Assembly: GCF_001476285.1 (NCBI RefSeq)
Contig: NZ_LDRU01000009.1
Coordinates: forward strand, 1 to 64,000
Length of the DNA: 64,000 nucleotides
Direction: 5' to 3'
Source of the DNA: Microbacterium testaceum
GTDB taxonomy: Bacteria > Actinomycetota > Actinomycetes > Actinomycetales > Microbacteriaceae
In this document: piece by piece, positions 1-64,000 of the stretch
Position numbering within the stretch: position 1 is the stretch's first letter
Layout of the letters: each line of letters begins with the position of its first letter
The notes under the pieces: generated by a model
Seen by the model: the letters and a program-made list of their open reading frames with translations, nothing else
The model's database searches: none
What the model was told of the DNA's origin: nothing
Translations under genes and position numbers: made by a program

Positions 1-45
1 ACGGAAGGGGGATGCCACGCGGTGTGCGTGGCATCCCCCTTCCGT
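1..45. terminator. Perfect 20-bp hairpin, probable bidirectional terminator
   Basis: Positions 1-20 and 26-45 are exact reverse complements around a 5-base loop (GGTGT). The arms contain an inverted GGATGCC/GGCATCC pair. There is no T-tract, which is usual for actinobacterial terminators. It lies downstream of the minus-strand gene ending at 171 and possibly at the end of a gene left of the window. Confidence 0.7.
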
Positions 46-60
46 GTGCGCGCCCCCGCG

Positions 61-125
61 CATAAACGCGATCCACTCACGTAAACGCGGTGTGCTCGCG
101 TTTCTGTGAGCGGATCGCGTTTATG
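61..125. repeat. Nested hairpin with AAACGCG word twice per arm, 19 bp apart
   Basis: The outer arms 61-80 and 106-125 pair with one mismatch. The word AAACGCG occurs at 64-70 and 83-89, and its complement CGCGTTT at 97-103 and 116-122. The spacing is 19 bp on both sides, so the arms can pair in nested or shifted registers. It sits just beyond the 3' end of the minus-strand gene at 171-803. It has the same geometry as the elements at 14356-14600 and 56584-56656 but a different sequence. Confidence 0.6.
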
Positions 126-170
126 GGGTGCGGCCGTCCCGGCGGCTCCTGCATCAGTCGCCCCGTTTCG

Positions 171-803
171 TCACGGGCAGGGCGTGAGCCAGGCCTTCAC
201 GAACGCCGCGGTCTGGTACGCGTACTGGAACGCCCAGTCGTACAGCGACATGTTCGTGTCGACACCCATCACGGTGACGTCGCCCCCGTAGCACTTCTCG
301 AAGATGTACCGCGTGCGGGCGACATGCGGGGTGAAGGTGATCACGACCGTCTTGTCGCTGGGATGGCTCGCAACGTAGTCGGTGAGGAGTTTGGCCTCGC
401 CGGCGGTGGTGAACGGGTCCGGCCGCTTGCAGGTGACCTCGGGCTCGCCACACGCGTCGATCTGAGAGGCGTCGAAGGCGCGGTCCCCATGCCCCTTTGC
501 GGAACCCGACACGGAGATCAACATCGGCAGGTTGCTATCGGCGTCGCGAAGGGTCTCACCGAGATCGATTCGCTGCTGCTGGGGCGGTCCGATGACGTAC
601 ACGAGGCTCGCATCGGTGGGATCGCCCTGCGGGGGGAAGACGTAGAGGGGGAGCCCCGCCACGACGATCGCGGCGAAAACGACGGCGAGTGCCACGCTGA
701 CCCGACGTACGCGTCGCCACCGTACGCGTCCGCGCTGAGCCTGCGCGATCGCGATGGGCTGTGATTCCGGTGCACCGGCTTCGGTGGGCGAAGAGGTCGT
801 CAC
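171..803 (-). CDS. YdcF/SanA-like DUF218 membrane-anchored protein
   Basis: A 210-residue protein with one N-terminal membrane helix (about residues 36-55) after a basic stretch, then an extracytoplasmic domain. The domain carries DUF218-type segments: a hydrophobic strand DASLVYVIG followed by an Arg helix, DPFTTAGEA in the middle, and a strand plus TPHVARTRYIFEK near the end. Family members (YdcF, SanA) are linked to envelope integrity; their reaction is poorly defined. I chose the GTG at 803 because TACCAT ends 7 bases upstream, which fits a leaderless start; an in-frame ATG at 869 would add 22 unlikely residues. It ends in two Cys-containing loops that could be oxidised outside the cell. 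The specific role is unknown. Confidence 0.6.
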   Translation of the reverse strand: MTTSSPTEAGAPESQPIAIAQAQRGRVRWRRVRRVSVALAVVFAAIVVAGLPLYVFPPQGDPTDASLVYVIGPPQQQRIDLGETLRDADSNLPMLISVSGSAKGHGDRAFDASQIDACGEPEVTCKRPDPFTTAGEAKLLTDYVASHPSDKTVVITFTPHVARTRYIFEKCYGGDVTVMGVDTNMSLYDWAFQYAYQTAAFVKAWLTPCP

Positions 804-935
804 GTAGGCGATGGTAAGTCGCCCTTGTGAACGCCAGATTGCCGACGACAGGTGAGCGCGGCCCGCCACCGACCCCGCGCGATCGCCTCGGGATGCCGAG
901 TCCGCGTCGACTCTCCCTGCTCATCGGGCCGAGCA

Positions 936-976
936 CGTTCGCCCCGGCACCGCGGTTTCGGGTGCAGGGGCGAACG
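936..976. terminator. Stem-loop after the nitroreductase gene
   Basis: The arms CGTTCGCCCC (936-945) and GGGGCGAACG (967-976) pair perfectly, with a further inner GCACC/GGTGC pairing. It starts 20 bases past the stop of the minus-strand nitroreductase gene, so it is probably its terminator. It also lies upstream of the next minus-strand gene. Confidence 0.65.
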
Positions 977-996
977 AGTGTCGGCGGGTGTCGTGG

Positions 997-1581
997 TCAG
1001 GCGTCGACGAGCAGCGACTCCGCGATCGTGCGGCGCTCGCGCGGCGCGAGCTCGCGCTGGCGCAGGCCCTCTTCGGCCGCGTCGACGTCGCCGAGGGCTC
1101 CCACGGCGATGACGGTCACCGGCACGAAGCGGGGCTCGATGTCGAAGGCCGCGCGGAGGGCATCGACCTCGAAGCCGCCCATCTGGTGCGTCGCGAGACC
1201 CTCGGTGTGCGCCTGCACGGTGAAGTGCGCGGCGGCCTGACCGGCGTCGTACAGTGCCCAGGGGCGTGCCTCGCCCTCGGCGGTCTCGGTCTCGGCGAGG
1301 ACGACGATCAGCGCGCCGGCGGCCGGAGCCCATGCCTGGTTGAAGCCCATCAGGGCCGACACGACGCGGGCGTGCGCGTCGCCGCCGCGACGGGCGACGA
1401 TGAGGCGCCACGGCTGGTGGTTCATGCCCGACGGTGCCCAGCGGGCGGCTTCCAGGGCTGAACGCAGCGCGGCTTCGTCGATGGGCGTCTCGGGGTCGAA
1501 GACGCGGGTGCTCCAGCGCTCGGCGAGCACGTCGAGGATGGGAGCGTCAGTGGGGGCGGTGCGATCGAGAACGAGAGACAT
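997..1581 (-). CDS. Nitroreductase family protein
   Basis: A 194-residue FMN-dependent oxidoreductase of the nitroreductase fold. The N-terminal RWSTRVFDPETPI segment gives the Arg/Ser phosphate-binding motif. AARWAPSGMNHQPWRLIV is the classical (A.WAPS..N.QPW) FMN-binding stretch at about residues 43-60. A C-terminal Arg-rich helix follows. Such enzymes reduce nitro compounds, quinones or enals with NAD(P)H; the physiological substrate cannot be read from sequence. The ATG at 1581 is preceded by a strong GGAGGA Shine-Dalgarno 5 bases upstream, one of the minority of genes here with a clear SD leader, so it is translated differently from its leaderless neighbours. The 387-bp spacer upstream (1582-1968) holds the zwf terminator and no gene I can support. 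Confidence 0.85.
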   Translation of the reverse strand: MSLVLDRTAPTDAPILDVLAERWSTRVFDPETPIDEAALRSALEAARWAPSGMNHQPWRLIVARRGGDAHARVVSALMGFNQAWAPAAGALIVVLAETETAEGEARPWALYDAGQAAAHFTVQAHTEGLATHQMGGFEVDALRAAFDIEPRFVPVTVIAVGALGDVDAAEEGLRQRELAPRERRTIAESLLVDA

Positions 1582-1845
1582 GGGTCCTCCTGTGGAAAGA
1601 AAACTGAGCCGGGACGCCGTTGACCCGAACCAGTGAACGCCACGCGCGCACGAGATGTTCCCATGTGACGTCGTGCGTCGCGCCCTCATAGAGAGATTTC
1701 AGGATGCCGCGCCCCGCGCGCGTCGATGATCGACGGCTCGGCACCGTGCCGCAACCGTGCCACCCGCGGAGGACGAGCGCGCTGACGCTGCCGCCCCGAC
1801 CCCGGCCCCGTGGCCGCGTCTGTCACGCACGCGTCCGTGACGAGC

Positions 1846-1911
1846 GGAGGGTGAGGGACGAGAGGAGGATGCCTCGGGCCCGAGGGTCCTCCGTTCGTCC
1901 CAGGCCCTCCC
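1846..1911. terminator. Long compound stem-loop after zwf
   Basis: Nested complementary segments (GGAGGG/CCCTCC, GGGACGA/TCGTCCC, GGAGGA/TCCTCC, CCTCGG/CCGAGG) stack into one hairpin of about 66 bases. It begins about 58 bases past the stop of zwf in the minus direction. It is an intrinsic-type terminator without a U-tract. The rest of the 1582-1968 spacer shows nothing clear except a short direct repeat ACCGGCTCGAC near 1937-1972. Confidence 0.65.
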
Positions 1912-1968
1912 TTGGTCATCCGATCAACACAGGGTCACCGGCTCGACACCCGGCCACCGGCTCGACCC

Positions 1969-3330
1969 TCAGTCCCTCCAGGAAGCCGGGCCGGCGCTCC
2001 CCGCCGCGTACTCGTCGAGCGGCACCTCGTTCTGGCGCCACGCGTCGATCACCGGCTGCACGATGCGCCAGCACTGCTCGGCCGCATCGCCGCGGACGGC
2101 GAGCATCGCGTCGCCGTCGAGGATGCCCGAGAGCACTTCGCCGTACGCCTTGAGCGCGCCCTCGCCGAGGTCGGCGTCGAGGGTCACGCGCTCGAGCTCG
2201 AGCGGGTCGTCGGCGCCGTTGACGTTGAGCTCGAGGCTCATCGTGTCGGGGCCGAGCGAGAACACGAGCTTCGACGGGTCGCTCTCGCCGACGAATCCGC
2301 CCGGAAGGTGCCGCACGGGCTTGAAGGTGACGGTGACGGCCGGGTCTCCGGCATCCAGAGCCTTGCCCGATCGGAGCGTGATGGGCACACCCTGCCAGCG
2401 CGCGGTGCGCACCTCGACGGTCATCTCGGCGAGCGTCTCGGTGTTGCGCGACGGGTCGACGCCGGGCTCGTCGACGTACGAGACGAAGTGCCGCTCGCCC
2501 ACCTCGCCCGCGGTGTAGCGGGCGCGGCGGGAGTTCTTGACCGGGTCGTCGTCGAGCACGTGCGTTGCGCGCAGCACGGCCGACGTCGCGTCGCGCAGGT
2601 CGAGCTGGTCGAGAGATGACGGCGGCTCCATCGTGACGAACGCCATGACCTGCAGCAGGTGGCTCTGGATCATGTCGACCAGGGCTCCCGCGGAGTCGTA
2701 GTACCCGGCGCGGCCCTCGAGGCCGAGCTTCTCGGGGAAGTCGACCGTGATGGTCGCGATGTCGTCGGCCGACCACACGCTCTCGATGAGACGGTTGGCG
2801 AAGCGCACGCCCAGCAGATTGAGCACCGTGGATCGACCGAGGAAGTGGTCGATGCGGAAGACCTGGTCTTCGGGGACGAGGGTCGCGAGCTGCTGGTTGA
2901 GCTTGTGGGCGCTGGCTTCGTCGGTGCCGAAGGGCTTCTCGAGCGCGAGGATCGTGCCCGCGGGGATCGTGACGTCGGCGAGGGCGAGGCACGACTTCTC
3001 GGTCACGGCCGGGGGGACGGCGAAGTACAGCGCCGGGCGTCCTTCGGCGTCGTCCAGGAGCGTCTGCAGGTCGGCGGCCTTGGTGATGTCGGCTCGCGAG
3101 TAGGTCGTCGCCGAGACCTGGTCGAAGGCGGCCTCGGCATCCATCGTCTGGAAGGCCTTCTTCACGACCTCGCGCCAGTGCTCGTCGGTCCAGTCGTCCA
3201 TGCCGGCGCCGTGCAGGCGGATGGAGCGCTTCGGCTCGCGCGCGAGCAACTGGCCGAGGGCCGGGAGGAGCAGTCGAGAGGTGAGGTCGCCCGAGGCGCC
3301 CAGGATGATCAGGGTCGTGTCCGCCGCCAT
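1969..3330 (-). CDS. zwf: Glucose-6-phosphate dehydrogenase
   Basis: Oxidises glucose 6-phosphate to 6-phosphogluconolactone with NAD(P)+, the entry to the oxidative pentose phosphate pathway. It is 453 residues, shorter than the usual 480-510. The nucleotide-binding GASGDL is at residues 11-16, EKPFG at 131-135, and the active-site RIDHFLG at 159-165 (family consensus RIDHYLGKE). The C-terminal beta-sheet domain follows. It stands alone here, without the tal/tkt/opcA/pgl genes that flank the main actinobacterial zwf, so it may be a second copy with a relaxed role. The start ATG at 3330 is preceded by TACGGT 6 bases upstream, a leaderless arrangement. It is divergent from the GH15 gene. Confidence 0.9.
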   Translation of the reverse strand: MAADTTLIILGASGDLTSRLLLPALGQLLAREPKRSIRLHGAGMDDWTDEHWREVVKKAFQTMDAEAAFDQVSATTYSRADITKAADLQTLLDDAEGRPALYFAVPPAVTEKSCLALADVTIPAGTILALEKPFGTDEASAHKLNQQLATLVPEDQVFRIDHFLGRSTVLNLLGVRFANRLIESVWSADDIATITVDFPEKLGLEGRAGYYDSAGALVDMIQSHLLQVMAFVTMEPPSSLDQLDLRDATSAVLRATHVLDDDPVKNSRRARYTAGEVGERHFVSYVDEPGVDPSRNTETLAEMTVEVRTARWQGVPITLRSGKALDAGDPAVTVTFKPVRHLPGGFVGESDPSKLVFSLGPDTMSLELNVNGADDPLELERVTLDADLGEGALKAYGEVLSGILDGDAMLAVRGDAAEQCWRIVQPVIDAWRQNEVPLDEYAAGSAGPASWRD

Positions 3331-3443
3331 GGGGCAACCGTAGCGCTCGGCTCCGACATCCTCGGGATGCTTGCAGCGCGCGCATGGATGCCACTATCGA
3401 GATGTTCTGCCACGATGTCGGCGGCACCTGCCATGATCCGAGG

Positions 3444-5216
3444 GTGACCACTCCGATCGAGGACTACGCGGTCCTCAGCAACTGCCGCTCCGCAGCCCTG
3501 GTCTCCCGCGACGGGAGCATCGACTGGCTCTGCCTGCCGCGGTACGACAGCGGGTCGATGCTCGGTGCCCTCCTCGGCGACGAGTCGCACGGGCGGTGGT
3601 CGCTGCGCCCCGCCGATCCCGAGGCCCGGGCGACCCGGCGCTACGACGGCGACACCTTCGTCCTCGTGACGCGCTGGGAGACAACGACCGGTGTCGCCGA
3701 CGTCTACGACGCGATGCCGGTAGACGAGGGCGTCGAAGCGGTGATCCGCCGCGTGGTCGGGGTGTCGGGCGAGGTCGACTTCGTCAGCGAGGTCCGTCTG
3801 CGCTTCGACTACGCGCGCGCCGTCCCGTGGGTCCAGCAGATCGGACAGGGCGGCGAACACGCGATCCTCGCCGTCGCGGGTCCCGATGCCGTCGTCATCC
3901 GGGGTCCGCGCCTGATCGCCGTCGACACCGCACATCGCGGCCGGTGGACGACGGCGGCCGGGAAGAGCGTCGATTCCGTGCTCTCGTGGGGCCCGTCGTG
4001 GCAGGCCGCCCCCGCGGCGTTCAACGTCGAGGCGGCCCTCGAACGCACGCGCGAATGGTGGGCCGCGTGGGCCGACCGCGTGCAGTCCGCCGGCACGCAC
4101 GCGGCGCTCGTCACCCGCTCGCTCATGGTGCTGCGCGCCCTCACGCACTCCGAGACCGGCGGCATCGTCGCGGCCGCGACCACGTCGCTCCCCGAGGCCT
4201 TCGGCGGCTCCCGCAACTGGGACTACCGCTACGTGTGGCTGCGCGACGCCGCGCTCACGCTGAGCGCCTACATCGACCACGGATACCTGGATGCCGCCCA
4301 GCACTGGCGCACGTGGCTGCTCCGGGCGATCGCGGGCGATCCCGCCGACGTGCAGATCATGTACGGCATCGCGGGGGAGCGCGATCTGCCCGAGCGCGAG
4401 ATCGCGAGTCTTCCGGGGTACGGCGGGGCCGCGCCCGTGCGGATCGGCAACGGGGCGGTCACGCAGTACCAGGCCGATGTCATCGGCGAGGTCATGGTGG
4501 CCCTCGAGGCCGCGCGGAACGCCGGCGTCGAAGAGACGACCTTCTCGTGGTCGCTCCAGCGCGCCCTGCTGAACCAGCTCGCGGGCGAGGTCGACAAGCC
4601 CGACCTCGGCATCTGGGAGATGCGCGGTGAGCCGCACTACTTCACCCACTCCCGGGCGATGGTGTGGGCGGCGTTCGACCGTGGCATCCGGGCCGTCGAA
4701 GAGGGCGGTCGTGAGGGCGAGGTCGACACGTGGCGCGCGCTGCGCGACAGTGTGCGCGCCGACATCGATGCCCGCGGTGTGCACGAAGGCGGCTGGTTCA
4801 CGCAGCACTTCGACACCGACGAGGTCGACGCCTCGCTGCTCGTGCTGCCGCAGGTGGGCTTCTGCGCCTACGACGATCCGCGCATGCTCGCCACGGTCGC
4901 GCGCATGGAAGAGACGCTCATGCCCGACGGGTGGCTCCTGCGCTACCGCACCACCGGTGTCGACGGGCTCAGCGGCGACGAGCATCCCTTCCTCGCGTGC
5001 TCGTTCTGGCTGGTCGGGCAGTACGCGCACAGCGGGCGGCGCGACGAGGCCGTGGGGTTGATGAAGCGCCTCACGGCGGTCGCGAACGACCTCGGTCTGC
5101 TGTCGGAGGAGTACGACCCCACGACGAAGCGGCAGGCCGGCAACACCCCCCAGGCCCTGTCGCATCTCGCGCTCGTGGGCGCGGCCGACGCCCTGGATGC
5201 CACGGCTCCGCGCTGA
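3444..5216 (+). CDS. Glycoside hydrolase family 15 (trehalase/glucoamylase-like)
   Basis: A 590-residue cytoplasmic enzyme with an N-terminal beta-sandwich (IEDYAVLSNCRSAALV, SRDGSIDWLCLPRYDS) and an (alpha/alpha)6 barrel. The barrel has the GH15 signature NWDYRYVWLRDA at residues 258-269, a WEMRGEPHYFTHS segment carrying the probable general acid near 392, and a C-terminal SEEYDP segment with the probable catalytic base. Actinobacterial members of this architecture are trehalases or alpha-glucosidases that release glucose from trehalose or malto-oligosaccharides. I chose GTG 3444 because CATGAT ends 6 bases upstream and the family begins (M)TTPIEDYA; an upstream ATG at 3384 adds an atypical Cys-rich stretch. 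Glucose produced could feed the divergent zwf, though shared regulation is only inference. Confidence 0.85.
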   Translation: MTTPIEDYAVLSNCRSAALVSRDGSIDWLCLPRYDSGSMLGALLGDESHGRWSLRPADPEARATRRYDGDTFVLVTRWETTTGVADVYDAMPVDEGVEAVIRRVVGVSGEVDFVSEVRLRFDYARAVPWVQQIGQGGEHAILAVAGPDAVVIRGPRLIAVDTAHRGRWTTAAGKSVDSVLSWGPSWQAAPAAFNVEAALERTREWWAAWADRVQSAGTHAALVTRSLMVLRALTHSETGGIVAAATTSLPEAFGGSRNWDYRYVWLRDAALTLSAYIDHGYLDAAQHWRTWLLRAIAGDPADVQIMYGIAGERDLPEREIASLPGYGGAAPVRIGNGAVTQYQADVIGEVMVALEAARNAGVEETTFSWSLQRALLNQLAGEVDKPDLGIWEMRGEPHYFTHSRAMVWAAFDRGIRAVEEGGREGEVDTWRALRDSVRADIDARGVHEGGWFTQHFDTDEVDASLLVLPQVGFCAYDDPRMLATVARMEETLMPDGWLLRYRTTGVDGLSGDEHPFLACSFWLVGQYAHSGRRDEAVGLMKRLTAVANDLGLLSEEYDPTTKRQAGNTPQALSHLALVGAADALDATAPR

Positions 5217-5260
5217 GCCCGCCCCCCCCGCCGCGGGTGACTGCGCCTGTCGAGGCCTCC

Positions 5261-5285
5261 GGTCCCTTCGACGGGCTCAAGGACC
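5261..5285. repeat. GGTCCCT-type dispersed palindrome, copy 1
   Basis: Imperfect palindrome GGTCCCT..GACGGGCTC..AGGACC between the GH15 stop and the next gene. The reverse complement of the element at 9798-9821 has the same form (GGTCCCT-CGACGAGCTC-AGGGACC). It belongs to a widely seen class of short repeats containing TTCGACAAGCTCA-like cores in high-GC bacteria. It may end transcription of the GH15 gene. Confidence 0.55.
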
Positions 5286-5344
5286 TCGCGCACGGGGCGG
5301 GTGAGACCGCCCTCGCCCCCACCGCGCGGCCCTAGAGTCATCGC

Positions 5345-6022
5345 ATGGACGACGACGTCGAGCTGCGCCGCCTGCGCGAGCAGGTCTACGGCGTCGACGG
5401 TGCCGCCGCCACGCCGGCGATGATCGCCCGGCTCGCCGAGCTCGAGGAGAGCACGCGACGTCCGACGGTCGCGGAAGATCCTCCCGCCGAGACACCGGAT
5501 GCCGAGCCCCCGGCCCCCGTGGCAGAGGTCGCCGAACCGGCCGCCCGTCGTCCGGCCCTCCGGTGGGCGCTCGGCGCGGTCGCCGCCGTCGCCCTCGTCG
5601 GGCTCGGCGTCGCGATCGGCTCCACGTTCGCGGCCCCGCCGTCGACCGCGGCCACCGCCGATCCCGCCGAGGCGAGCCTGCCCGAGCTCACCTTCCCGCA
5701 GACGGCCGAAGACGTCATCTCGGCCGAGATCCTGAGCGACAGCGGCATCGACCCGGCGAGTACGCGCTACATCGCGACCGTGAGCGACTTCCGCATCTAC
5801 CTCGCCCGGCCGGACGACGGCGATGGGCGCTGCATCGCGACCTTCACCTCCACCGAGAACCGTCCCTGGTCGGCCGGATGCGCGAGCGGAGCGCAGGTCG
5901 GGGCCGCTGTCTTCGGCATCGACGACCGACTCACCGTCGCGATCGGCGAGCCCGTCTCGTCGGGGGTCGATGGCATCCCGATCCGTCTGTCCGACAGCGT
6001 CACGGCATTCGTGGCGCGCTGA
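5345..6022 (+). CDS. Single-pass membrane protein of unknown function
   Basis: A 225-residue protein I do not recognise. Residues 1-75 are acidic and Pro/Ala-rich, with a short amphipathic start (DDDVELRRLREQVYG). A single membrane helix lies at about 75-95 (LRWALGAVAAVALVGLGVAI). An extracytoplasmic domain of about 120 residues follows with two Cys (CIATFTST.., GCASGA) that could form a disulfide. The layout suggests a bitopic N-in/C-out protein. TAGAGT lies 6 bases before the ATG, so the transcript is probably leaderless. The downstream VOC gene starts 14 bases after this stop and is likely co-transcribed. Confidence 0.6.
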   Translation: MDDDVELRRLREQVYGVDGAAATPAMIARLAELEESTRRPTVAEDPPAETPDAEPPAPVAEVAEPAARRPALRWALGAVAAVALVGLGVAIGSTFAAPPSTAATADPAEASLPELTFPQTAEDVISAEILSDSGIDPASTRYIATVSDFRIYLARPDDGDGRCIATFTSTENRPWSAGCASGAQVGAAVFGIDDRLTVAIGEPVSSGVDGIPIRLSDSVTAFVAR

Positions 6023-6036
6023 ACGAAGGAGACCCC

Positions 6037-6417
6037 ATGTTCGACCCTGCCGGTGCCTTCCCGGGCTTCGCCGTCGACGACCTCGACGCCGCCCATCGGT
6101 TCTACGCGGACACGCTCGGCCTCACCGTGGAGGTTCTGGCCGGCTCGGGCTTCCTGTCGCTCCAGCTCGCCTCGGGCGGGAGCGTGCTCGTCTACGGCAA
6201 GCCGAACCACACGCCCGCGTCGTTCACGGTGCTGAACTTCCCCGTCGCGGATGTCGAGGCGGCCGTCGACGACCTGCGGGCGCGCGGCGTCGAGACGAAG
6301 ATCTACGACGATGCGGACTTCCCCACCGACTCGCGCGGGATCATGCGCGAGGGCGGACCGCTGATCGCGTGGTTCCGCGACCCGGCGGGCAACGTGCTCG
6401 CGGTCCTCGAGGAGTGA
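6037..6417 (+). CDS. VOC family (glyoxalase-like) protein
   Basis: A 126-residue vicinal-oxygen-chelate fold protein with two beta-alpha-beta-beta-beta units. It opens FPGFAVDDLDAAHRFYADTLGL, the typical first half, and closes with WFRDPAGNVLAVLEE, where the Glu is a usual metal ligand. Family members include glyoxalases, extradiol dioxygenases and resistance proteins; at this size it could be any of these, so no reaction is assigned. An AAGGAG ribosome site precedes the ATG, and it follows the membrane-protein gene by 14 bases. The stop is 7 bases from the stop of the convergent gene, with no clear terminator between. Confidence 0.8.
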   Translation: MFDPAGAFPGFAVDDLDAAHRFYADTLGLTVEVLAGSGFLSLQLASGGSVLVYGKPNHTPASFTVLNFPVADVEAAVDDLRARGVETKIYDDADFPTDSRGIMREGGPLIAWFRDPAGNVLAVLEE

Positions 6418-6424
6418 CGCCGCG

Positions 6425-7582
6425 TCAGCCGGCCGGCTGCAGGTCGGTGCCGGTGGCGTCGAGGCGGAAGAACGCGTCGCGGTAGTCGTCGCGTAGCCCG
6501 AAGGACATCTCCGGCGCGCCGACGTTGCGGATGAACGTCGGGCTCTGGACATCGTCGTCGGTCGCGCGCTCGATGCGAGCCGACGCACCGTCGGTGGGAA
6601 GCCCGCTCTGGGCGGACGCCTGCTCCATCGCGGGCCAGAGCCGGTCGAGGGCGACGTCCGACCACGAGAACTGCTCCTCCGCGAGCTCGGGCTGACTGTG
6701 AGCCGCCCCGTCGTGGCTCACGACGCCGCCGCGGTAGGTCCACTCGTCGGTCTCGACGGCCCCGACGCGGATCGGGGCGTCGACGATGACGGCATCCGGG
6801 ATCACCGTGATCGACACGACCCGGTCGTGCCCGATCGCGTCCTGGAGCGCCCCTTCGGCGGTCTTGAGCGCGTCGGGGTGCCGCATGTCGACGCTCCACC
6901 GGCCGTCCGACCAGGCGTCGAGGGTCAGCCCGACCGCCTCGCGGAAGGGCAGCACCACGACGGCACCCGCGAGCACGGCGACGAGCGTGAACACCGCCAG
7001 GCGCAGGGGCCGTCCACGGCGGCCGATGCCGATCAGCGGTCCGCGGCGGCGACCCTTGTCGATGCGCGTCCCGGGGGGAATCGGGCGGACGTCGACCTCG
7101 GAACGGGGCGGGACGACGAGGCGCGCGATCTCGGCGGGCGAGAGCTCCCCGTCGGCGAAGGCGATCTCGGGCCCGCCCTCGAGGAGGATCGCGACGTCGC
7201 GCTCGAGGCCGGCCTGGTAGGCGGGCAGCTCGGTCAGGGGCACGAGCCTGCGGATGGTCGTCGCCCACGCGTCCCCCGTGAGCGAGACCGCCGTGACGTC
7301 GATGTCGCACACGGGCTGCTCGTTGACGAACGTGCCGGTCTGGCGCACCGCGTCGATGCGCGCGCGTCCGAGACGCCGGGCATCGCGGGCTTCCTGCACG
7401 GCGGCAGGGGAGGGGAGCGCAGCAGCGAGCCCCCCGCCCAGCCGCGAGACGGTGGTCGCGGCGATACAGACCCCGATGGCGATGCCGAAGATGAGCATCC
7501 CCGGGTCCGGATTCCCCAGAAGCGAGACGACGAGACCGCCGATCGCTGCCCCCAGCGCGGCGAAAGCAAGAAGGCGGAGCAC
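6425..7582 (-). CDS. Multi-domain membrane protein of unknown function
   Basis: A 385-residue protein I cannot place. Two hydrophobic helices open the protein (residues 1-50). A predicted cytoplasmic region of about 140 residues follows (a beta-rich segment with FVNEQPVCDIDVTAV). A third helix is at about 205-225. The C-terminal part of about 150 residues, probably outside the membrane, carries no cysteines. GTG at 7582 is chosen because TAGGCT ends 6 bases upstream (leaderless). It is convergent with the VOC gene and separated from the ABC operon by a strong terminator, so it is a single-gene unit. Confidence 0.55.
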   Translation of the reverse strand: MLRLLAFAALGAAIGGLVVSLLGNPDPGMLIFGIAIGVCIAATTVSRLGGGLAAALPSPAAVQEARDARRLGRARIDAVRQTGTFVNEQPVCDIDVTAVSLTGDAWATTIRRLVPLTELPAYQAGLERDVAILLEGGPEIAFADGELSPAEIARLVVPPRSEVDVRPIPPGTRIDKGRRRGPLIGIGRRGRPLRLAVFTLVAVLAGAVVVLPFREAVGLTLDAWSDGRWSVDMRHPDALKTAEGALQDAIGHDRVVSITVIPDAVIVDAPIRVGAVETDEWTYRGGVVSHDGAAHSQPELAEEQFSWSDVALDRLWPAMEQASAQSGLPTDGASARIERATDDDVQSPTFIRNVGAPEMSFGLRDDYRDAFFRLDATGTDLQPAG

Positions 7583-7625
7583 CGAAAGAGCCTAATCGCC
7601 CCGTGAGAACACGGCGAGGAGGGGA

Positions 7626-7671
7626 GGGAAGAGGGGAGGGATGCCGAAGCCCTGGCATCCCTCCCCCTTCC
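7626..7671. terminator. Terminator of the ABC exporter operon, built on an inverted GGATGCC pair
   Basis: The arms 7633-7645 and 7654-7666 pair perfectly over 13 bp around an 8-base loop, and the stem continues with bulges. The core of the stem is GGATGCC/GGCATCC. It lies 20-65 bases past the stop of the minus-strand permease gene. Confidence 0.8.
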
Positions 7672-7690
7672 TCGCCGCGGCGCGCCGACC

Positions 7691-8809
7691 TCAGCCCTTC
7701 AGCGCCTCCGCGAGCTTCACGCGCGCCCCCATCCGCAGGAGGGAGTTCTGGTAGATCCGCGCGCCGATGGCGATCGCCGCGACGCACGACGCGATGAGGA
7801 CGAGCAGCGACAGCACCGGCTCCCACCACTGCGCGTCACCGAGGTACATGCGCAGCGGCATCCCCACCGGCGCCGAGAACGGCACGTACGACATGATCGT
7901 CAGCACGACCGGGTTGTCGTTGAAGAAGATCACGAGGAAGTACGGCGCCATGATCAGCATCGTGATCGGGGTCGTGGTGGCCCCGATGTCCTCCTGACGC
8001 GAGACCATCGCGGCGGCGGCGGCGAACAGCGACGCCAGCAGCACGAACCCGAAGAGGAAGAAGATCGCGAACCAGGCGATCGGGGCGCCCAGGGCGCTGA
8101 GCACCCCGGCCTGATCCGTCACGGCGAGGCCGATCACCGCGACCGCGGCGAGGAGCACGATCTGCGCCATCGCGAGCACCGTGTTGCCGAGCACCTTGCC
8201 GGCGAGCAGTGCGCGCACGGGGATCGCCGAGATGAGGATCTCGACCACCCGTGTCTGCTTCTCTTCCACGACGCTCTGCGCGATCGTGCCGCCGAAGGTC
8301 GACGCCGCGATGAGGAACACGAGCCCGAACGCGAGGGCGATGAAGTAGCGCAGCGCGCTCGCCGCGCCAGCTCCCGGCTCGAGCTCCTGAACGGGGGGCG
8401 TCTCGCTGAGCATCTGCAGAAGGGTCGAGGGCACCGAGTCCTTCACGACGACGGTGTAGTCGAACGAGGCGTCCGACGAACCCGACACCAGGGCGGCATC
8501 CACCGTCCCGTCCTCGACGAGGGCCGTGGCCGCGTCGTCGCTGTCGGCGACGGTGACCTCGAGTCCGTCGAGTCCCTCGACCGCCGCCTGCGTCTGCGCC
8601 GTGACGGCGACCGGGATGCCGCTTCCCGAGAGGTTGTTCGCGGCGAAACCGCCCCAGACGACCGAGGCGAGGGCGGCGAGCACGAGGATGATCGTCGAGA
8701 TGACGAACGCCTTGCTGCGCAGCTTCGAGCCGATCTCGCGTTCGGCGACGAGCCAGATGCTCTGCAGGTCGCTGGGGGCGCGGTGCGTGGTCGGGGTCGT
8801 GGTGCTCAC
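7691..8809 (-). CDS. ABC exporter permease, NatB/ABC-2 type
   Basis: A 372-residue membrane subunit. A cytoplasmic N-terminus (SIWLVAEREIGSKLRSKAFV) precedes the first helix. A large extracytoplasmic loop of about 130 residues follows (residues 60-170), then five helices in the C-terminal half. This is the ABC2_membrane_3 plan of NatB, a Na+ or antimicrobial exporter. The GTG start overlaps the stop of the ATPase gene by 4 bases (GTGA), so the two are translationally coupled. Together with the upstream kinase and regulator it fits an envelope-stress or peptide-antibiotic efflux unit, but the substrate is unknown. Transcription ends at the hairpin 7626-7671. Confidence 0.85.
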   Translation of the reverse strand: MSTTTPTTHRAPSDLQSIWLVAEREIGSKLRSKAFVISTIILVLAALASVVWGGFAANNLSGSGIPVAVTAQTQAAVEGLDGLEVTVADSDDAATALVEDGTVDAALVSGSSDASFDYTVVVKDSVPSTLLQMLSETPPVQELEPGAGAASALRYFIALAFGLVFLIAASTFGGTIAQSVVEEKQTRVVEILISAIPVRALLAGKVLGNTVLAMAQIVLLAAVAVIGLAVTDQAGVLSALGAPIAWFAIFFLFGFVLLASLFAAAAAMVSRQEDIGATTTPITMLIMAPYFLVIFFNDNPVVLTIMSYVPFSAPVGMPLRMYLGDAQWWEPVLSLLVLIASCVAAIAIGARIYQNSLLRMGARVKLAEALKG

Positions 8810-9690
8810 TGGATGACCTCCTTGAAGATCTCGGCGAGGGTAGGTCTCTGCGGAGCGAAGCTCACGACGTCGCCGCGCGAGACGGCCCCCTGCAGAACGC
8901 GCTGGGCCGAGGCGTCGTCGGCGGCGTCGAACAGGGCGTAGCCCCCGTCGAAGTCGAGGACCGTCACCCCCGGCTCGTCGCGCAGCCACCCGGCGTCGCC
9001 GCGCGACACCAGTTCGTAGCGGTGCGTGGCGTGCTCGGCCCGGAGGCCCTCGCGGGTCCCGGCCGCGCGGATCGTGCCGCCGGCGATGATGACGAGGTCG
9101 TCGCACAGCCGCTCGACGACGTCGAGCTGATGCGACGAGAACAGCACCGCGGCGCCCGCGGCCGCCTTCTCCTGCAGCACCCCGGCGACGACGTCGACGG
9201 CGAGCGGGTCGAGGCCCGAGAACGGCTCGTCGAGGATGAGCACGTCGGGCTCGTGGACGAGGGATGCCGCGATCTGCGCGCGCTGCTGGTTGCCCAGCGA
9301 GAGCGTCTCGACGAGGTCGCCGAGGCGCTCGCCGAGTCCGAGGCGCTCGAGAAGGGCCGTCGCCTTGGCGGTGGCCTCGGCCTTGCCGAAGCCGTGCAGC
9401 CGCGCGAGGTAGGCGATGTGCTCGGCGACCTTCATCTTCGGGTACAGCCCGCGCTCCTCGGGCATGTAGCCGAAGCGGCGGCGGTCGGACGTGGTGACGG
9501 GTGAGCCGTTCAGCACGACCGAACCGGCGTCCTTTCCGAGCACGCCGAGGGCGATGCGCATGGTCGTGGTCTTGCCGGCGCCGTTGCCGCCGACGAACCC
9601 CGTCAGCCGCCCGGGGGCGACGGTGAAGCTCACGTCGTCGAGCACGCGGCGACCGCCGTAGCTCTTGGTGATGCCGTCCAACTGGAGCAC
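8806..9690 (-). CDS. ABC exporter ATPase, NatA-like
   Basis: A 294-residue nucleotide-binding subunit. Walker A GGNGAGKT is at residues 34-41, the ABC signature appears as LSLGNQQ, Walker B is VLILDEPFSGLD, and the switch His is in LFSSHQLD. A C-terminal accessory domain of about 80 residues ends TLAEIFKEVIQ, typical of the NatA/BcrA branch. GTG at 9690 is preferred over an ATG 10 codons upstream because GAAGGGA lies 8 bases before it and the domain begins there (VLQLDGITKSYGG). It pairs with the overlapping permease. A dispersed palindrome separates it from the regulator gene, so the four-gene unit may be broken by partial termination. Confidence 0.9.
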   Translation of the reverse strand: MLQLDGITKSYGGRRVLDDVSFTVAPGRLTGFVGGNGAGKTTTMRIALGVLGKDAGSVVLNGSPVTTSDRRRFGYMPEERGLYPKMKVAEHIAYLARLHGFGKAEATAKATALLERLGLGERLGDLVETLSLGNQQRAQIAASLVHEPDVLILDEPFSGLDPLAVDVVAGVLQEKAAAGAAVLFSSHQLDVVERLCDDLVIIAGGTIRAAGTREGLRAEHATHRYELVSRGDAGWLRDEPGVTVLDFDGGYALFDAADDASAQRVLQGAVSRGDVVSFAPQRPTLAEIFKEVIQ

Positions 9691-9797
9691 GGTGCATCCC
9701 TTCTTCTCGATGCTTCCCACGCTAGGGATCCGGATGCCACGGCACCTCCGCCGCGGGTGGGGTCGTCGCCTCCGCCTCTCGGGGGAGGGCAGCCGGA

Positions 9798-9821
9798 GGT
9801 CCCTGAGCTCGTCGAGGGACC
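9798..9821. repeat. GGTCCCT-type dispersed palindrome, copy 2
   Basis: GGTCCCT (9798-9804) and AGGGACC (9815-9821) flank a GAGCTCGTCG core. It is the same family as 5261-5285, in opposite orientation. It is placed 9 bases past the stop of the response regulator and 108 bases before the ABC ATPase start, where it could attenuate read-through. Confidence 0.6.
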
Positions 9822-9829
9822 GGGCGCCG

Positions 9830-10498
9830 TCAGGCCAGGCCGTGCCGGTGCGCGAACACCACGGCCTGCACCCGGTCGCGCGCGCCGAGCTTCTGCAGCA
9901 CGTTCGACACGTGCGTCTTCACCGTCGCCTCGCCGATGAACAGTCGCGCGGCGATCTCGGCGTTGCTCAGGGCCTCGGCGACGAGTCTCAGAACCTCCGA
10001 CTCGCGCTCGGTCAGCGGTTCCGCGAGCGTGAGCGGGGGAGGGACGGATGCCGCGGGCTCGGGCGAGCGTCCCGAGGCGAAGCGCTCGATGACGCGGCGG
10101 GTGACCTCGGGCGCGAGCAGAGCGTCTCCGGCGCCGACGACGCGCACGGCCGAGACGAGCTCTTCCGGGCCGGCGTTCTTCAGCAGGAATCCACTCGCTC
10201 CGGCCGACAGCGCGGCGAAGAGGTAGTCGTCACGGTCGAACGTCGTGACGATGAGGATCGCGGCGTCCGAGGCGGGGTCGGCGGTGAGGAGTCGCGTGGC
10301 CTCGAGGCCGTCCATGTCGGGCATCTGCACGTCCATGCAGATGACGTCGGGACGCAGCTCCGCCGCCGCGGTGATGGCCTCGCGGCCGGTCGTGGCCTCG
10401 CCGACGACCGTGATGTCGTCTTCGAGCGAGAGGATCGTGCGGAAGCCCGCGCGCATCATCGCGTGGTCGTCGACCAGGAGGACCCGCAGCTCAGACAT
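9830..10498 (-). CDS. LuxR/NarL-family response regulator
   Basis: A 222-residue two-component regulator. The receiver domain (1-120) has the acidic pocket D10-D11 and phospho-acceptor D56 in VICMDVQMPD, the conserved Thr in IVTTFD, and Lys in LLKNAG. The C-terminal LuxR-type helix-turn-helix LTERESEVLRLVAEALSN is at about residues 158-215. The start ATG at 10498 overlaps the end of the kinase gene by 8 bases, which indicates translational coupling. The likely target is the downstream ABC exporter (8.8-9.7 kb) and possibly its own operon. This is inferred from neighbourhood; no binding site was identified. Confidence 0.9.
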   Translation of the reverse strand: MSELRVLLVDDHAMMRAGFRTILSLEDDITVVGEATTGREAITAAAELRPDVICMDVQMPDMDGLEATRLLTADPASDAAILIVTTFDRDDYLFAALSAGASGFLLKNAGPEELVSAVRVVGAGDALLAPEVTRRVIERFASGRSPEPAASVPPPLTLAEPLTERESEVLRLVAEALSNAEIAARLFIGEATVKTHVSNVLQKLGARDRVQAVVFAHRHGLA

Positions 10499-11774
10499 GG
10501 GCCACCTCGTTCTGCACGGCCGGGACGCGCACGCGAACGAGGTAGCCGCCGCGGGAGCGCGGTCCGATCTCGATCGTGCCGCCCGAGACGGCCGCGCGTT
10601 CGCGCATGCCCAGCTGACCGAGCCCCGGCGTTCTCGAGCCCGCGCGGCCCGTGTTCGAGACCTCGAGCTCGATGGCATCCGGATCGAATCGCAGGCGGAC
10701 GTCGGCGGTGGCATGGGGGCCGGCGTGCCGGCGCGCGTTGGTGAGAGCCTCTTGCGCGATGCGGTACAGGTTCACCTGCACGAGCGGGGGCGGATCGTGC
10801 GCGGGTTCGCCGATCGCGGTGAAGGTGGTGGGAAGGCCCGCGGCCGTCGCTTCGTCGACGAGCGCCGCGATCGAGGTCAGACCGTGCGTGGTCGGCGCGG
10901 TGTCGGGGTCGGACTCGCTACCGGGGGCGCGGAGCGTCTCGAGCAGCTGGCGCAGCTCGTGGAGCGACGTCCGCGCGGAGTCCTCGATGCCCGCGAGCAC
11001 CTCGCGCGCTCGGTCGGGGTCCTTGGTCGACAGCGCTCGAGCAACGCCCGCCTGCACGCCCATGAGCGATACGTGGTGCGCGACGACGTCGTGCAGCTCG
11101 CGCGCGATGCGCACACGGTCGAGCGCGACCGCCTGCGCCGCGGTGACCTCGCGTTCGGCTTCGAGTTCCGCGGTGCGCTCCTCGAGCGCGGCGCGCTCGC
11201 TCATCTGCTGGTGGGAGCGGTTCCCGAAGTAGTACGCCCCGCCGAAGAACAGCGCGTTCACGCCGATCATGAGCAACTGGTAGGCGACGAACGGCGAGAA
11301 GGCTCCCGCGCGTGAGAACGCCCCCTCGACGGAGGGATCGACGGGCTGGGTCGCGTCTTGGAACATCACGACGAACAACCACGTGAACATGCCGACGATG
11401 ATCGCGATCCGCACGATCGTCGCGCGCCGCCGGTTCTGCTCCCACGCGCCCACGGTGTACAGCGCGATGAACATCGCGATGTTGCCGGCGTAGATCTCGG
11501 GGATCCGCAGGGTCACCGCGAGGAAGTACGCGACCGACACGACGACGGCGGTGACCGACGGCCATCGCCGCCGCACCGCGATGGGCAGGGCGAGCACGAA
11601 GACATATCCGACGGCGAGGGCGAGCGACGCCTGTTTGTCGCCGTAGAGGCCCGAGACCGCCGACAGCACGGCGCTGAGCAACCCGCCGAGCAGCAGCATG
11701 ATCGCGAGCACGATGTCGTTGCGTCGCTGAGTGGGGGTGAGCTCACGGGTGAACGTGCGGGTGAGCGGTGGCAT
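10491..11774 (-). CDS. Sensor histidine kinase, NarL/DesK-type (HisKA_3)
   Basis: A 427-residue kinase with about five to six N-terminal membrane helices (20-185), a coiled-coil linker rich in Glu/Ala (188-220), the phospho-acceptor H228 in RIARELHDVVAHHVSLM, and a HATPase_c domain with N-box QEALTNARRHAG and G-box GLGQLGMRERA. There is no obvious extracytoplasmic sensor, so it probably senses membrane state or the partner ABC transporter (intramembrane-sensing type). TAGCGT lies 6 bases before the ATG (leaderless). It is the first gene of the kinase-regulator-ATPase-permease set. Confidence 0.9.
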   Translation of the reverse strand: MPPLTRTFTRELTPTQRRNDIVLAIMLLLGGLLSAVLSAVSGLYGDKQASLALAVGYVFVLALPIAVRRRWPSVTAVVVSVAYFLAVTLRIPEIYAGNIAMFIALYTVGAWEQNRRRATIVRIAIIVGMFTWLFVVMFQDATQPVDPSVEGAFSRAGAFSPFVAYQLLMIGVNALFFGGAYYFGNRSHQQMSERAALEERTAELEAEREVTAAQAVALDRVRIARELHDVVAHHVSLMGVQAGVARALSTKDPDRAREVLAGIEDSARTSLHELRQLLETLRAPGSESDPDTAPTTHGLTSIAALVDEATAAGLPTTFTAIGEPAHDPPPLVQVNLYRIAQEALTNARRHAGPHATADVRLRFDPDAIELEVSNTGRAGSRTPGLGQLGMRERAAVSGGTIEIGPRSRGGYLVRVRVPAVQNEVAHV

Positions 11775-11841
11775 CCCCTCACGCTACGGGGGACCTCAGC
11801 CAGCTGCATCCCCCTCGGGACGGAGTCAAGGGGAGGGGGAA

Positions 11842-11876
11842 TACAGGTTCACCGTCGATGCTTGCAGGTGAATGTA
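11842..11876. promoter_or_regulatory. Inverted repeat between kinase and FMN-reductase genes
   Basis: TACA-GG-TTCACC (11842-11853) faces GGTGAA-TGTA (11867-11876) across a 13-base centre. It lies in the divergent spacer, 41 bases before the FMN-reductase start. Its size and position fit an operator for a MarR/HxlR-type repressor, but no such gene is adjacent. Confidence 0.35.
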
Positions 11877-11916
11877 CCCGGGCGCGCGCCGCCCTCCGTC
11901 CCCAGAGAGGATCACC

Positions 11917-12489
11917 GTGACCGACTACACGATCGGCTACATCGTCGGAAGCATCTCCAGCACCTCGATCAACCGCCGCCTGGCGAAGGCCCTCGAGAAG
12001 GTCGCGCCCGAGGGCGTGACGCTCAAGGAGATCCCGATCAAGGACCTCCCCTTCTACTCGCCCGACTACGACGGGAACTTCCCCGAGGTCGCCAAGGAGT
12101 TCAAGAAGGCGATCGAGGATGCCGACGGCGTCTTCGTGGTGACCCCCGAGTACAGCCGTTCGATTCCCGGCGTGCTCAAGAACGCGCTCGACTGGTCGGC
12201 GCGTCCCTACGGCGAGGCGTCGTTCAACGACAAGCCGACCGCCGTGATCGGGACCTCGCAGGGCGGCATCGCCACCGCTGCGGGCCAGCAGCACCTCCGC
12301 TCCGTGCTCCTGCACTACAACGCCCTCGTCCTGGGCCAGCCCGAGGGCTACATCCAGTCGACCCCCGGCCTCTTCGAGGAGGACGGCACCGTGACCGACG
12401 AGGGCACCGCCGCGTTCCTCCGCTCGATCATCGAGGCGCTCGTCACGCTCATCCAGCGCACGGCTCCCGCCGAGGTCCCCGCGGTCTGA
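11917..12489 (+). CDS. NADPH-dependent FMN reductase / NAD(P)H quinone reductase
   Basis: A 190-residue flavodoxin-like reductase. The N-terminal strand IGYIVGSISSTSINRRLAKAL gives the phosphate-binding loop for FMN (S.S..S.N). FVVTPEYSRSIPGVLKNALDW is the conserved (TPEYN.S.PG.LKNA.DW) motif that defines the FMN_red family, here with Arg replacing a more usual small residue. It transfers hydride from NAD(P)H to FMN, quinones or azo dyes. GTG 11917 has GAGAGG 6 bases upstream. It is a single-gene unit, convergent with the sigma factor gene, with a possible operator at 11842-11876 suggesting induction by electrophiles. Confidence 0.85.
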   Translation: MTDYTIGYIVGSISSTSINRRLAKALEKVAPEGVTLKEIPIKDLPFYSPDYDGNFPEVAKEFKKAIEDADGVFVVTPEYSRSIPGVLKNALDWSARPYGEASFNDKPTAVIGTSQGGIATAAGQQHLRSVLLHYNALVLGQPEGYIQSTPGLFEEDGTVTDEGTAAFLRSIIEALVTLIQRTAPAEVPAV

Positions 12490-12565
12490 CGCCCGCGCAA
12501 CGGCGGGGTCGGGGTTCGCCTCGGCCTCGCCGTCGTCGCGCTCAGCCGCCCCCGCGTCCTTCGGT

Positions 12566-13807
12566 TCAGCGCCCCAGAGCCTCGGCCTTGCGCCGTAGGA
12601 GCGCTGCGGCGCGCTCGTTCCGGGTGCGATCGGCGGCCTCGAGCAGCTGCGCCCGCGCCTCGTCGTGGCGCCCTAGCCGCGCCAACAGTTCTCCGCGCAC
12701 CGACGGGATGAGGTGCGACCCTTTCAGCACCCCGGCGTCGGCGAGGTCGTCGACGATCGAGAGTCCCTCGAGCGGTCCGGATGCCATCGACACGGCGACC
12801 GCGCGATTGAGCTCGACCACGGGACTCGGTGCCACGCGGCCGAGCATCTCGTACAGCAGGACGACGCGGTCCCAGTCCGTCGCCTCCACGCTCGACGCCT
12901 CGGCGTGACACAGCGCGATCGCCGCCTGCAGCTGGTACGGCCCTCGGCCTTTCCCCATCGCGTCCGCGCGATCGAGGAGCGCCCGCCCGCGCGTGATCGC
13001 CGAGTGATCCCAACGCCGCCGGTCCTGGTCGGCGAGGAGCACGGCATCCCCGTTCGCGTCGACGCGGGCCGCGAAGCGTGAGGCCTGCAGCTCCATGAGC
13101 GCCGACAGCCCCAGTGCCTCGGGCTCGCGGGGCATCAGCCGGTTGACCACGCGTCCGAGTCGCACGGCTTCGTGCGCGAGCTCGGTGCGCAGCACGGCGT
13201 CGCCGCCGCTCGCGGCGTACCCCTCGGTGAAGATCAGGTAGATCACGCTGAGCACCGCGCCCCGTCGCGCGGGCCACTCCGCCGGCTCGGGGACCGCGAA
13301 AGGCACGCGTGCGGCCGTCAGCGCCTTCTTCGCCCGGACGATCCGCTGCTGCATCGTCGGCACCGGAACGAGGAAGAGTCGTGCGATCGCCTCCGTGTCG
13401 AGACCGCCGACGACCTTCAGGGTCAGTGCGACCTGTGCCTCGCGTGACAAGACGGGGTGGCACGCCGCGAACACGAGCCGCAGCACGTCGTCGTCGATCG
13501 GCTGCCACTCGGCATCCGAGATCTCGTCGAGATCGGCACCCATGAGCCGGTACTTCTCGTCGAGGTTCCGCTGCCGTCGCCACCCGTCGATCGCCCGGCG
13601 CTTGGCGACCGCGGTGAGCCACGCCCCCGGATTGTTCGGGATGCCGTCCCGCGGCCACTGCACGAGCGCTTCGGCCACGGCATCCTGAGCCAGATCCTCG
13701 GCCGTCGCGAGATCGCCGACCACGCGGGCAAGCGCCGCGACGATCCGGGCACCTTCGATGCGCCAGATCGCCGCGACGCGGCGCGAGAGGTCGGGGTCGG
13801 AGCTCAC
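12566..13807 (-). CDS. ECF sigma factor, ECF42 group (SigJ/DUF6596 type)
   Basis: A 413-residue RNA polymerase sigma factor, about twice the usual ECF length. The sigma-2 region is AEDLAQDAVAEALVQWPRDG with a following GAWLTAVAKRRAID DNA-melting helix (about 36-75). Sigma-4 is LTLKVVGGLDTEAIARLFLV with the recognition helix PTMQQRIVRAKKAL. A C-terminal helical DUF6596/TPR-like extension starts near VIYLIFTEGYAASG. ECF42 factors lack an anti-sigma factor and are encoded with DGPF/YCII proteins. That is the case here: the GTG start overlaps the stop of the DGPF gene by 4 bases. It presumably drives its own operon under an unknown signal. Confidence 0.9.
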   Translation of the reverse strand: MSSDPDLSRRVAAIWRIEGARIVAALARVVGDLATAEDLAQDAVAEALVQWPRDGIPNNPGAWLTAVAKRRAIDGWRRQRNLDEKYRLMGADLDEISDAEWQPIDDDVLRLVFAACHPVLSREAQVALTLKVVGGLDTEAIARLFLVPVPTMQQRIVRAKKALTAARVPFAVPEPAEWPARRGAVLSVIYLIFTEGYAASGGDAVLRTELAHEAVRLGRVVNRLMPREPEALGLSALMELQASRFAARVDANGDAVLLADQDRRRWDHSAITRGRALLDRADAMGKGRGPYQLQAAIALCHAEASSVEATDWDRVVLLYEMLGRVAPSPVVELNRAVAVSMASGPLEGLSIVDDLADAGVLKGSHLIPSVRGELLARLGRHDEARAQLLEAADRTRNERAAALLRRKAEALGR

Positions 13808-14232
13808 CGCGAGGCCTGCTCCTCGCGCCAGCCCTCCTCCTTCTGGATGTACTCGTTGTCGGCGAACGCCGCGAAGTCGGTCTCGTCGGTCACGCGGCGC
13901 ACCTCGAGCTTGTTGCCGGCGATGAGGGGTGCTCGGCGCGCCCACTCGATCGCTTCGTCGCGCGAGGACACCTCGATGATCCAGAAGCCGTTGAACAGCT
14001 CGTGCGTCTCGCCGTAGGGGCCGTCGGTGACCACCGGCTCCTCGCCACCGAACTCGACGACGAAGTTCTGGCTCATGTCCTCGGCCAGGCCGTCGCCGGC
14101 GACGAGCACGCCCGCGTTGATCATGGACTCGTTGTACGCGCCCATGTCGTTGATGATCTGCTCGAACGGGATCTTCTTGTACGCCGCGTATGCCTCGTCG
14201 GTGCCGCGCATGATCAGCATGTACTTCGTCAT
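13804..14232 (-). CDS. YCII/DGPF-domain protein, partner of ECF42 sigma
   Basis: A 142-residue protein starting MTKYMLIMRGTDEAY, the typical YCII opening. The DGPF motif is present in the variant DGPYGETHELFNGFWIIEV (about residues 89-107), followed by DEAIEWARRAP. Proteins of this family accompany ECF41/ECF42 sigma factors in actinobacteria and may act as modulators or targets; their biochemistry is unsettled. The ATG at 14232 has GGAGAG about 8 bases upstream. It is the first gene of a two-gene operon with the sigma factor. Confidence 0.9.
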   Translation of the reverse strand: MTKYMLIMRGTDEAYAAYKKIPFEQIINDMGAYNESMINAGVLVAGDGLAEDMSQNFVVEFGGEEPVVTDGPYGETHELFNGFWIIEVSSRDEAIEWARRAPLIAGNKLEVRRVTDETDFAAFADNEYIQKEEGWREEQASR

Positions 14233-14355
14233 GGTGGGTTCTCTCCTCTGCTTCGAGGGCTGCGGATGCCTGCCCCTACTATCGCGTCGAACGGCGACGG
14301 GCGGAATCGACAGGCCCCGGGAAAAAGTTCCGGGGCCCGTGTGCGGGCGGTTCGG

Positions 14356-14600
14356 CAGAGTCGGAGGGATGCAACGGATTCGGATCTCATGGGGGTGTGC
14401 GTCCGATTCTGTGGCGCCGGTCCGATTCCGGTGCCCTGGTCGGAGCGCGCGCGGCAGGCGCGGGCGCCCTACCGGGGGCCGTGCTGCTTGCGGGCGCCTC
14501 ACCAGAATCGGAGGGGAACATCGGATTCGGATGCCGTGGCGGCATCCGTCCGATTCTGTCGCGCCGGTCCGATTCCGGTGCCCTGGTCGGAGCGCGCGCG
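14356..14600. repeat. Two direct copies (about 97 bp) of a nested GGATTCGGA-type hairpin
   Basis: Copies at 14356-14452 and 14503-14600 are nearly identical, with the last 40 bases almost perfect. In each, forward words (AGTCGGA 14359 and ATTCGGA 14378; AATCGGA 14506 and ATTCGGA 14525) lie 19 bp apart. Their complements TCCGAT (14402 and 14421; 14549 and 14568) are also 19 bp apart. Copy 2 adds an inner GGATGCCG/CGGCATCC stem. The array fills most of the 409-bp spacer between xth (stop 14642) and the DGPF gene start (14232). The spacer holds no gene I can support. It is the same family as 56584-56656. Confidence 0.75.
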
Positions 14601-14641
14601 TCGGCGCGGCGTGCCGTCAGTCGGATGCCACACCCCGGGGC

Positions 14642-15487
14642 TCAGCCGAAGATCATCGGCAGATCGTCGTCGTCTCCGGCATCCGTCAGGTCGAGGTCGG
14701 CGACGACCGGGACGTGGTCGCTCGGGACCTCGCCTTTCCGCTCGTTGCGGTGGATCTCGGCGCCCTGAACCGCGTCGGCGAACGCGCGCGACCCGAGGAT
14801 GAAGTCGATGCGCAGCCCCTCGTTGCGGGGGAAGCGCAGCTGCTTGTAGTCCCAATACGTGTAGCCGGTGGGGATGAGCGGACGGACGACGTCGGTCAGC
14901 CCGGCCGTCTCGAAGGCGGCGAAGGCGGCACGCTCGGGTGGCGAGACGTGGGTGGTCGCGCCCTCGACGACCGTGGGGTCGCCGTTGTCGGCATCCGTCG
15001 GGGCGATGTTGAAATCGCCGGTCAGCGCGAGCGGCAGGTCGGGGTTCTCTGCGAGCGTCTCGGCCGTGTACTGGCGGAGCTTCTCGAGCCAGTCGAGCTT
15101 GTAGGTGTAGTGCGGGTCGTCGAGTCCGCGACCGTTCGGAACGTACAGGCTCCACACCCGCACGCCGTCGACGGTGGCGCCGATCGCGCGCGCCTCCTGC
15201 GGGAGGTCGGGCCCCTCTTTGCCCTTCTCGAAACCGGGCATGCCGGGAAAGCCGATCTCGACGTCTTCGAGCGGCTCGCGGCTCGCGATCGCGACACCGT
15301 TCCACTGGTTCAGTCCGTGCGCGGCGACGTGGTACCCGGCCTCTTCGAACGCCGCATAGGGGAACTGCTCGGTCTTGCACTTGATCTCCTGCATCGCCAG
15401 CACGTCGATGTGCTCGCGCACGCAGAACTCGACGGTGCGGGTGACGCGGGCGCGGATGGAGTTGACGTTCCAGGTGGCCAGGCGCAT
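14642..15487 (-). CDS. xth: Exodeoxyribonuclease III (AP endonuclease)
   Basis: A 281-residue EEP-fold nuclease for base-excision repair: cuts at abasic sites and trims 3' ends. It has MRLATWNVNSIRARV at the N-terminus, the metal-binding Glu in LAMQEIKCK, GYHVAAHGLNQWNGVAI, the catalytic TGDFNIAPTD, and the terminal SDHVPVVADLD with the catalytic His. A short acidic tail (DAGDDDDLPMIFG) follows. The ATG at 15487 has TAGGCT 7 bases upstream (leaderless), whereas upstream in-frame starts run into repeat DNA. The gene is flanked on both sides by hairpin repeats. It is divergent from pyrE. Confidence 0.92.
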   Translation of the reverse strand: MRLATWNVNSIRARVTRTVEFCVREHIDVLAMQEIKCKTEQFPYAAFEEAGYHVAAHGLNQWNGVAIASREPLEDVEIGFPGMPGFEKGKEGPDLPQEARAIGATVDGVRVWSLYVPNGRGLDDPHYTYKLDWLEKLRQYTAETLAENPDLPLALTGDFNIAPTDADNGDPTVVEGATTHVSPPERAAFAAFETAGLTDVVRPLIPTGYTYWDYKQLRFPRNEGLRIDFILGSRAFADAVQGAEIHRNERKGEVPSDHVPVVADLDLTDAGDDDDLPMIFG

Positions 15488-15581
15488 GGCATCCAGCCTA
15501 CTTTCGGGCGGGGACATCGTCGGTCTCGTGGAGGTGGGTCGGGTGGGCTGTCGTGCCGTCGCGTCGGGCCCGTGCCGTCGC

Positions 15582-15647
15582 GCGGAGTTCGTGCCCGACA
15601 CGCCGCTCGAGGCGGCGCGGCCGCGGCGTGTCGCCGACGAACTCCGC
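15582..15647. repeat. CGGAGTTCGT...ACGAACTCCG hairpin, single copy
   Basis: Arms of 25 bp (15582-15606 and 15623-15647) pair with three mismatches around a GC-rich 16-base loop. The left arm matches the repeated arm of the array at 26331-26664 (CGGAGTTCGTGGGCGACACG there). It lies in the 270-bp divergent spacer between xth and pyrE. Confidence 0.7.
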
Positions 15648-15725
15648 CGGACGGATGCCGAAGCTCCGCGCCGCGACATCCCCGGCCGGACGGATGCCGA
15701 AGCTCCGCGCGGTGACATCCCTCGG
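15647..15725. repeat. Two tandem copies of a 39/40-bp repeat
   Basis: CCGGACGGATGCCGAAGCTC begins both copies (15647 and 15686), and each ends in GACATCCC-CGG-like sequence. Each carries one GGATGCC word. It immediately abuts the hairpin at 15582-15647 and precedes the pyrE promoter (TAGAAT 15745-15750). Confidence 0.7.
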
Positions 15726-15757
15726 CCGCGCCGACATCGGCCAATAGAATCGATCGC

Positions 15758-16336
15758 GTGACCGCCGCCTCAACGCCCGAGCTCGAAGCCGACCGCCAGG
15801 CCCTCATCGGCCTCATCAAAGCCGAGGCGGTGTTCCACGGCGACTTCACCCTCTCGAGCGGCAAGAAGGCGACGTACTACGTCGACATGCGCAAGCTCAC
15901 GCTCGACCACCGCGCTGCCCCCGCGATCGGCCGCCTCGTGCTCGATCTCGTGAAGGACCTCGACGGCGTCGTCGCCGTCGGCGGACTGACCCTCGGCGCC
16001 GACCCGATCGCGAACGCCGTCATGCACGAGTCGGTGCACGCCGGCCACCCGCTCGACGCGTTCGTCGTGCGCAAGGAGCCCAAGGACCACGGCCGCGGCC
16101 GCCAGATCGAGGGCGCCGACGTCAAGGGCAAGCGCGTCGTCGTGGTCGAAGACACCTCCACCACCGGCCAGTCCGCGCTCAAGGCCGTCGAAGCCCTGCG
16201 CCGCGAGGGCGCCGAGGTCGTCGCCGTCGCCGTGATCGTCGACCGCAAGACGGGCGCTCAGGCGGCGATCGAGGCGGAGGGCCTGCGGTGGCTGGCATCC
16301 ATCGATCTCGACGACCTGGGCCTCCAGCCGCAGTAA
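15758..16336 (+). CDS. pyrE: Orotate phosphoribosyltransferase
   Basis: A 192-residue type I PRTase that converts orotate and PRPP to OMP in de novo pyrimidine synthesis. FTLSSGKKATYYVDMRKLTL is the substrate region, DAFVVRKEPKDHGRGRQIEG is the flexible catalytic loop with Lys and His, and VVVVEDTSTTGQSALKAV is the PRPP-binding motif with paired acidic residues (usual ED..TTG). GTG 15758 has TAGAAT 7 bases upstream, a leaderless start. It is monocistronic; its stop is 4 bases from the stop of the convergent hydrolase gene. Confidence 0.95.
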   Translation: MTAASTPELEADRQALIGLIKAEAVFHGDFTLSSGKKATYYVDMRKLTLDHRAAPAIGRLVLDLVKDLDGVVAVGGLTLGADPIANAVMHESVHAGHPLDAFVVRKEPKDHGRGRQIEGADVKGKRVVVVEDTSTTGQSALKAVEALRREGAEVVAVAVIVDRKTGAQAAIEAEGLRWLASIDLDDLGLQPQ

Positions 16337-16340
16337 CGGC

Positions 16341-17525
16341 TCAGTCGCCGAGGCTCTCGCGCGGGACGAGCCCGTCGGGGCCGAACGCCAGGGCCGCGAA
16401 GCGCGCGCCCATCTCGCGGTACAGCGCCTCGTCGGGGTGCAGCCCGTCGGGGAGCGGGAAGCGGGCGACGTCGTCCGGGCCGTAGAGCGCCAGCCCGTCG
16501 AGGTAGTGGATCGCCTCGCCCGCGGTCGCGCGGGTGCGGACGACTCCCGCGATGTGACGCCGCGACTCCGCGAGCGTGAGCGCGCCCTTCGCGATGTCGG
16601 CCGGGTCTCCCGCGGTGAAGCATCGGATGCCGTCATCGAGGAACTCCACGTCGGAGGGGCCGGGACGTTCGTCGCTCTCGGGCCAGAGGATCGAGGATGC
16701 CACGACGATCGGGGTCTCGGGATGCCCCCGCCGCACCCGGTCGAGGAACCCGTGCAGCGCCGGCGCGAAGGTGCGCTGATCCATGGACCGGGCGCCCACG
16801 ATGTTCACGCCCACCTTGAGGGAGATGACGTCCGCCGGGGTCGCCGCGATGGCGTCGGCGACGAAGGGGTCGAGCATGCACTGGCCCCCGAAGCCGAGGT
16901 TGATCACGTCGAGGTCGGCTGTGCGGGCGGCGACGACGGGCCAGGTGCCGGTGGGCAGCGGCGTCTCGACTCCGTGGCTGATCGAGCTGCCGTGGTGCAC
17001 CCACACCGGACGCGTCGAGGGCTCCGGAGCCTCGATCGGCCGATTCGCCCGCACGTCGAGGAGATCGACGATCATGCCCTGGGGAAGCCACACCGTCACG
17101 GTCTTCTCGCCCTTGGGGAGATCGTCGAACACGACGACCGACGACGGCGAGAACTCCTCGGTGCGCTGCGCGTCGGCGCTGAGCGGCACGTGGAGGATGC
17201 CGTTCACCGGCGACTCGACATGCGCGTGCGGCTTCCCGTCGATCTCGGCGACGAACGCGTTGCGCGCGCCGAGGAAGTCCTGCACCTGGAAGCGCGTGCA
17301 CACCACGTCCAGCTCGACACGGGTCGCCGCGGTGACCAGCGCGATCCGCACGCCGCTCGCCTGCATCGACACCGCGCGCAGGTTCTCGCCGGCGGGCGGG
17401 AAATGCGGCCAGGCCGCGACGGGGATGCGCACCGGACGGATGCCGCGGTCGCGCAGCGTGTCGAGGTGCCCGACGATCCGCACGCGGCCGCCGTCGAGAG
17501 CGACGACCTCGCCCCGGGGGGTCAT
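16341..17525 (-). CDS. SGNH/GDSL hydrolase with N-terminal beta-sandwich
   Basis: A 394-residue putative esterase without signal peptide. Residues 1-170 look like a jelly-roll accessory domain. The SGNH domain starts at PVWVHHGSSISHGVE (nucleophile Ser in the GSS.S block), continues with INLGFGGQC (Gly block), LKVGVNIVGARS (Asn block) and ends DGLHPDEALY (catalytic Asp/His). Relatives deacetylate sugars or hydrolyse short esters. Its ATG overlaps the TGA of the alpha/beta hydrolase gene (ATGA), so it is the last gene of the LacI-controlled minus-strand group. The context (LacI repressor, MFS porter, second hydrolase) suggests use of an acylated sugar or glycoside; the substrate is unknown. 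Confidence 0.8.
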   Translation of the reverse strand: MTPRGEVVALDGGRVRIVGHLDTLRDRGIRPVRIPVAAWPHFPPAGENLRAVSMQASGVRIALVTAATRVELDVVCTRFQVQDFLGARNAFVAEIDGKPHAHVESPVNGILHVPLSADAQRTEEFSPSSVVVFDDLPKGEKTVTVWLPQGMIVDLLDVRANRPIEAPEPSTRPVWVHHGSSISHGVETPLPTGTWPVVAARTADLDVINLGFGGQCMLDPFVADAIAATPADVISLKVGVNIVGARSMDQRTFAPALHGFLDRVRRGHPETPIVVASSILWPESDERPGPSDVEFLDDGIRCFTAGDPADIAKGALTLAESRRHIAGVVRTRATAGEAIHYLDGLALYGPDDVARFPLPDGLHPDEALYREMGARFAALAFGPDGLVPRESLGD

Positions 17526-18298
17526 CGGGCGTTCGCCGTGATGAAGGCGACGGTGCGCGCGATCAGGTCGTCGCGCTGCGGAAGCTGCGCCCACCCGTGA
17601 TCGGCGCCGTCGACGACGACGAGTTGGCCGCGATCGCCGAAGACGTCGGCCGCGAGGTAGCGCTCGGCGTACGAGACGGGGATGAAGTCGTCCGTCCCGT
17701 GCAGCAGCAGGACCGGACCGTCGTAGCCCGCCGCACGACCGTAGACGTCGAAGGTCACGGCGTCGTCGCGCAGCGCCGGCCCCAGTCGCATCCCCAGGAA
17801 GTCGAAGAAGCCGTCGCGGGCGAGGCCCTCGAGCGAGCGTCCCTGCAGGGTGCCGCCGCTGATCTCGTCGACGAACAGCGCCGCGGTGGACCACATCGTG
17901 AGAGAGCGGAAGGCGTGCTCGTTCTCGGAGGCGACGACGGATGCCACGACCGAGCCGAGGCTCATTCCGACGAGGTGGAGGTTCTCGGCATCCACTCCTT
18001 CCCTCCGACGCACGGCCTCGAGCACGAGGTGGGCGTCGGCGATGTCGCCCGAGACGGTCGTGTCGAAGAAGTCGCCGTCGCTCTCGCCGTGCCCGGCGCG
18101 ATCGTAGGCGATCACCCCGAGCCCGCGCGCGGTGAGGGCGCGGGCCAGGGTGACGAACACTCCGGTCGTCTCGACCCGCGAGCCTCCGAAGCCGTGGAAC
18201 AGCACGACGGTGGGCGCGTCGCCGTCGCGATCGGGTCGGTAGTGCACGCCGCGCAGAGCAAGACCACGGACGGAGACGTCGAAGGGCTGCAGGATCAT
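17522..18298 (-). CDS. Alpha/beta hydrolase
   Basis: A 258-residue serine hydrolase. Oxyanion loop VVLFHGFGG, AYDRAGHGESDG, nucleophile elbow GMSLGS (LHLVGMSLGSVVA), acid in HGTDDFIP and catalytic His in VVDGADHGW all appear in canonical order. It resembles family S9/BD-FAE-like or 2-hydroxymuconate-semialdehyde-type esterases; the exact substrate is not readable. It sits between the MFS porter (15-base gap) and the SGNH hydrolase (4-base overlap), so it is part of the same operon. Start ATG 18298 is preceded by GAAAGA. Confidence 0.85.
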   Translation of the reverse strand: MILQPFDVSVRGLALRGVHYRPDRDGDAPTVVLFHGFGGSRVETTGVFVTLARALTARGLGVIAYDRAGHGESDGDFFDTTVSGDIADAHLVLEAVRRREGVDAENLHLVGMSLGSVVASVVASENEHAFRSLTMWSTAALFVDEISGGTLQGRSLEGLARDGFFDFLGMRLGPALRDDAVTFDVYGRAAGYDGPVLLLHGTDDFIPVSYAERYLAADVFGDRGQLVVVDGADHGWAQLPQRDDLIARTVAFITANAR

Positions 18299-18313
18299 CG
18301 GGGTCTTTCGGGT

Positions 18314-19642
18314 TCAGGCGGTCGCCGGCGTGGCGGGCGCGGGGCGGTCGGTCGCGGACGCGTCGGCGACGAGTTCACTCTCGACGTCGAAGGACGATCG
18401 CGTGGCGCGCCGGAATCCGATCCACCCGATCAGGAAGCCGAGGGCCGCGATGATCGAGACGCCGACGTACACGCCCGACGGGTTCAGGGCGAGCAGGGCG
18501 GGGGTCACGACGTTGAGTCCGGCGGTCGCGAAGCGTGCGACCGCGTAGATCGTGCCCTGCGCGGTGGAGCGCATCATCGTGGGGAACGATTCCTGCGTCC
18601 ACACCTTCATGATCGTCTCGAAGCAGAACGCGCCGGCGAACGTCGACCCGACGACCGAGACGATCAGCGCGGGCAGCGTGAACCCGAACACGACCGGAAC
18701 GAGGTTGGCCACGACGACGCCCACGGCGCCGATCACGAACCAGTTCATGCGGAACCGGGTGTCGGCCACGCTCATGAACCAGACGGCGCCGACGATCGCG
18801 GCGGGCATCGCGAGCAGGGTCCAGCCCTGGTACTCGTTGACCGGGATGCCGGCCACGTTGACCGCGACGAAGGTGCCGAAGCTTCCCGCGACGCTGATCG
18901 CGAGCGAGGCGAGCGTGTAGTAGACGAGCAGCGTCACGAAGGGGCGGCGGTAGGGCGTGCGACCGAAGTCCCGCAGGCGCGTGCGCTCGGCCCGGACTGT
19001 CTGCACTCCCGCGCGACGCTCGTCGCGGGCGGCGAGCCAGATCGCCGACTCCGGGATGGTCAGACGAAGTGCCAGCACGACGAGTCCGATCCCGCCGAAG
19101 GCGCCGAACATGATCTGTCCGCCGACGGGGCCCAGCGAGCCGTAGAAGATGCCGATCAGAACGGCCATCAGGATGCCGAAACCCCCGAGGAGGTTCGAGA
19201 AGACCAGGATCTTCCCGCGGTTTCGATCGGTTGCCGCTTCGGAGATCGTCGCGAGGGCGACCGGCAGATCGGCGCCGACTCCGAGGCCGATGAGCGCGAT
19301 GCCGGGGAGGAGGATCTCGAACGAGACCCCGAAGAACGGGGTGAGCGAGCCGACGACGATGAGCGCCATGGTCACGAGGAATACGCGGCGTCGGCCGAGG
19401 CGGTCGCCCAGTCGGCCGCCGACGAGCGAACCCACCGCGACGCCCGCGGTCAGCACGCCGGTGAGCAGCCCGATCTGATCCGGCGTGAGTCCGGGTGCCC
19501 CGGGCGCCATGGATTGGAACAGCACGAGCGCGACGGCGATGCCGGTGGTCGCCGCGGTGTCGACGAAGGTCGCCATTCCGCAGACGAAGCCGACCCACCA
19601 GGCGTGGGGAGCCCGCGAGAGACGGGAGGGGGTGTGGGTCAT
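18314..19642 (-). CDS. MFS transporter, sugar/organic-acid porter type
   Basis: A 442-residue protein with 12 predicted helices. Motif A between helices 2 and 3 is GGRLGDRLGRRRVF. A second half-motif RNRGKILVFSN sits after helix 4 and ALRLTIPESAIWL after helix 6, as in the AAHS/sugar-porter groups. It should import the compound processed by the two downstream hydrolases, or export a product. The leader carries an operator (19700-19715) and a perfect hairpin (19677-19697). AAAGGAG lies 7 bases before the ATG. Regulation by the LacI protein encoded just upstream is likely. Confidence 0.8.
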   Translation of the reverse strand: MTHTPSRLSRAPHAWWVGFVCGMATFVDTAATTGIAVALVLFQSMAPGAPGLTPDQIGLLTGVLTAGVAVGSLVGGRLGDRLGRRRVFLVTMALIVVGSLTPFFGVSFEILLPGIALIGLGVGADLPVALATISEAATDRNRGKILVFSNLLGGFGILMAVLIGIFYGSLGPVGGQIMFGAFGGIGLVVLALRLTIPESAIWLAARDERRAGVQTVRAERTRLRDFGRTPYRRPFVTLLVYYTLASLAISVAGSFGTFVAVNVAGIPVNEYQGWTLLAMPAAIVGAVWFMSVADTRFRMNWFVIGAVGVVVANLVPVVFGFTLPALIVSVVGSTFAGAFCFETIMKVWTQESFPTMMRSTAQGTIYAVARFATAGLNVVTPALLALNPSGVYVGVSIIAALGFLIGWIGFRRATRSSFDVESELVADASATDRPAPATPATA

Positions 19643-19676
19643 GTCGCACTCCTTTGTCGATGACGCCAGCGGCCGA

Positions 19677-19732
19677 CCCTCTGTGGCCGACAGAGGGATG
19701 CTATACCGATATAGCAGCAGGAGTAAAGCACA
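19677..19732 (-). promoter_or_regulatory. MFS operon promoter with LacI-type operator and leader hairpin
   Basis: On the minus strand TTTACT (-35) and TATAGC (-10) are 16 bases apart. The palindrome GCTATACCGATATAGC (19700-19715), with a central CG as in LacI-family operators, covers the -10. Downstream in the leader, CCCTCTGT (19677-19684) pairs perfectly with ACAGAGGG (19690-19697). The LacI gene ends 15 bases upstream of this promoter. Confidence 0.6.
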
Positions 19733-19746
19733 GAATCGTCGAGGGT

Positions 19747-20814
19747 TCAGCGCGTGGGGGAGCCGACCGACGCACCGAGGTGCACGGGCATGCGGACGCG
19801 CTCGACGCGCGGCGTCGCGTCGTCCGACAGGAGGAGGGTCGCGGCCCGGCGGCCGAGATCCTCGTGGGGGAGCGAGATCGAGGTGAGCGAGGGTTCCAGC
19901 ATTCCGGCGAGGGGGCTGCCGTCGAATCCGATGACCGAGACGTCGTCGGGAATCCGCCATTCGGCCGCGTGCAGGGCCCGATAGGCGCCCGCGGCGACCG
20001 CGTCGTTCACGCAGATGAGGGCGGAGGGCCGCGCTCCGTCCTCCAGCAGTCGTTCCACGGCGCGCTGCCCGTTCGGGGCATCCCAGTCGTCCTCGACGGC
20101 CGCGTGCCCCGCGAGCGAGAGGCCCGACGACGCGAGTTCGCGTTCGATCCCCTCGAGGCGCTCCGGAAGGGCCAGTGGGCCCCACTCGTTCCAGAGCAGG
20201 CCTCCCCGCCGTCCGGGTGGCAGGTCGCCCACGAACCAGATGCCGTCGGTGTGCCCGGCCGCGACGAGCAGGCGCGCTGCCTCGCGGCCGGCCTCGACTT
20301 CGTCGGGCACGACGGCCACGTCGTCTCCGCCGCGCGCGCGGCAGTTGAGCAGCACGGTGCGGGTCGACGCGAGGAGCGGCGGCGGGTCGACGATTCGCGT
20401 GAACATCGAGGTGTAGATGACGCCGTCGATGTCCCGCCCGAACAGGCTGTGAAGCAGGCGCTCCTCGACCTGGGGGTCGCCCTCGGTGTCGACGGTGAAG
20501 AGCAGGATGTCGCGCTCGCGCAGAGCCCGCATGGCACCGCGCACCATCGCGTTGGCGTACGACGTGCTGCTGACGAAGTCCGACACGAGCGCGATGGTCC
20601 CCGACCGGCCGGTACGCAGGGTCTTCGCCGTCTGGTTGGGGCGGTAGCCGAGCTCTTCCGCCGCGCGACGCACTCGCTCGAACACGTCGGCCGACAGTCT
20701 CTGGTCGGTCCGGCCGTTCATCACGAACGACACCGCCGACCGCGAGACGCCCGCCCGTTCCGCGACCTGCGAGAGCGTCACCCGTCGAGTGCCGGACGGG
20801 CGCGAATCTGTCAC
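19747..20814 (-). CDS. LacI-family transcriptional regulator
   Basis: A 355-residue repressor. Helix-turn-helix VTLSQVAERAGVSRSAVSFV is near the N-terminus with the hinge helix TAKTLRTGRSGTIAL. The periplasmic-binding-protein-like sensor (60-340) has ICVNDAVAAGAYRAL and VSVIGFDGSPLAGMLEPSLT. GTG 20814 is chosen because it overlaps the stop of the 51-residue gene by 4 bases (GTGA) and leaves a normal short N-tail; an upstream ATG would read through that small gene in another frame. It probably represses the MFS-hydrolase genes through GCTATACCGATATAGC. The ligand is likely a carbohydrate. Confidence 0.88.
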   Translation of the reverse strand: MTDSRPSGTRRVTLSQVAERAGVSRSAVSFVMNGRTDQRLSADVFERVRRAAEELGYRPNQTAKTLRTGRSGTIALVSDFVSSTSYANAMVRGAMRALRERDILLFTVDTEGDPQVEERLLHSLFGRDIDGVIYTSMFTRIVDPPPLLASTRTVLLNCRARGGDDVAVVPDEVEAGREAARLLVAAGHTDGIWFVGDLPPGRRGGLLWNEWGPLALPERLEGIERELASSGLSLAGHAAVEDDWDAPNGQRAVERLLEDGARPSALICVNDAVAAGAYRALHAAEWRIPDDVSVIGFDGSPLAGMLEPSLTSISLPHEDLGRRAATLLLSDDATPRVERVRMPVHLGASVGSPTR

Positions 20815-20966
20815 GCCGGCCCGCCGCCGTGGCCGTCGCCCGGTCCGTCGAACGGGTCGCGCCGACCACCGCCACGGCGTGAGCGTCGCCATTGAACGAG
20901 GAGGGCGACCAGGCTGCCCGCCGTAATGATGAGGGCCGTGATCAGCCAGAGGGTGCGGTCGTCCAT
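20811..20966 (-). CDS. 51-residue single-pass membrane protein, coupled to LacI gene
   Basis: A small gene with good support from layout. MDDRTLWLITALIITAGSLV starts a single hydrophobic helix (residues 6-25), followed by a basic stretch (QWRRSRRGGGRRD) and a Gly/Asp tail. Its TGA overlaps the GTG of the LacI gene by 4 bases, the same coupling used elsewhere in this window. Third-position GC is high as in real genes. The topology (short acidic N-terminus, Arg-rich C-side) fits N-out/C-in. I do not recognise a family. It may be a small regulator or anchor, or only a translational coupler for lacI. Confidence 0.6.
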   Translation of the reverse strand: MDDRTLWLITALIITAGSLVALLVQWRRSRRGGGRRDPFDGPGDGHGGGPA

Positions 20967-20999
20967 GCGTCCATCCTGACGGAGCGGGCGTGGGGTGGG

Positions 21000-21830
21000 T
21001 CAGAGGCCCTCGGCGAGCCCGTCCTCGCCGTCGGCGAGGTCGCTCTCGATCGGTTCGTCGCGGACGAGCTCGGCGACGGAGCCGAGGATCTCATCGGGGC
21101 GGAACGGGTACCGCTCGATCTCGCTCTCGTCGCTGATTCCCGTCATCACCAGCACGGTGTGGAGTCCGGCCTCGATGCCCGCGACGATGTCGGTGTCCAT
21201 GCGGTCGCCGATCATGCCGGTGTTCTCGCTGTGCGCACCGATCCGGTTCAGCGCCGACCGGAACATCATCGGGTTCGGCTTGCCGACGATGTACGGCTCG
21301 CGTCCGGTCGCCTTGGTGATGAGCGCGGCGATCGCCCCGGTCGCGGGCAGCACGCCCTCGGTCGAGGGGCCCGTGGCATCCGGGTTCGTCGCGATGAAAC
21401 GCGAGCCGCCGCGGATGAAGCGGATCGCTTTGGTGATCGCCTCGAACGAGTAGTTGCGCGTCTCGCCGACCACGACGTAGTCGGGCGCCGTCTCGGTCAT
21501 AATGAAACCGGCCTCGTGCAGCGCGGTCGTCAGGCCCGCCTCGCCGATGACGAAAGCCGAGCCGCCGGGCATCTGCGACTTCAGGAAGTCGGCCGTCGCG
21601 AGGGCGGAGGTCCAGATCGACGACTCGGGGACGACGAGTCCCGACGCCCGCAACCGCGCGCTCAGGTCGCGCGGTGTGAAGATCGAGTTGTTCGTGAGGA
21701 CGAGGAACGGCGTGCCCTCGGCACGCCACTGCGCCAGGAGCTCGGCTGCTCCGGGAACGGGGGTGTTCTCATGGACGAGGACCCCGTCCATGTCGGTGAG
21801 CCAGCACTCGATCTCGGCACGGGTTCGCAT
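21000..21830 (-). CDS. HAD-IIA family phosphatase (NagD-like)
   Basis: A 276-residue haloacid dehalogenase-superfamily enzyme. Motif I is LTDMDGVLVHE (nucleophile D12 and acid D14), motif II is VLTNNS, the cap IIA domain includes YVVVGETRNYSFEAI, motif III is IVGKPNPMM, and motif IV is GMIGDRMDTDI. NagD-like members dephosphorylate sugar phosphates or nucleotides. The ATG at 21830 has TAGGCT 6 bases upstream (leaderless). An acidic C-terminal tail is present. It is a single gene; the hairpin 21873-21910 separates it from csbD. Confidence 0.88.
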   Translation of the reverse strand: MRTRAEIECWLTDMDGVLVHENTPVPGAAELLAQWRAEGTPFLVLTNNSIFTPRDLSARLRASGLVVPESSIWTSALATADFLKSQMPGGSAFVIGEAGLTTALHEAGFIMTETAPDYVVVGETRNYSFEAITKAIRFIRGGSRFIATNPDATGPSTEGVLPATGAIAALITKATGREPYIVGKPNPMMFRSALNRIGAHSENTGMIGDRMDTDIVAGIEAGLHTVLVMTGISDESEIERYPFRPDEILGSVAELVRDEPIESDLADGEDGLAEGL

Positions 21831-21872
21831 GGGGTCAGCCTAGCCGCGACGTCCGACAGCGCCACCGGCAGG

Positions 21873-21910
21873 CGACGGGAGGGCCCGGCCGCCACCGCGC
21901 CCTCCCGTCG
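21873..21910. terminator. Terminator after the CsbD gene
   Basis: CGACGGGAGGGC (21873-21884) pairs perfectly with GCCCTCCCGTCG (21899-21910). It starts 11 bases past the stop of the minus-strand csbD gene. Confidence 0.8.
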
Positions 21911-21920
21911 GTCGCATGGC

Positions 21921-22091
21921 TTACTTGAACGCGTCCTTGACGTCCTCGCCGGCCTTCTTGGCGTGCGCCTCGGTCTGCTCGAGCTTGCCCTCGGCCGCGA
22001 GCCGGTCGTTGTCGGTCGCGTTGCCGATGGCTTCCTTCGCCTTGCCCACGATGTCCTGGGCGGCGTTCTTGATCTTGTCGTCGAGTCCCAT
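21921..22091 (-). CDS. CsbD-like stress protein
   Basis: A 56-residue hydrophilic protein: MGLDDKIKNAAQDIVGKAKE, then NATDNDRLAAEGKLEQTEAH and KKAGEDVKDAFK. These are the two helical repeats of the CsbD family (consensus D.I.G..K..KGK..E..G....D..L..EG..DQ..G). Members are abundant general-stress proteins under SigB-type control in Bacillus and actinobacteria; the mechanism is unknown. The ATG at 22091 has GAGAGGAAA about 5 bases upstream. The gene has its own terminator. A SigB-type promoter was looked for in 22092-22283 but not recognised with confidence. Confidence 0.88.
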   Translation of the reverse strand: MGLDDKIKNAAQDIVGKAKEAIGNATDNDRLAAEGKLEQTEAHAKKAGEDVKDAFK

Positions 22092-22283
22092 GATCGATTT
22101 CCTCTCGGGGTGTGTCGGCGTCGCGGAACCCTGCGTTCTCGCGGCGGAGCGGGTGTGCTCACAGTGAAGACGGAACGAGCGACGGATTCGTCACGTCCCG
22201 CATCGAACTTTTTCTCGCGCACCGGTATGCCGAATCGGGAATGCACCCGTGACGCCGCCGACTTCTCTCGTTAGGGTCGGAGG

Positions 22284-23231
22284 GTGACGCGCGCGGACTG
22301 GGACCCTCGGAACCTGCCCGACCTCTCGGGCCGGACCTATCTCGTCACCGGCGCCACGCGCGGGCTCGGCTTCTTCGCGTGCGAGCAGATCGCCGCGGCC
22401 GGCGCGCACGTGCTGCTCACCGGGCGCAGCCCGCACAAGCTCCAGACCGCGAAAGAGGCGGTGAAGAGGACGAACCCGGATGCCTCGATCGAGACGCTTC
22501 TGCTCGACACGAGCAACCTCGGATCGGTACGGGCGGCCGCGGCGACCGCGCGCGCTCGGGGGCGCCTCGACGGCCTGTTGCTGAACGCGGGCATCGTGCA
22601 CCCGCCGAAGACGCGCGAGACCGCCGGTGGCCACGAACTGGTCTTCGCCACGAACGTGCTCGGACACTTCGCCCTCGCCGGCGAGATGCTCAAGCCGCTC
22701 GCCGCGGCGCGCGGTCGGATGGTGTGGGTGGGGAGCATGTCGACCTCGCTGTGGAACCACGTGCCGACCGATCCCGAACTCGTCGAGGGATACTCGCCGT
22801 GGCGCGCGTACGTGCAGTCCAAGGCGGCGACGACCGCGCTCGGGCTCGAGGCCGACCGTCGCCTGCGCGCGCACAGTGTGCCGGTGGAGAGTCTCATCGC
22901 CCACCCCGGCTACTCCACGAGCGGCCGGACGCGTGGCATCCGGGGTGTCAACGAACCCAGCCGACTGTCGCGTTTCGTCGACAATCTCCAGGCACCCATC
23001 ACCCAGTCGAAAGAGCAGGGCGCGTGGTCGCTGGTGCGTGCGCTGGTCGATCCGACGGCCGAGGGCGGCACCATGTACGGTCCCACGCTCGTTGCGCGCG
23101 GGCTGCCCCGCCCCGCGACGCCGTCGCGACGGTCGCGGGGGGCCGATCTCGGTGCAGACCTCTGGCAGCACTGCGAGACGGCGACCCACGTGCGGTGGCC
23201 CTTCGACCGGGCGCGACGCGCGGCATCCTGA
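22284..23231 (+). CDS. Short-chain dehydrogenase/reductase
   Basis: A 315-residue Rossmann oxidoreductase. The cofactor motif TGATRGLG (about residues 22-29) with a following ACEQIAAAGAHVLLTGRS suggests NADP(H). LLLNAGIVHPP is the NAG motif; the catalytic Ser is in VGSMST, Tyr/Lys in AYVQSKAAT. It resembles the protochlorophyllide reductase/retinol dehydrogenase-like actinobacterial SDRs; the substrate is unknown. The C-terminal 60 residues extend beyond the core fold. The start GTG 22284 is preceded by TTAGGGT and GGAGG. The next gene starts 52 bases downstream with its own promoter. Confidence 0.85.
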   Translation: MTRADWDPRNLPDLSGRTYLVTGATRGLGFFACEQIAAAGAHVLLTGRSPHKLQTAKEAVKRTNPDASIETLLLDTSNLGSVRAAAATARARGRLDGLLLNAGIVHPPKTRETAGGHELVFATNVLGHFALAGEMLKPLAAARGRMVWVGSMSTSLWNHVPTDPELVEGYSPWRAYVQSKAATTALGLEADRRLRAHSVPVESLIAHPGYSTSGRTRGIRGVNEPSRLSRFVDNLQAPITQSKEQGAWSLVRALVDPTAEGGTMYGPTLVARGLPRPATPSRRSRGADLGADLWQHCETATHVRWPFDRARRAAS

Positions 23232-23283
23232 ATCCGTCGGGATCCGACGTGTCCGTGTCGGGGGCTACCCCTACAGTGATCGA

Positions 23284-25725
23284 ATGGACCAGGCGACCGC
23301 CGAGAGCATCGACGCCGACGACGTCCGCGGTCTGACCGCCGCCGCCGTCGCCGAACGGGTCGCCGCCGGGCAGACCAACGCGTACGCCGCCGACACGAGT
23401 CGCAGTGCGTGGAACATCGTCCGCGCCAACGTCTTCACGCTGTTCAACGGGATCGTCGCCGCGTGCTTCCTCGTGCTGCTCCTGCTCGGGCGGTGGCAGG
23501 ACGCCCTGTTCGGCATCGCCGCGCTCTCGAACGCGGTGATCGGCTGCGTGCAGGAGTTCCGCGCGAAGGCCGCGCTGGACCGTCTCGCCCTGCTGAACGC
23601 GCCGCGCGCCCGCGTGCGGCGAGACGGCGCCGACGCCGAGATCGCGCCCGGCGACGTCGTCCGCGACGACCTGCTGGTGCTGCGCGCGGGCGACCAGGTC
23701 CCCGCCGACGCGAGCGTGGTCGCCTCACAGGGGCTGCAGATCGACGAATCGATGCTGACGGGCGAGTCGGATGCCGTCGACAAGCGCCCCGGCGACGAGG
23801 CACTGTCGGGCTCGATCGTCGTCGGTGGAGAGGGCACCGCGCGGGCGACCCGTGTCGGAGCGGCGTCGTACGCCAACACTTTCGCGAGTGAGGCGAAGAA
23901 ATTCCAGCTCGTGTCGAGCGAGCTGCGCACCTCGATCGACCGCGTCCTGAAGTGGGTGGGGTGGGGGATCGGTCCCGTGGGGCTGCTCGTGCTGAACGCG
24001 CAGATGATGGTCGCCGGCGGGTGGGCCGAGGCCTTCCGGCAGGGCACGTGGTCGCAAGCGGTGGTCAACACGATCGCCTCGCTCACGGCGATGATCCCGC
24101 TCGGCCTCGTGCTCATGACCTCGATCGCGTTCGCGGTCGGCGCGGCCCGTCTCGCCGGCAAGAAGGTGCTCGTGAACGAGCTGCCCGCGGTCGAGGGACT
24201 CGCTCGCGTCGACGTGATCTGCCTCGACAAGACGGGAACGCTGACCGCGGGCGAGATCCGTTTCGACGATGCGCTGACCCTCGCGGAGCGCGACGGCTGG
24301 CGCGAGACCCTCGGGTGGTACGGCGAGGCCGACGACGCCAATGCGACCGCGCGGTGCCTGCGCGACCCCTTCCCCGTGGATTCCCCGCTCAAGCCCGCGC
24401 GCCGCATCCCCTTCTCGTCGGCGCGCAAGTGGAGCGCGGTGTCGTTCGCCGAGCGTGCGGCGGGCACGTGGGTCCTCGGCGCTCCCGAGATGGTCTTCGG
24501 CGACCGGGCGGCCGATGCCGACTCCGAGCTCGGTGCCGCCGTGACCCGGCTCGCGTCGTCGGGTCGGCGCACCCTCGTGCTCGCGCACACGCCATCGCCG
24601 CTCGACGATGACGATGTGTCGATGGAGCGGTTCCGCGGCGAGCCCGTCCCGGTGGCGGTGCTGACCTTCATCGAGGCCGTCCGTCCGGATGCCGCCGGGG
24701 CGTTGGCGTTCTTCCGCGAACAGGGCGTCGCGGTCCGGGTGATCTCGGGCGACAACCCCCGCACGGTCGCCGCGATCGCGCGCGAAGTCGGGCTCGACGT
24801 CGCGGAGGGGTACGACGCGCGCCGACTGCCCGAGGACGACGATGAGCTCGGACGCGTCCTCGAGGAGCACACGGTGTTCGGCCGGGTGACTCCCGATCAG
24901 AAGAAGCGGATCGTGACGGCGCTGCAGGCGCGAGGGCACGTCGTGGCGATGACCGGTGACGGTGTCAACGACGCGCTCGCGATCAAGACCGCCGACATCG
25001 GCATCGCGATGAACTCGGGCGCGGCGGCGACGAAGGCCGTGGCGCGTCTCGTCCTGCTCGATGGGCGCTTCTCGCACCTGCCGTCGGTCGTGGCCGAGGG
25101 ACGTCAGGTGATCGCCAACATCGAGCGCGTCTCGATGCTCTTCCTCACCAAGACCGTGTACGCGACGGGGCTCGCCGTCCTCTTCGGCGTGCTGGTCATG
25201 GAGTTCCCGTTCCTGCCGCGGCAGCTGTCGATCACCGACGGCCTCACCATCGGCATCCCCGCGTTCTTCCTCGCGCTCCTCCCCAACGCGCAACGGTACG
25301 TGCCGGGGTTCCTGAAACGCTCGTTGAGTTTCGCGATCCCGGCCGGCATCGTGATCGCGGTGTCGCTGACCGTCTACACGCGGCTTGCGATGGACCTCGG
25401 TCTGTCGGTCGCGCAGCTGCGCACCGGGGCGACGATCATCCTCGCGATCGTCGCGATCTGGGTGCTCACGGTGCTGTCGCGCCCCATCACACGCGTGAAG
25501 GTTCTCGTGGTCGGGGCGATGTTCATCGCGCTCACCGCGATCTTCACGATTCCGGCGCTGGGTGAGTTCTTCCAGTTGCAAGACCCGGGCGAAGACGGCG
25601 CGTGGTTGATCACCGCGGTCGTCGTCACCGCGCTCGCCGCGATCGAGGCCGTGCGCTTCGCGCACCGCCGCTTCGTGCGTCGCCTGCTCGCTCGACGAGT
25701 GCCCGCCGACGCGGTCGCGGCGTAG
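23284..25725 (+). CDS. P-type ATPase, CtpE-like (HAD-IC)
   Basis: An 813-residue cation pump. TGES at 159-162, phosphorylated D315 in CLDKTGTLT, nucleotide site KWSAVSF, and GDGVNDA at 558-564 are all intact. There are about ten helices without an N-terminal metal-binding domain. It resembles mycobacterial CtpE, a Ca2+ transporter. The helix-4 motif that is normally PEGL reads IPLGL (P272-L273), so the usual ion-liganding Glu is missing; see findings. The ATG has TACAGT 6 bases upstream (leaderless), so the gene is transcribed on its own. Convergent with the small membrane-protein gene at 25774. Confidence 0.88.
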   Translation: MDQATAESIDADDVRGLTAAAVAERVAAGQTNAYAADTSRSAWNIVRANVFTLFNGIVAACFLVLLLLGRWQDALFGIAALSNAVIGCVQEFRAKAALDRLALLNAPRARVRRDGADAEIAPGDVVRDDLLVLRAGDQVPADASVVASQGLQIDESMLTGESDAVDKRPGDEALSGSIVVGGEGTARATRVGAASYANTFASEAKKFQLVSSELRTSIDRVLKWVGWGIGPVGLLVLNAQMMVAGGWAEAFRQGTWSQAVVNTIASLTAMIPLGLVLMTSIAFAVGAARLAGKKVLVNELPAVEGLARVDVICLDKTGTLTAGEIRFDDALTLAERDGWRETLGWYGEADDANATARCLRDPFPVDSPLKPARRIPFSSARKWSAVSFAERAAGTWVLGAPEMVFGDRAADADSELGAAVTRLASSGRRTLVLAHTPSPLDDDDVSMERFRGEPVPVAVLTFIEAVRPDAAGALAFFREQGVAVRVISGDNPRTVAAIAREVGLDVAEGYDARRLPEDDDELGRVLEEHTVFGRVTPDQKKRIVTALQARGHVVAMTGDGVNDALAIKTADIGIAMNSGAAATKAVARLVLLDGRFSHLPSVVAEGRQVIANIERVSMLFLTKTVYATGLAVLFGVLVMEFPFLPRQLSITDGLTIGIPAFFLALLPNAQRYVPGFLKRSLSFAIPAGIVIAVSLTVYTRLAMDLGLSVAQLRTGATIILAIVAIWVLTVLSRPITRVKVLVVGAMFIALTAIFTIPALGEFFQLQDPGEDGAWLITAVVVTALAAIEAVRFAHRRFVRRLLARRVPADAVAA

Positions 25726-25773
25726 CGTTCGCGAGGCCTCGGGGTCGGAGGATCTGCCCGGGCTCGTGCCGGG

Positions 25774-26196
25774 TCAGACGATGGTGGTGGCTTCGACGGC
25801 CGTGCGGGTGAAGTAGCGGCGGGCGGCGCGCGGGATCCACAGGGCCGCGATCACCGCGAGGGCGGCGATGAGCGCCACGGTGAGGATCGGGTCGAGCTCC
25901 GTCAACGCCATGGCCACCGCCTGCAGCACGACGAGCACCGAGAGATACGCCGTGAGAAGGATGCGCGCCAGCCGGCTGCCGCGCGAGAGGGCCGAGCCGC
26001 CCGCGACCGTGAGGAGGCCGAGCAGGATTGTTGCCGCCCCGACCAGCGACACCGGCAGGACGAGATCGGCGCTCACCTCGTAGCGCGACAGCAGCACGAG
26101 CACGCCGAGAGCGGTGTTCAGCAGACCGCCGATGTACACCAGCACGATCGCCACGGTCACCGCGACGGGGCGGCGCACCTGCGCAGGAGGGGTCAT
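25774..26196 (-). CDS. Four-helix membrane protein of unknown function
   Basis: A 140-residue protein with four hydrophobic helices (about 12-35, 45-68, 78-100, 103-122), short loops and a basic C-tail (PRAARRYFTRTAV). There is no charged catalytic motif. It resembles the many small DUF-type actinobacterial membrane proteins. The ATG at 26196 is preceded by GAGGA 5 bases upstream. It is convergent with the P-type ATPase gene (48-base gap), and its promoter region abuts the hairpin array at 26331. The function is unknown. Confidence 0.6.
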   Translation of the reverse strand: MTPPAQVRRPVAVTVAIVLVYIGGLLNTALGVLVLLSRYEVSADLVLPVSLVGAATILLGLLTVAGGSALSRGSRLARILLTAYLSVLVVLQAVAMALTELDPILTVALIAALAVIAALWIPRAARRYFTRTAVEATTIV

Positions 26197-26330
26197 GGGT
26201 CCTCGCGTTCACCGGGCCGGCCGGGTGCCGGTGTGGGTCAGCGTAGCGGTCGCGGATCCCGCGCGCGGGCCTCGGGTCCTCGGCATCCGTTCGTGTGGTG
26301 TCGGTGACGGCGGGCGTGTGTGCCGTGCGG

Positions 26331-26664
26331 CGGAGTTCGTGCCGGTGCCCGCCTCGGGGTGCTCGTGTGCTGTGCCGTGCGGCGGAGTTCGTGGGCGACA
26401 CGCCGGTGCCGGGTGGTTGTGGGTCGGTATGTCGCCGCGGACTCCGCGTAACGGCGCGCGGTGGTCGGCTGCCGCTCGGCGTGCCGTGCGGCGGAGTTCG
26501 TGGGCGACACGCCGGTGCGGGGTGGTTGTGGGTCGGCGTGTCGTCACGGAATCCGCTTGACGGCACGGTGGCGTCGGGCGCCGGGTGCTGTGCCGCCCGG
26601 CGGAGTTCGTGGGCGACACGCCGTTCCGGGGTGCCCGCCATCCGGCGTGTCGCCACGGACTCCG
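26331..26664. repeat. Tandem hairpin array, 109-bp period
   Basis: The left arm CGGAGTTCGTGGGCGACACG starts at 26383, 26492 and 26601, exactly 109 bp apart, with a truncated copy at 26331 (52 bp earlier). Each full unit has a matching right arm (ending near 26446, 26555 and 26664; GGCGTGTCGCCACGGACTCC in the last). So each unit folds into a hairpin with a stem of about 21 bp and a variable loop of 22-27 bases. A conserved tail GACGGCGCGGTGG follows. The array fills most of the 549-bp spacer 26197-26745, which has no gene I can support. The lone relative is at 15582-15647. Confidence 0.8.
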
Positions 26665-26717
26665 TGTGACGGCGCGGTGGCCCGGGGCACCCGCTCAGCA
26701 CTCCGCACGACGGCACA

Positions 26718-26737
26718 CCGCGGTTGCGAAACCGCGG
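26718..26737. terminator. Terminator of the mntH-mntR operon
   Basis: CCGCGGTT (26718-26725) and AACCGCGG (26730-26737) pair perfectly around a GCGA tetraloop (GNRA type). It lies 9 bases past the mntR stop. Confidence 0.8.
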
Positions 26738-26745
26738 CAGGGGCC

Positions 26746-27381
26746 TCAGCGCGTCAGCCAGACCGACTCGCCCGCGCCCGGGGGCAGCTCGACGTTGACG
26801 CCGTCGGCACGCACCGTCTCTTTGGAGACGACCTCGAGCTCGTGTCCCACGTCGATCCCGCGCTCGACGAGCGCCCGGAGCAGCTCGGGGTCGCGGTCGC
26901 TGACGCGTAGCACGCGGCCCGCGTGCCCGGGGGCGGCCGCCGAAAGCAGCACGAAGGGTTCGCGGTCGACCGAGCCGGTGGCATCCGGGATCGCATCGCC
27001 GTGGGGGTCGAAGCGGGGTCGACCGAGGCGGGCGTCGATGCCCTCGAGCAGGCGGTCGCTCAGGGCGTGCTCGAGGATCTCGGCCTCGTCGTGCACCTCG
27101 TCCCAGGCGTAGCCGAACTCGCGGACGAGCCACGTCTCGATGAGGCGGTGTCGACGGATGACGCCCGCGGCGCGGCGCTGCCCCGCGGCGGTGAGCGAGA
27201 CCGGGCCGTAGGGGCGGTGCGTGACGAGTCCCTGCGCGGCGAGCTTCTTCACCATCTCGGTCACGCTCGAGGGCGCGAGTCCGAGGACGGCGGCGAGCTG
27301 TGAGGGGGTGATGGGGTCGTTCTGCCACTCGGTGTGGTGGTAGATCGCCTTGAGATAGTCGTCGGCTACGGGCGATTCCAC
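26746..27381 (-). CDS. mntR: DtxR/MntR-family manganese-dependent repressor
   Basis: A 211-residue metalloregulator. The N-terminal winged helix has DYLKAIYHHTEW and SQLAAVLGLAPSSVTEMVKKLAAQGLVTHRPYG. The metal-binding and dimer domain includes RRHRLIETWLVREFGYAWDEVHDEAEILEHALSD, with the usual His/Glu ligands. A C-terminal SH3-like FeoA domain starts near GRVLRVSDRDPELLRAL. Adjacency to mntH, 10 bases apart, points to Mn2+ rather than Fe2+ control. GTG 27381 has TAGGCT 7 bases upstream, inside the end of mntH, so mntR may be transcribed both from the mntH promoter and alone. The proposed boxes are at 28661-28704. Confidence 0.88.
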   Translation of the reverse strand: MESPVADDYLKAIYHHTEWQNDPITPSQLAAVLGLAPSSVTEMVKKLAAQGLVTHRPYGPVSLTAAGQRRAAGVIRRHRLIETWLVREFGYAWDEVHDEAEILEHALSDRLLEGIDARLGRPRFDPHGDAIPDATGSVDREPFVLLSAAAPGHAGRVLRVSDRDPELLRALVERGIDVGHELEVVSKETVRADGVNVELPPGAGESVWLTR

Positions 27382-27391
27382 GCGGGCAAGC

Positions 27392-28669
27392 CTATCCGCC
27401 GGTGAGGACGAGCCACAGGAGGACGGCATTCAAGGCGATGAGGAAGACGGCGGCGACGATCCCGGCCACGGTCGTGATCGCGCGGTTGCGATAGTCGCCG
27501 AGGAGGTCGCGTCGGGAAGTCAGGGCGACGAGCGGAACGAGGGCGAACGGGATGCCGAACGACAACACCACCTGGCTCAGCACCAGCGCGAGCGTCGGGT
27601 CGACGCCGACCGCGAGGATCGCCAGGGCCGGGACGAGCGTCACGAGACGGCGCGCGAGCAGCGGGACGCGGACGCGCAGGAGGCCGTGCATGATCTCCGC
27701 TCCCGCGTAAGCGCCGACCGAGGTCGACGCCAGCCCGCTGGCGAGGAGCCCGACCGCGAACATCGTCGCCACCAGCGGACCGAGCCCGTCGCGGAGCGCC
27801 GCGTACGCGCCCTCGAGACTGTCGGTGCCCTCCACCCCGGCGAGGTTCGCCGCGGCCAGCAGCAGGATCGCGAGGTTCACGGTCCCCGCGACGGCCAGGG
27901 CGATCGTGACGTCCCATCGCGTGGCACGAAGCAGGCGCCGGGTCGAGATGCCGCGGGCATCCTCGAGGCCCGCAGCCTCGGTCGGTGCGTCCGGTGCGAA
28001 GCGGTCCCGGCTGAGCGCCGAGTGCGCGTAGATCGCATGCGGCATGATCGTCGCGCCGAGGATCGACGCGGCCAGCAGTACCGAGTTCGTCCCCTCGAAC
28101 CGCGGCATCAGACCGGCGACGACGCCGCTCGCGTCGGGAGGAGCGAAGAAGAGGCCGAAGGTGAAGCCGATCGAGATGATCAGCAGCAGGCCGATCAGCA
28201 CAGTCTCGAACGCCCGCGCGCCGCGGCGCGACTGCACGAGGAGCAGGAGCATCGAGACGACGCCCGTGATCGCCCCGCCCCAGACGAGGGGGATGCCGAA
28301 CAGCAGGTGCAGCGCCACGGCACCGCCGATGACCTCGGCGACATCCGTGGCCATCGCGACGAGCTCCGCCTGGAGCCAGTAAGCGCGGCGCGCCCCGCGG
28401 CCTCGGAGGCGGCGCCCCAGGATCTGCGGGAGGCTCTCGCCCGTGACGATGCCGAGCTTGGCCGACAGGTACTGGATGAGCCAGGCCATCACGTTGCCCA
28501 GCACGACCACCCACACGAGCAGGTACCCGAAGCTCGCGCCCGCGGTCATGTTGCTCGCGACGTTGCCGGGGTCGAGGTAGGCCACGCCGGCGACCATGGC
28601 GGGTCCGAGGAGCCATGCGGCCCGCCCCGGTGCGCGTCGGCGGTCGATCACCTCGGTAGTTTTCGGCAT
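27392..28669 (-). CDS. mntH: Nramp-family Mn2+/H+ symporter
   Basis: A 425-residue membrane protein with 11 helices. The metal site in helix 1 is DPGN (AYLDPGNVASN) and in helix 6 is MPH (ATIMPHAIYAHSA), both needed for Mn2+ transport. It imports Mn2+ with protons and is usually repressed by MntR when Mn2+ is sufficient. The ATG at 28669 is unusual: it lies inside one of two TTTCGG-N4-CCGAAA palindromes, with TAATAT 6 bases upstream, so the mRNA is probably leaderless and the repressor would cover the start. Transcribed with mntR. Confidence 0.93.
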   Translation of the reverse strand: MPKTTEVIDRRRAPGRAAWLLGPAMVAGVAYLDPGNVASNMTAGASFGYLLVWVVVLGNVMAWLIQYLSAKLGIVTGESLPQILGRRLRGRGARRAYWLQAELVAMATDVAEVIGGAVALHLLFGIPLVWGGAITGVVSMLLLLVQSRRGARAFETVLIGLLLIISIGFTFGLFFAPPDASGVVAGLMPRFEGTNSVLLAASILGATIMPHAIYAHSALSRDRFAPDAPTEAAGLEDARGISTRRLLRATRWDVTIALAVAGTVNLAILLLAAANLAGVEGTDSLEGAYAALRDGLGPLVATMFAVGLLASGLASTSVGAYAGAEIMHGLLRVRVPLLARRLVTLVPALAILAVGVDPTLALVLSQVVLSFGIPFALVPLVALTSRRDLLGDYRNRAITTVAGIVAAVFLIALNAVLLWLVLTGG

Positions 28670-28704
28670 CCCGAAATATTACCCATTTTTCGGACAGCCG
28701 AAAA
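28660..28704 (-). promoter_or_regulatory. Twin MntR-type operator boxes on the mntH promoter
   Basis: Box 1: TTTCGG-CATC-CCGAAA at 28661-28676. Box 2: TTTTCGG-ACAG-CCGAAAA at 28687-28704. Centres are 27 bp apart. The -10 TAATAT (complement of 28676-28681) lies between them, box 2 covers the -35 region, and box 1 includes the mntH start codon. Spacing and symmetry fit two DtxR-family dimers. Assignment to the adjacent MntR is inference. Confidence 0.7.
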
Positions 28705-28739
28705 GAGAGCCGATCATCCAGCCCGGGTAGCCTGAGGCG

Positions 28740-29429
28740 GTGACGGATGCCGACGAGCCCGCGCCGGCGCCGGAAGGCGCGGCCGAGACCAAGCCGACGG
28801 ATGCCATGCGCTCCGCGCCCGAGTCGGCGGACGCTCCCACCCACGGCGTCGGTCCCTGGTCGGGGGAGTGGCCCGACGATCCGCGCTACGACCCGGAGCT
28901 CCTCGCCGAGGGCGACCGCCGCAACGTCGTCGACGAGTACCGCTACTGGACGATGGAGGCGATCGTCGCGGACCTCGACGCGAAGCGGCATCCGTTCCAC
29001 GTCGCGATCGAGAACTGGCAGCACGACCTCAACATCGGTTCGATCGTCCGCAGCGCGAATGCCTTCCTCGCGGCCGAGGTCCACATCATCGGCAAGCGCC
29101 GCTGGAACCGTCGCGGCGCGATGGTGACCGACCGCTACCAACACGTGCGCCACCACGAGGACGTCGACGCGTTCACCGCGTGGGCGCGGGACGCCGGACT
29201 CCCCGTGATCGCGATCGACAACGTCGACGGGTCGGTGCCGGTCGACCGCGCCGACCTCCCCGAGGCGTGCGTGCTGCTCTTCGGGCAGGAGGGGCCGGGG
29301 CTCTCTCCCGAGGCGCTCGCCGCGGCATCCGCTGTCGTCGAGATCACCCAGTACGGGTCGACTCGATCGATCAACGCGGCTTCGGCCGCCGCCGTCGTCA
29401 TGTACGAGTGGTGTCGTCGCTGGGCGTGA
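28740..29429 (+). CDS. SpoU/TrmH-family RNA 2'-O-methyltransferase
   Basis: A 229-residue SPOUT-knot enzyme that uses S-adenosylmethionine to methylate ribose 2'-OH in tRNA or rRNA. Residues 1-60 are a low-complexity acidic/Pro-rich tail. Motif 1 is DLNIGSIVRSANAF, motif 2 is VLLFGQEGPGLSPE, motif 3 is YGSTRSINAASAAAVVMYEW. The target nucleotide cannot be told from sequence. GTG 28740 has TAGCCT 6 bases upstream (leaderless). It is divergent from mntH, with only about 35 bases between its promoter and the MntR boxes. Confidence 0.88.
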   Translation: MTDADEPAPAPEGAAETKPTDAMRSAPESADAPTHGVGPWSGEWPDDPRYDPELLAEGDRRNVVDEYRYWTMEAIVADLDAKRHPFHVAIENWQHDLNIGSIVRSANAFLAAEVHIIGKRRWNRRGAMVTDRYQHVRHHEDVDAFTAWARDAGLPVIAIDNVDGSVPVDRADLPEACVLLFGQEGPGLSPEALAAASAVVEITQYGSTRSINAASAAAVVMYEWCRRWA

Positions 29430-29533
29430 TTCCCGGAGCGTGACGTCGATTCTCGACATACGCGGTCTTTGTCGGTAACACGCGGCCGCCGAGGCGAGCT
29501 CGGAGGTTTACTGGCCGCACGCGGTTGCTAGAC

Positions 29534-29602
29534 GCGGGGCGAGGATGCGCCCCGCCGCGAGTCGAGCAGCCGGCCCTTCTCCGGTGGCAGCCGGTGAAGG
29601 GC
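29534..29602 (+). promoter_or_regulatory. Structured 5' leader with two stem-loops, type unknown
   Basis: GCGGGGCG (29534-29541) pairs with CGCCCCGC (29548-29555), and GCCCTTC (29573-29579) with GAAGGGC (29596-29602), the latter with an inner CCGG/CCGG. They lie 35-104 bases before the start of the flavoenzyme gene, in the 208-bp spacer 29430-29637. I could not match them to SAM or other known riboswitches. They could be a riboswitch, an attenuator or an RNA stabiliser. Confidence 0.4.
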
Positions 29603-29637
29603 GCGACACCGAATCACACACCTGGGAAGGAATGATC

Positions 29638-30882
29638 ATGACGATCACGGATTCAGCGACGAAGGGTCTGGCCGACCGTTGGCGGGACGCAGCCCCTCCA
29701 CACACTAGCGCCGGCTGGATCGAGCGCGCCGGCGAGGTCGCCGACATCCTCGCCGTCGACGCGGTCGAGCGCGATCGGGCGAATCGAGCCCCCTTCACAG
29801 AGGTCGATCTGCTCAAGGAGTCGGGCCTGGTGACTCTCCTCGGTCCCCACGAGCACGGCGGCGCCGGTGAATCGTGGGACACGGCGTACAAGGTCATTCG
29901 TGCGGTGGCCCGTGGCGACGGCTCGATCGGTCAACTGCTCGGATACCACTATCTCTGGGCATGGGCGGCGCGCCTGGTCGCCACCGACACCCAGATCGCT
30001 GCCGTCGAGGAGCTCTACACCTCGAACGCGTTCCTGTTCGGCGGGGCGGTCAACCCCCGCGACTCCGATCTGGTGATCCGTGAAGACGGCGATCACCTCA
30101 TCTTCTCGGGTCGCAAGTCGTTCTCCACCGGCGGGCGCGTCTCCGACCTGACGGTCCTCGAAGGCGTGCTCGAGGGTACCGAGACGCACATCTTCGCGAT
30201 CGTCCCCACCGCGCAGGAGGGGATCGTCTTCGCCGGCGACTGGGACAACCTCGGTCAGCGCCTCACCGAGTCGGGATCCGTCGAGATCCGCGACGTGCGG
30301 GTGCCGTGGACGGATGCCGCGGGCTTCGTCGACAAGCAGTTCCAGCCGCTCGTCTACAACACCCTCAACGTCCCGGCGATCCAGCTCGTCTTCGCGAACT
30401 TCTACCTCGGTATCGCGCAGGGTGCCCTGGAGACCGCGTCGTCGTACACGCGTGAGCGCACGCGCCCGTGGCCGTACGGCGGGGACGACAAGCAGCGGGC
30501 GACCGAGGAGTGGTATCTGCTCGAGGGGTACGGCACGCTGCAGTCGAAGCTCTGGGCCGACGAGGCGCTGCTCGACGCCGTGGGTGCCGAGATCAGCGCC
30601 GTGCTGCACGCACCGCGCGAGGAGCTGACCGAGCGCCGACGCGGCGAGATCGCGGTGCGGATCGCCGCGGGAAAGCTCCGCATCGTCGACGACGGGCTCG
30701 AGGTCGCCTCGAAGATCTACGAGCTCACGGGAGCGCGGGCGACGTCGAACGCGGTCGGCCTCGACATCTTCTGGCGGAACCTCCGCACGCACAGCCTGCA
30801 CGACCCCATCGCGTACAAGAAGCGCGAGGTCGGCGAGTATGTGTTGCGGGGTCAGGTGCCGGTTCCCACCTGGTACACGTGA
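29638..30882 (+). CDS. Acyl-CoA dehydrogenase-fold flavoprotein (DszC/SfnB-like monooxygenase)
   Basis: A 414-residue protein of the acyl-CoA dehydrogenase superfamily. An N-terminal helical domain (1-125), a beta domain with FSGRKSFSTGGRVSDLTVLEGV (flavin/substrate edge), and a C-terminal helix bundle with RERTRPWPYGGDD and IYELTGARATSNAVGLDIFWRNLRTHSLHDP. The absence of the acyl-CoA dehydrogenase base and the RNLRTHSLHDPI ending match the DszC/SfnB/isobutylamine monooxygenase branch, which uses FMNH2 from a partner reductase to oxidise sulfur or nitrogen compounds. Of two ATGs, 29638 is chosen because GGAAGGA is 6 bases upstream. It is monocistronic, with a structured leader and a terminator; possible partner FMN reductase at 11917. 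Confidence 0.78.
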   Translation: MTITDSATKGLADRWRDAAPPHTSAGWIERAGEVADILAVDAVERDRANRAPFTEVDLLKESGLVTLLGPHEHGGAGESWDTAYKVIRAVARGDGSIGQLLGYHYLWAWAARLVATDTQIAAVEELYTSNAFLFGGAVNPRDSDLVIREDGDHLIFSGRKSFSTGGRVSDLTVLEGVLEGTETHIFAIVPTAQEGIVFAGDWDNLGQRLTESGSVEIRDVRVPWTDAAGFVDKQFQPLVYNTLNVPAIQLVFANFYLGIAQGALETASSYTRERTRPWPYGGDDKQRATEEWYLLEGYGTLQSKLWADEALLDAVGAEISAVLHAPREELTERRRGEIAVRIAAGKLRIVDDGLEVASKIYELTGARATSNAVGLDIFWRNLRTHSLHDPIAYKKREVGEYVLRGQVPVPTWYT

Positions 30883-30887
30883 GCAGG

Positions 30888-30919
30888 CGGGGCGGGCGTC
30901 CGGCTCGGTGCCCGCCCCG
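30888..30919. terminator. Terminator after the flavoprotein gene
   Basis: CGGGGCGGGC (30888-30897) pairs perfectly with GCCCGCCCCG (30910-30919), starting 5 bases past the stop codon. Confidence 0.85.
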
Positions 30920-31012
30920 TCTGTCGTCCCGCGGAGTTACGAGCTTCGGTTTTCGCCGCGGTGCTCGCGCCGCATCGCGCTGGCGCCGTACCCTCTCGCG
31001 GAGATCGCGGGT

Positions 31013-32341
31013 TCAGGCGACCGCCATCAGCCATCGCTGACCGCGCACGCGCAGGCCCAGTGTGACGACCCGGGCGAGCAGGTACACGCCGAAGAACGCG
31101 GCCGACAGCCACGCGAGACCAGCCGCGCCTCCGCCTGCCCAGAGGGCGACCGCCGCGAGGGCAGGAGCGTACGGGACGAGGTTGAGCACGCCCGCGAGTG
31201 CCAGGTACCGCGCGTCTCCGGCGCCGATGAGCACGCCGTCGAGCACGAACACGACCGCCGCGAGCGGTTGAGCGACGGCGAGCACGAGCAGCGCCGGTTG
31301 GATGAGCGCGGCGACCGCGGGGTCGCCGGTGAAGACGATCCCGACGACGCCGGACGCAGCGGCGATGACGATGCCGACCGCGACACCGAACCACACCCCC
31401 CAGGCGACTGTGCGCTGCAGGACGCGGCGCACGGCCGCGAGATCACCGGCCCCGAGACCCGCGCCGATCAGGGCTTGAGCGGCGATCGCCAGGGCGTCGA
31501 GCGCGAAAGCCGCCGTGGAGAAGATCGTGAACGCGATCTGCCACCCCGCGAGCTCCGCCGACCCCAGTTGCGTGGCGACGGCGACCGTGGCGAGGAACGC
31601 CGCGCGCAGGCTCAGCGTCCGCAGGAACAGCCACCCGCCCGAGCGGGCGGTGCCCCCGAGGCCGGCGCGCTCCGGACGGAGGGATGCCGTGTGCCGCCGC
31701 GCGAGCCGGCCCACCACGACCACGTAGGCGCCGACCACCGCCCACTGCGCGATGACGGTGCCCACCGCCGACCCTGCGATCCCCCAGCCGAATCCGTAGA
31801 TGAAGACGGCGTTGAGAGCCGCGTTGGCGGCGAATCCCACGCCCGCGATCCACAGCGGGGTCACGGTGTTCTGCAACCCGCGCAACAGGCCCGTCGCCGC
31901 GAAGACGATGAGCATGGCGGGAAGACCCCACATCGAGATCGACAGGTAGACGCGGGCGTTCTCGGCGACGTCGGGAGCCGCGCCGAACGCGTCGACGACC
32001 GCCGGGGTGGACCACACGCCGGCGAGAGCCAGGACGGCGCCCAGGGTGAGCGCGAGCCACATGCCGTCGATCCCGACCGAGACCGCGCGCCCGACCTCGC
32101 CCGCGCCGAATCGTCGCGCCACGGCGGGAGTGGTGGAGTAGGCGAGGAACACCATGAGGCCGACGATGGTGTGCAGGACCGCCCCCGCGATCCCGAGCCC
32201 CGCGAGCGGGGCGACGCCGAGGTGCCCGACCATGGCTGCGTCGACGATGAGGAACAGCGGCTCGGCGATGAGCGCACCGAGCGCCGGGATGGCCAGGCGG
32301 AGGATCGACCGGTTGAGCGTCTCGGGCGGTCGCGTGGTCAC
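31013..32341 (-). CDS. MATE-family efflux transporter (DinF-like)
   Basis: A 442-residue protein with 12 helices in two homologous halves, starting LNRSILRLAIPALGALIAEPLFLIVDAAMVGHLG, the standard MATE/DinF opening with an Asp in helix 1-2 that is used for cation coupling. GLLRGLQNTVTPLW and the second-half VLDGVLIGAGDARYLA are family segments. It exports organic cations or toxic metabolites. The GTG start at 32341 has TAGGCT 6 bases upstream (leaderless). It is convergent with the flavoprotein gene and divergent from the M13 peptidase. Confidence 0.88.
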   Translation of the reverse strand: MTTRPPETLNRSILRLAIPALGALIAEPLFLIVDAAMVGHLGVAPLAGLGIAGAVLHTIVGLMVFLAYSTTPAVARRFGAGEVGRAVSVGIDGMWLALTLGAVLALAGVWSTPAVVDAFGAAPDVAENARVYLSISMWGLPAMLIVFAATGLLRGLQNTVTPLWIAGVGFAANAALNAVFIYGFGWGIAGSAVGTVIAQWAVVGAYVVVVGRLARRHTASLRPERAGLGGTARSGGWLFLRTLSLRAAFLATVAVATQLGSAELAGWQIAFTIFSTAAFALDALAIAAQALIGAGLGAGDLAAVRRVLQRTVAWGVWFGVAVGIVIAAASGVVGIVFTGDPAVAALIQPALLVLAVAQPLAAVVFVLDGVLIGAGDARYLALAGVLNLVPYAPALAAVALWAGGGAAGLAWLSAAFFGVYLLARVVTLGLRVRGQRWLMAVA

Positions 32342-32528
32342 GCGTCGAGCCTATGGCGACCCGCCGACATCGCGTGGGGCGGGCGCGAGCGCGGGCTTCA
32401 TATGTGACGGCGTCGCGAGGGGGGAGCCGAAGCGAGTAGGTGCCCGGGCACCCCGCGACAAGCACCGCGAGGGAGGCGATGTCGCCGTCCCCAGCCCGCA
32501 CCGAACAACGGGGATTTATCCTGGCTGA

Positions 32529-34505
32529 ATGACCGAGACCCCCCGTTCCGGCCTCGCGCTCGACGAACTGAGCGACGAGATCCGCCCGCAGGACGACCTG
32601 TTCCGCCACGTCAACGGCCGCTGGCTCGAGCGCACCGAGATCCCCGAGGACAAGGCGCGCTGGGGCGCCTTCCACCTCATCGCCGAGCAGGCCGAGAAGG
32701 ACGTCCGCGCGATCGTGGAGGAGTCGCAGCAGGCCGAACCGGGCAGCGAGGCCCGCAAGATCGGCGACCTGTTCGCGAGCTTCATGGACACCGCCCGCAT
32801 CGACGAGCTCGGCCGGACGCCGATCGAGGAGCAGCTGCGACGGGTCGACGAGGTGCACGACGTCGCCGGGCTCCTGCGGCTCACGGGCGAGTTCGAGCGC
32901 GAGGGCATGAGCGGTCTGATCGCCCTCTTCGTCGAGCCAGACCCGGGCGACCCGACGCGGTACGTCCCCGTCCTCTACCAGGGCGGCCTCTCGATGCCCG
33001 ACGAGAGCTACTACCGCCTCGACAACTTCGCCGATACGCGCGACGCCTACCGCGCGCACATCGAGCGCATCCTCGACCTCGCGGGCGTGGCCGATGCGGC
33101 CGACGACGCCGCGCGGGTCCTCGCCCTCGAGACCGAGATCGCGACCCACCACTGGTCGCGCGAAGACAGCCGCGACGCGGTCAAGACCTACAACCTGAAG
33201 TCGTGGGACGACACCGTCGCTCTCGCCGGCGTCGACCTCGCCGCGTGGCGGGCGGGCGTCGCCCCCGGTCACGAGGACGCGCTCGCCGAGGTCGTCGTCT
33301 ACCAGCCGAGCTTCGTCGAGTCCCTCGGCGAACTGCTCGTCGCGGAGCGCCTCGACGACTGGAAGGCCTGGCTGCGCTTCAAGGTCGTGCATTCCGCGGC
33401 GGCGTTCCTGCCCGACGCCTTCGTCGCCGAGAACTTCTCGTTCTACGGCACCCAGCTCACGGGTGTTCCCGTGAACCGCGAGCGGTGGAAGCGCGGCGTG
33501 AGCCTCGCGGAGGCCGCTCTGGGCGAGGCGATCGGCAAGGTTTACGTCGAGCGGCACTTCCCGCCGGCAGCCAAAGAGGCCATGGACGGTCTCGTCGCGC
33601 ACCTCATCGAGGCCTACCGCCGCTCGATCCGCTCGCTCGAGTGGATGACCGCCGAAACGCGCGAGCGCGCGCTCGCGAAGCTCGACGCCTTCACGCCGAA
33701 GATCGGCTACCCCGTGCGTTGGAAGGACTACGGCGACCTCGAGATCACCGCCGACGACCTCATCGGCAACGTCCGCCGGGCCAACGTCTGGGAGCACGAC
33801 CGTCAGCTCGCCAAGGTCGGTCAGCCGATCGACCGCGACGAGTGGCACATGACCCCGCAGACGGTGAACGCGTACTACAACCCGCTCATGAACGAGATCG
33901 TCTTCCCCGCGGCGATCCTGCAGTACCCGTTCTTCGACGCCGACCGCGACTCCGCCGCCAACTTCGGCGGGATCGGTGCCGTGATCGGCCACGAGATCGG
34001 GCACGGCTTCGACGACCAGGGCAGCCGGTTCGACGGCGACGGGTCGCTGCGCGACTGGTGGACGGATGCCGACCGCGCGGCGTTCGAGGAGCGGACCAAG
34101 GCCCTGATCGCCCAGTACGACGCGCTCGTCCCCGAGGGGCTGTCCGAGGAGCACCACGTCAACGGCGCCCTCACGATCGGTGAGAACATCGGCGACCTGG
34201 GCGGACTCGGTATCGCGATCTCGGCCTACCGCCTCTCGCTCGAAGCCGAGGGGCAGGACCCCGAAGGTCCGGTCGTGGACGGGCTCAGTGGCATCCAGCG
34301 TCTTCTTCTCAGCTGGGCGCAGGTGTGGCAGCAGAAGGGCCGGGATGCCGAGACCATCCGCCTCCTCACGATCGATCCGCACTCGCCCAACGAGTTCCGC
34401 TGCAATCAGATCGTGCGTAACATCGATGCTTTCTACGAGGCGTTCGAGGTGACCGAGGGCGACGCTCTCTGGCTCGACGCAGACCAGCGCGTCACCATTT
34501 GGTGA
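32529..34505 (+). CDS. M13 family zinc metalloendopeptidase (PepO/Zmp1-like)
   Basis: A 658-residue neprilysin-like peptidase. There is no signal peptide, so it is cytoplasmic or exported by a non-classical route, as for mycobacterial Zmp1. The zinc ligands are HEIGH (488-492) and E552 in GENIGDLGG, with D556 nearby. NAYYNPLMNEIVFPAAILQ is the substrate-binding segment, and the C-terminus shows the RCNQIVRN segment with a conserved Arg and ends in VTIW (the family ends in ..W). It cleaves peptides up to about 40 residues. TATCCT lies 6 bases before the ATG (leaderless). It contains few GGATGCC words compared with neighbours. Confidence 0.92.
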   Translation: MTETPRSGLALDELSDEIRPQDDLFRHVNGRWLERTEIPEDKARWGAFHLIAEQAEKDVRAIVEESQQAEPGSEARKIGDLFASFMDTARIDELGRTPIEEQLRRVDEVHDVAGLLRLTGEFEREGMSGLIALFVEPDPGDPTRYVPVLYQGGLSMPDESYYRLDNFADTRDAYRAHIERILDLAGVADAADDAARVLALETEIATHHWSREDSRDAVKTYNLKSWDDTVALAGVDLAAWRAGVAPGHEDALAEVVVYQPSFVESLGELLVAERLDDWKAWLRFKVVHSAAAFLPDAFVAENFSFYGTQLTGVPVNRERWKRGVSLAEAALGEAIGKVYVERHFPPAAKEAMDGLVAHLIEAYRRSIRSLEWMTAETRERALAKLDAFTPKIGYPVRWKDYGDLEITADDLIGNVRRANVWEHDRQLAKVGQPIDRDEWHMTPQTVNAYYNPLMNEIVFPAAILQYPFFDADRDSAANFGGIGAVIGHEIGHGFDDQGSRFDGDGSLRDWWTDADRAAFEERTKALIAQYDALVPEGLSEEHHVNGALTIGENIGDLGGLGIAISAYRLSLEAEGQDPEGPVVDGLSGIQRLLLSWAQVWQQKGRDAETIRLLTIDPHSPNEFRCNQIVRNIDAFYEAFEVTEGDALWLDADQRVTIW

Positions 34506-34547
34506 GGCGGAGTTTGTTGCTCTTCTGACCCGGAAGGAGCCACGCTC

Positions 34548-35516
34548 GTGGGCATGCCCCCGGTTCCCGAACCCGCCACCCCCGAGCCCCTCGGCGGTGC
34601 CGTCGAGTCGTCGCGACGCGACGCGCCCGCTCTCCGGGGGGCTGGGCGGAAGGGGCCGAAGCGTCTTCCGCGCCGCGCCGCGGCCGGGCGACGCTCGTTC
34701 ACGGCGACGCTGCGCGCGCTCGACGAGCTCGCCGCGTCGGGTGCGCGCGTCTCGGTGCGCATCGACGAGCTGGACGGCGGGGCGCAGGTGCTCGGGGGCG
34801 ACGATTTCCTGACCCTCCCGGTCGGGGGGCTCGGCGTCGTCCCGCTCCTCATCGAGGTCGCGGCATCCATCGAGGCGGGCACGATCGACGCGCTCGAGAT
34901 CATCGACCGCTCGACCGTGCACGGCGCCGCGGTCGGCGGCATGTGGCAGCATCTCAAGGCCCCCGCGCTGCCGATCGCCGACGTCGCGGTGCTCGCCGCC
35001 TCGGCCGGCGACGCGCTCGCGGTCAACGCCCTCCTGCAGCGCGTGGGCCTGCAGGCCGTGCGCGCGCGGTCGGAGCAGCTGGGGATGCGCCGGACGGCGC
35101 TCCTCGATCGCTTCCGCGACGACCGCGGCCCGGACGACGCTCCGCACGTCGCGCTCTCGACCGCCCGTGAGATGGCGGAGCTGTTCGCCGGTCTCGTGAA
35201 CTCGACGGTGGTCTCGCCCGGCGTCAGCGCCCAGGTCGCGGAGTGGTTGAGCCTGAACCACGACCTCTCGCTCGTGGCATCCGCCACCGGTCTCGATCCG
35301 TTCGCGCACGAGAACGACCAGCACGGGCTGCTGTTCATCAACAAGACGGGTCGGGCGGCCGGGGTGCGGGCCGAGGCGGGAGTGCTCGGCGGCCCCCGCG
35401 CGGGAGTCGCGTACGCGCTCATCGTCAACTTCGACGACCTCTCGATCTCGCACCGGCTGCGCGCACACGACGCGTTCCGCGTGCTCGGCGTCGAGCTGAT
35501 GGAGTACGTGTACTGA
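34548..35516 (+). CDS. Class A beta-lactamase-fold protein lacking the catalytic Ser-x-x-Lys
   Basis: A 322-residue protein. Residues 1-55 are a basic, disordered N-tail without signal peptide. The rest follows the beta-lactamase fold: VSVRIDELDGG, then LPVGGLGVVPLL where family members have (F)P..S..K; the nucleophile and general-base positions are G94 and V97. The SDN loop is replaced by SAGDAL. The KTG triad is kept (K266-T267-G268 in INKTGRAAGVRAEAG). It therefore looks like a pseudoenzyme, perhaps a ligand-binding or scaffold protein for peptidoglycan-like molecules. GTG 34548 has GGAAGGAG 8 bases upstream; it follows the peptidase gene by 42 bases and may be co-transcribed. Confidence 0.65.
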   Translation: MGMPPVPEPATPEPLGGAVESSRRDAPALRGAGRKGPKRLPRRAAAGRRSFTATLRALDELAASGARVSVRIDELDGGAQVLGGDDFLTLPVGGLGVVPLLIEVAASIEAGTIDALEIIDRSTVHGAAVGGMWQHLKAPALPIADVAVLAASAGDALAVNALLQRVGLQAVRARSEQLGMRRTALLDRFRDDRGPDDAPHVALSTAREMAELFAGLVNSTVVSPGVSAQVAEWLSLNHDLSLVASATGLDPFAHENDQHGLLFINKTGRAAGVRAEAGVLGGPRAGVAYALIVNFDDLSISHRLRAHDAFRVLGVELMEYVY

Positions 35517-35680
35517 CCCTCAGGCGGCGCGGATGCTCCAGACGCTGCGCGAGCACGCCGCGATGGTGGTCGCGACGACGATGACCGTCGCGGCTTAAGC
35601 GGCAGTTCCCGCAGAGGTCGGACGACTTCCCCGGAATCACGCGGCTGACGCGCGCTTCGATCACGGATTCATTTCGCCTG

Positions 35681-35711
35681 TTGCGCAAACATATGACGTA
35701 TGCCCTATGCT
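35681..35711 (+). promoter_or_regulatory. Promoter and candidate FadR/GntR operator of the sugar-transport operon
   Basis: TTGCGC (35681-35686) and TATGCT (35706-35711) could be -35/-10 with a long 19-base spacer. The imperfect palindrome CATATGACGTATG (35690-35702) lies between them, a placement that would block polymerase. The likely regulator is the FadR-type protein encoded at 40226. The rest of the 241-bp spacer 35517-35757 holds only a 21-codon ORF (35532-35597) that I do not call. Confidence 0.45.
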
Positions 35712-35757
35712 GGCATCCGGTCACCCGACCTCGTCGAAGAAGACAGGAGCTTCCGCA

Positions 35758-37131
35758 ATGACGCAGCATGTTTCCCGCGCTCGCCGTCGCCTCGCCCTCG
35801 TGGGCGGAGTCGCCGTGGCGTCCACCCTCGCCCTCACCGCGTGCAGCCCGAGCACCGGGACCGGCGGCAACGAGTCCGACAGCCAGTACGGCTTCACCGC
35901 CGCCGAGCAGGACCCGTCCAGCACCATCACCGTCTGGGTGGACTCGTCGCGCGAGCCGATCGCACAGGCGTTCGAAAAGGCCAACCCCGACGTCAAGATC
36001 AACATCGAGACCTACGACGGCGGCTCCGGCGGATCCGGATCGTTCCAGCAGAAGGTCGCTCTGTTTGACCAGTCCGGCGAAGGCTGGCCCGACGTCGTGT
36101 TCTCGACGCAGCAGAACGACACCTCATGGGCGTCGAAGGAGAACAACGGACAGCAGGCGTTCGCCGCCCCGCTGAACAAGGGCTTCTTCGACCAGAGCTT
36201 CCTCGACGGCTTCACCAAGGGCGCCCTCGGCCCCATGACCGTCGACGACACCGTCTACGGCCTCCGCAACGACCTCGCGCCGGTGCTGTTCTGGTACAAC
36301 AAGCCGCTGCTCGACCAGTTCGGATACTCCGTCCCCACGACGTGGGAGGACTACGAGGCGCTCAGCGACAAGATCGCCGCCGAGCACCCCGGCTACATCC
36401 TCGGCTCGGTCGGCGACTCGTTCCAGGCCCCCTACGTGTACTACTGGGGTGCCGAGGCCCCGATCTTCCAGGTCGACGGCAACACCTTCACCTCGAACTT
36501 CTCCGACCCGAACTCGAAGAAGGCGACCGATCTGATCGACCACATGCTGGCCAACGGCACGCTCGTGACCGACAGCGTCTTCGGCGCCGACTTCGTGTCG
36601 AAGTACAAGGACAAGCTCGTCGGCATCCCCGGCCCGGCCTGGTACGCGGGCGCGCTGTTCGACAACGAGAAGAGCCTGAACTACACCGCCGGCACCATCG
36701 GCGCCGGTGCTCCGCTCACGTGGTCGGACGGCGACAAGGTGACCGGCAACGTCGGTGGCGGCGTCTGGTACGCCTCGAGCCACTCGAAGAACCTCGAGGC
36801 CGTGAAGACCTTCCTCACGTACGTCACGAGCTCCGACGACTCCGTGAAGCTCGCCTCCGGTCTGCCCGCCTACCAGTCCGCGGCCGACGCGTGGCTCAAG
36901 GAGCAGGCCGCCCAGGGCTTCTTCACCGGCGATCTGCAGTCCAGCATCTCGACCGCGGCCAGCTCCGTCTGGCAGGGCTGGGGCTACCCGAGCTTCAGCA
37001 TCGAGGCGGCGTTCTCGAAGGTCGCCCTCCCGGTGATCAGCGCCGGTAAGCCCCTCTCGGACGCCACCCAGGCGTGGCAGACCGAGATGGACAACCAGGC
37101 GCAGGTCCAGGGTTACGACGTCGAGAAATAA
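35758..37131 (+). CDS. Sugar ABC transporter substrate-binding lipoprotein
   Basis: A 457-residue family 1 solute-binding protein. The signal peptide RRRLALVGGVAVASTLALTAC ends in a lipobox with lipidated C29, so it is anchored outside the membrane. Typical segments: TITVWVDSSREPIAQAFEKA near the start, GWPDVVFSTQQND, GLRNDLAPVLFWYNKPLLDQ, and VGGGVWYASSHSKNLEAVKTF. It delivers a sugar, sugar acid or oligosaccharide to the two permeases downstream. ATG 35758 has GGAG 8-9 bases upstream. It is the first gene of the importer-dehydratase operon; a 13-bp hairpin follows its stop. Confidence 0.92.
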   Translation: MTQHVSRARRRLALVGGVAVASTLALTACSPSTGTGGNESDSQYGFTAAEQDPSSTITVWVDSSREPIAQAFEKANPDVKINIETYDGGSGGSGSFQQKVALFDQSGEGWPDVVFSTQQNDTSWASKENNGQQAFAAPLNKGFFDQSFLDGFTKGALGPMTVDDTVYGLRNDLAPVLFWYNKPLLDQFGYSVPTTWEDYEALSDKIAAEHPGYILGSVGDSFQAPYVYYWGAEAPIFQVDGNTFTSNFSDPNSKKATDLIDHMLANGTLVTDSVFGADFVSKYKDKLVGIPGPAWYAGALFDNEKSLNYTAGTIGAGAPLTWSDGDKVTGNVGGGVWYASSHSKNLEAVKTFLTYVTSSDDSVKLASGLPAYQSAADAWLKEQAAQGFFTGDLQSSISTAASSVWQGWGYPSFSIEAAFSKVALPVISAGKPLSDATQAWQTEMDNQAQVQGYDVEK

Positions 37132-37147
37132 CCCCCGCACCTCCTCA

Positions 37148-37183
37148 GGGCTGGCCGCATTCACGAGCGGATGCGGCCAGCCC
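37148..37183 (+). terminator. Intra-operon hairpin after the binding-protein gene
   Basis: GGGCTGGCCGCAT (37148-37160) pairs perfectly over 13 bp with ATGCGGCCAGCCC (37171-37183). It sits in the 70-base gap between binding protein and first permease. It probably causes partial termination or protects the 3' end of the upstream message, giving more binding protein than permease, as in the E. coli malE-malF gap. Confidence 0.7.
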
Positions 37184-37201
37184 CTTCCCCTGAGAACGGA
37201 C

Positions 37202-38083
37202 GTGAGCATGCTCTCTCTGCGTCGAGCCCAGTCGACGTTCGGCTACCTGATGGTCAGCGGATACGTCGTCCTGCTCCTGGCGTTCGGCATCCTGCCGACC
37301 CTCTACGCCGCCTACCTGGCGTTCACCAAGGACGGAGCCTTCGTCGGCTTCGACAACTTCCTGAAGGCGGTGCAGGACTACCGCTTCCTCCCCGCCGTCG
37401 GCCATGTCGCCGCGTTCATCGCCATCTGGCTGACGAGCCTCATCGTCATCGTCGTGATCCTCGCGGTGATCGTCCACGCGATCCGCGTCCGCTGGCTGTC
37501 GTCGGCATCGCGCTTCATCTTCTACATCCCGGGCGCCCTGGCCGGGGCGTCGAGCGTGCTGCTCTGGCTCTTCATGCTCGATCCGACCGTCAGCCCGGTC
37601 AGCGGCCTCCTCCGTGCGCTGGGTTTCAACACCTTCGTCGACGTCGTCGGCAACGAGGGCAACCTCCCGGTGGTCTTCACGGTCATCGCCTTCTGGGCGG
37701 GCGCCGGTGGGTGGATCGTCATCATGTACGGCGCCCTGAACAACATCAACGTCGAGGTCATGGAAGCCGCCCGCATCGACGGAGCAGGCCCGATCGCCAC
37801 CGCCTGGTACATCCAGATCCCGCTGCTGCGGAAGTGGATCGCGTACATGGCCGTCATGTCGCTCGCCGCCGGTACGCAGCTCTTCGTCGAGCCGCGCGTG
37901 CTGTCCCAGGCGAGCAAGGGCGTCGTGGGCCTGGACTACTCCCTCAACCAGGTCGCCTACCTCTACGCCTTCCGTCAGAACGACTTCAACGGCTCCGCGG
38001 CCATCTCGCTGATGCTGCTCGTCGTCGCCGCCGGCCTCGCGGCCTTCTTCGTCTTCCGAGGAGGACTCTTTGAACGCGACTGA
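37202..38083 (+). CDS. Sugar ABC transporter permease, MalF/UgpA-type
   Basis: A 293-residue inner-membrane subunit with six helices. The ATPase-contacting EAA loop reads EVMEAARIDGAGPIATAWYIQIPLL (about residues 185-210). It pairs with the next permease to form the channel of a CUT1 sugar importer. The start is GTG 37202, or ATG two codons later (37208); no strong ribosome site distinguishes them. The 3' end overlaps the next gene by 14 bases. Confidence 0.9.
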   Translation: MSMLSLRRAQSTFGYLMVSGYVVLLLAFGILPTLYAAYLAFTKDGAFVGFDNFLKAVQDYRFLPAVGHVAAFIAIWLTSLIVIVVILAVIVHAIRVRWLSSASRFIFYIPGALAGASSVLLWLFMLDPTVSPVSGLLRALGFNTFVDVVGNEGNLPVVFTVIAFWAGAGGWIVIMYGALNNINVEVMEAARIDGAGPIATAWYIQIPLLRKWIAYMAVMSLAAGTQLFVEPRVLSQASKGVVGLDYSLNQVAYLYAFRQNDFNGSAAISLMLLVVAAGLAAFFVFRGGLFERD

Positions 38084-39023
38084 AACACGAACGACCTCGC
38101 GCGCAGCGGACTCGCGCGCGAGCGAGTCGGGAGCACGCGCGACACGGCGCACCCTGACCCCCGCCGCCTTCCTCGGGAAGGCTCTCGTCACCGTCGTCAT
38201 CCTGGTCTTCGTCTTCGTCTTCGGGATGCCGATCGTCTGGCTCCTGCTCGCGCCCACCAAATCCTCCACCGAGCTGACCGGCCAGCCGCCGTTCTCGTTC
38301 GGCTCGTTCGCGACGATCGCCGACAACTGGTCGCGGCTGAGCGAGTTCCAGAACGGCATCATCTGGCAGTGGACGGGCAACGCCGCGCTCTACACCGGCG
38401 TGGCGCTGGTGATCACCCTCATCGTCACGATCCCCGCCGGCTACGCGCTCGCGATGACGAAGTTCCGCTTCCGCGGGGTCCTGCTGATCCTCACGCTCGT
38501 CGTCATGCTCATCCCCAACACCGCGCTCGTCCTGCCGGTGTTCCTGGAGATGAGCGCGCTCAAGCTGGTCGGCACGCCGTGGGCCGTCATCCTGCCGTTC
38601 TCGTTCTTCCCGTTCGGGGTGTACCTCACGTACATCTACTTCACGACGAGCGTGTCGCAGGACCTCTTGAACGCGGCGCGCATCGACGGCGCGAGCGAGC
38701 TGCGGGTCTTCCGCTCGGTGGCCCTACCCCTCGCCACTCCCGTGATCGCCCTCGTGGGCTTCTTCAACCTCGTCGGCAACTGGAACAACTACTTCCTGCC
38801 GTTCGTGATGGAGCCCGGTCGGAAGGCCCCGATCCAGGTGGGACTCGCCGAGCTGCTGTCGAACGTGCCGCTGTTCAACCCCACGTCCTCGGCATCCGTC
38901 ACTCTCGACCTGCCGGTGATGGCTCTGGCCACGATCGTGTCGATCGCGCCGATCCTCATCGTGTTCCTGTTCTCGCAGCGATTCCTCGTCGAGGGGATGA
39001 CGGCGGGCGGGACGAAGGAATGA
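38070..39023 (+). CDS. Sugar ABC transporter permease, MalG/UgpE-type
   Basis: A 317-residue second permease with six helices and EAA loop DLLNAARIDGASELRVFRSVALPLA. A 28-residue Ser/Arg-rich disordered N-tail precedes the first helix. The TTG start at 38070 is supported by GAGGAGGA 5 bases upstream and by overlap with the previous gene. No ATPase is encoded in this operon, so a shared MsiK-type ATPase encoded elsewhere is probably used, as is common for actinobacterial CUT1 importers. The enolase-superfamily gene follows 31 bases later. Confidence 0.9.
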   Translation: MNATETRTTSRAADSRASESGARATRRTLTPAAFLGKALVTVVILVFVFVFGMPIVWLLLAPTKSSTELTGQPPFSFGSFATIADNWSRLSEFQNGIIWQWTGNAALYTGVALVITLIVTIPAGYALAMTKFRFRGVLLILTLVVMLIPNTALVLPVFLEMSALKLVGTPWAVILPFSFFPFGVYLTYIYFTTSVSQDLLNAARIDGASELRVFRSVALPLATPVIALVGFFNLVGNWNNYFLPFVMEPGRKAPIQVGLAELLSNVPLFNPTSSASVTLDLPVMALATIVSIAPILIVFLFSQRFLVEGMTAGGTKE

Positions 39024-39054
39024 CCCCGGTCACCCGGGGAGAAGAGGTTCAGTC

Positions 39055-40206
39055 ATGAAGATCACCGGCTACCGCCTGATCAACACCACGCTCGACTGGG
39101 GGCGCCCCGTCGGCGACGTCAACGGGTTCATCGCCTCCGGCGTCACGGCCCTGCCTCTCGTCATCGTCGAGACCGACGAGGGCATCGAGGGCGTCGGGAT
39201 GGGGATGCACGACGGCATCCCGCAGCTCTTCGAGGCCGTCGAGGGCGAGGACCCGCGCGCGACGTCGTGGCTGTACGACCGGATGATCGCGCGCATGTTC
39301 AAGAACGGGCACGGCGGTGCCGTCTTCGGAGGCATCGGTGCCCTCGACAGCGCGTTCTGGGACATCAAGGCGAAAGCCCTGGGCGAGCCGCTGTGGCGCC
39401 TGCTCGGGGGCCGCGACCGGTACATCCCGGGCTATGCGTCGGGGCTCGACATCGCCCTGGACGCCACGGGACTCTCCGAGTTCTACGCCTCGATGCGCGA
39501 CCGCGGCTTCACCGCGGCCAAGCTCAAGGGAGGCCGCAACTACCGGCACGACGCCGAGCGGCTCGCGCTCGTGCGCGACGTGCTCGGCGAAGCGACCGAC
39601 GAGCCGCTGGTCATGCTCGACGCGAACGAGTCGTGGAACCTGCCGCAGGCCATCCGCTACATCCAGCACCTCGAACAGAGCGTCGAGATCGCGTGGGTCG
39701 AGGAGCCGCTCCGTCGCTGGGATGCGGCCGGTATGCGACGGCTGCGGGATGCCATCTCCCCGGCCGTCGCGACGGGCGAGAACCTCACGGGGCTCGAGCA
39801 GTACCGTCAGCTCTTCGATGCGGAGGCCGTCGACATCGTCCAGGCGGCGGCGGTCTGGGGCGTGACCCACTCGTTGCGGGTGGCCGTGGCGGCCCACGCG
39901 CGCGACCTGGCCGTGAGCCCCATCGGGATGACCTCGAACCCCTCGACGATGGCGGTGGCCACGGCGATCCCCAATCACCTGCTGACGGAGGTCACCACCG
40001 CGCAGATGCCGACCGGTGTCACCGTCGATTACGAGGTGGCCGACGGCGGCCTCGTGCTGGGCGATCTCCCCGGGGGAGGGATCGCGATCGACGAGGCGCT
40101 CCACGCGGGCGCGGCGGAGTTCGTGTGGGGCGGTGAGCAGGGCCCGCACGTGCGCGACAGTCGCACCGGTCTCGAACTCGGCGTCCGCCGGAGCGTGGAG
40201 CGGTAG
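39055..40206 (+). CDS. Mandelate racemase/muconate lactonizing enzyme family, probable sugar-acid dehydratase
   Basis: A 383-residue enolase-superfamily enzyme. Metal ligands D189 (MLDANESWN), E216/E217 (VEEPLR) and E242 (TGEN) are in place. The second-strand Lys motif is K156-L-K158 (KLKGGRNY). The superfamily abstracts the alpha-proton of a carboxylate; dehydratases act on aldonates or uronates. Its position in one operon with a sugar importer and FadR-type regulator supports catabolism of an imported sugar acid, but the specific acid is not readable. The expected aldolase or kinase for the next step is absent from the window. GGAGAAGAGG precedes the ATG. Confidence 0.85.
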   Translation: MKITGYRLINTTLDWGRPVGDVNGFIASGVTALPLVIVETDEGIEGVGMGMHDGIPQLFEAVEGEDPRATSWLYDRMIARMFKNGHGGAVFGGIGALDSAFWDIKAKALGEPLWRLLGGRDRYIPGYASGLDIALDATGLSEFYASMRDRGFTAAKLKGGRNYRHDAERLALVRDVLGEATDEPLVMLDANESWNLPQAIRYIQHLEQSVEIAWVEEPLRRWDAAGMRRLRDAISPAVATGENLTGLEQYRQLFDAEAVDIVQAAAVWGVTHSLRVAVAAHARDLAVSPIGMTSNPSTMAVATAIPNHLLTEVTTAQMPTGVTVDYEVADGGLVLGDLPGGGIAIDEALHAGAAEFVWGGEQGPHVRDSRTGLELGVRRSVER

Positions 40207-40225
40207 GCGGAGTAGAGTGCTCTCC

Positions 40226-40981
40226 ATGCTTCCCGCCGCCGAGCCTCGCGCCGGGGTGCCGAAGCGGGGACAGATCGATCGGATCGGCGCCCGGGTTCTG
40301 GAGGATCTCGTCGAGTCGATCGTCACGGGTGCCGTCGCCATCGGGGAGTACCTTCCGCCGGAGCAGGCCCTGTGCGACGAGTTCGGGGTCAGCCGCACCG
40401 TGATCCGCGAGTGCGTCAAGCGCATCCAGGAGAAGGGTCTCGTCGAGGTCGCCCAGGGGCGCGGCACGCGCGTGCGTCCCTTCAACGACTGGAACGTGCT
40501 CGACCCCCTCGTCTTCGACTCGCTCGTGCGTCACGACGAGTCGCTCGGTGTGCTCGACGAGGTGAGTGTGGTGCGGGCCGCGCTCGAGGGCGTCATGGCG
40601 AGCGAGGTCGCGGCGACCGGGAGCGCCGAGTCGCTGTTGCAGATCCAGGGTCACCTGCACGACATGCGTCGTCTGCAGGACGACAATCCCGCCTTCCTCG
40701 AGGCCGACATGCAGTTCCATCTCTCGGTCATGTCGGCGTCCAAGAACCAGATCGCGGCGACCATCGCGCGCTCGTTCTTCGTGCGTCCGCGACAGAGCGC
40801 CCGGTGGGACGGCAACAACCCCGTCGACGCGGTGCCCCGCACCCTCGCGGAGCACGAGCGGGTGTTCGAGGCGATCGAGGCCCGCAACGCGGTCGCGGCG
40901 CGCGTCGCGATGGAGGAGCACATCCTCGGGTCGTGGCGCCGTCGTCGCCTGCCCGACGGCGCGCACCACTTGAGTCCCTGA
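40226..40981 (+). CDS. FadR-family GntR transcriptional regulator
   Basis: A 251-residue regulator. The winged helix (about 15-85) includes LEDLVESIVTGAVAIGEYLPPEQALCDEFGVSRTVIRECVKRIQEKGLVEVAQGRGTRV. The FCD ligand-binding domain has the metal-binding D..FH (ADMQFHLSVMSAS) and the later EHERVFEAI and MEEHI histidines. FadR-type regulators of this subgroup bind sugar acids. It is encoded last in the importer operon but has TAGAGT 7 bases before its ATG (leaderless), so it may also be expressed on its own. The candidate site is CATATGACGTATG at 35690-35702. Confidence 0.88.
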   Translation: MLPAAEPRAGVPKRGQIDRIGARVLEDLVESIVTGAVAIGEYLPPEQALCDEFGVSRTVIRECVKRIQEKGLVEVAQGRGTRVRPFNDWNVLDPLVFDSLVRHDESLGVLDEVSVVRAALEGVMASEVAATGSAESLLQIQGHLHDMRRLQDDNPAFLEADMQFHLSVMSASKNQIAATIARSFFVRPRQSARWDGNNPVDAVPRTLAEHERVFEAIEARNAVAARVAMEEHILGSWRRRRLPDGAHHLSP

Positions 40982-41000
40982 CGGACGCTGCCTCAGCAGG

Positions 41001-41027
41001 ACGCGAAGCGCAATCCCTTCTTCGCGT
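41001..41027. terminator. Terminator after the FadR-type regulator
   Basis: ACGCGAAG (41001-41008) pairs perfectly with CTTCGCGT (41020-41027). It lies 20 bases past the stop and before the next gene. Confidence 0.6.
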
Positions 41028-41078
41028 TCCGTCCCCGGTGGGAGCCTGGTGGCCCTCACCGACCGAAGGGATGCCGTC

Positions 41079-41354
41079 ATGTCCGACTCCACCGTCACCA
41101 CCGACCCGTTCGCCGACCCCGCGGGGCCGTCGGGGCACTCGATCACCGACTGGACCGACCTCGGTCGCGAGATGTGGTCGTACCTGACCGGCCGAGGCGC
41201 AGCCGTGAACTATTCGTTCGTCGACATGACGATCGAGGTGCCGCGCGACATCGGGCCCGACGCTCCCCGCGCCACGTGGAAGCTCAACGGCACGCTGCGC
41301 GTCACCACCAGCGATGACACCGCGGCGGGTTCCGACCCGTACCGCGGCAACTGA
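41079..41354 (+). CDS. 91-residue acidic protein, partner of the FHA gene
   Basis: A small hydrophilic protein I do not recognise: HSITDWTDLGREMWSYLTGR in the middle, VNYSFVDMTIEVPRDIGPDA and a beta-strand-like ATWKLNGTLRVTTSD near the end, and a disordered N-tail rich in Asp/Pro. Two helices plus a beta-hairpin are likely. The N-tail is Thr/Ser-rich, which could make it a phosphothreonine ligand for the FHA protein encoded 14 bases downstream; that is inference. The ATG at 41079 has GAAGGGA upstream; an upstream ATG at 41049 would add 10 residues. Confidence 0.55.
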   Translation: MSDSTVTTDPFADPAGPSGHSITDWTDLGREMWSYLTGRGAAVNYSFVDMTIEVPRDIGPDAPRATWKLNGTLRVTTSDDTAAGSDPYRGN

Positions 41355-41368
41355 GAGGCGGCGCCGAG

Positions 41369-42250
41369 ATGGTGCGCCTCGACATCGACCTGACCTTCGC
41401 CGAGCAAGTCGGAGGGGCGGATGCCGGCACCCCGCCGTTCGAGGGGACCGTCACCGCCGCGGGGTCGGAGGTGCGCGTCGTGATCAACGATCCGTCGCGC
41501 CTGCCCGGCAACGGCCGGCGCACGCTCGCCGAACTCGCGACCGTCGCCGACGCGCTCGCCGCGCGCGGGATCTCAGTGCGCGTGGAGGGGCCGGAGGGGC
41601 CGATCCTGCACCTCGGGGATGTGCGCAGCAGTGTTCTGCAGCGAGTGGTCACCGGCTCGCCGCACATCCGGCTGGGGTCGGTCGCGGCGGTCGCGCCGCT
41701 GCTCGTCCGGCGCGACCGGGGTCCGTCGGTGCCGGTGCCGCCCGGAACGCCCCTGCCGCTCGTGCCCACCGTCAACCGCACGGTACGTCGCCGCATCACG
41801 ACGACGCACTACACGCCGGGGTCTGGGCGACCGCGTCTCATCTTCGCCGTCGGGTCGGCGACCTGGGACGGGAAGCCACCGCGCGAGTTCGACCTCCTGC
41901 CCGAGCGCACGGTCATCGGCTCGGGCGACGAGGCCGACTTGCGCCTGCCGGGCCTGGCACCCGTGCATGCCGAGATCCGGCACGAGGGCGACGACGAGTA
42001 CGTGCTCTACGGCTTCGACGCGGTCGGGGGCGGTGGAGCGTCCGTCGAGGGGCGCCGCGGCGACGGGCGGATCCTGCGCACGGGGGCGCGGATCGAACTC
42101 GGCGACTGGCGTTTGGCCTACTTCCGTGCGGAGTTCGCCGATCACGGCCGTCCGTACGGCGGGCGCGTCGGCGGCGAACTGTCCGATCAGCGCAAGCAGC
42201 CCCCGCGCGGGGGAACGGGTCCGCTCAGCCGCGCGACGGATCCGGACTGA
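41369..42250 (+). CDS. FHA-domain protein
   Basis: A 293-residue cytoplasmic protein. The N-terminal 100 residues form an unassigned domain (VRLDIDLTFAEQVGG..., TLAELATVADALAARGISVRVEG). A Pro-rich linker and an RRRITTTHYTPGSG segment follow. The C-terminal FHA domain (about 168-262) has ERTVIGSGDEADLRLPGLAPVHAEIRHEGDDEYVLYG, where Ser and His fit the phosphothreonine-binding positions, though the usual Arg in GR is replaced (IGSG). A Pro/Gly-rich tail ends the protein. FHA proteins read Ser/Thr-kinase signals; no kinase gene is in the window. It is likely an operon with the 91-residue protein. Confidence 0.8.
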   Translation: MVRLDIDLTFAEQVGGADAGTPPFEGTVTAAGSEVRVVINDPSRLPGNGRRTLAELATVADALAARGISVRVEGPEGPILHLGDVRSSVLQRVVTGSPHIRLGSVAAVAPLLVRRDRGPSVPVPPGTPLPLVPTVNRTVRRRITTTHYTPGSGRPRLIFAVGSATWDGKPPREFDLLPERTVIGSGDEADLRLPGLAPVHAEIRHEGDDEYVLYGFDAVGGGGASVEGRRGDGRILRTGARIELGDWRLAYFRAEFADHGRPYGGRVGGELSDQRKQPPRGGTGPLSRATDPD

Positions 42251-42296
42251 CGAGGTCGAGGTCGCGGCATCCGCGAGCCGGCATCACGCTCGGGCG

Positions 42297-43178
42297 TCAG
42301 AAGACGATCGTGTGGTTGCCGTGGCGGATGACGCGGTCTTCGGCGTGCCACAGCACCGCGCGCGACAGCACCTGGCGCTCGACGTCGGCGCCGCGGCGCG
42401 CGAGCTCGGCGGCCGAGTCGGCGTGCGTGACGCGGACGGTGTCCTGCTCGATGATCGGACCCTCGTCGAGGTCGCTCGTCACGTAGTGCGAGGTGGCGCC
42501 GATGAGCTTGACCCCGCGCTCCTTCGCCTTCTTGTACGGCTCGGCACCGATGAACGCCGGGAGGAACGAGTGGTGGATGTTGATCACCGGCACGCCGATC
42601 TTCTCGAGGAACTCGGGAGACAGGATCTGCATGTACCGCGCGAGCACGACGAAGTCGACGTTGCCGACCAGCAGCTCGAGAATGCGGGCCTCGGATGCCG
42701 ACTTGTCCGGGCCGGGCGTCGAGGGGACGTGGAAGAACGGGACGCCGAACGAGCGCACGTCTTCGGCCGCGGTGGTGTGGTTCGACACGACCATGGGGAT
42801 GCTGACGGGCAGATCGCCGCGGCGGTGACGCCACAGCAGGTCGAGCAGGCAGTGGTCCTGCTTCGACGCCAGGATCGCCATGCGCTTCGGCGTGGAGAGG
42901 TCGGTGAGCGTCCATTCCAGCTCGAAGCCGTCGCCGAGGGTCTTGGCGAGGTCTGCCTCGATCTCGGGGAAAGCGGCGGCGAGGTTCGGACGGAAGAACA
43001 CGACGCGCTGGAAGTACGCACCCCCGCGCGGGTCGTCCGAGTACTGGTCGAAGGCGACGATGTTGCCGCCCTGGCGGGCGATGAGCGCCGACACGGCGGC
43101 GATGATGCCGGGGGTGTCGCTGCCGTGGACGATGAGGCACGCGTGATCGGGCTGCAGGTGGGGGCTCGCGGAGACCAT
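42297..43178 (-). CDS. purU: Formyltetrahydrofolate deformylase
   Basis: A 293-residue enzyme that hydrolyses 10-formyl-THF to formate and THF, balancing the one-carbon pool. An N-terminal ACT domain (CLIVHGSDTPGIIAAVSALIARQG) precedes the formyltransferase domain with VVSNHTTAAEDVRSFGVPF, the catalytic VINIHHSFLPAFIGA (His and Asn-containing strand), and IGATSHYVTSDLDEGPIIEQ (catalytic Asp). ATG 43178 has CAGAAT 6 bases upstream (leaderless). Single gene; the stop faces the FHA gene's stop across 46 bases. Confidence 0.94.
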   Translation of the reverse strand: MVSASPHLQPDHACLIVHGSDTPGIIAAVSALIARQGGNIVAFDQYSDDPRGGAYFQRVVFFRPNLAAAFPEIEADLAKTLGDGFELEWTLTDLSTPKRMAILASKQDHCLLDLLWRHRRGDLPVSIPMVVSNHTTAAEDVRSFGVPFFHVPSTPGPDKSASEARILELLVGNVDFVVLARYMQILSPEFLEKIGVPVINIHHSFLPAFIGAEPYKKAKERGVKLIGATSHYVTSDLDEGPIIEQDTVRVTHADSAAELARRGADVERQVLSRAVLWHAEDRVIRHGNHTIVF

Positions 43179-43240
43179 CGGACCATTCTGCCGTGCGCCG
43201 GTGACGTCGCTGACCACGCCCCGTCCCGACTCGGCGGTGA

Positions 43241-44359
43241 TCAGAGTCGGACCACGATCTTGCGCGCCGAGACGCCCGCCCGCTGCTGGTCGAGGGCGTC
43301 TTGGAGCGACGCGAGTCCCGTGCCGACGACCATCGGCTCGGGGAGGGCGCGCAGGCGCCCGTCGGCCAGGAGCTGGGGCAACACCTCGCCCCACAGGCGC
43401 GGTCCGAGGTCGTCGTCGCGCAGGCTGCTTCCCCAGACGAAAGCAGCACGGATGCCGCGGCGTCGCGCGCGGAGCATCGATCGCACGGTCGCCAGCCCGA
43501 TGCGCGAGAAGACCGGGATCATCGTCGGGAACAGGCGGCGACGGCCGACGAGGCCGGCGAGCGAGTACGGGGTGCTGGCGAGGGCCAGTCGCGTGCCGCC
43601 GGTGCGCGCGAGGATGTCGATGCACGCGTCCGCCGATCCGGCGCCGAGCGCGACCGCGCCGACGACGGGGCGCGAGCCGATCGCGGCGACGAGGTCGTCG
43701 ACGGCCGTCCGAGAGCCGTGGTCGGCGACGGCGTCGGCTCCGAGCGATCGCACGAGGTCGGCATTGCGCGGCGAAGCGGTGCTGACGACGTCGTAGCCGG
43801 CAGCGCGCGCGAGCTGGACGGCGCTCATCCCGACGCTGGTCGAGCCGCCCCAGACCACCACCACGCCGGCACCGCCTCCCGCGGTCTCGGCGGAGGGGGT
43901 GCGGAGCCCCAGATGGGCGGGCTGGAACAGCGCACACGCCGCGGTCGAGACGGCCAGGGGGAGGACCGCGGCCTCCTCGTCGGAGAGCGATGTCGGCGTC
44001 GGTGTCGTCAGCTGCTCGCTCAACACGGTGGCATCCTGGAATGCGCCCTCGCGGAGCGGATCGCGCCCGCGGTCGGTTCCGGTGGCGAGGCCGAAGACCC
44101 GCTGTCCCACGCGGAAGCGCGTGACGTTCGCGCCCGTCGCGAGGACTTCCCCGGCGACGTCGGAGCCGAGGACGGCTGGGGTGCGCAGCCACCGGTAGGT
44201 GACCCGGCTGGTGCCCTGGATGACCCAGTCGACGGGATTGACCGCGACGGCCCGCACCCGGACGAGGACCTCGTCGGGGGCGGGCGTCGGGGTGGGCAGG
44301 GTCGTCACGGTCAGGCGAGCGCGGGGTGCCGGCATGATCGCCGCAGCGTGGGTGGACAT
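43241..44359 (-). CDS. Zinc-type alcohol dehydrogenase-like quinone oxidoreductase (MDR family)
   Basis: A 372-residue medium-chain reductase. The catalytic GroES-like domain opens with PAPDEVLVRVRAVAVNPVDW and VLGSDVAGEV. The Rossmann domain has VVVVWGGSTSVGMSAVQLARAAGYDVV (usual AxxGxVG variant). Catalytic zinc ligands are not evident, so it is probably a zinc-independent NADPH quinone/enal reductase. The start ATG 44359 has GGAAAGG about 6 bases upstream and a promoter TATAGT at 44396-44401 (minus). Twin operators in the spacer point to repression by the divergent TetR. Confidence 0.85.
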   Translation of the reverse strand: MSTHAAAIMPAPRARLTVTTLPTPTPAPDEVLVRVRAVAVNPVDWVIQGTSRVTYRWLRTPAVLGSDVAGEVLATGANVTRFRVGQRVFGLATGTDRGRDPLREGAFQDATVLSEQLTTPTPTSLSDEEAAVLPLAVSTAACALFQPAHLGLRTPSAETAGGGAGVVVVWGGSTSVGMSAVQLARAAGYDVVSTASPRNADLVRSLGADAVADHGSRTAVDDLVAAIGSRPVVGAVALGAGSADACIDILARTGGTRLALASTPYSLAGLVGRRRLFPTMIPVFSRIGLATVRSMLRARRRGIRAAFVWGSSLRDDDLGPRLWGEVLPQLLADGRLRALPEPMVVGTGLASLQDALDQQRAGVSARKIVVRL

Positions 44360-44374
44360 CGGGGCCTTTCCGCA

Positions 44375-44434
44375 GTGATGACACGAAGTGTCTTCACTAT
44401 AGACCTGATGACGCCAAGTGACATCACCTATGCT
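44375..44434. promoter_or_regulatory. Divergent promoters with two TetR-type operators
   Basis: O1 44375-44397: GTGATGACAC-GAA-GTGTCTTCAC (arms match at 9 of 10 positions). O2 44406-44426: TGATGACGC-CAA-GTGACATCA (6 of 9). The shared consensus is TGATGACAC-N3-GTGTCATCA. The minus-strand -10 TATAGT (44396-44401) lies between them, and the plus-strand -10 TATGCT (44429-44434) is 6 bases before the tetR ATG. One repressor could shut both genes. Confidence 0.7.
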
Positions 44435-44440
44435 CGAGGC

Positions 44441-45013
44441 ATGGCGAGATGGGCTCCGGACACCAGGGAGAGGCTCCGCGTCGCCGCGCTGGAGCTCTTC
44501 GAGGAGCGCGGTTTCGGCGTGACGACCGTGCCCGACATCGTCGAGCGCGCCGGAGTCACGCGGCGGACGTTCTTCCGTCACTTCAGCGACAAGCGCGAGG
44601 TCTTCTTCGGCGACGACGAGATCCCGGGCCTGGCGACGGCGATGCTGGCCGCCGCTCCGGCCGGGGCGGCGCCGTTCTCGATCGCGTGGACGGGGCTGCG
44701 CGCGCTCGCCGCGGAGAGGTTCGAGCCGCGGCGCGATCAGATGGCGGCATCCCGTCGCATCATCGAGGACGAGCCTGCCCTCCGTGAACGCGACCTGCAG
44801 AAGCAGGCCGACCTGCGCGAGGCGATCCGCGCGGGGTGCGCCGCGCGCGGCGCCGATCCGCTCACGTCCCGTGTCGTGGCGGGTCTCACCGTCGACCTGT
44901 TGCAGACCGCTCTCGAGCGATGGCTGGCGGATGAGAACCGGATGCCGTTGACCCGCCATCTCGACGAGGTCCGGCAGCGGATGTCCGACGTGCTCGGCGA
45001 TCTCGCCTCCTGA
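44441..45013 (+). CDS. TetR-family repressor
   Basis: A 190-residue regulator. The N-terminal TetR domain DTRERLRVAALELFEERGFGVTTVPDIVERAGVTRRTFFRHFSDKREVFF is canonical (helix-turn-helix 30-50). The C-terminal ligand domain is helical. It is divergent from the quinone oxidoreductase and probably represses it and itself via O1/O2 (44375-44426), with an electrophile or quinone as inducer. The start ATG 44441 is leaderless (TATGCT 6 bases upstream). Confidence 0.9.
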   Translation: MARWAPDTRERLRVAALELFEERGFGVTTVPDIVERAGVTRRTFFRHFSDKREVFFGDDEIPGLATAMLAAAPAGAAPFSIAWTGLRALAAERFEPRRDQMAASRRIIEDEPALRERDLQKQADLREAIRAGCAARGADPLTSRVVAGLTVDLLQTALERWLADENRMPLTRHLDEVRQRMSDVLGDLAS

Positions 45014-45088
45014 CCGCTTCGGTGGCGCCGTGGCCACCGCCGCGCCACCCCGCGACCGGATGTCGGTGCGCGCGGATAGCCTGGAATC

Positions 45089-46417
45089 GTGACCGACTCC
45101 CTGCGCCTCGACCGCCCGGGGTGGCGCACGTGGCTGCTGTGGGGGATCGGGCTGCTCGCCTACGTCGTGTCGATCGTGAACCGCACCTCGCTGTCGGCGG
45201 TGGGCGTCGACGCGGCGACCCGCTTCCACGCCGACGCCTCGGCGCTGTCGATGTTCGCCGTCATCCAGCTCTTCGTCTACGGCGCGATGCAGATCCCGGT
45301 CGGCCTCCTCCTCGATCGCTTCGGCGCCCGCCCGATCATCGCGATCGGCATGCTGCTGATGGCGGCGGGCCAGCTCGTCATGGCGTTCGCCGATGCGGTG
45401 GGGATCGGCATCCTGGCCCGCGTGCTCATCGGCGCGGGTGACGCGGCGATCTTCCCCAGCGTGCTGCGCGTGATCGCCACATGGTTCCCCGCGCAGAGAG
45501 CACCCCTGCTGGTGCAGCTGACCGGGATCATCGGCCAGTTCGGGCAGATCATCGCCGTCGTGCCGCTCGCCGCCCTCCTGCACGCCACGAGTTGGAGCGT
45601 CGCGTTCGGCAGCGTCTCCGGGCTCGGCGTGCTGTTCGGTGTGCTGACGTACCTGATCATCCGCAACCGCCCGCCCGAACGGCGCTCCGATCCGGTCGAC
45701 ACGTCCGTCGACACGCAGACGGGCGCGATCCGCGTCGTGAAATCCTCCGCCGACCTGCGTCAGGGGTTCCGCGAGTCGTGGGCGCACCCGGGCACGCGCC
45801 TCGGCTTCTGGTCGCACTTCGCCACGCCGTTCGCGGGCACCGCGTTCATGCTGCTGTGGGGGTTCCCGTTCCTCACCGCGGGCGAGGGGCTCGCACCGGC
45901 CACCGCGTCGCTCATCATGACGACGCTCGTGTTCTTCGGCATCCTGTGCGGACCGGTGATCGGCGCGCTGTCGAGCCGGCACCCGACGCGGCGCTCGCGC
46001 TGGCTCGTCCTGCCGACCGTGGTGTTCCAGGCGGCGGTGTGGATCGTCGTCATCGTCTGGCCCGGGCCCGCTCCCGTGTGGCTGCTGATCGTGCTGATGT
46101 TCGCGCTGTCGACCGGTGGTCCCGCGTCGATGATCGCGTTCGACCACGCCCGCACGTTCACCCCGAGCCACCGGCTCAGCACCGCGACGGGCATCGTGAA
46201 CGGCGGCGGGTTCCTCGCGGCGCTCCTCGCGATCCTCTTCATCGGTATCGCGATGGACGTGCAGGGTGCCGGGACTCCCGACACCTACTCCCTGGACGCC
46301 TTCCGCTGGGCGTTCCTCATGCAGGTGCCCCTCTGGCTCGTCGGCGGGATCGCGATCGCCGTCGAGCGCGGTCGCACGATCCGCCACGTGGGCGGGATCG
46401 ACAAGCTGCCCCGCTGA
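45089..46417 (+). CDS. MFS transporter, NarK/GlpT-like
   Basis: A 442-residue 12-helix protein. The N-terminal VNRTSLSAVGVDAATRFHADASALSMF and motif A PVGLLLDRFGARPII place it in the anion/organophosphate (ACS-like) or nitrate-type MFS branches. Helix 5 carries GAGDAAIFPSVLRVIATWFPAQRAP. The substrate is unknown. The TAGCCT hexamer is 6 bases before GTG 45089 (leaderless). It is convergent with the 134-residue membrane-protein gene, with stops 4 bases apart. Confidence 0.82.
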   Translation: MTDSLRLDRPGWRTWLLWGIGLLAYVVSIVNRTSLSAVGVDAATRFHADASALSMFAVIQLFVYGAMQIPVGLLLDRFGARPIIAIGMLLMAAGQLVMAFADAVGIGILARVLIGAGDAAIFPSVLRVIATWFPAQRAPLLVQLTGIIGQFGQIIAVVPLAALLHATSWSVAFGSVSGLGVLFGVLTYLIIRNRPPERRSDPVDTSVDTQTGAIRVVKSSADLRQGFRESWAHPGTRLGFWSHFATPFAGTAFMLLWGFPFLTAGEGLAPATASLIMTTLVFFGILCGPVIGALSSRHPTRRSRWLVLPTVVFQAAVWIVVIVWPGPAPVWLLIVLMFALSTGGPASMIAFDHARTFTPSHRLSTATGIVNGGGFLAALLAILFIGIAMDVQGAGTPDTYSLDAFRWAFLMQVPLWLVGGIAIAVERGRTIRHVGGIDKLPR

Positions 46418-46421
46418 CGGC

Positions 46422-46826
46422 TTACGCGCCGCCGGTCAGCCGGCCCCACAGCTCGCCGATGAGCGGAGCGATGTCGGAGGCCCGCTCCGCGGATCCGGAT
46501 GCCATGGCCACCAGCGGGAACACCGTCACGGCGAGTGCGACGAGAACGGCGAGCACGACCCACACGATCGCGACGCCCGTGCGTCGGCGGGTGAGCGCGA
46601 GCAGGAGCAGTCCCGCGACGATGACGACGCCGACCAGCGTCACGAGGGTCACGCTCAGCGTGGGGAAGGGGATGAGACCCGCGGTCGACGCGGTGGCCCC
46701 GGCGAGGAACCCGAGGAGCGGCAGGAAGAGCCCCAGAGCGATCAGGACCACGATCCCCGCGCCGACCCCGGTCGCGATGAACACCCCTCGCGTGCGGCGG
46801 GCCGTGGTGATGCGTCCGGCTCTCAT
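46422..46826 (-). CDS. Three-helix membrane protein of unknown function
   Basis: A 134-residue protein with a basic N-tail (RAGRITTARRTRG), three hydrophobic helices (about 15-45, 55-78, 84-108) and a short acidic C-tail. No motif is recognised. GGAGG lies 7 bases before the ATG. Topology would place the N-terminus inside. It is a single-gene unit, convergent with the MFS gene. The 256-bp spacer upstream of its start (46827-47082) holds the palindrome described at 46943-47012 and a 12-bp tandem repeat. Confidence 0.6.
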   Translation of the reverse strand: MRAGRITTARRTRGVFIATGVGAGIVVLIALGLFLPLLGFLAGATASTAGLIPFPTLSVTLVTLVGVVIVAGLLLLALTRRRTGVAIVWVVLAVLVALAVTVFPLVAMASGSAERASDIAPLIGELWGRLTGGA

Positions 46827-46942
46827 CGTCTCGTCCTCCCGTCGGGCCCGCGCGGTGCGGCGTCACTGGTGTGACGAGTCGACCCGGTCTTTCGTCACGC
46901 GGCGGGCTGTTCCGGCTCTCCAGACCCTGTGCGGCATCCCTT

Positions 46943-47012
46943 GTCCCACTTATCGCTGGTCGAGGCGCCGTGAAGTGGCGAAATGTGGGACACGAAGCGT
47001 CAGAAGTGGGAC
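46943..47012. repeat. GTCCCACTT-type palindrome with repeated right arm
   Basis: GTCCCACTTATCGC (46943-46956) pairs with GCGAAATGTGGGAC (46978-46991; 12 of 14), and a second right arm AAGTGGGAC is at 47004-47012. Two alternative hairpins are possible. Next to it, 47029-47066 carries three imperfect copies of a 12-bp CTGTCGCCGG-like unit. It lies 70 bases before the GNAT gene. Confidence 0.55.
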
Positions 47013-47082
47013 GAGGGTGAGCGGCGCGGGCGCTGTCGCCGGCACTGTCGCAGGTGCTGTCGCCGGATGCCAGACTCGGGGC

Positions 47083-47769
47083 ATGAGCGAGATCGACATC
47101 CGTCCCCTCGAGACGATCGAGGGCATCCACGAGGCCTCGCGCCTGTTCGATGCGGTGTGGGTCGGAGACCGGGCGACGATGCCGGCGAACATCCTGCGGG
47201 CGCTCGAGCACTCCGGCAACTACGTCGTGGGGCTCTTCGACGGCGAGCACATGATCGGCGCCTCGGCGGCGTTCTTCGGTCCGCCCGCCGAGCGGTCGAT
47301 GCACTCGCACATCACCGGGGTCCTGCCCGGCTATCAGGGCCGTGGCCTCGGTCGGCAGCTGAAGAACCACCAGCGCGAGTGGGCGCTGGGGCGGGGGATC
47401 GGGCACATCACCTGGACTTTCGACCCGCTCATCGCTCGTAACGCGCACTTCAACCTCGCCGTGCTCGGCACGCGCGTAACCGACTACTTGGTCAACCAGT
47501 ACGGCGAGATGCCCGACGACGTGAACCGCGGGGACGAGTCCGATCGACTCATGGTGTCGTGGGCTCTCGCCGAACCGCCCGCCCCGACACCGGACGCCGA
47601 CAGCGTCCGCGCGGTCGTCGAGATCCCCGACGACATCGAGACCCTGCGCCGCACCGACCCGACGGCGGCCGCCGCGTGGCGCGTGCGCCTTCGCGACGAG
47701 CTGCGGGGGCAGCTGGCATCCGGTCTCCGGATCGGCGGCTTCGACCGTCGCGGCTACCTGATCGTCTGA
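47083..47769 (+). CDS. GNAT-family N-acetyltransferase (COG3375 type)
   Basis: A 228-residue acetyltransferase. The acetyl-CoA loop is VLPGYQGRGLGRQLKNHQREWA (Q..G.G motif). The core GNAT fold spans residues 1-150. WTFDPLIARNAHFNLAVLGTRVTDYLVNQYGEMPDDVNRGDESDRLMVSW is a long segment specific to this subfamily of predicted acetyltransferases. The acceptor is unknown. A weak CAGACT hexamer 6 bases before the ATG suggests a leaderless start. It is convergent with the 69-residue acidic gene; the stops are 3 bases apart. Confidence 0.82.
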   Translation: MSEIDIRPLETIEGIHEASRLFDAVWVGDRATMPANILRALEHSGNYVVGLFDGEHMIGASAAFFGPPAERSMHSHITGVLPGYQGRGLGRQLKNHQREWALGRGIGHITWTFDPLIARNAHFNLAVLGTRVTDYLVNQYGEMPDDVNRGDESDRLMVSWALAEPPAPTPDADSVRAVVEIPDDIETLRRTDPTAAAAWRVRLRDELRGQLASGLRIGGFDRRGYLIV

Positions 47770-47772
47770 GCC

Positions 47773-47982
47773 TCAGTCGCCGGAGACCGGCTCGTCCTTC
47801 TCGGCCGCGGGGTCGCCCTGACCCGGGCCCGGTCGCACGGCCGCATCGTCGCGCACGTCGATGCGTGTGACGCCGTCGTGCTCGGTGACGTCGAAGCGCG
47901 GGGCCGCGTCTTCTTCGGTGGCCTTGGGAGCCGACGTCAGCTGATCGTGACGGTTCTCTTCGAAGCTCTTGTCGTCGCTCAT
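47773..47982 (-). CDS. 69-residue acidic multi-strand protein, SDR neighbour
   Basis: A short, highly charged protein: MSDDKSFEENRHDQLTSAPK, then ATEEDAAPRFDVTEHDGVTR and a Pro/Gly-rich acidic tail. It is predicted to be largely disordered, with one possible beta-strand (GVTRIDV). I do not recognise a family. It begins 5 bases past the stop of the SDR gene, so the two are an operon; its first residues (MSDD) match those of the SDR, which may reflect common start-site preference only. Confidence that it is real rests on position and codon use. Confidence 0.55.
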   Translation of the reverse strand: MSDDKSFEENRHDQLTSAPKATEEDAAPRFDVTEHDGVTRIDVRDDAAVRPGPGQGDPAAEKDEPVSGD

Positions 47983-47987
47983 CGCTC

Positions 47988-48800
47988 TCACTTCTCTCCG
48001 GCCGAACGCCATGCGTCCGAATCCATGTGCGAGCCCGCCTGCGGGCCCATCTGCAGCATCCCGCCGTCGACGACCCAGCTCGCGCCCGTGACGTACGAGC
48101 CCGAAGGAGACGCCAGGAAGCGGATCACGTCGGCGATCTCCTCGGGCTTGCCCGGGCGGCCGAGCGGGATCCCGGGGCGGTGGGTGCGCTCGGCATCCTC
48201 CGACGACATGTCGTTGATGGGGGTCGCGATCTCCCCCGGGGCGACGGCGTTCGCGGTGATGCCGTACTGTCCGAGCTCGAGGGCCATCGTCTTGATGAGG
48301 CCGCCGACACCGTGCTTGGCCGCGACATAGGGGGCCGAGCCGACGCGCGGCTGGTGCTCGTGCACGCTCGACACCACGATGAGTCGGCCACCCCTGCGCG
48401 CCTCCACCATGCGGCGTGCGGCCGTGTGCAGGGCGAGGAACGCGCCGTCGAGGTTGAGCGAGATGTCGGTGCGCCACGTGTCGAAGTCGAGGTCGAGGAA
48501 CGAGCCCCCGATCCCGCCGCCGGCGTTGTTGACGAAGACGTCGAGGCCCCCGAGCTCGTCGGCCATGGCGTTCACGGCATCCGGGACCGCATCGAAATCT
48601 GTCGCGTCGAACTGCGCGACGATTGCGCGGGATCCGCGGGCGCGGACGGCGGCGGCGGTCTCTTCCGCGCCGTCCTTGTCGGAGTGGTAGGTCACGGCGA
48701 CGTCGATCCCGGCGTCGGCGAGGGCGAGGGCGGTGGCCGCACCGATCCCCGAGTCGGAGCCGGTGACGATCGCGTGGCGGGGGGTGAAGTCGTCGCTCAT
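47988..48800 (-). CDS. SDR oxidoreductase (glucose 1-dehydrogenase/FabG-like)
   Basis: A 270-residue classical SDR. TGSDSGIG (cofactor), a following Ala/Asp-rich helix, VNNAGGG, catalytic Ser in VVSSVHEH, Tyr/Lys in YVAAKHG, and PGEIATPIND all present. The Ser in TYHSDKDGAE at the end of strand 2 favours NADP(H). It resembles glucose-1-dehydrogenase and 3-oxoacyl-ACP reductase relatives; the substrate is unknown. TACGGT is 7 bases before the ATG (leaderless). The 263-bp spacer up to 49063 shows only a direct repeat CGGCACGCCGTGAGC near 48978 and 49010. Confidence 0.85.
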   Translation of the reverse strand: MSDDFTPRHAIVTGSDSGIGAATALALADAGIDVAVTYHSDKDGAEETAAAVRARGSRAIVAQFDATDFDAVPDAVNAMADELGGLDVFVNNAGGGIGGSFLDLDFDTWRTDISLNLDGAFLALHTAARRMVEARRGGRLIVVSSVHEHQPRVGSAPYVAAKHGVGGLIKTMALELGQYGITANAVAPGEIATPINDMSSEDAERTHRPGIPLGRPGKPEEIADVIRFLASPSGSYVTGASWVVDGGMLQMGPQAGSHMDSDAWRSAGEK

Positions 48801-49063
48801 GCGCCCGACCGTACGCGTGCGGGGCGGCGCGGTCGTCGGCCTTGCCAGGTGCGGGCGGGGGCGTTACGGTCGCCGACGCCATCGATCGGGCATGCCCGGT
48901 GCCGCGCTCCGGAACAATCGTCGCCTCGCCCGTGTCGCGTCGCGAAGATCGACGACTGTCGCCCGGCTTCTCCGGAGCCCGGCACGCCGTGAGCCGCCGC
49001 GTCGCCACCGGCACGCCGTGAGCGCGCCTCCGGTCCGCGCGGCCGCACGGTTAGCCTGCCGTC

Positions 49064-50197
49064 ATGCCCCTCACCCGCCCCGCCTCGCCCGTGACCCTGG
49101 ATGCCGTGGAGCTCCGCGTGCTGCACCTGCCCCTCGTTTCGCCGTTCACGACGTCGTTCGGCACCGAGACCGTGCGCGAGGTGATCGTCGTCGCAGCGGA
49201 GACCGCGGACGGCGTGGGCTGGGGCGAGGTCGTGACGATGGCCGAACCGCTGTACTCCAGTGAATACACCGCGGGCGCGTGGGACGTGCTGAGCCGCTAT
49301 CTCGTGCCGGCGCTGCTCGAGCGCCGGACGTTCGCGCCCGAGGAGGTTCCCGGCATCCTGGCGCCCTTCGTCGGGCACCGCATGGCCAAGGCGGGCCTCG
49401 AGCTCGCGGTGATCGACGCCGCGCTGCGCGCCGAGGGGCGGAGCCTCGGCCAGTACCTCGGGGCCGAGAAGACCCGCGTGCCCTCGGGAGTCTCGGTCGG
49501 CATCCAGAGCGACCCCGCCGAGCTGGTCGACGTCGTGGGCGGATACCTCGATGAGGGGTACGTCCGCATCAAGATCAAGATCAAGCCCGGGCGCGACATC
49601 GCCGACACCGCCGCCGTCCGCGGGACCTTCGCCGACATCCCGTTGCAGGTCGACGCCAACTCGGCGTACACGCTTCAGGATGCCGACACCCTCGCCGAAC
49701 TGGACCGCTTCGACCTCCTGCTCATCGAGCAGCCGCTGCAGGAAGACGACCTCGTCGACCACGCGCAGCTCGCGAAGAAGCTGCGGACGCCCGTGTGCCT
49801 CGACGAGTCGATCGTCTCGGCGAAGGCGGCCGCCGACGCCCTGACGCTCGGGTCCGCGGCGATCGTCAACATCAAGGCGGGTCGCGTGGGCGGCTACCTC
49901 GAAGCCGTGGCGGTGCACGACCTGTGCCGCGCGGCCGGGATCCCCGTGTGGTGCGGCGGCATGCTCGAGACGGGGATCGGCCGCGCGGCCAACGCCGCCC
50001 TCGCCGCCCTGCCCGGCTTCACGCTGCCGGGTGACATCTCGGCATCCGCCCGCTTCTACACACGCGACATCGTCACCGAACCCGCCGTGATCGAGGACGG
50101 GCACGTTCGCGTGCCCACCGGACCCGGCCTCGGCGTCGAGATCGACCGGGCAGCTCTCGACGCCGTGACCGTGCGACGCGAGCGCCTCACGCGCTGA
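49064..50197 (+). CDS. Enolase-superfamily enzyme, o-succinylbenzoate synthase / N-acylamino acid racemase type
   Basis: A 377-residue MLE-subgroup enzyme. Lys catalysts K170/K172 lie in RIKIKIKPG and K271 in NIKAGRVGG. The metal ligands are D197 (DANSAYT), E222 (IEQPL) and D247 (LDESI). This is the full set for OSB synthase (menaquinone synthesis) or N-acylamino-acid racemase / dipeptide epimerase; some family members do both. No men genes are nearby, so racemase activity is equally likely. It is leaderless (TAGCCT 6 bases before ATG) and stands alone before glyS. Confidence 0.82.
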   Translation: MPLTRPASPVTLDAVELRVLHLPLVSPFTTSFGTETVREVIVVAAETADGVGWGEVVTMAEPLYSSEYTAGAWDVLSRYLVPALLERRTFAPEEVPGILAPFVGHRMAKAGLELAVIDAALRAEGRSLGQYLGAEKTRVPSGVSVGIQSDPAELVDVVGGYLDEGYVRIKIKIKPGRDIADTAAVRGTFADIPLQVDANSAYTLQDADTLAELDRFDLLLIEQPLQEDDLVDHAQLAKKLRTPVCLDESIVSAKAAADALTLGSAAIVNIKAGRVGGYLEAVAVHDLCRAAGIPVWCGGMLETGIGRAANAALAALPGFTLPGDISASARFYTRDIVTEPAVIEDGHVRVPTGPGLGVEIDRAALDAVTVRRERLTR

Positions 50198-50202
50198 ACC
50201 GC

Positions 50203-50254
50203 CGCACGGACCCGGGGCGCGGACCCGGCGCACGGACCCGGCGCACGAGCCCGG
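50203..50254. repeat. Four tandem copies of a 13-bp CGCACGGACCCGG unit
   Basis: Units at 50203, 50216, 50229 and 50242 (13 bp each) with one or two changes per copy. It lies just past the stop of the enolase-superfamily gene and about 80 bases before glyS. A copy-number-variable tract is possible. Confidence 0.7.
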
Positions 50255-50333
50255 CGGCGACGGGCCGCTTCGGTAAACTGGGGGTCCGCGTCATCCGCGG
50301 CATCCCACAGCTTTCCCGACCATTGGAGCCACC

Positions 50334-51722
50334 GTGGCCGAACAGTCCCGCCTCGACAAGGTCATCGCCCTCGCCCGCCACCGCGGGTTCGTGTTCCAGG
50401 CCGGTGAGATCTACGGCGGTTCGCGCTCGGCGTGGGACTACGGCCCCCTCGGCACCGAGCTGAAAGAGAACATCCGTCGCCAGTGGTGGCAGACGTTCGT
50501 CCGCGGGCGCGGCGACATGGTGGGCCTCGACTCGAGCATCATCCTGCCCAAGCGGGTGTGGGAGGCGTCCGGCCACGTCGCGACCTTCACCGACCCGCTG
50601 GTGGAGTGCCTGCACTGCCACAAGCGCTTCCGCGCCGACAACCTCATCGAGGACTTCGAGGCCCGCAAGGGCCGTAAGGCCGAGAACGGCCTCGCCGACG
50701 TCCCGTGCCCGAACTGCGGCACGAAGGGCCAGTACACCGAGCCGAAGTCGTTCTCGGGCCTGGTCAAGACGTATCTCGGCGTCGTCGACGACGAGTCGGG
50801 CCTGTACTTCCTGCGTCCCGAGACCGCGCAGGGCATCTTCGTGAACTTCTCGAACGTGCTCACGGCATCCCGTCGCAAGCCCCCGTTCGGCGTCGGCCAG
50901 GTCGGCAAGGCGTTCCGCAACGAAATCACGCCCGGGAACTTCATCTTCCGCACGCGCGAGTTCGAGCAGATGGAGATCGAGTACTTCACCCCGCCCGCCG
51001 AGGCGAACGAGTGGTTCGAGCACTGGGTCGAGGCGTGCTGGAACTGGTTCATCGACCTCGGTATCGACGCCGACAACATGAAGCGCTTCGACGTGCCCGA
51101 AGACGACCGCGCGCACTACTCCGCCGGCACCATCGACGTCGAGTACCGCTTCGGCTTCCCGGGCAAGGAGTGGGGCGAGCTCATGGGCGTCGCCAACCGC
51201 ACCGACTACGACCTCAAGAGCCACTCCGAGGCGTCGGGCCAGTCGCTCACCTTCTTCGACCAGGCCTCGGGCGAGAAGTACACGCCCTATGTCATCGAGC
51301 CCTCGTTCGGTCTGACGCGCGCGATGATGGCGTTCCTCGTCGACGCGTACCGCGAAGAAGAGGTGCCCAACGCCAAGGGCGGCACCGACACCCGCACGGT
51401 GCTGAAGCTCGACCCGCGCCTCGCGCCCGTCAAGGTCGCCGTGCTGCCGCTCTCGCGCAACGAGCGCCTGTCGCCGCTGGCCCGCGAGGTCGCCGACACG
51501 CTGCGCGCGGCCGGCTGGAACATCGACTTCGACGACGCCGGTGCCATCGGCCGCCGCTACCGCCGCCAGGATGAGATCGGCACCCCGTACTGCGTCACGG
51601 TGGACTTCGACTCGCTCGACGACAACGCCGTGACCGTGCGCGACCGCGACACGATGGGCCAGGAGCGCATCGGCCTCGACGCGCTCCACGGCTACCTCGC
51701 CGAACGGCTGCGCGGAGCCTGA
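50334..51722 (+). CDS. glyS: Glycyl-tRNA synthetase (homodimeric)
   Basis: A 462-residue class II aminoacyl-tRNA synthetase of the single-chain alpha2 type. Motif 1 region [19 protein letters not shown], zinc-knuckle Cys pairs CLHC and CPNC in the insertion, motif 2 [18 protein letters not shown], motif 3 [15 protein letters not shown], and a C-terminal anticodon-binding domain with [14 protein letters not shown]. It charges tRNA-Gly. GTG 50334 has TTGGAGCC upstream (SD). A plausible -10 TAAACT is at 50275-50280. Its terminator is 51738-51775. Confidence 0.96.
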
Positions 51723-51737
51723 CGCCCTCGCTCGAGC

Positions 51738-51775
51738 AACCGGATGCCATGACCTCGCGGTCGTGGCATCCGGTT
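51738..51775. terminator. glyS terminator, built on an inverted GGATGCC pair
   Basis: AACCGGATGCCA (51738-51749) pairs perfectly with TGGCATCCGGTT (51764-51775), and the stem continues inward (GACC/GGTC around TCGC). It is 15 bases past the glyS stop. Confidence 0.85.
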
Positions 51776-51803
51776 CGTCGTTTCACGGGGGCGCGACCCC
51801 GCC

Positions 51804-51868
51804 TGACAGCGCCGTGACAGCGCCCCCGTCGCGGTGACAGGAGCACGACAGTGCGCCCGGCGCATCCT
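51804..51868 (+). promoter_or_regulatory. DrrAB promoter with SARP-like 11-bp-period direct repeats
   Basis: TGACAGC 51804, TGACAGC 51815, TGACAGG 51835 and CGACAGT 51846: two pairs with 11-bp period, 20 bp between pairs. The last repeat ends 10 bases before CATCCT (51863-51868), the -10 of a leaderless start at 51875. SARP regulators typically bind heptamer direct repeats with 11-bp period, just upstream of the -10. A SARP-like regulator gene lies at 53697. Confidence 0.6.
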
Positions 51869-51874
51869 GTCGTC

Positions 51875-52881
<1,007 letters not shown>

Positions 52882-52885
<4 letters not shown>

Positions 52886-53685
52886 GCGCCCTCACCCTCG
52901 AACGCGACCTCCCGCGCACCGCGAGCCTCGCGCAGACCGTCCAGAACACCCTCACCATGGCGGGCCGCGGTCTGCTGAAGATCCGGCGGACGCCCGAGCA
53001 GCTCATCGACGTGACGCTGCAGCCGATCCTTTTCACGCTGATGTTCACGTACATCTTCGGCGGCGCGATCGCGGGCGACGTGCAGAACTACCTGCCGATC
53101 ATCATCCCCGGCATCCTCGTGCAGACGGTCATCACGACCTCGGTCGTGACCGGCACGCAGCTGCGCGAAGACATGGACAAGGGCGTGTTCGACCGGTTCC
53201 GCTCCCTCCCGATCGCGCGCATCGCGCCCCTGTCGGGGGCGCTGCTGGCCGACACGGTCCGCTACGCGATCGCGACGACGCTCACGTTCGCGATGGGGTT
53301 CGTCATGGGCTTCCGGCCCGAGGGGGGCCTGTGGGCCGTCGTCGCGGCGGGACTCCTCGTCATCACGTGCTCGTGGGCGATCAGCTGGATCTTCGCGTTC
53401 TTCGGGGTCATCGCCCGCAGCGCCTCGAGCGTGCAGGGCATCTCGATGATCATCCTGTTCCCCCTGACATTCCTGTCCAACGCGTTCGTCCCCGCCGACA
53501 CGATGCCCTCGTGGCTGCAGTGGTTCGTCAACGTCAACCCCGTGTCGCACCTCGTGACCGCGGTGCGCGACCTCGTCAACAGCGGCACGGTCGGCTCCGA
53601 CGCGCTCATCTCGCTCATCGGTGCGGCGGTCATCGTCGCGGTGTTCGCTCCGCTCACGGTGCGCGCCTACATGCGCAAGGCCTAG
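52882..53685 (+). CDS. ABC exporter permease, DrrB/ABC-2 type
   Basis: A 267-residue permease with six helices. FTLMFTYIFGGAIAG and QGISMIILFPLTFLSNAFVP are hallmark DrrB segments. It pairs with the overlapping DrrA-type ATPase. Coupled translation through ATGA. The stop is 11 bases from the stop of the convergent SARP-like regulator, with no terminator between, so opposing transcription may interfere. Confidence 0.9.
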
Positions 53686-53696
53686 CCGAGCGGGCT

Positions 53697-56528
53697 TCAG
53701 TCGAGCAGGGCCGCGAGGGCCTCGGCATCCACGTCCGACAGGGGCGTCCGGATGCCGGGGCCCTCCGTCGTGGGAGCCTCGGGCAGCTCGGCCAAGCGCT
53801 CCCGCGTCCACACGAAGAAGGGGTCGCGGACGTCGGCGGCCCCGCGCACGGCGGCGGCGCGGGCGAGGGCCTCTTCGGCGCGGGAGCGACGCCCCGTCGC
53901 GGCGTTCCACCCGGCGATCGCGAGGAGGACCGTCGCGACGATCGGGAAGTCCCGTGACCTGATCGCGCGCTCGAGCGCTGAGCGGAGCGCGTCGCGGGCC
54001 TCGTCGTGCCGATCGAGCAGCAGCAGTGCCTGCGCGCGTTGCGCGTCGCGCCACGCCACGAATTGATCCGGGAAGCCGGGTTCGAGCGTGATGCGTTCGA
54101 CCGCGCGAAGGGCTTCGGCTCCGTCGCCGGCGGCGACCGCGACATGGGCCACGGTCATGGCCGCTTGGGCGACGGAGCGCACCGAGCCGTCGGCGTCGGC
54201 GAGCCGCTCGATCTCCTCCACACGGGCGCGCGCCTCGTCGTCCCGTCCGAGACGGAGCAGGATGCCGACGGCTTGGGCGCGCTGCTGCAGGAAGTCCGAG
54301 ACGGAGGTGAGGCCGCGGATCGCGTCGCTCGAGCGGTCGGTGACGAGGAGCGCCTCGTCGAGGCGGCCCTCGAGGATGAGCCACTCCGCGCGCAGCTGAC
54401 TCGCGAAGCCGGTGCCCCACGGGTCGCCGATCGCGGTGAACATCTCGAGCGCGCGGCCGCTCTCGACGCCGAGCGTGGCGGCGTCTCCGGCGTTCTGCGC
54501 GGCCCCGGCGTGCAGCGTGTGCAGGATCGCCCGCGACCACGGCGGTGCGGCGTGCAGCTCGGCGTCGGTCACGTCGACGTGCCAGGTGCGGGCGGCGTCG
54601 CCGTCCCCCACGGCGAGCACCGAGCCCGCGAGACGCAGCAGCGGCGGGATCAGCGCCGTGACCTCCGAGGGGTGTCGGTGAGCGGCTTCCTCGAGCTCGA
54701 GGCGGCGGGCCAGGAAGACCTTGGGCGACAGGCCGGTCGTGCCGCCGGGTTCGGGGAAGGTGGCCGAGAACAGCGCGACCGCCTCGACCACGATGGTCGG
54801 TTCGTCGTCGAGAGGGGTCGTGGGATCGGCGACGTCGGCGACCGCGCGCCGCAGGTCGTCGCTGCGCTCGCGGATCGCCCACGGCCAGAGCAGGCTGCGC
54901 AGCAGTCTTGCTCCCGCTCGACGGTCTCCCGCCCGGGCGACGGCGCGGAGCGCCGCGGTCAGGTTCTCGTCGTTCGCGTCGAACCAGGCGAGGGCAGCAG
55001 GGAGCCCCGGCCCACGCACGTCCTGCTCCCACCGCGCGGCGAGAACCGTGAGCACGTCGGCGGCGGTGCGGCGGTACCGCTCCTCCTCGCCGTCGGTGCG
55101 CAGCCGGTCGAGCCCGTACTCGCGCACGGTCTCGAGCATCCGGAATCGTCCGTCGCGCCGGGTGAGGAGCGAGCGGTCGACGAGGGCGTCGAGAGTGTCG
55201 GCATCCACCCCGAAGGCCGTGGCGACGGCGCGGGCGTCCGAGGCGCCGATGCCGTCGGGGAAGACGGCCGCGGCGCGCAGGGCGACCCGCTCGGGGTCGG
55301 TGAGGGTGTCCCAGCTCCAGTCGATGAGCGCCCGGAGGGTGCGGTGTCGCTCCGAGCTGAGCCGCGGTCCGCGCGACAACAGGGCGAAGCGGTCGTCGAG
55401 GCCCGCGTCGATCTCGGCGAGGGTGAGGGTGCGCGTGCGCGCGGCGGCGAGCTCGATGGCCAGGGGGAGCCCGTCGAGGCGGCGCACGATCCGGGCGGCG
55501 GTCTCGTGCTCGTCCGGCGTCGGTTCGCTCCCGCGCGCGGATCGCACGCGGCGGGCGAACAGGGCGTCCGCATCGGCGGGCGGCAGAGGGCCGAGGTCGA
55601 CGAAGGCTTCGCCCGGGATGCCGAGGGGCTCACGGCTCGTCGCGAGGACGCGCACACCCTCGCTCATTCCGAGGAGGGTCAGCGCGGCGTCCGCCGCTTC
55701 GCCCGTCACGTGCTCGCAGTTGTCGAGCACGAGCAGCACCTCGCGTCCGGCGACCGCCTCGGCGACACGCTCGGCCGAGGTCGAGGTCGCGCCGGTCGTG
55801 TCGCGCACGCGCATGCCGCGTCCGACGGCACCGGCGATCGCCGTCCAGACCTCTCCCGCCGCGGCCGGGGCGAGCTCGACGACGATCGCACCGGCGAGTC
55901 CGCGGGCGGTCTCGACGGCGAGCGTGGTCTTGCCCGCTCCGCCCGGGCCGACGATCGTGACGAGCCGGTCCGTGGTGAGACGTGCGCGGATGGCGTCGAG
56001 CTCGTCGCCGCGGCCGATCAGGGTCGTGACCGGGGCGGGGAGCACGGGCGGAGCCGCGGGTGCGGGGGCCGCCGCGGCGAGGCGCTCGGCGTGGGCGCGA
56101 TCTTCGAGGAGGTCGCGGACGAGCCAGTCGAAGCCCTCGCCCGGTGTCCAGACGTCGCCGGTCCACAGTGCCAGCGCTTCGCGGGCGCGGGCGCCGTCGT
56201 CGGTCTCACGGGCCTCGGCCACCAGGTCCTGGAAGAGCGTGATGTCGACGTCGCGGCGGTCCACGTCGAGGCGGTAACCGCCGGGCGTGGACGACACCGA
56301 GCCCGCGGGGAGCGCGCGGCGCAGGCGCGACACGAGCGACTGCAGGGCCGCCCGGGGGTCGTCGGGGACGTCGAGGGGCCAGAGATCTTCGACCAGGGCG
56401 CGGGCGCTCACGGTGGTGCCGGCATCCACCGCGAGGCGGAGGAGCAGCGACTGCTGGCCGCGCCCGGGCACGACGGCATCCCCGTCATCCGTGGCAACGC
56501 TCAACCCGCCGAAGAACCGCACCCGCAC
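53697..56528 (-). CDS. SARP-like regulator: OmpR-type DNA-binding, NB-ARC ATPase and TPR repeats
   Basis: About 943 residues. N-terminal winged helix (1-90: VRVRFFGGLSVAT, LVEDLWPLDVPDDPRAALQSLVSRLRRALP), then a shortened BTAD-like helical segment (95-155, under half the usual length). An NB-ARC ATPase follows with GPGGAGKTTL (near 195), VLLVLDNCEHV and GLPLAIELAAAR, then many TPR-like helices to the end. This is the AfsR/large-SARP design, where ATP binding gates DNA binding. GTG 56528 is chosen because TAGAGT ends 7 bases upstream; an in-frame GTG at 56537 overlaps that -10. The probable target is the convergent DrrAB operon (repeats at 51804-51852). Confidence 0.82.
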   Translation of the reverse strand: MRVRFFGGLSVATDDGDAVVPGRGQQSLLLRLAVDAGTTVSARALVEDLWPLDVPDDPRAALQSLVSRLRRALPAGSVSSTPGGYRLDVDRRDVDITLFQDLVAEARETDDGARAREALALWTGDVWTPGEGFDWLVRDLLEDRAHAERLAAAAPAPAAPPVLPAPVTTLIGRGDELDAIRARLTTDRLVTIVGPGGAGKTTLAVETARGLAGAIVVELAPAAAGEVWTAIAGAVGRGMRVRDTTGATSTSAERVAEAVAGREVLLVLDNCEHVTGEAADAALTLLGMSEGVRVLATSREPLGIPGEAFVDLGPLPPADADALFARRVRSARGSEPTPDEHETAARIVRRLDGLPLAIELAAARTRTLTLAEIDAGLDDRFALLSRGPRLSSERHRTLRALIDWSWDTLTDPERVALRAAAVFPDGIGASDARAVATAFGVDADTLDALVDRSLLTRRDGRFRMLETVREYGLDRLRTDGEEERYRRTAADVLTVLAARWEQDVRGPGLPAALAWFDANDENLTAALRAVARAGDRRAGARLLRSLLWPWAIRERSDDLRRAVADVADPTTPLDDEPTIVVEAVALFSATFPEPGGTTGLSPKVFLARRLELEEAAHRHPSEVTALIPPLLRLAGSVLAVGDGDAARTWHVDVTDAELHAAPPWSRAILHTLHAGAAQNAGDAATLGVESGRALEMFTAIGDPWGTGFASQLRAEWLILEGRLDEALLVTDRSSDAIRGLTSVSDFLQQRAQAVGILLRLGRDDEARARVEEIERLADADGSVRSVAQAAMTVAHVAVAAGDGAEALRAVERITLEPGFPDQFVAWRDAQRAQALLLLDRHDEARDALRSALERAIRSRDFPIVATVLLAIAGWNAATGRRSRAEEALARAAAVRGAADVRDPFFVWTRERLAELPEAPTTEGPGIRTPLSDVDAEALAALLD

Positions 56529-56583
56529 GGGATTCACTCTAGGTGGCCGCCCGGCGTCGCCCCACGAGCGCGTGCGCCCCCGC

Positions 56584-56656
56584 GGATTCGGAGACCGTCA
56601 CCGGATTCGGAAGAAATGGGGCATTCGGTCCGAATCCGATGCATCCGTCCGAATCC
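56584..56656. repeat. Nested GGATTCGGA hairpin, single copy
   Basis: GGATTCGGA at 56584-56592 and 56603-56611, TCCGAATCC at 56629-56637 and 56648-56656; both pairs are 19 bp apart. The outer and inner arms are perfect 9-mers. It is located 13 bases past the stop of the minus-strand LacI gene and 56 bases before the SARP-like start. Same family as 14356-14600. Confidence 0.75.
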
Positions 56657-56668
56657 GGCGCGCGCCGC

Positions 56669-57667
56669 CTATGGCCCCGCGGTGCTCGCGCGCACGACGA
56701 GCCGCGGGAGCCTCACCTGCACGCGGTCGGTCGGGGGATCGGCATCCTGGATCGCGGTGAACAGCTCGAGGCAGGCCTCGCCGACCTCGCGCGCCTCGAG
56801 GTCGAACGACGTCACCGTCGGGGTCAGCAGCGCGTGCATCGGCTCGTCGACGTACGCCGCGAGCAGAAGGTCGGTGCCGACCCGTCTTCCGGCGCGGTGG
56901 GCGGCTTCGAGGGCGGGTGCCGCCGACCCGCTCGGGCCCACGATGAGGGCGTCGACACGCTCCGTCGCGAGGATGTCGCCCACGGCCGCGTCGACCTCCT
57001 CGGCGGTGGGGATGAAGCCGATGGCGCGTGAGATCGGGATGCCGCCGCGCTCGGCGATCCACGTCTCGTAGGTCGTGGTGAGCTCACGACTCCACGCGGT
57101 TCCCGCGGCGGGGAGCACCGCGGCGATGCGTCTGGCGCCCCGGGCAGTCAGATGGTCGAGGAGTCCGCGGAGGGCGGTCTCGTGGTCGTAGACCACGCTC
57201 CCCGCGACGCGTCCCTCTCCGCCGACGAGGTGTTCGGCGCTGACCACCGGGCGGCCGGTGTCGAGGATGGCACGGACGCCGGCATCGTCCGTCGTCCCGT
57301 CGACCACCACGTAACCGTCGACGAACGCCGTCGGCGGGGTGTCGTCGTCGGCCTCGCGATGCGGGAGCAGGATCACCGAGAGACCGCGTCGGTCGGCGGC
57401 GTCGACCACCCCGAAGGCGAACTCGGTGTAGTACGGCAGGCGCGTCGCGCCCGGCGGAAGGTACAGCCCGATCGCGCCGTATCGGGCGGTGCGGAGGCTG
57501 CGCGCGGGCGCGTTGACGACGTAGCCCAGCGCACGGGCGGCGGCGAGTACGCGCTCCCGCGTCTCGGGGGAGACGCCGGCCTTGTCGCGGAGCGCGAACG
57601 ACGCGGCGGCGATCGAGACGCCGGCGGCGGCGGCCACGTCGTGCAGCGTCGGTTTGCGGGGCGTCAC
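56669..57667 (-). CDS. LacI-family transcriptional regulator
   Basis: A 332-residue repressor. HTH PTLHDVAAAAGVSIAAASFALRDK, hinge NAPARSLRTARYGAIGL, and periplasmic-binding-like sensor with LIVGPSGSAAPALEAAHRAG and LLLAAYVDEPMHALLTPTVTSFDL. It is divergent from the agmatine deiminase-amidase operon. The perfect palindrome TTAAACGTTTAA at 57717-57728 covers that operon's -10, so this protein probably represses it; the inducer would then be an amine or guanidine rather than a sugar, which is unusual for LacI. TACTGT lies 8 bases before GTG 57667. Confidence 0.87.
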   Translation of the reverse strand: MTPRKPTLHDVAAAAGVSIAAASFALRDKAGVSPETRERVLAAARALGYVVNAPARSLRTARYGAIGLYLPPGATRLPYYTEFAFGVVDAADRRGLSVILLPHREADDDTPPTAFVDGYVVVDGTTDDAGVRAILDTGRPVVSAEHLVGGEGRVAGSVVYDHETALRGLLDHLTARGARRIAAVLPAAGTAWSRELTTTYETWIAERGGIPISRAIGFIPTAEEVDAAVGDILATERVDALIVGPSGSAAPALEAAHRAGRRVGTDLLLAAYVDEPMHALLTPTVTSFDLEAREVGEACLELFTAIQDADPPTDRVQVRLPRLVVRASTAGP

Positions 57668-57700
57668 ACGGCCCGACAGTACCCGACGTCGAATCGACTC

Positions 57701-57729
57701 TTGCGCCGACGTCGACTTAAACGTTTAAT
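57701..57729 (+). promoter_or_regulatory. Agmatine deiminase operon promoter with LacI-type operator
   Basis: TTGCGC (57701-57706), 17 bases, TTTAAT (57724-57729). The perfect 12-bp palindrome TTAAACGTTTAA (57717-57728), with central CG, overlaps the -10. The AT-rich core stands out in this GC-rich DNA. The leader to the ATG at 57868 is about 130 bases. Confidence 0.65.
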
Positions 57730-57867
57730 GTCCCTGAAACACCCCGAGTCCACGGGCTGAAACACCGGTTCGGTAGCCTCGGGCTCGAGCAGGGGTGATC
57801 GACGACGATCCACCTCGCCGTCCCCCGCACGCCGACCCCGATTCCGACCGAAAGAGATGGCCCGCCG

Positions 57868-58902
57868 ATGAGCTGGCGCATGCCGAGCGAGACAGCCCCG
57901 CAGACCCGAACCTGGATGGCCTTCCCCGCGGAGGGACCCACCCTCGGCGAGACCAACGCCGAACGCGAGGCCGGTTACGCGGCCTGGACCGCTGTCGCCC
58001 ACGCCGTCGCCGAGTTCGAACCCGTGACGATGGTCGTCGACCCCGCCGAGGTGACGCGGGCGCGACGCATGCTCTCATCCGAGATCGAGATCCTCGAAGC
58101 GCCGGTCGACGAGTTCTGGATGCGCGACGCCGGCCCGACGTTCGTGCTCGATCCCGAGCGCCCGGGTGTGCTGGGGGCGGTCGCGTGGACGTTCAACGGC
58201 TGGGGCGACCACTGGTGGGGCACGTGGCGGAAGTCCGCCGGCCTCGGTCGGTTCGTCGCCGAGGCGGCCGGTGCCGAGCTCGTGTCGTCTCTCCTGGTGA
58301 ACGAGGGGGGCGGCATCCACGTCGACGGCGAGGGAACGGTCTTCCTCACCGAGACCGTGCAGCTCGACCCGCGGCGCAACCCCTACGCCGACCGCGCGCG
58401 CGTCGAGGCCGAGATGCTCCGCACGATCGGCGCGACGCACGCGGTCTGGCTGCCCCGCGGGCTGTCGCGCGATTACGAGGACTTCGGCACGAGCGGGCAC
58501 GTCGACATCGTCGCGACGATGCCCTCGCCCGGAGTCGTGCTCCTGCACGACCAGCGCAACCCCGCGCACCCCGACCACGCCGTCTCGGCCGAGCTCCGTG
58601 CCTTCTTCGGGGAGCAGACGGATGCCGCCGGCCGCCCGTTCGACATCGTCGACCTGCCCGCGCCCGCCACGATCCGTGACGCGGACGGCGACACCGACTG
58701 GAGCTACGTTAACCACCTCGTCGTCAACGGCGGCGTGATCGCCTGCGGCTTCGACGAGCCCGAAGCGGACGATCGGGCGCGCGGCATCCTCGAGGAGGCG
58801 TACCCGGGACGCCGGGTGATCACGGTCGACGCCCGCGAACTGTACGCCCGGGGCGGCGGCATCCATTGCATCACCCAGCAGCAGCCGGAGGTCGGCGCAT
58901 GA
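57868..58902 (+). CDS. aguA: Agmatine deiminase (peptidylarginine deiminase-family)
   Basis: A 344-residue guanidino-modifying enzyme. DEFWMRDAGPTFVL (substrate guanidinium Asp), NEGGGIHVDGEGT, GHVDIVATM (catalytic His) and the nucleophile C334 in GGGIHCITQQQP are all intact. It hydrolyses agmatine to N-carbamoylputrescine and ammonia. The downstream amidase starts within its stop codon (ATGA), so the pair is coupled. ATG 57868 has GAAAGAG about 12 bases upstream; another ATG 11 bases upstream is out of frame. Confidence 0.9.
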   Translation: MSWRMPSETAPQTRTWMAFPAEGPTLGETNAEREAGYAAWTAVAHAVAEFEPVTMVVDPAEVTRARRMLSSEIEILEAPVDEFWMRDAGPTFVLDPERPGVLGAVAWTFNGWGDHWWGTWRKSAGLGRFVAEAAGAELVSSLLVNEGGGIHVDGEGTVFLTETVQLDPRRNPYADRARVEAEMLRTIGATHAVWLPRGLSRDYEDFGTSGHVDIVATMPSPGVVLLHDQRNPAHPDHAVSAELRAFFGEQTDAAGRPFDIVDLPAPATIRDADGDTDWSYVNHLVVNGGVIACGFDEPEADDRARGILEEAYPGRRVITVDARELYARGGGIHCITQQQPEVGA

Positions 58903-60599
58903 TCGAGGTCACCGAAGCGACCATCGCCCAGCTCGCCGCCGCGCTCGCCGCGGGCGAGACCACCGCGGTCGAGCTCGTCGACGCGCACCTCGCGCGCATC
59001 GCCGCGTACGACGGGCCGGACTCCGCGACGAAGTTGAACTCCGTCGTCGTCCTCAACCCCGACGCACGGGCCGAGGCCGAGGCATCCGATGCGCGTCGCG
59101 CCGCGGGGCACGTGCGCGGCCCGCTCGACGGCATCCCGTACACCGCGAAGGACAGCTATCTCGTGCGCGGTCTCACCGCGGCATCCGGAAGCCCGGCGTT
59201 CGCCGATCTCGTCGCGCGGAGCGACGCGTTCACCATCGAGCGGCTGCGTGAGGCGGGCGCCATCTGCCTCGGGCGCACGAACATGCCCCCGATGGCCAAC
59301 GGCGGTATGCAGCGGGGTCTCTACGGACGGGCCGAGAGCCCGTACAACGCCGAATACCTCACCTCGGCCTTCGCCTCGGGCTCGTCGAACGGCTCCGGGA
59401 CGGCGACGGCCTCGTCGTTCGGCGTCTTCGGTCTCGGCGAGGAGACGTGGTCGAGCGGGCGGGCCCCGGCATCCTGCAACGGACTCTGCGCGTACACCCC
59501 CTCACGCGGCGTGATCTCGGTGCGCGGCAACTGGCCGCTGGTGCCGACCATGGACGTCGTCGTGCCGCACACGCGATCGATGGCCGACCTGCTCGCGGTG
59601 CTCGACGTCGTCGTCGCCGATGATCCCGAAACGCGCGGCGATTTCTGGCGCGCGCAGCCGTGGGTGCCGCTGCCGGCCGCGTCCGAGGTCCGGCCGGAGT
59701 CGTACGCCGCGCTCGCGGCCGACGCGTCGCTGGTGGGCAAGCGGATCGGCATCCCGCGCCTGTTCCTCGGCTCCGATCCGCTCGTGGGCACCGGTCCGAA
59801 GGGCGTGGGTGGGCCGACGGGCGAGCGCATCGAACCGCGGCCGTCGGTGCTCGCCCTGTGGGAGGCCGCGCGCGCCGACCTCGAGGCCGCGGGGGCGATC
59901 GTCGTCGAGACCGACTTCCCCCTGCTGAGCAACTACGAGGGCGACCGGCCCGGGGCGCCCACGATCGCGACCCGCGGTCTGGTGTCGCCCGAGTTCCTTC
60001 ATGGCGAGATCGTCGACCTGTCGGCGTGGGCGTGGGACGACTTCCTCCGCGCGAACGGACACCCCGGCCTCGCGGTCGTCGACGGCGCCGAGATCTTCCC
60101 ACACCCCGAGGGTGCGCTGCCCGACCGCTACACGGGCTTCGACGACGACATCGCCGTCTACCCCGCGCACGTGCGCGAGCACCCGGTGACGGCGTTCACC
60201 GAGATCCCGCACCTGGAGGAGGGGCTGCGCGGTCTGGAGGAGACCCGGCGCCGCGATCTCGAGGAGTGGATGGATGCCGAGGTCCTCGACGCCCTCGTCT
60301 TCCCGACGCAGAGCGACGTCGCGCCCGCGGACGCCGACGTGAACCCCGCCTCGGCGGACATCGCCTGGCGCAACGGCGTCTGGGTCTCGACCGGCAATCT
60401 CGCGATCCGCCACTGCGGGGTGCCGACCGTGACGGTGCCGATGGGGGTGATGGCCGACATCGGGATGCCGGTGGGCCTGACGTTCGCCGGTCGGGCCTAC
60501 GACGACACGTCTCTGCTGCGACTGGGCGCGGCGTTCGAGGCGCTGCGTCCGCGGCGCGTGGTGCCGCCGCGGACACCCCCTCTGCACACGCGGGGCTGA
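58899..60599 (+). CDS. Amidase signature family hydrolase
   Basis: A 566-residue amidase. The catalytic triad of the AS family is visible: K84 in YTAKDSYLV, cis-Ser in SGSSNGSGTATAS (160-172), and nucleophile Ser in the ETWSSGRAPA segment (usual TGGSIR.PA). The coupled gene order (4-base overlap after agmatine deiminase) suggests it hydrolyses N-carbamoylputrescine to putrescine, a step normally done by a nitrilase-fold enzyme (AguB). That is inference; it could also act on another amide. A central 100-residue insertion distinguishes it from GatA-type enzymes. Confidence 0.87.
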   Translation: MIEVTEATIAQLAAALAAGETTAVELVDAHLARIAAYDGPDSATKLNSVVVLNPDARAEAEASDARRAAGHVRGPLDGIPYTAKDSYLVRGLTAASGSPAFADLVARSDAFTIERLREAGAICLGRTNMPPMANGGMQRGLYGRAESPYNAEYLTSAFASGSSNGSGTATASSFGVFGLGEETWSSGRAPASCNGLCAYTPSRGVISVRGNWPLVPTMDVVVPHTRSMADLLAVLDVVVADDPETRGDFWRAQPWVPLPAASEVRPESYAALAADASLVGKRIGIPRLFLGSDPLVGTGPKGVGGPTGERIEPRPSVLALWEAARADLEAAGAIVVETDFPLLSNYEGDRPGAPTIATRGLVSPEFLHGEIVDLSAWAWDDFLRANGHPGLAVVDGAEIFPHPEGALPDRYTGFDDDIAVYPAHVREHPVTAFTEIPHLEEGLRGLEETRRRDLEEWMDAEVLDALVFPTQSDVAPADADVNPASADIAWRNGVWVSTGNLAIRHCGVPTVTVPMGVMADIGMPVGLTFAGRAYDDTSLLRLGAAFEALRPRRVVPPRTPPLHTRG

Positions 60600-60677
60600 A
60601 GCTCCCCGGCTGTGGACAACCCCTCCCGGCGCGGACGCTTCGCTAGCCTGGAGCACGACCGACGCCGAGGGGGGACC

Positions 60678-63600
60678 ATGACGGAAGTCGCGGGAGGGCA
60701 CGGGGGCAGTCACGGGAGGGCGTGGCCGTCGCAGCCCGAACTACTGACCGACACATCGCGCTGCCCATGGTGCTTCGCGCCGATCACGGCGTCGCCGTGC
60801 GCGACGTGCGGACTCGATCTCAGCGACCCGCGGACCTTCGACGTCCTGTCGCTGTCGCAGCACATCGCCGGTCTCGTGCACGCGCGCGACGAGGCGCTGC
60901 GGGTGATCCGAGCGGATGCCTCAGCGCGGGCGGGCGCGGCGGCTCCGGCCTCCTCGGCTTCTCCGGGCGCAGCTGCTCCCGCGGCGGCGCAGGTTCCTGC
61001 TGCCGAGGCTCCGGTTCCTGGTCCCGATGCGTCTGCCCCCGACGCTCCGGCCCCTGCTGTCGAGGGGCCGGCTCCCGACGCTCCGGCCCCTGCTCGCGAG
61101 GCGCCCGTTCCCGCGGAGGAATCGGTCGGCGCGCCGGTTCCCGGTTCCTCGCCGGTTCCCGATCCCCAGCCGGTTCCCGATCCCCAGCCGGTTCCCGATT
61201 CCGTCCCGGCCGGCGTGCCGGCGCCGGGCTCCCCGCCGCCGCTGCCGGTGGCCGCTCAGGCGGCGGCGCCCCCGACGTTCACGGCCCCTCCCGGGTTCGC
61301 CCCTCCGGGTGAGCTGCACCCGTTCCCGGGTGCCGGGACCGCGCAGCCCGCGGGCGGTCCGAGCGAGGGCGGACCGGCCTTCCCTCCGCCGACGCCCGTC
61401 GAGCCCGCCAAACCGCGTCGCTCCGGCGTGCAGGTCTTCCTGCTCTCGGTGGGCGTCGTGCTGCTCGCTGTGGCCGCGGCGTTCTTCCTCACGGTGGCGT
61501 GGGTCAGCGGTGGTCTCGTCCTTCGCTCGATCATCGTGGGCGCTCTGACCGCGGGCGTGATCGTCACGGCATCCGTTCTGCGCCGTCGACGACTGACGGC
61601 CACGGCGGAGGGTATCGCGCTCCTCGGAATAGCCCTCGTGGCGCTCGACGTGTGGGCCGTGCGCGCGAACGACCTCGCCGGGGCGTCCGGTGCGGACGCG
61701 CGCGTCTACTGGGGGTGGGCGGCGGCTCTCGCCGGCATCGGGTTCGTCGTGTGGGCGCGGTTCGCGGGTCTCCGTGCACCGCTGTCCGCGGGCGTCGCGT
61801 CGTTCGCGGTCGGCCCGCCTCTGGTCGTCGCGGGCCTCCTGTCCCGCGATGTCACTCTCGGGTGGTACGCCGCGGGACTGACGATCCTCGTCCTCACCCT
61901 CGCCGCGCCCCTGGTGCGGCGGCTCGCCCGGGCCGACCTCGGATCCGTCGCGATCGAGACCACCGCCCTGCGTTCGTTCGCCGGAGTCGGCGCGGTCCTC
62001 GCCCTGATCTCCGCGCTCGTCCTCGACCCCGAGAGCGCGTGGACGCCGGTCGCCGCGAGCGTGCCGCTCGCCGCGCTGCTCGCCGTGCACGCCGGCGCGT
62101 TCCTCCGCACCGGTGCGGCTCCCGTCGCGACCGTCGCGGCACCGTTCTCGGTGCTCGCTCTCGGATCCGGCGTCACGGCCACGGTCGTCCGTCTCGCGGA
62201 TGCCACGGTCACCGTCACCGTTCCCCTCCTGGTTGCCGTGGTCATCGCCCTCGCTCTCGAAGCCGTGGCCGTTCGTGTCGGCACCGGATCCGCTCGAACG
62301 GCTCTGCTCGCCGGTGCGCTGACCGCGGCCGCGGGTGCGGGGTTGGCCGCGGTGGCACCCGTTCTCTGGGCACTCGCGGCGCTTGGCGCTCCGTTGCGTC
62401 TCCTGCTCCCGCTGTTCGGCGAGTCCGCTTTCGTCGTGAATGACGTGGATGCCACGAGCACCGCGGCCGTCGTCTCGCTCGTCGCCGCGGTGGTGCTGGC
62501 TGCCCTCGTGTGGCGTCTCACCGGGCGCGGCGCGAGTCGCCGTCTCGTCGTGTGGTGGGCTGGCGCGGGCGTTCTGCTCCTCGTCGGTCCGCAGTGGCGT
62601 GTGGGCCTCGCGATCGTGCTCTGGTACCTCGCGTTGGCGATCACCGGCGTGGTGCTTTTGAGGCGGCGACGGGGCGATGTCGCGGTGTCCGCCGTCGCGG
62701 GGAGCCTCGCGCTCCTGACCGGCTGGGTCCTGTCGTTCTCGTCGCCCCTGGCGTGGACCGTCGCGACCCTCGGATTCCTCGTCGTGCTGTGGATGCTGGC
62801 ATCCGTCACCCCCTTGGCACGCGTGCCCGCGACCGGGGTGTTCGTCGCCTTCGCGGCGGGCAGCGCGTGGCTCGTCCCCGCCGCGGCGCTCGAGGGTCTC
62901 GGTCTCGAGGTCGTCGGTCTCGGGCCGCTCGAGGCTGTGGGGTCTGTCGCGTCGATCTGCCTGCTGCTCGCCCTCGCTCCCTGGCGTGGTCCGCTCGCGC
63001 CTCCGCGCGGATGGGACGCCGGGCAGCGCGAGGCGGCTGCCTTCGTGGGACTCGCGATCGTCTTCCTGTCGGCAGCGGTCTTCGCGGTGTTCGGCAACAC
63101 CGATCGCGCCGCGTCGACGTGGTGGGCCGTGATCGGCCTGGTGGCCACCGGTGCCGCCGCGTGGGTCGTCCTCGGTCGCGCGCACCGCTCCTGGGTGGTT
63201 CTGCGGCCCGGGGCGGCGGTCGTCTGGCCGCTGCTCGCGATGATGGCGACCCTCGCGATCATCCGCCCACTCGAGCCGGTCGAGCTGGTGCCGAGCGTCG
63301 CGGTCGCGTCCGTCGCCCTCCTTGCCGCCGCGGTGGCGCTGGCTGTCCTGCGGGGCGACGTTCGCACGCGGATCCTCGTCGACGCCGGAACCGGGGTGGT
63401 CGCTCTGCTGTCGGTGACGGCGCTCGCCCCGCGCGAGAGTGTCTGGCTTCCCCTCGTCGTCGTCGCGATCACCTCGCTGATCTGGTCCGTGGATGCGGAC
63501 GGGCTCTTCGTCTCACGCAGTTTCCGGCGTCACCTCGTCTGGCTCGCGGTCGCGCTGGCGACTGGCGCACTGTGGCTGCAGTTGTCGTCCGAACGGGTCG

Positions 63601-64000
63601 AGACGGTCGAGGTGTACACCCTCCCGCTCGCGGGCGTTCTCGTGCTGCTGGCCGCCGCGAACGAGCGTGCGCGGCGCCGTGTCGACGGGCGCTCGGTCGC
63701 CGCGCCCGCCGTGATCGCCTTCGCCGGAACGGCGCTGGCGCTGGTCCCCACCGCGGTGACGGATGCCGACGACACCGTCCGCGTGATCGTCGCGGGCGTG
63801 GCGGGCGCAGCGCTCCTTGTCGCGGGCGCCTGGGTGCGTCCGGCTCGGACACCTGACGTGCTCCCGATCGCGGTCGCCGCTGCGGGCGCGCTGTCGCTCC
63901 TTCTCGTGTGGGGGGCGCAGCTGCTCCACGTCGCCGAGCGCGGGGAGTCCGGTGGCCCGCTCCTCGATGGGCTCGTGCTCGTGGTCGCCGCGGCCCTGGC
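60678..64000 (+). CDS. Giant multi-pass membrane protein, SCO7613 C-terminal-domain type (partial)
   Basis: An open frame of more than 1,107 codons that runs off the window. N-terminal zinc ribbon: C29-x2-C32 and C41-x2-C44 (CPWC, CATC). Then a long Ala/Pro-rich linker (about 70-250) with three PVPDPQ/PVPDS-like repeats. From about residue 250, uninterrupted hydrophobic helices (25 or more) to the end. This matches actinobacterial membrane proteins annotated by the SCO7613 C-terminal domain; the function is unknown. GAGGGGGGA precedes the ATG at 60678, and TAGCCT at 60643-60648 may be the -10. A single DnaA-box-like TGTGGACAA is at 60611-60619. Confidence 0.75.
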   Translation, partial: MTEVAGGHGGSHGRAWPSQPELLTDTSRCPWCFAPITASPCATCGLDLSDPRTFDVLSLSQHIAGLVHARDEALRVIRADASARAGAAAPASSASPGAAAPAAAQVPAAEAPVPGPDASAPDAPAPAVEGPAPDAPAPAREAPVPAEESVGAPVPGSSPVPDPQPVPDPQPVPDSVPAGVPAPGSPPPLPVAAQAAAPPTFTAPPGFAPPGELHPFPGAGTAQPAGGPSEGGPAFPPPTPVEPAKPRRSGVQVFLLSVGVVLLAVAAAFFLTVAWVSGGLVLRSIIVGALTAGVIVTASVLRRRRLTATAEGIALLGIALVALDVWAVRANDLAGASGADARVYWGWAAALAGIGFVVWARFAGLRAPLSAGVASFAVGPPLVVAGLLSRDVTLGWYAAGLTILVLTLAAPLVRRLARADLGSVAIETTALRSFAGVGAVLALISALVLDPESAWTPVAASVPLAALLAVHAGAFLRTGAAPVATVAAPFSVLALGSGVTATVVRLADATVTVTVPLLVAVVIALALEAVAVRVGTGSARTALLAGALTAAAGAGLAAVAPVLWALAALGAPLRLLLPLFGESAFVVNDVDATSTAAVVSLVAAVVLAALVWRLTGRGASRRLVVWWAGAGVLLLVGPQWRVGLAIVLWYLALAITGVVLLRRRRGDVAVSAVAGSLALLTGWVLSFSSPLAWTVATLGFLVVLWMLASVTPLARVPATGVFVAFAAGSAWLVPAAALEGLGLEVVGLGPLEAVGSVASICLLLALAPWRGPLAPPRGWDAGQREAAAFVGLAIVFLSAAVFAVFGNTDRAASTWWAVIGLVATGAAAWVVLGRAHRSWVVLRPGAAVVWPLLAMMATLAIIRPLEPVELVPSVAVASVALLAAAVALAVLRGDVRTRILVDAGTGVVALLSVTALAPRESVWLPLVVVAITSLIWSVDADGLFVSRSFRRHLVWLAVALATGALWLQLSSERVETVEVYTLPLAGVLVLLAAANERARRRVDGRSVAAPAVIAFAGTALALVPTAVTDADDTVRVIVAGVAGAALLVAGAWVRPARTPDVLPIAVAAAGALSLLLVWGAQLLHVAERGESGGPLLDGLVLVVAAAL

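Follow-up and report, generated by a model that had tools for sequence, protein, structure and literature searches.

Several described systems come close to the elements that we report here. In the REPIN-RAYT system, as set out in PMC3116915, dispersed extragenic palindromes consist of two inverted halves and form tandem clusters together with flanking sequence, while the cognate gene adjoins copies of its own family and gene and repeat co-diversify. GTAG/CGTC-tagged REPs are small palindromic repeats present in many copies (PMC3733652), and a word search of that paper's main text returned no Actinobacteria, Microbacterium, Clavibacter, Corynebacterium or Leifsonia. On the protein side, AbiEi and Rv2827c are described as binding two 23-bp inverted repeats across a protein-specific gap, 3 bp for AbiEi and 13 bp for Rv2827c (PMC7319586), and the homing endonuclease I-Bth0305I, an EDxHD protein related to VSR, is described as dimerising on a target of nearly 60 bp (PMC3943268).

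Read directly from the sequence, the window (the whole stretch of 64,000 nt analysed here) contains three elements of a GATTCGGA-type family, F1, and one element of a TAAACGCG family, F2. Each carries its word twice in direct and twice in inverted orientation, the two members of each pair lying 19 bp apart, and none is assigned a strand. The F2 palindrome (63–123) has words at 63 and 82 (TAAACGCG at both) and at 97 and 116 (CGCGTTTC and CGCGTTTA), with AAACGCG at 64 and 83 and CGCGTTT at 97 and 116. Its 7-bp centre is GTGTGCT, and the minus-strand gene 171–695 has its 3′ end 47 bp away. F1 palindrome a (14357–14429) has a 17-bp centre and the words AGAGTCGGA at 14357, GGATTCGGA at 14376, TCCGATTCT at 14402 and TCCGATTCC at 14421. 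F1 palindrome b (14504–14576), also with a 17-bp centre, is a tandem copy of a, 147 bp from start to start, with AGAATCGGA at 14504, GGATTCGGA at 14523, TCCGATTCT at 14549 and TCCGATTCC at 14568. The pair (14342–14600) sits in the gap between the minus-strand genes 14642–15517, which we take to encode exonuclease III, and 13804–14232. Because both elements are embedded in a 112-nt unit repeated at 14342–14453 and 14489–14600 with 85% identity, they reflect a local duplication and not independent copies. F1 palindrome c (56584–56656; centre 17 bp) has four perfect words, GGATTCGGA at 56584 and 56603 and TCCGAATCC at 56629 and 56648. The minus-strand gene 56669–57667 has its 3′ end 12 bp away from it.

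A first-pass annotation of this DNA had claimed that all eight arm spacings in the four elements are 19 bp and that the elements adjoin 3′ ends of minus-strand genes, and both claims agree with the exact words and with the compared gene positions. Its forward coordinates for a and b start 2 bp inside the word, and of the copies that it listed only c has four perfect GGATTCGGA words, a and b being imperfect. An exact four-word search of the window with 8-mers finds element c only, and 10 shuffled windows give no match. With 7-mers the shuffled windows also match (0–8 each), and a, b and the F2 copy are therefore not significant from the window alone. Directly adjoining the F2 element, positions 1–46 hold a near-perfect GC-rich inverted repeat (ACGGAAGGGGGATGCC...GGCATCCCCCTTCCGT) that looks like a terminator hairpin, and the GGCATCC/GGATGCC motif recurs across many of the gene gaps that we inspected.

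We searched the genome from which the window comes (3.9 Mb in 177 contigs; G000) for further copies. The F1 half-element GGATTCGGA-N10-GGATTCGGA, with at most 3 mismatches, gave 44 matches as compared to 0 for a reversed-pattern control, and the F2 half-arms gave 63 + 63 matches as compared to 1 + 3. F1 halves lie 45 apart wherever both are listed, with one pair at 46, and the geometry of the 24 F1 and 54 F2 elements extracted from this genome is nearly invariant. When the gaps were left free (loop 2–32, spacer 6–18), F2 kept one geometry in all matches listed from the genome and its relatives, and, apart from one loop of 18, the F1 matches listed either kept their register or were the known elements read off-register; these free-gap geometries, like those of the F3 family described below, were judged by eye on the matches listed. 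The F2 flanks have the consensus CA...TG, extended to CGCA...TGC in G006. In G007, the one complete genome examined, 33 of 34 forward F2 arms have a reverse arm at exactly +34 (by eye), the remaining one is unpaired at up to 2 mismatches, and two more matches, one forward and one reverse, are not element arms. Solo F2 arms are nearly absent there, and arms placed far apart around a transposase gene, as the terminal inverted repeats of a transposon would be, were not seen for F2 in that genome. The first-pass annotation had proposed selection on geometry across different sequences and had named freely varying spacing as one observation that would speak against it. The proposal is supported: spacing is near-fixed for both F1 and F2 in the genome search, and other species keep the same spacing.

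The F2 copies of the 3.7-Mb contig C1 of G007 are unevenly placed, with none in approximately the first 377 kb and the last 180 kb and two sites between 1.83 and 2.89 Mb (by eye). Seven contigs of the window's own genome (C13, C21, C35, C121, C151, C155 and C163) end inside F2 half-elements or no more than about 20 bases away from them, and F2 palindromes seem to break its short-read assembly.

The same layout occurs with other words across the genus. A word-free search of gene gaps at 80 loci, mostly Microbacterium with some Agromyces, for any 8-mer found twice direct and twice inverted (at most 3 mismatches of 32) gave 20 elements at spacing 19, of which a few may be chance or simple sequence, and no more than 3 at any other spacing between 11 and 30. 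Other species thus carry different words at the same spacing. Among the 20 is a third family, F3, with words that begin with CGAGAC and whose second half varies between species. Its free-gap pattern matches in 131 of 149 genus genomes, with up to 95 matches in one. We extracted 51 of these matches from seven genomes: both arms keep spacing 19 in 39 of them, and most of the others were read off-register. The F1 pattern matches in 62 of the 149 genomes, at least 12 times in eleven of them, including G145, where the matches listed are simple repeats. F2 is confined to 9 of 78 genomes (the window's own included), all Microbacterium, with a high copy number in four, and its pattern had 0 matches in viral contigs. 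Within a family or lineage the centre keeps one length, and this length differs between them: 7 in F2, 17 in F1 (18 in G087, in G150 and in one copy of the window's own genome) and 17, 18 or 28 in F3. A helical-turn rule for centre length, drawn from the 17 of F1 and the 7 of F2, was dropped because other families have other centres. Genome G168 (L405–L416) carries three F3 subfamilies (CGAGACACC, CGAGACGG and CGAGACCCC) and 10 DUF559 matches, and in Agromyces sp. H66 (L277) a spacing-19 palindrome with the word CGAGCGCG occurs twice, at 243 and 3320, about 3 kb apart.

We found that these palindromes flank nuclease-like genes. DUF559 (PF04480) is present in 148 of 149 genus genomes, and profile searches followed by inspection of the flanks placed DUF559 genes between doubled-word palindromes. 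F1 adjoins a gene for an AbiEi + DUF559/MTES_1575 protein (type A) in eight genomes, on both sides in six (G000, G037, G079, G111, G112 and G115) and on one side in two (G087 and G101), and the eight proteins form one clade (starred, 97) among 51 in the tree. In the window's own genome, contig C113 carries this gene, bracketed by the F1 copies at 68101 and 69163. Two further F1-rich genomes, G085 and G095, have four DUF559 genes each, and the single one fetched from either (L482 and L429) is another paralogue and has no F1 flank; the survey of F1 partners left out the DUF559 genes of two F1 genomes, G044 and G150.

F2 has a partner of a second kind (type B), a protein of about 300 aa whose gene lies between F2 copies in G006, G007 and G027; on contig C163 of the window's own genome it has a whole F2 element on one side and, at the contig end, half of one on the other. 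These are all four of the F2-rich genomes found. A type B homologue (E = 4e-53 to the F2 partner) also lies between CGAGAC F3 palindromes in G150, one of which overlaps its 3′ end. This F3 link comes from one locus only, and at three other F3 loci with close element pairs the intervening genes are presumably ordinary. The nuclease genes of the window's own genome are on contigs other than the window's.

Two DUF559 genes outside the F1 clade, L451 (G133) and L454 (G160), adjoin GAATCGGA words at spacing 18, within 3 and 4 mismatches, respectively, and the F1 word may thus also be read at that spacing. The flanks of L427, L433, L447, L475 and L478, a separate DUF559 branch, show spacing-18 palindromes with CAGG in the word (e.g. 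AGAACAGG), and in L207, L208 and L218 gene gaps also contain AGAACAGG directly repeated at spacing 19. Beyond the genus, plasmid tblastn with one type A protein and with the F2 partner matched 1 and 2 Tsukamurella records, respectively, at 30–46% identity, annotated as AbiEi antitoxin or hypothetical. Phage tblastn with the F1 partner matched one unannotated 4.9-kb record (28% identity over 89%, E 6e-15).

We compared DUF559 genes with 240 control genes drawn at random from similar-sized genes in loci L204–L283. Among 29 DUF559 genes chosen by score alone, a set free of author choice (L425–L454, where 29 of 30 loci yielded a gene by profile), 11 have a doubled-word palindrome in their flanks and 4 have one on both sides, as compared to 6 and 0 of the controls (Fisher P-values are 2.6e-8 and 1.1e-4, respectively). 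In the full set of 52 genes, 24 are flanked, against the same 6 of 240 controls, and 28 have no palindrome at the threshold used; 23 of these 52 were chosen by us, 6 because of F1 (L285, L294, L303, L310, L111 and L461) and 17 by hand (L471–L487), several of the latter because their genomes carry many elements. The set left out the duplicate-locus copies L021, L022 and L110 and the re-fetched L462–L465. Although spacings from 14 to 24 were scanned, the 32 palindromes beside the 52 genes all have spacing 18 (11 cases) or 19 (21 cases). An independent count of 9-mers shared between both flanks reached 12, the 99th percentile of 482 control genes, in 17 of 35 tested entries, a count lowered by some gene starts set too early. 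One locus was entered twice, and another entry lay too close to the end of its locus. Copies under other ids (L021, L022, L110, L426, L446, L448 and L453) were left out of this count. Palindrome spacing and the F1 word track the phylogeny of the nucleases: over 24 labelled rows, spacing 18 or 19 requires 3 changes, as compared to a shuffled mean of 7.5, and none of 200 shuffles was as low.

Type A proteins combine an AbiEi_4 winged helix with a DUF559/MTES_1575 nuclease domain. The AbiEi_4 domain is found in 6 of 14, 9 of the 14 having been entered without their N-terminus, and the residues E181, D207, D219-G220 and H224 are conserved in 14 of 14, so that type A shows both the nuclease-domain homology and the conserved acidic residues expected of EDxHD enzymes. 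Their relatives in the PDB are 3hrl (1.8e-7) and 3r3p, a "mobile intron protein" (0.0038), which we take to be I-Bth0305I. Type B is matched by the PADLOC AbiEi model (8e-12), falls below threshold against DUF559 (0.069) and has no solved-structure match in the PDB. Its residues E197, D228, E239, D241 and K245 are invariant in 5 of 5 proteins, a motif that we read as that of a putative PD-(D/E)XK nuclease.

These observations make it probable that the palindromes are dispersed binding sites of AbiEi-nuclease dyads, each family having its own cognate nuclease. The partner proteins would be two-domain proteins, joining an AbiEi-type winged helix to a DUF559/MTES_1575 or related PD-(D/E)XK/EDxHD-like nuclease. 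The cognate gene would sit between copies of its own palindrome, and the other copies would be non-autonomous repeats dispersed mainly in 3′ gene gaps. The winged helix may read the 8-bp words as double-stranded DNA, two per arm of about 28 bp, and a dimer or tetramer could bridge the inverted arms. The nuclease would then nick or cut at the palindrome or close by, and when the cut site is repaired or copied, the palindromes would spread and become homogenised. Word conservation and fixed geometry would reflect binding, and loss of the cognate nuclease would let copies decay, giving patchy decay. Two arms of about 28 bp around a fixed centre would fit a fusion of AbiEi-type and EDxHD-type binding. 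We give about an even chance to a stronger version of this proposal: that the pairs are undescribed selfish dyads in which AbiEi-DUF559-type nucleases copy their own palindrome of about 60–80 bp by site-specific cutting and repair, addressed through 8-bp words repeated in each arm at a spacing of 18 or 19 bp.

Like REPIN-RAYT elements, the Microbacterium palindromes are dispersed, extragenic and present in many copies, consist of two inverted halves and form tandem clusters, with a gene that stands beside its own family and diversifies together with it. Unlike them, they lack the Y1 transposase that defines that system, each arm carries its word twice at 18 or 19 bp, F2 arms hardly ever occur alone in the complete genome, and the partner is an AbiEi-type protein with a nuclease domain. 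The REP-associated tyrosine transposase (RAYT; profile PF01797) that the first-pass annotation had suggested looking for is absent from the window's own genome; of 149 genus genomes only G041 carries it, and there F1 and F2 have no match and F3 has 5. As in the type IV antitoxin operators of AbiEi and Rv2827c, an AbiEi-type domain goes together with two long inverted sites across a short gap, but here the domain is fused to a nuclease domain and the sites lie on both sides of the gene, in tens of copies that in the window's own genome are mostly away from promoters. As in I-Bth0305I, a DUF559-type domain (the 3r3p match) is paired with a long target, its length being near the 61–78 bp of the palindromes. 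In contrast to homing by I-Bth0305I, no intron, intein or interrupted target was seen; the gene has a whole palindrome on either side in 6 of 8 cases for F1 and in 3 of 4 for F2, and cutting is here a predicted activity.

By analogy with REPIN-RAYT, the dyads would be a system new in kind with an unrelated enzyme, because the literature that we searched (titles and abstract openings, with subscription journals thinly covered) does not tie DUF559 or AbiEi proteins to dispersed palindromes. Pfam labels DUF559 a "protein of unknown function". The palindromes offer a concrete candidate DNA partner with a readable site code, so that its function becomes directly testable. If the proposal is true, the REPIN-RAYT way of life arose with an unrelated enzyme, and the genus would be a natural library of long-site nucleases with one scaffold and readable, diverged specificities. 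Since the words differ between nuclease lineages, many natural pairs would be available for learning how such a domain reads DNA.

We consider it unlikely that the palindromes are instead autoregulatory operators of the AbiEi-type domain, with the dispersed copies being duplicated operators or a regulon and not nuclease products. The paired 23-bp sites of AbiEi and Rv2827c, with their 3- and 13-bp gaps (PMC7319586), are near in size to arms of about 28 bp around a 7–18-bp centre, 7 of the 8 genes flanked by F1 have a palindrome upstream, and the palindromes beside the nuclease genes could be autoregulatory only. However, palindromes also lie downstream of the nuclease gene, the putative catalytic residues are conserved in both types A and B, and the copies in the window's own genome are mostly in 3′ gaps. 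There, 67 classified elements divide into 36 in convergent, 26 in co-directional and 2 in divergent gaps, with 3 overlapping a called gene, as compared to 83 convergent, 218 co-directional and 207 divergent among 508 background gaps of at least 100 bp. Divergent gaps hold 3 of 25 elements in G027 and, against this trend, 11 of 27 in G006. The neighbors are also varied: Pfam annotation of 115 proteins flanking dispersed sites gave no enriched family, with none in more than 4.

It is very unlikely that the palindromes are RNA elements, such as terminators or 3′ hairpins, whose fold is selected while the nuclease neighborhood is incidental. The preference for convergent gaps would suit this explanation, as would the strong predicted folds of F2 and F3 (z-scores between −7.3 and −12.5), but F1 folds are weak on one strand (z-scores between −0.9 and −1.9, and between −0.9 and −4.3 on the other). 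Furthermore, F2 arms do not covary. Their identity in variable columns is no higher within elements than between them in three genomes (0.540 vs 0.578, 0.646 vs 0.669 and 0.638 vs 0.640), and F2 spacer covariation was not found. F2 centres are less self-complementary than permuted centres (0.21 vs 0.415 in the window's own genome, and 0.262 vs 0.399 and 0.357 vs 0.454 elsewhere). Rfam has no match in the window at the gathering threshold, and at one orthologous gap the genes have their own GC-rich hairpin with the element beyond it (by eye).

F1 shows little covariation. Across 74 elements its spacers do not covary (0.486 vs 0.476, P-value is 0.24); in the window's own genome alone, local duplicates included, they do (0.526 vs 0.452, P-value is 0.007), as do its arms (0.591 vs 0.514, P-value is 0.0005). 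The inner words covary weakly (0.62 vs 0.48, P-value is 0.0015). At the two variable middle positions of the word, only the inner-inner (P-value is 0.0015) and right-arm (P-value is 0.001) pairings exceed permutation and the other four do not. Bistable pairing, with the four F1 words equal within an element, was considered and rejected, since the words are mostly as the genome consensus predicts.

The inner words of F2 are asymmetric (A/G) in two genomes, in 43 of 54 and 18 of 27 elements, but not in G006 (3 of 28), and we asked which strand is the G·U-capable one. For 10 co-directional asymmetric elements of the window's own genome it is the sense strand in 5 and the antisense strand in 5, which shows no strand bias. 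In convergent gaps of that genome it is the strand of the right-hand gene in 19 cases and of the left-hand gene in 6, with left and right assigned arbitrarily and each tandem copy counted on its own; over all genomes, the nearer gene accounts for 19 of 33 convergent-gap cases. The bistable or switching RNA folds suggested by the first-pass annotation are thus unsupported, F2 arms showing no covariation, F1 hardly any, and the strands no bias. A protein reading two sites per arm, its other example, is the better of the two.

The compensatory changes that it had asked for are absent from F2 arms and spacers and present in the inner hairpin of F3 elements with a 28-nt loop. In this hairpin, 67 cells are changed on both sides as compared to 31.9 when shuffled, and covariation is 0.270 vs 0.123, with 0 of 500 shuffles reaching either value. 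F3 spacers show no covariation in two loop-28 genomes and covary in G168 (8 elements, P-value is 0.02). F2, and largely F1, therefore look to be read as sequence rather than as fold, and the folded form may matter in part of F3, where palindrome-correcting mutation could be an alternative source of the compensatory changes.

The least probable explanation is a REP/REPIN or MITE moved by an unseen conventional transposase, with AbiEi-nuclease genes as insertion hot spots or passengers, for although the high copy number, tandem arrays, patchy distribution and lineage-fixed loop length (F1 17 in most genomes, 18 in G087 and G150) would suit it, the single RAYT-bearing genome among 149, the F2 arms of G007 paired at +34 in place of a transposon with arms as its far-apart ends, and the tracking of the nuclease tree by palindrome spacing and F1 word all speak against it.

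The preferred reading, cognate sites of AbiEi-nuclease dyads, can be set beside the distribution of elements at orthologous gaps. We compared one gap in 30 genomes by eye. The genes of the M. testaceum group have the GC-rich hairpin of their own mentioned above. Beyond this hairpin stands an intact or almost intact F2 element in G000, G006, G007, G027, G101 and G103, an altered one in G115, and one that has decayed but kept its register in G084, G104 and G124. In G116 and G170 the same place is taken by an F3 element, and the remaining genomes are empty or hold other repeats, G044 having given no sequence. The exonuclease gap of the window, also compared by eye, is empty (116–135 bp) in five related genomes; it holds two F1 elements in M. 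testaceum NBRC 12675, two elements with other words in VKM Ac-2923 and a degenerate F1 in one further relative. No clear target-site duplication was seen by eye at this gap, where one insert is flanked on each side by GGCATCCG, seemingly a common word. The spacer and loop of orthologous F2 sites do not clearly resemble each other more than those of other sites do (0.591 vs 0.580 for G000 and G027, 11 site pairs; 0.624 vs 0.528 for G000 and G006, 5 site pairs).

Other repeats also occupy these gaps. In L326 (G024) and L327 (G094), the gap after the orthologue of L149:2152–3255, the same gap that holds F2 in relatives, contains inverted and tandem repeats of a CTTCGACAGGCTCAG type, another repeat family. 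Other long hairpins of a different design stand at the orthologous F2/F3 gap in L344 (G140) and L352 (G012), and in L333 (G006) imperfect GC-rich tandem repeats adjoin the F2 element.
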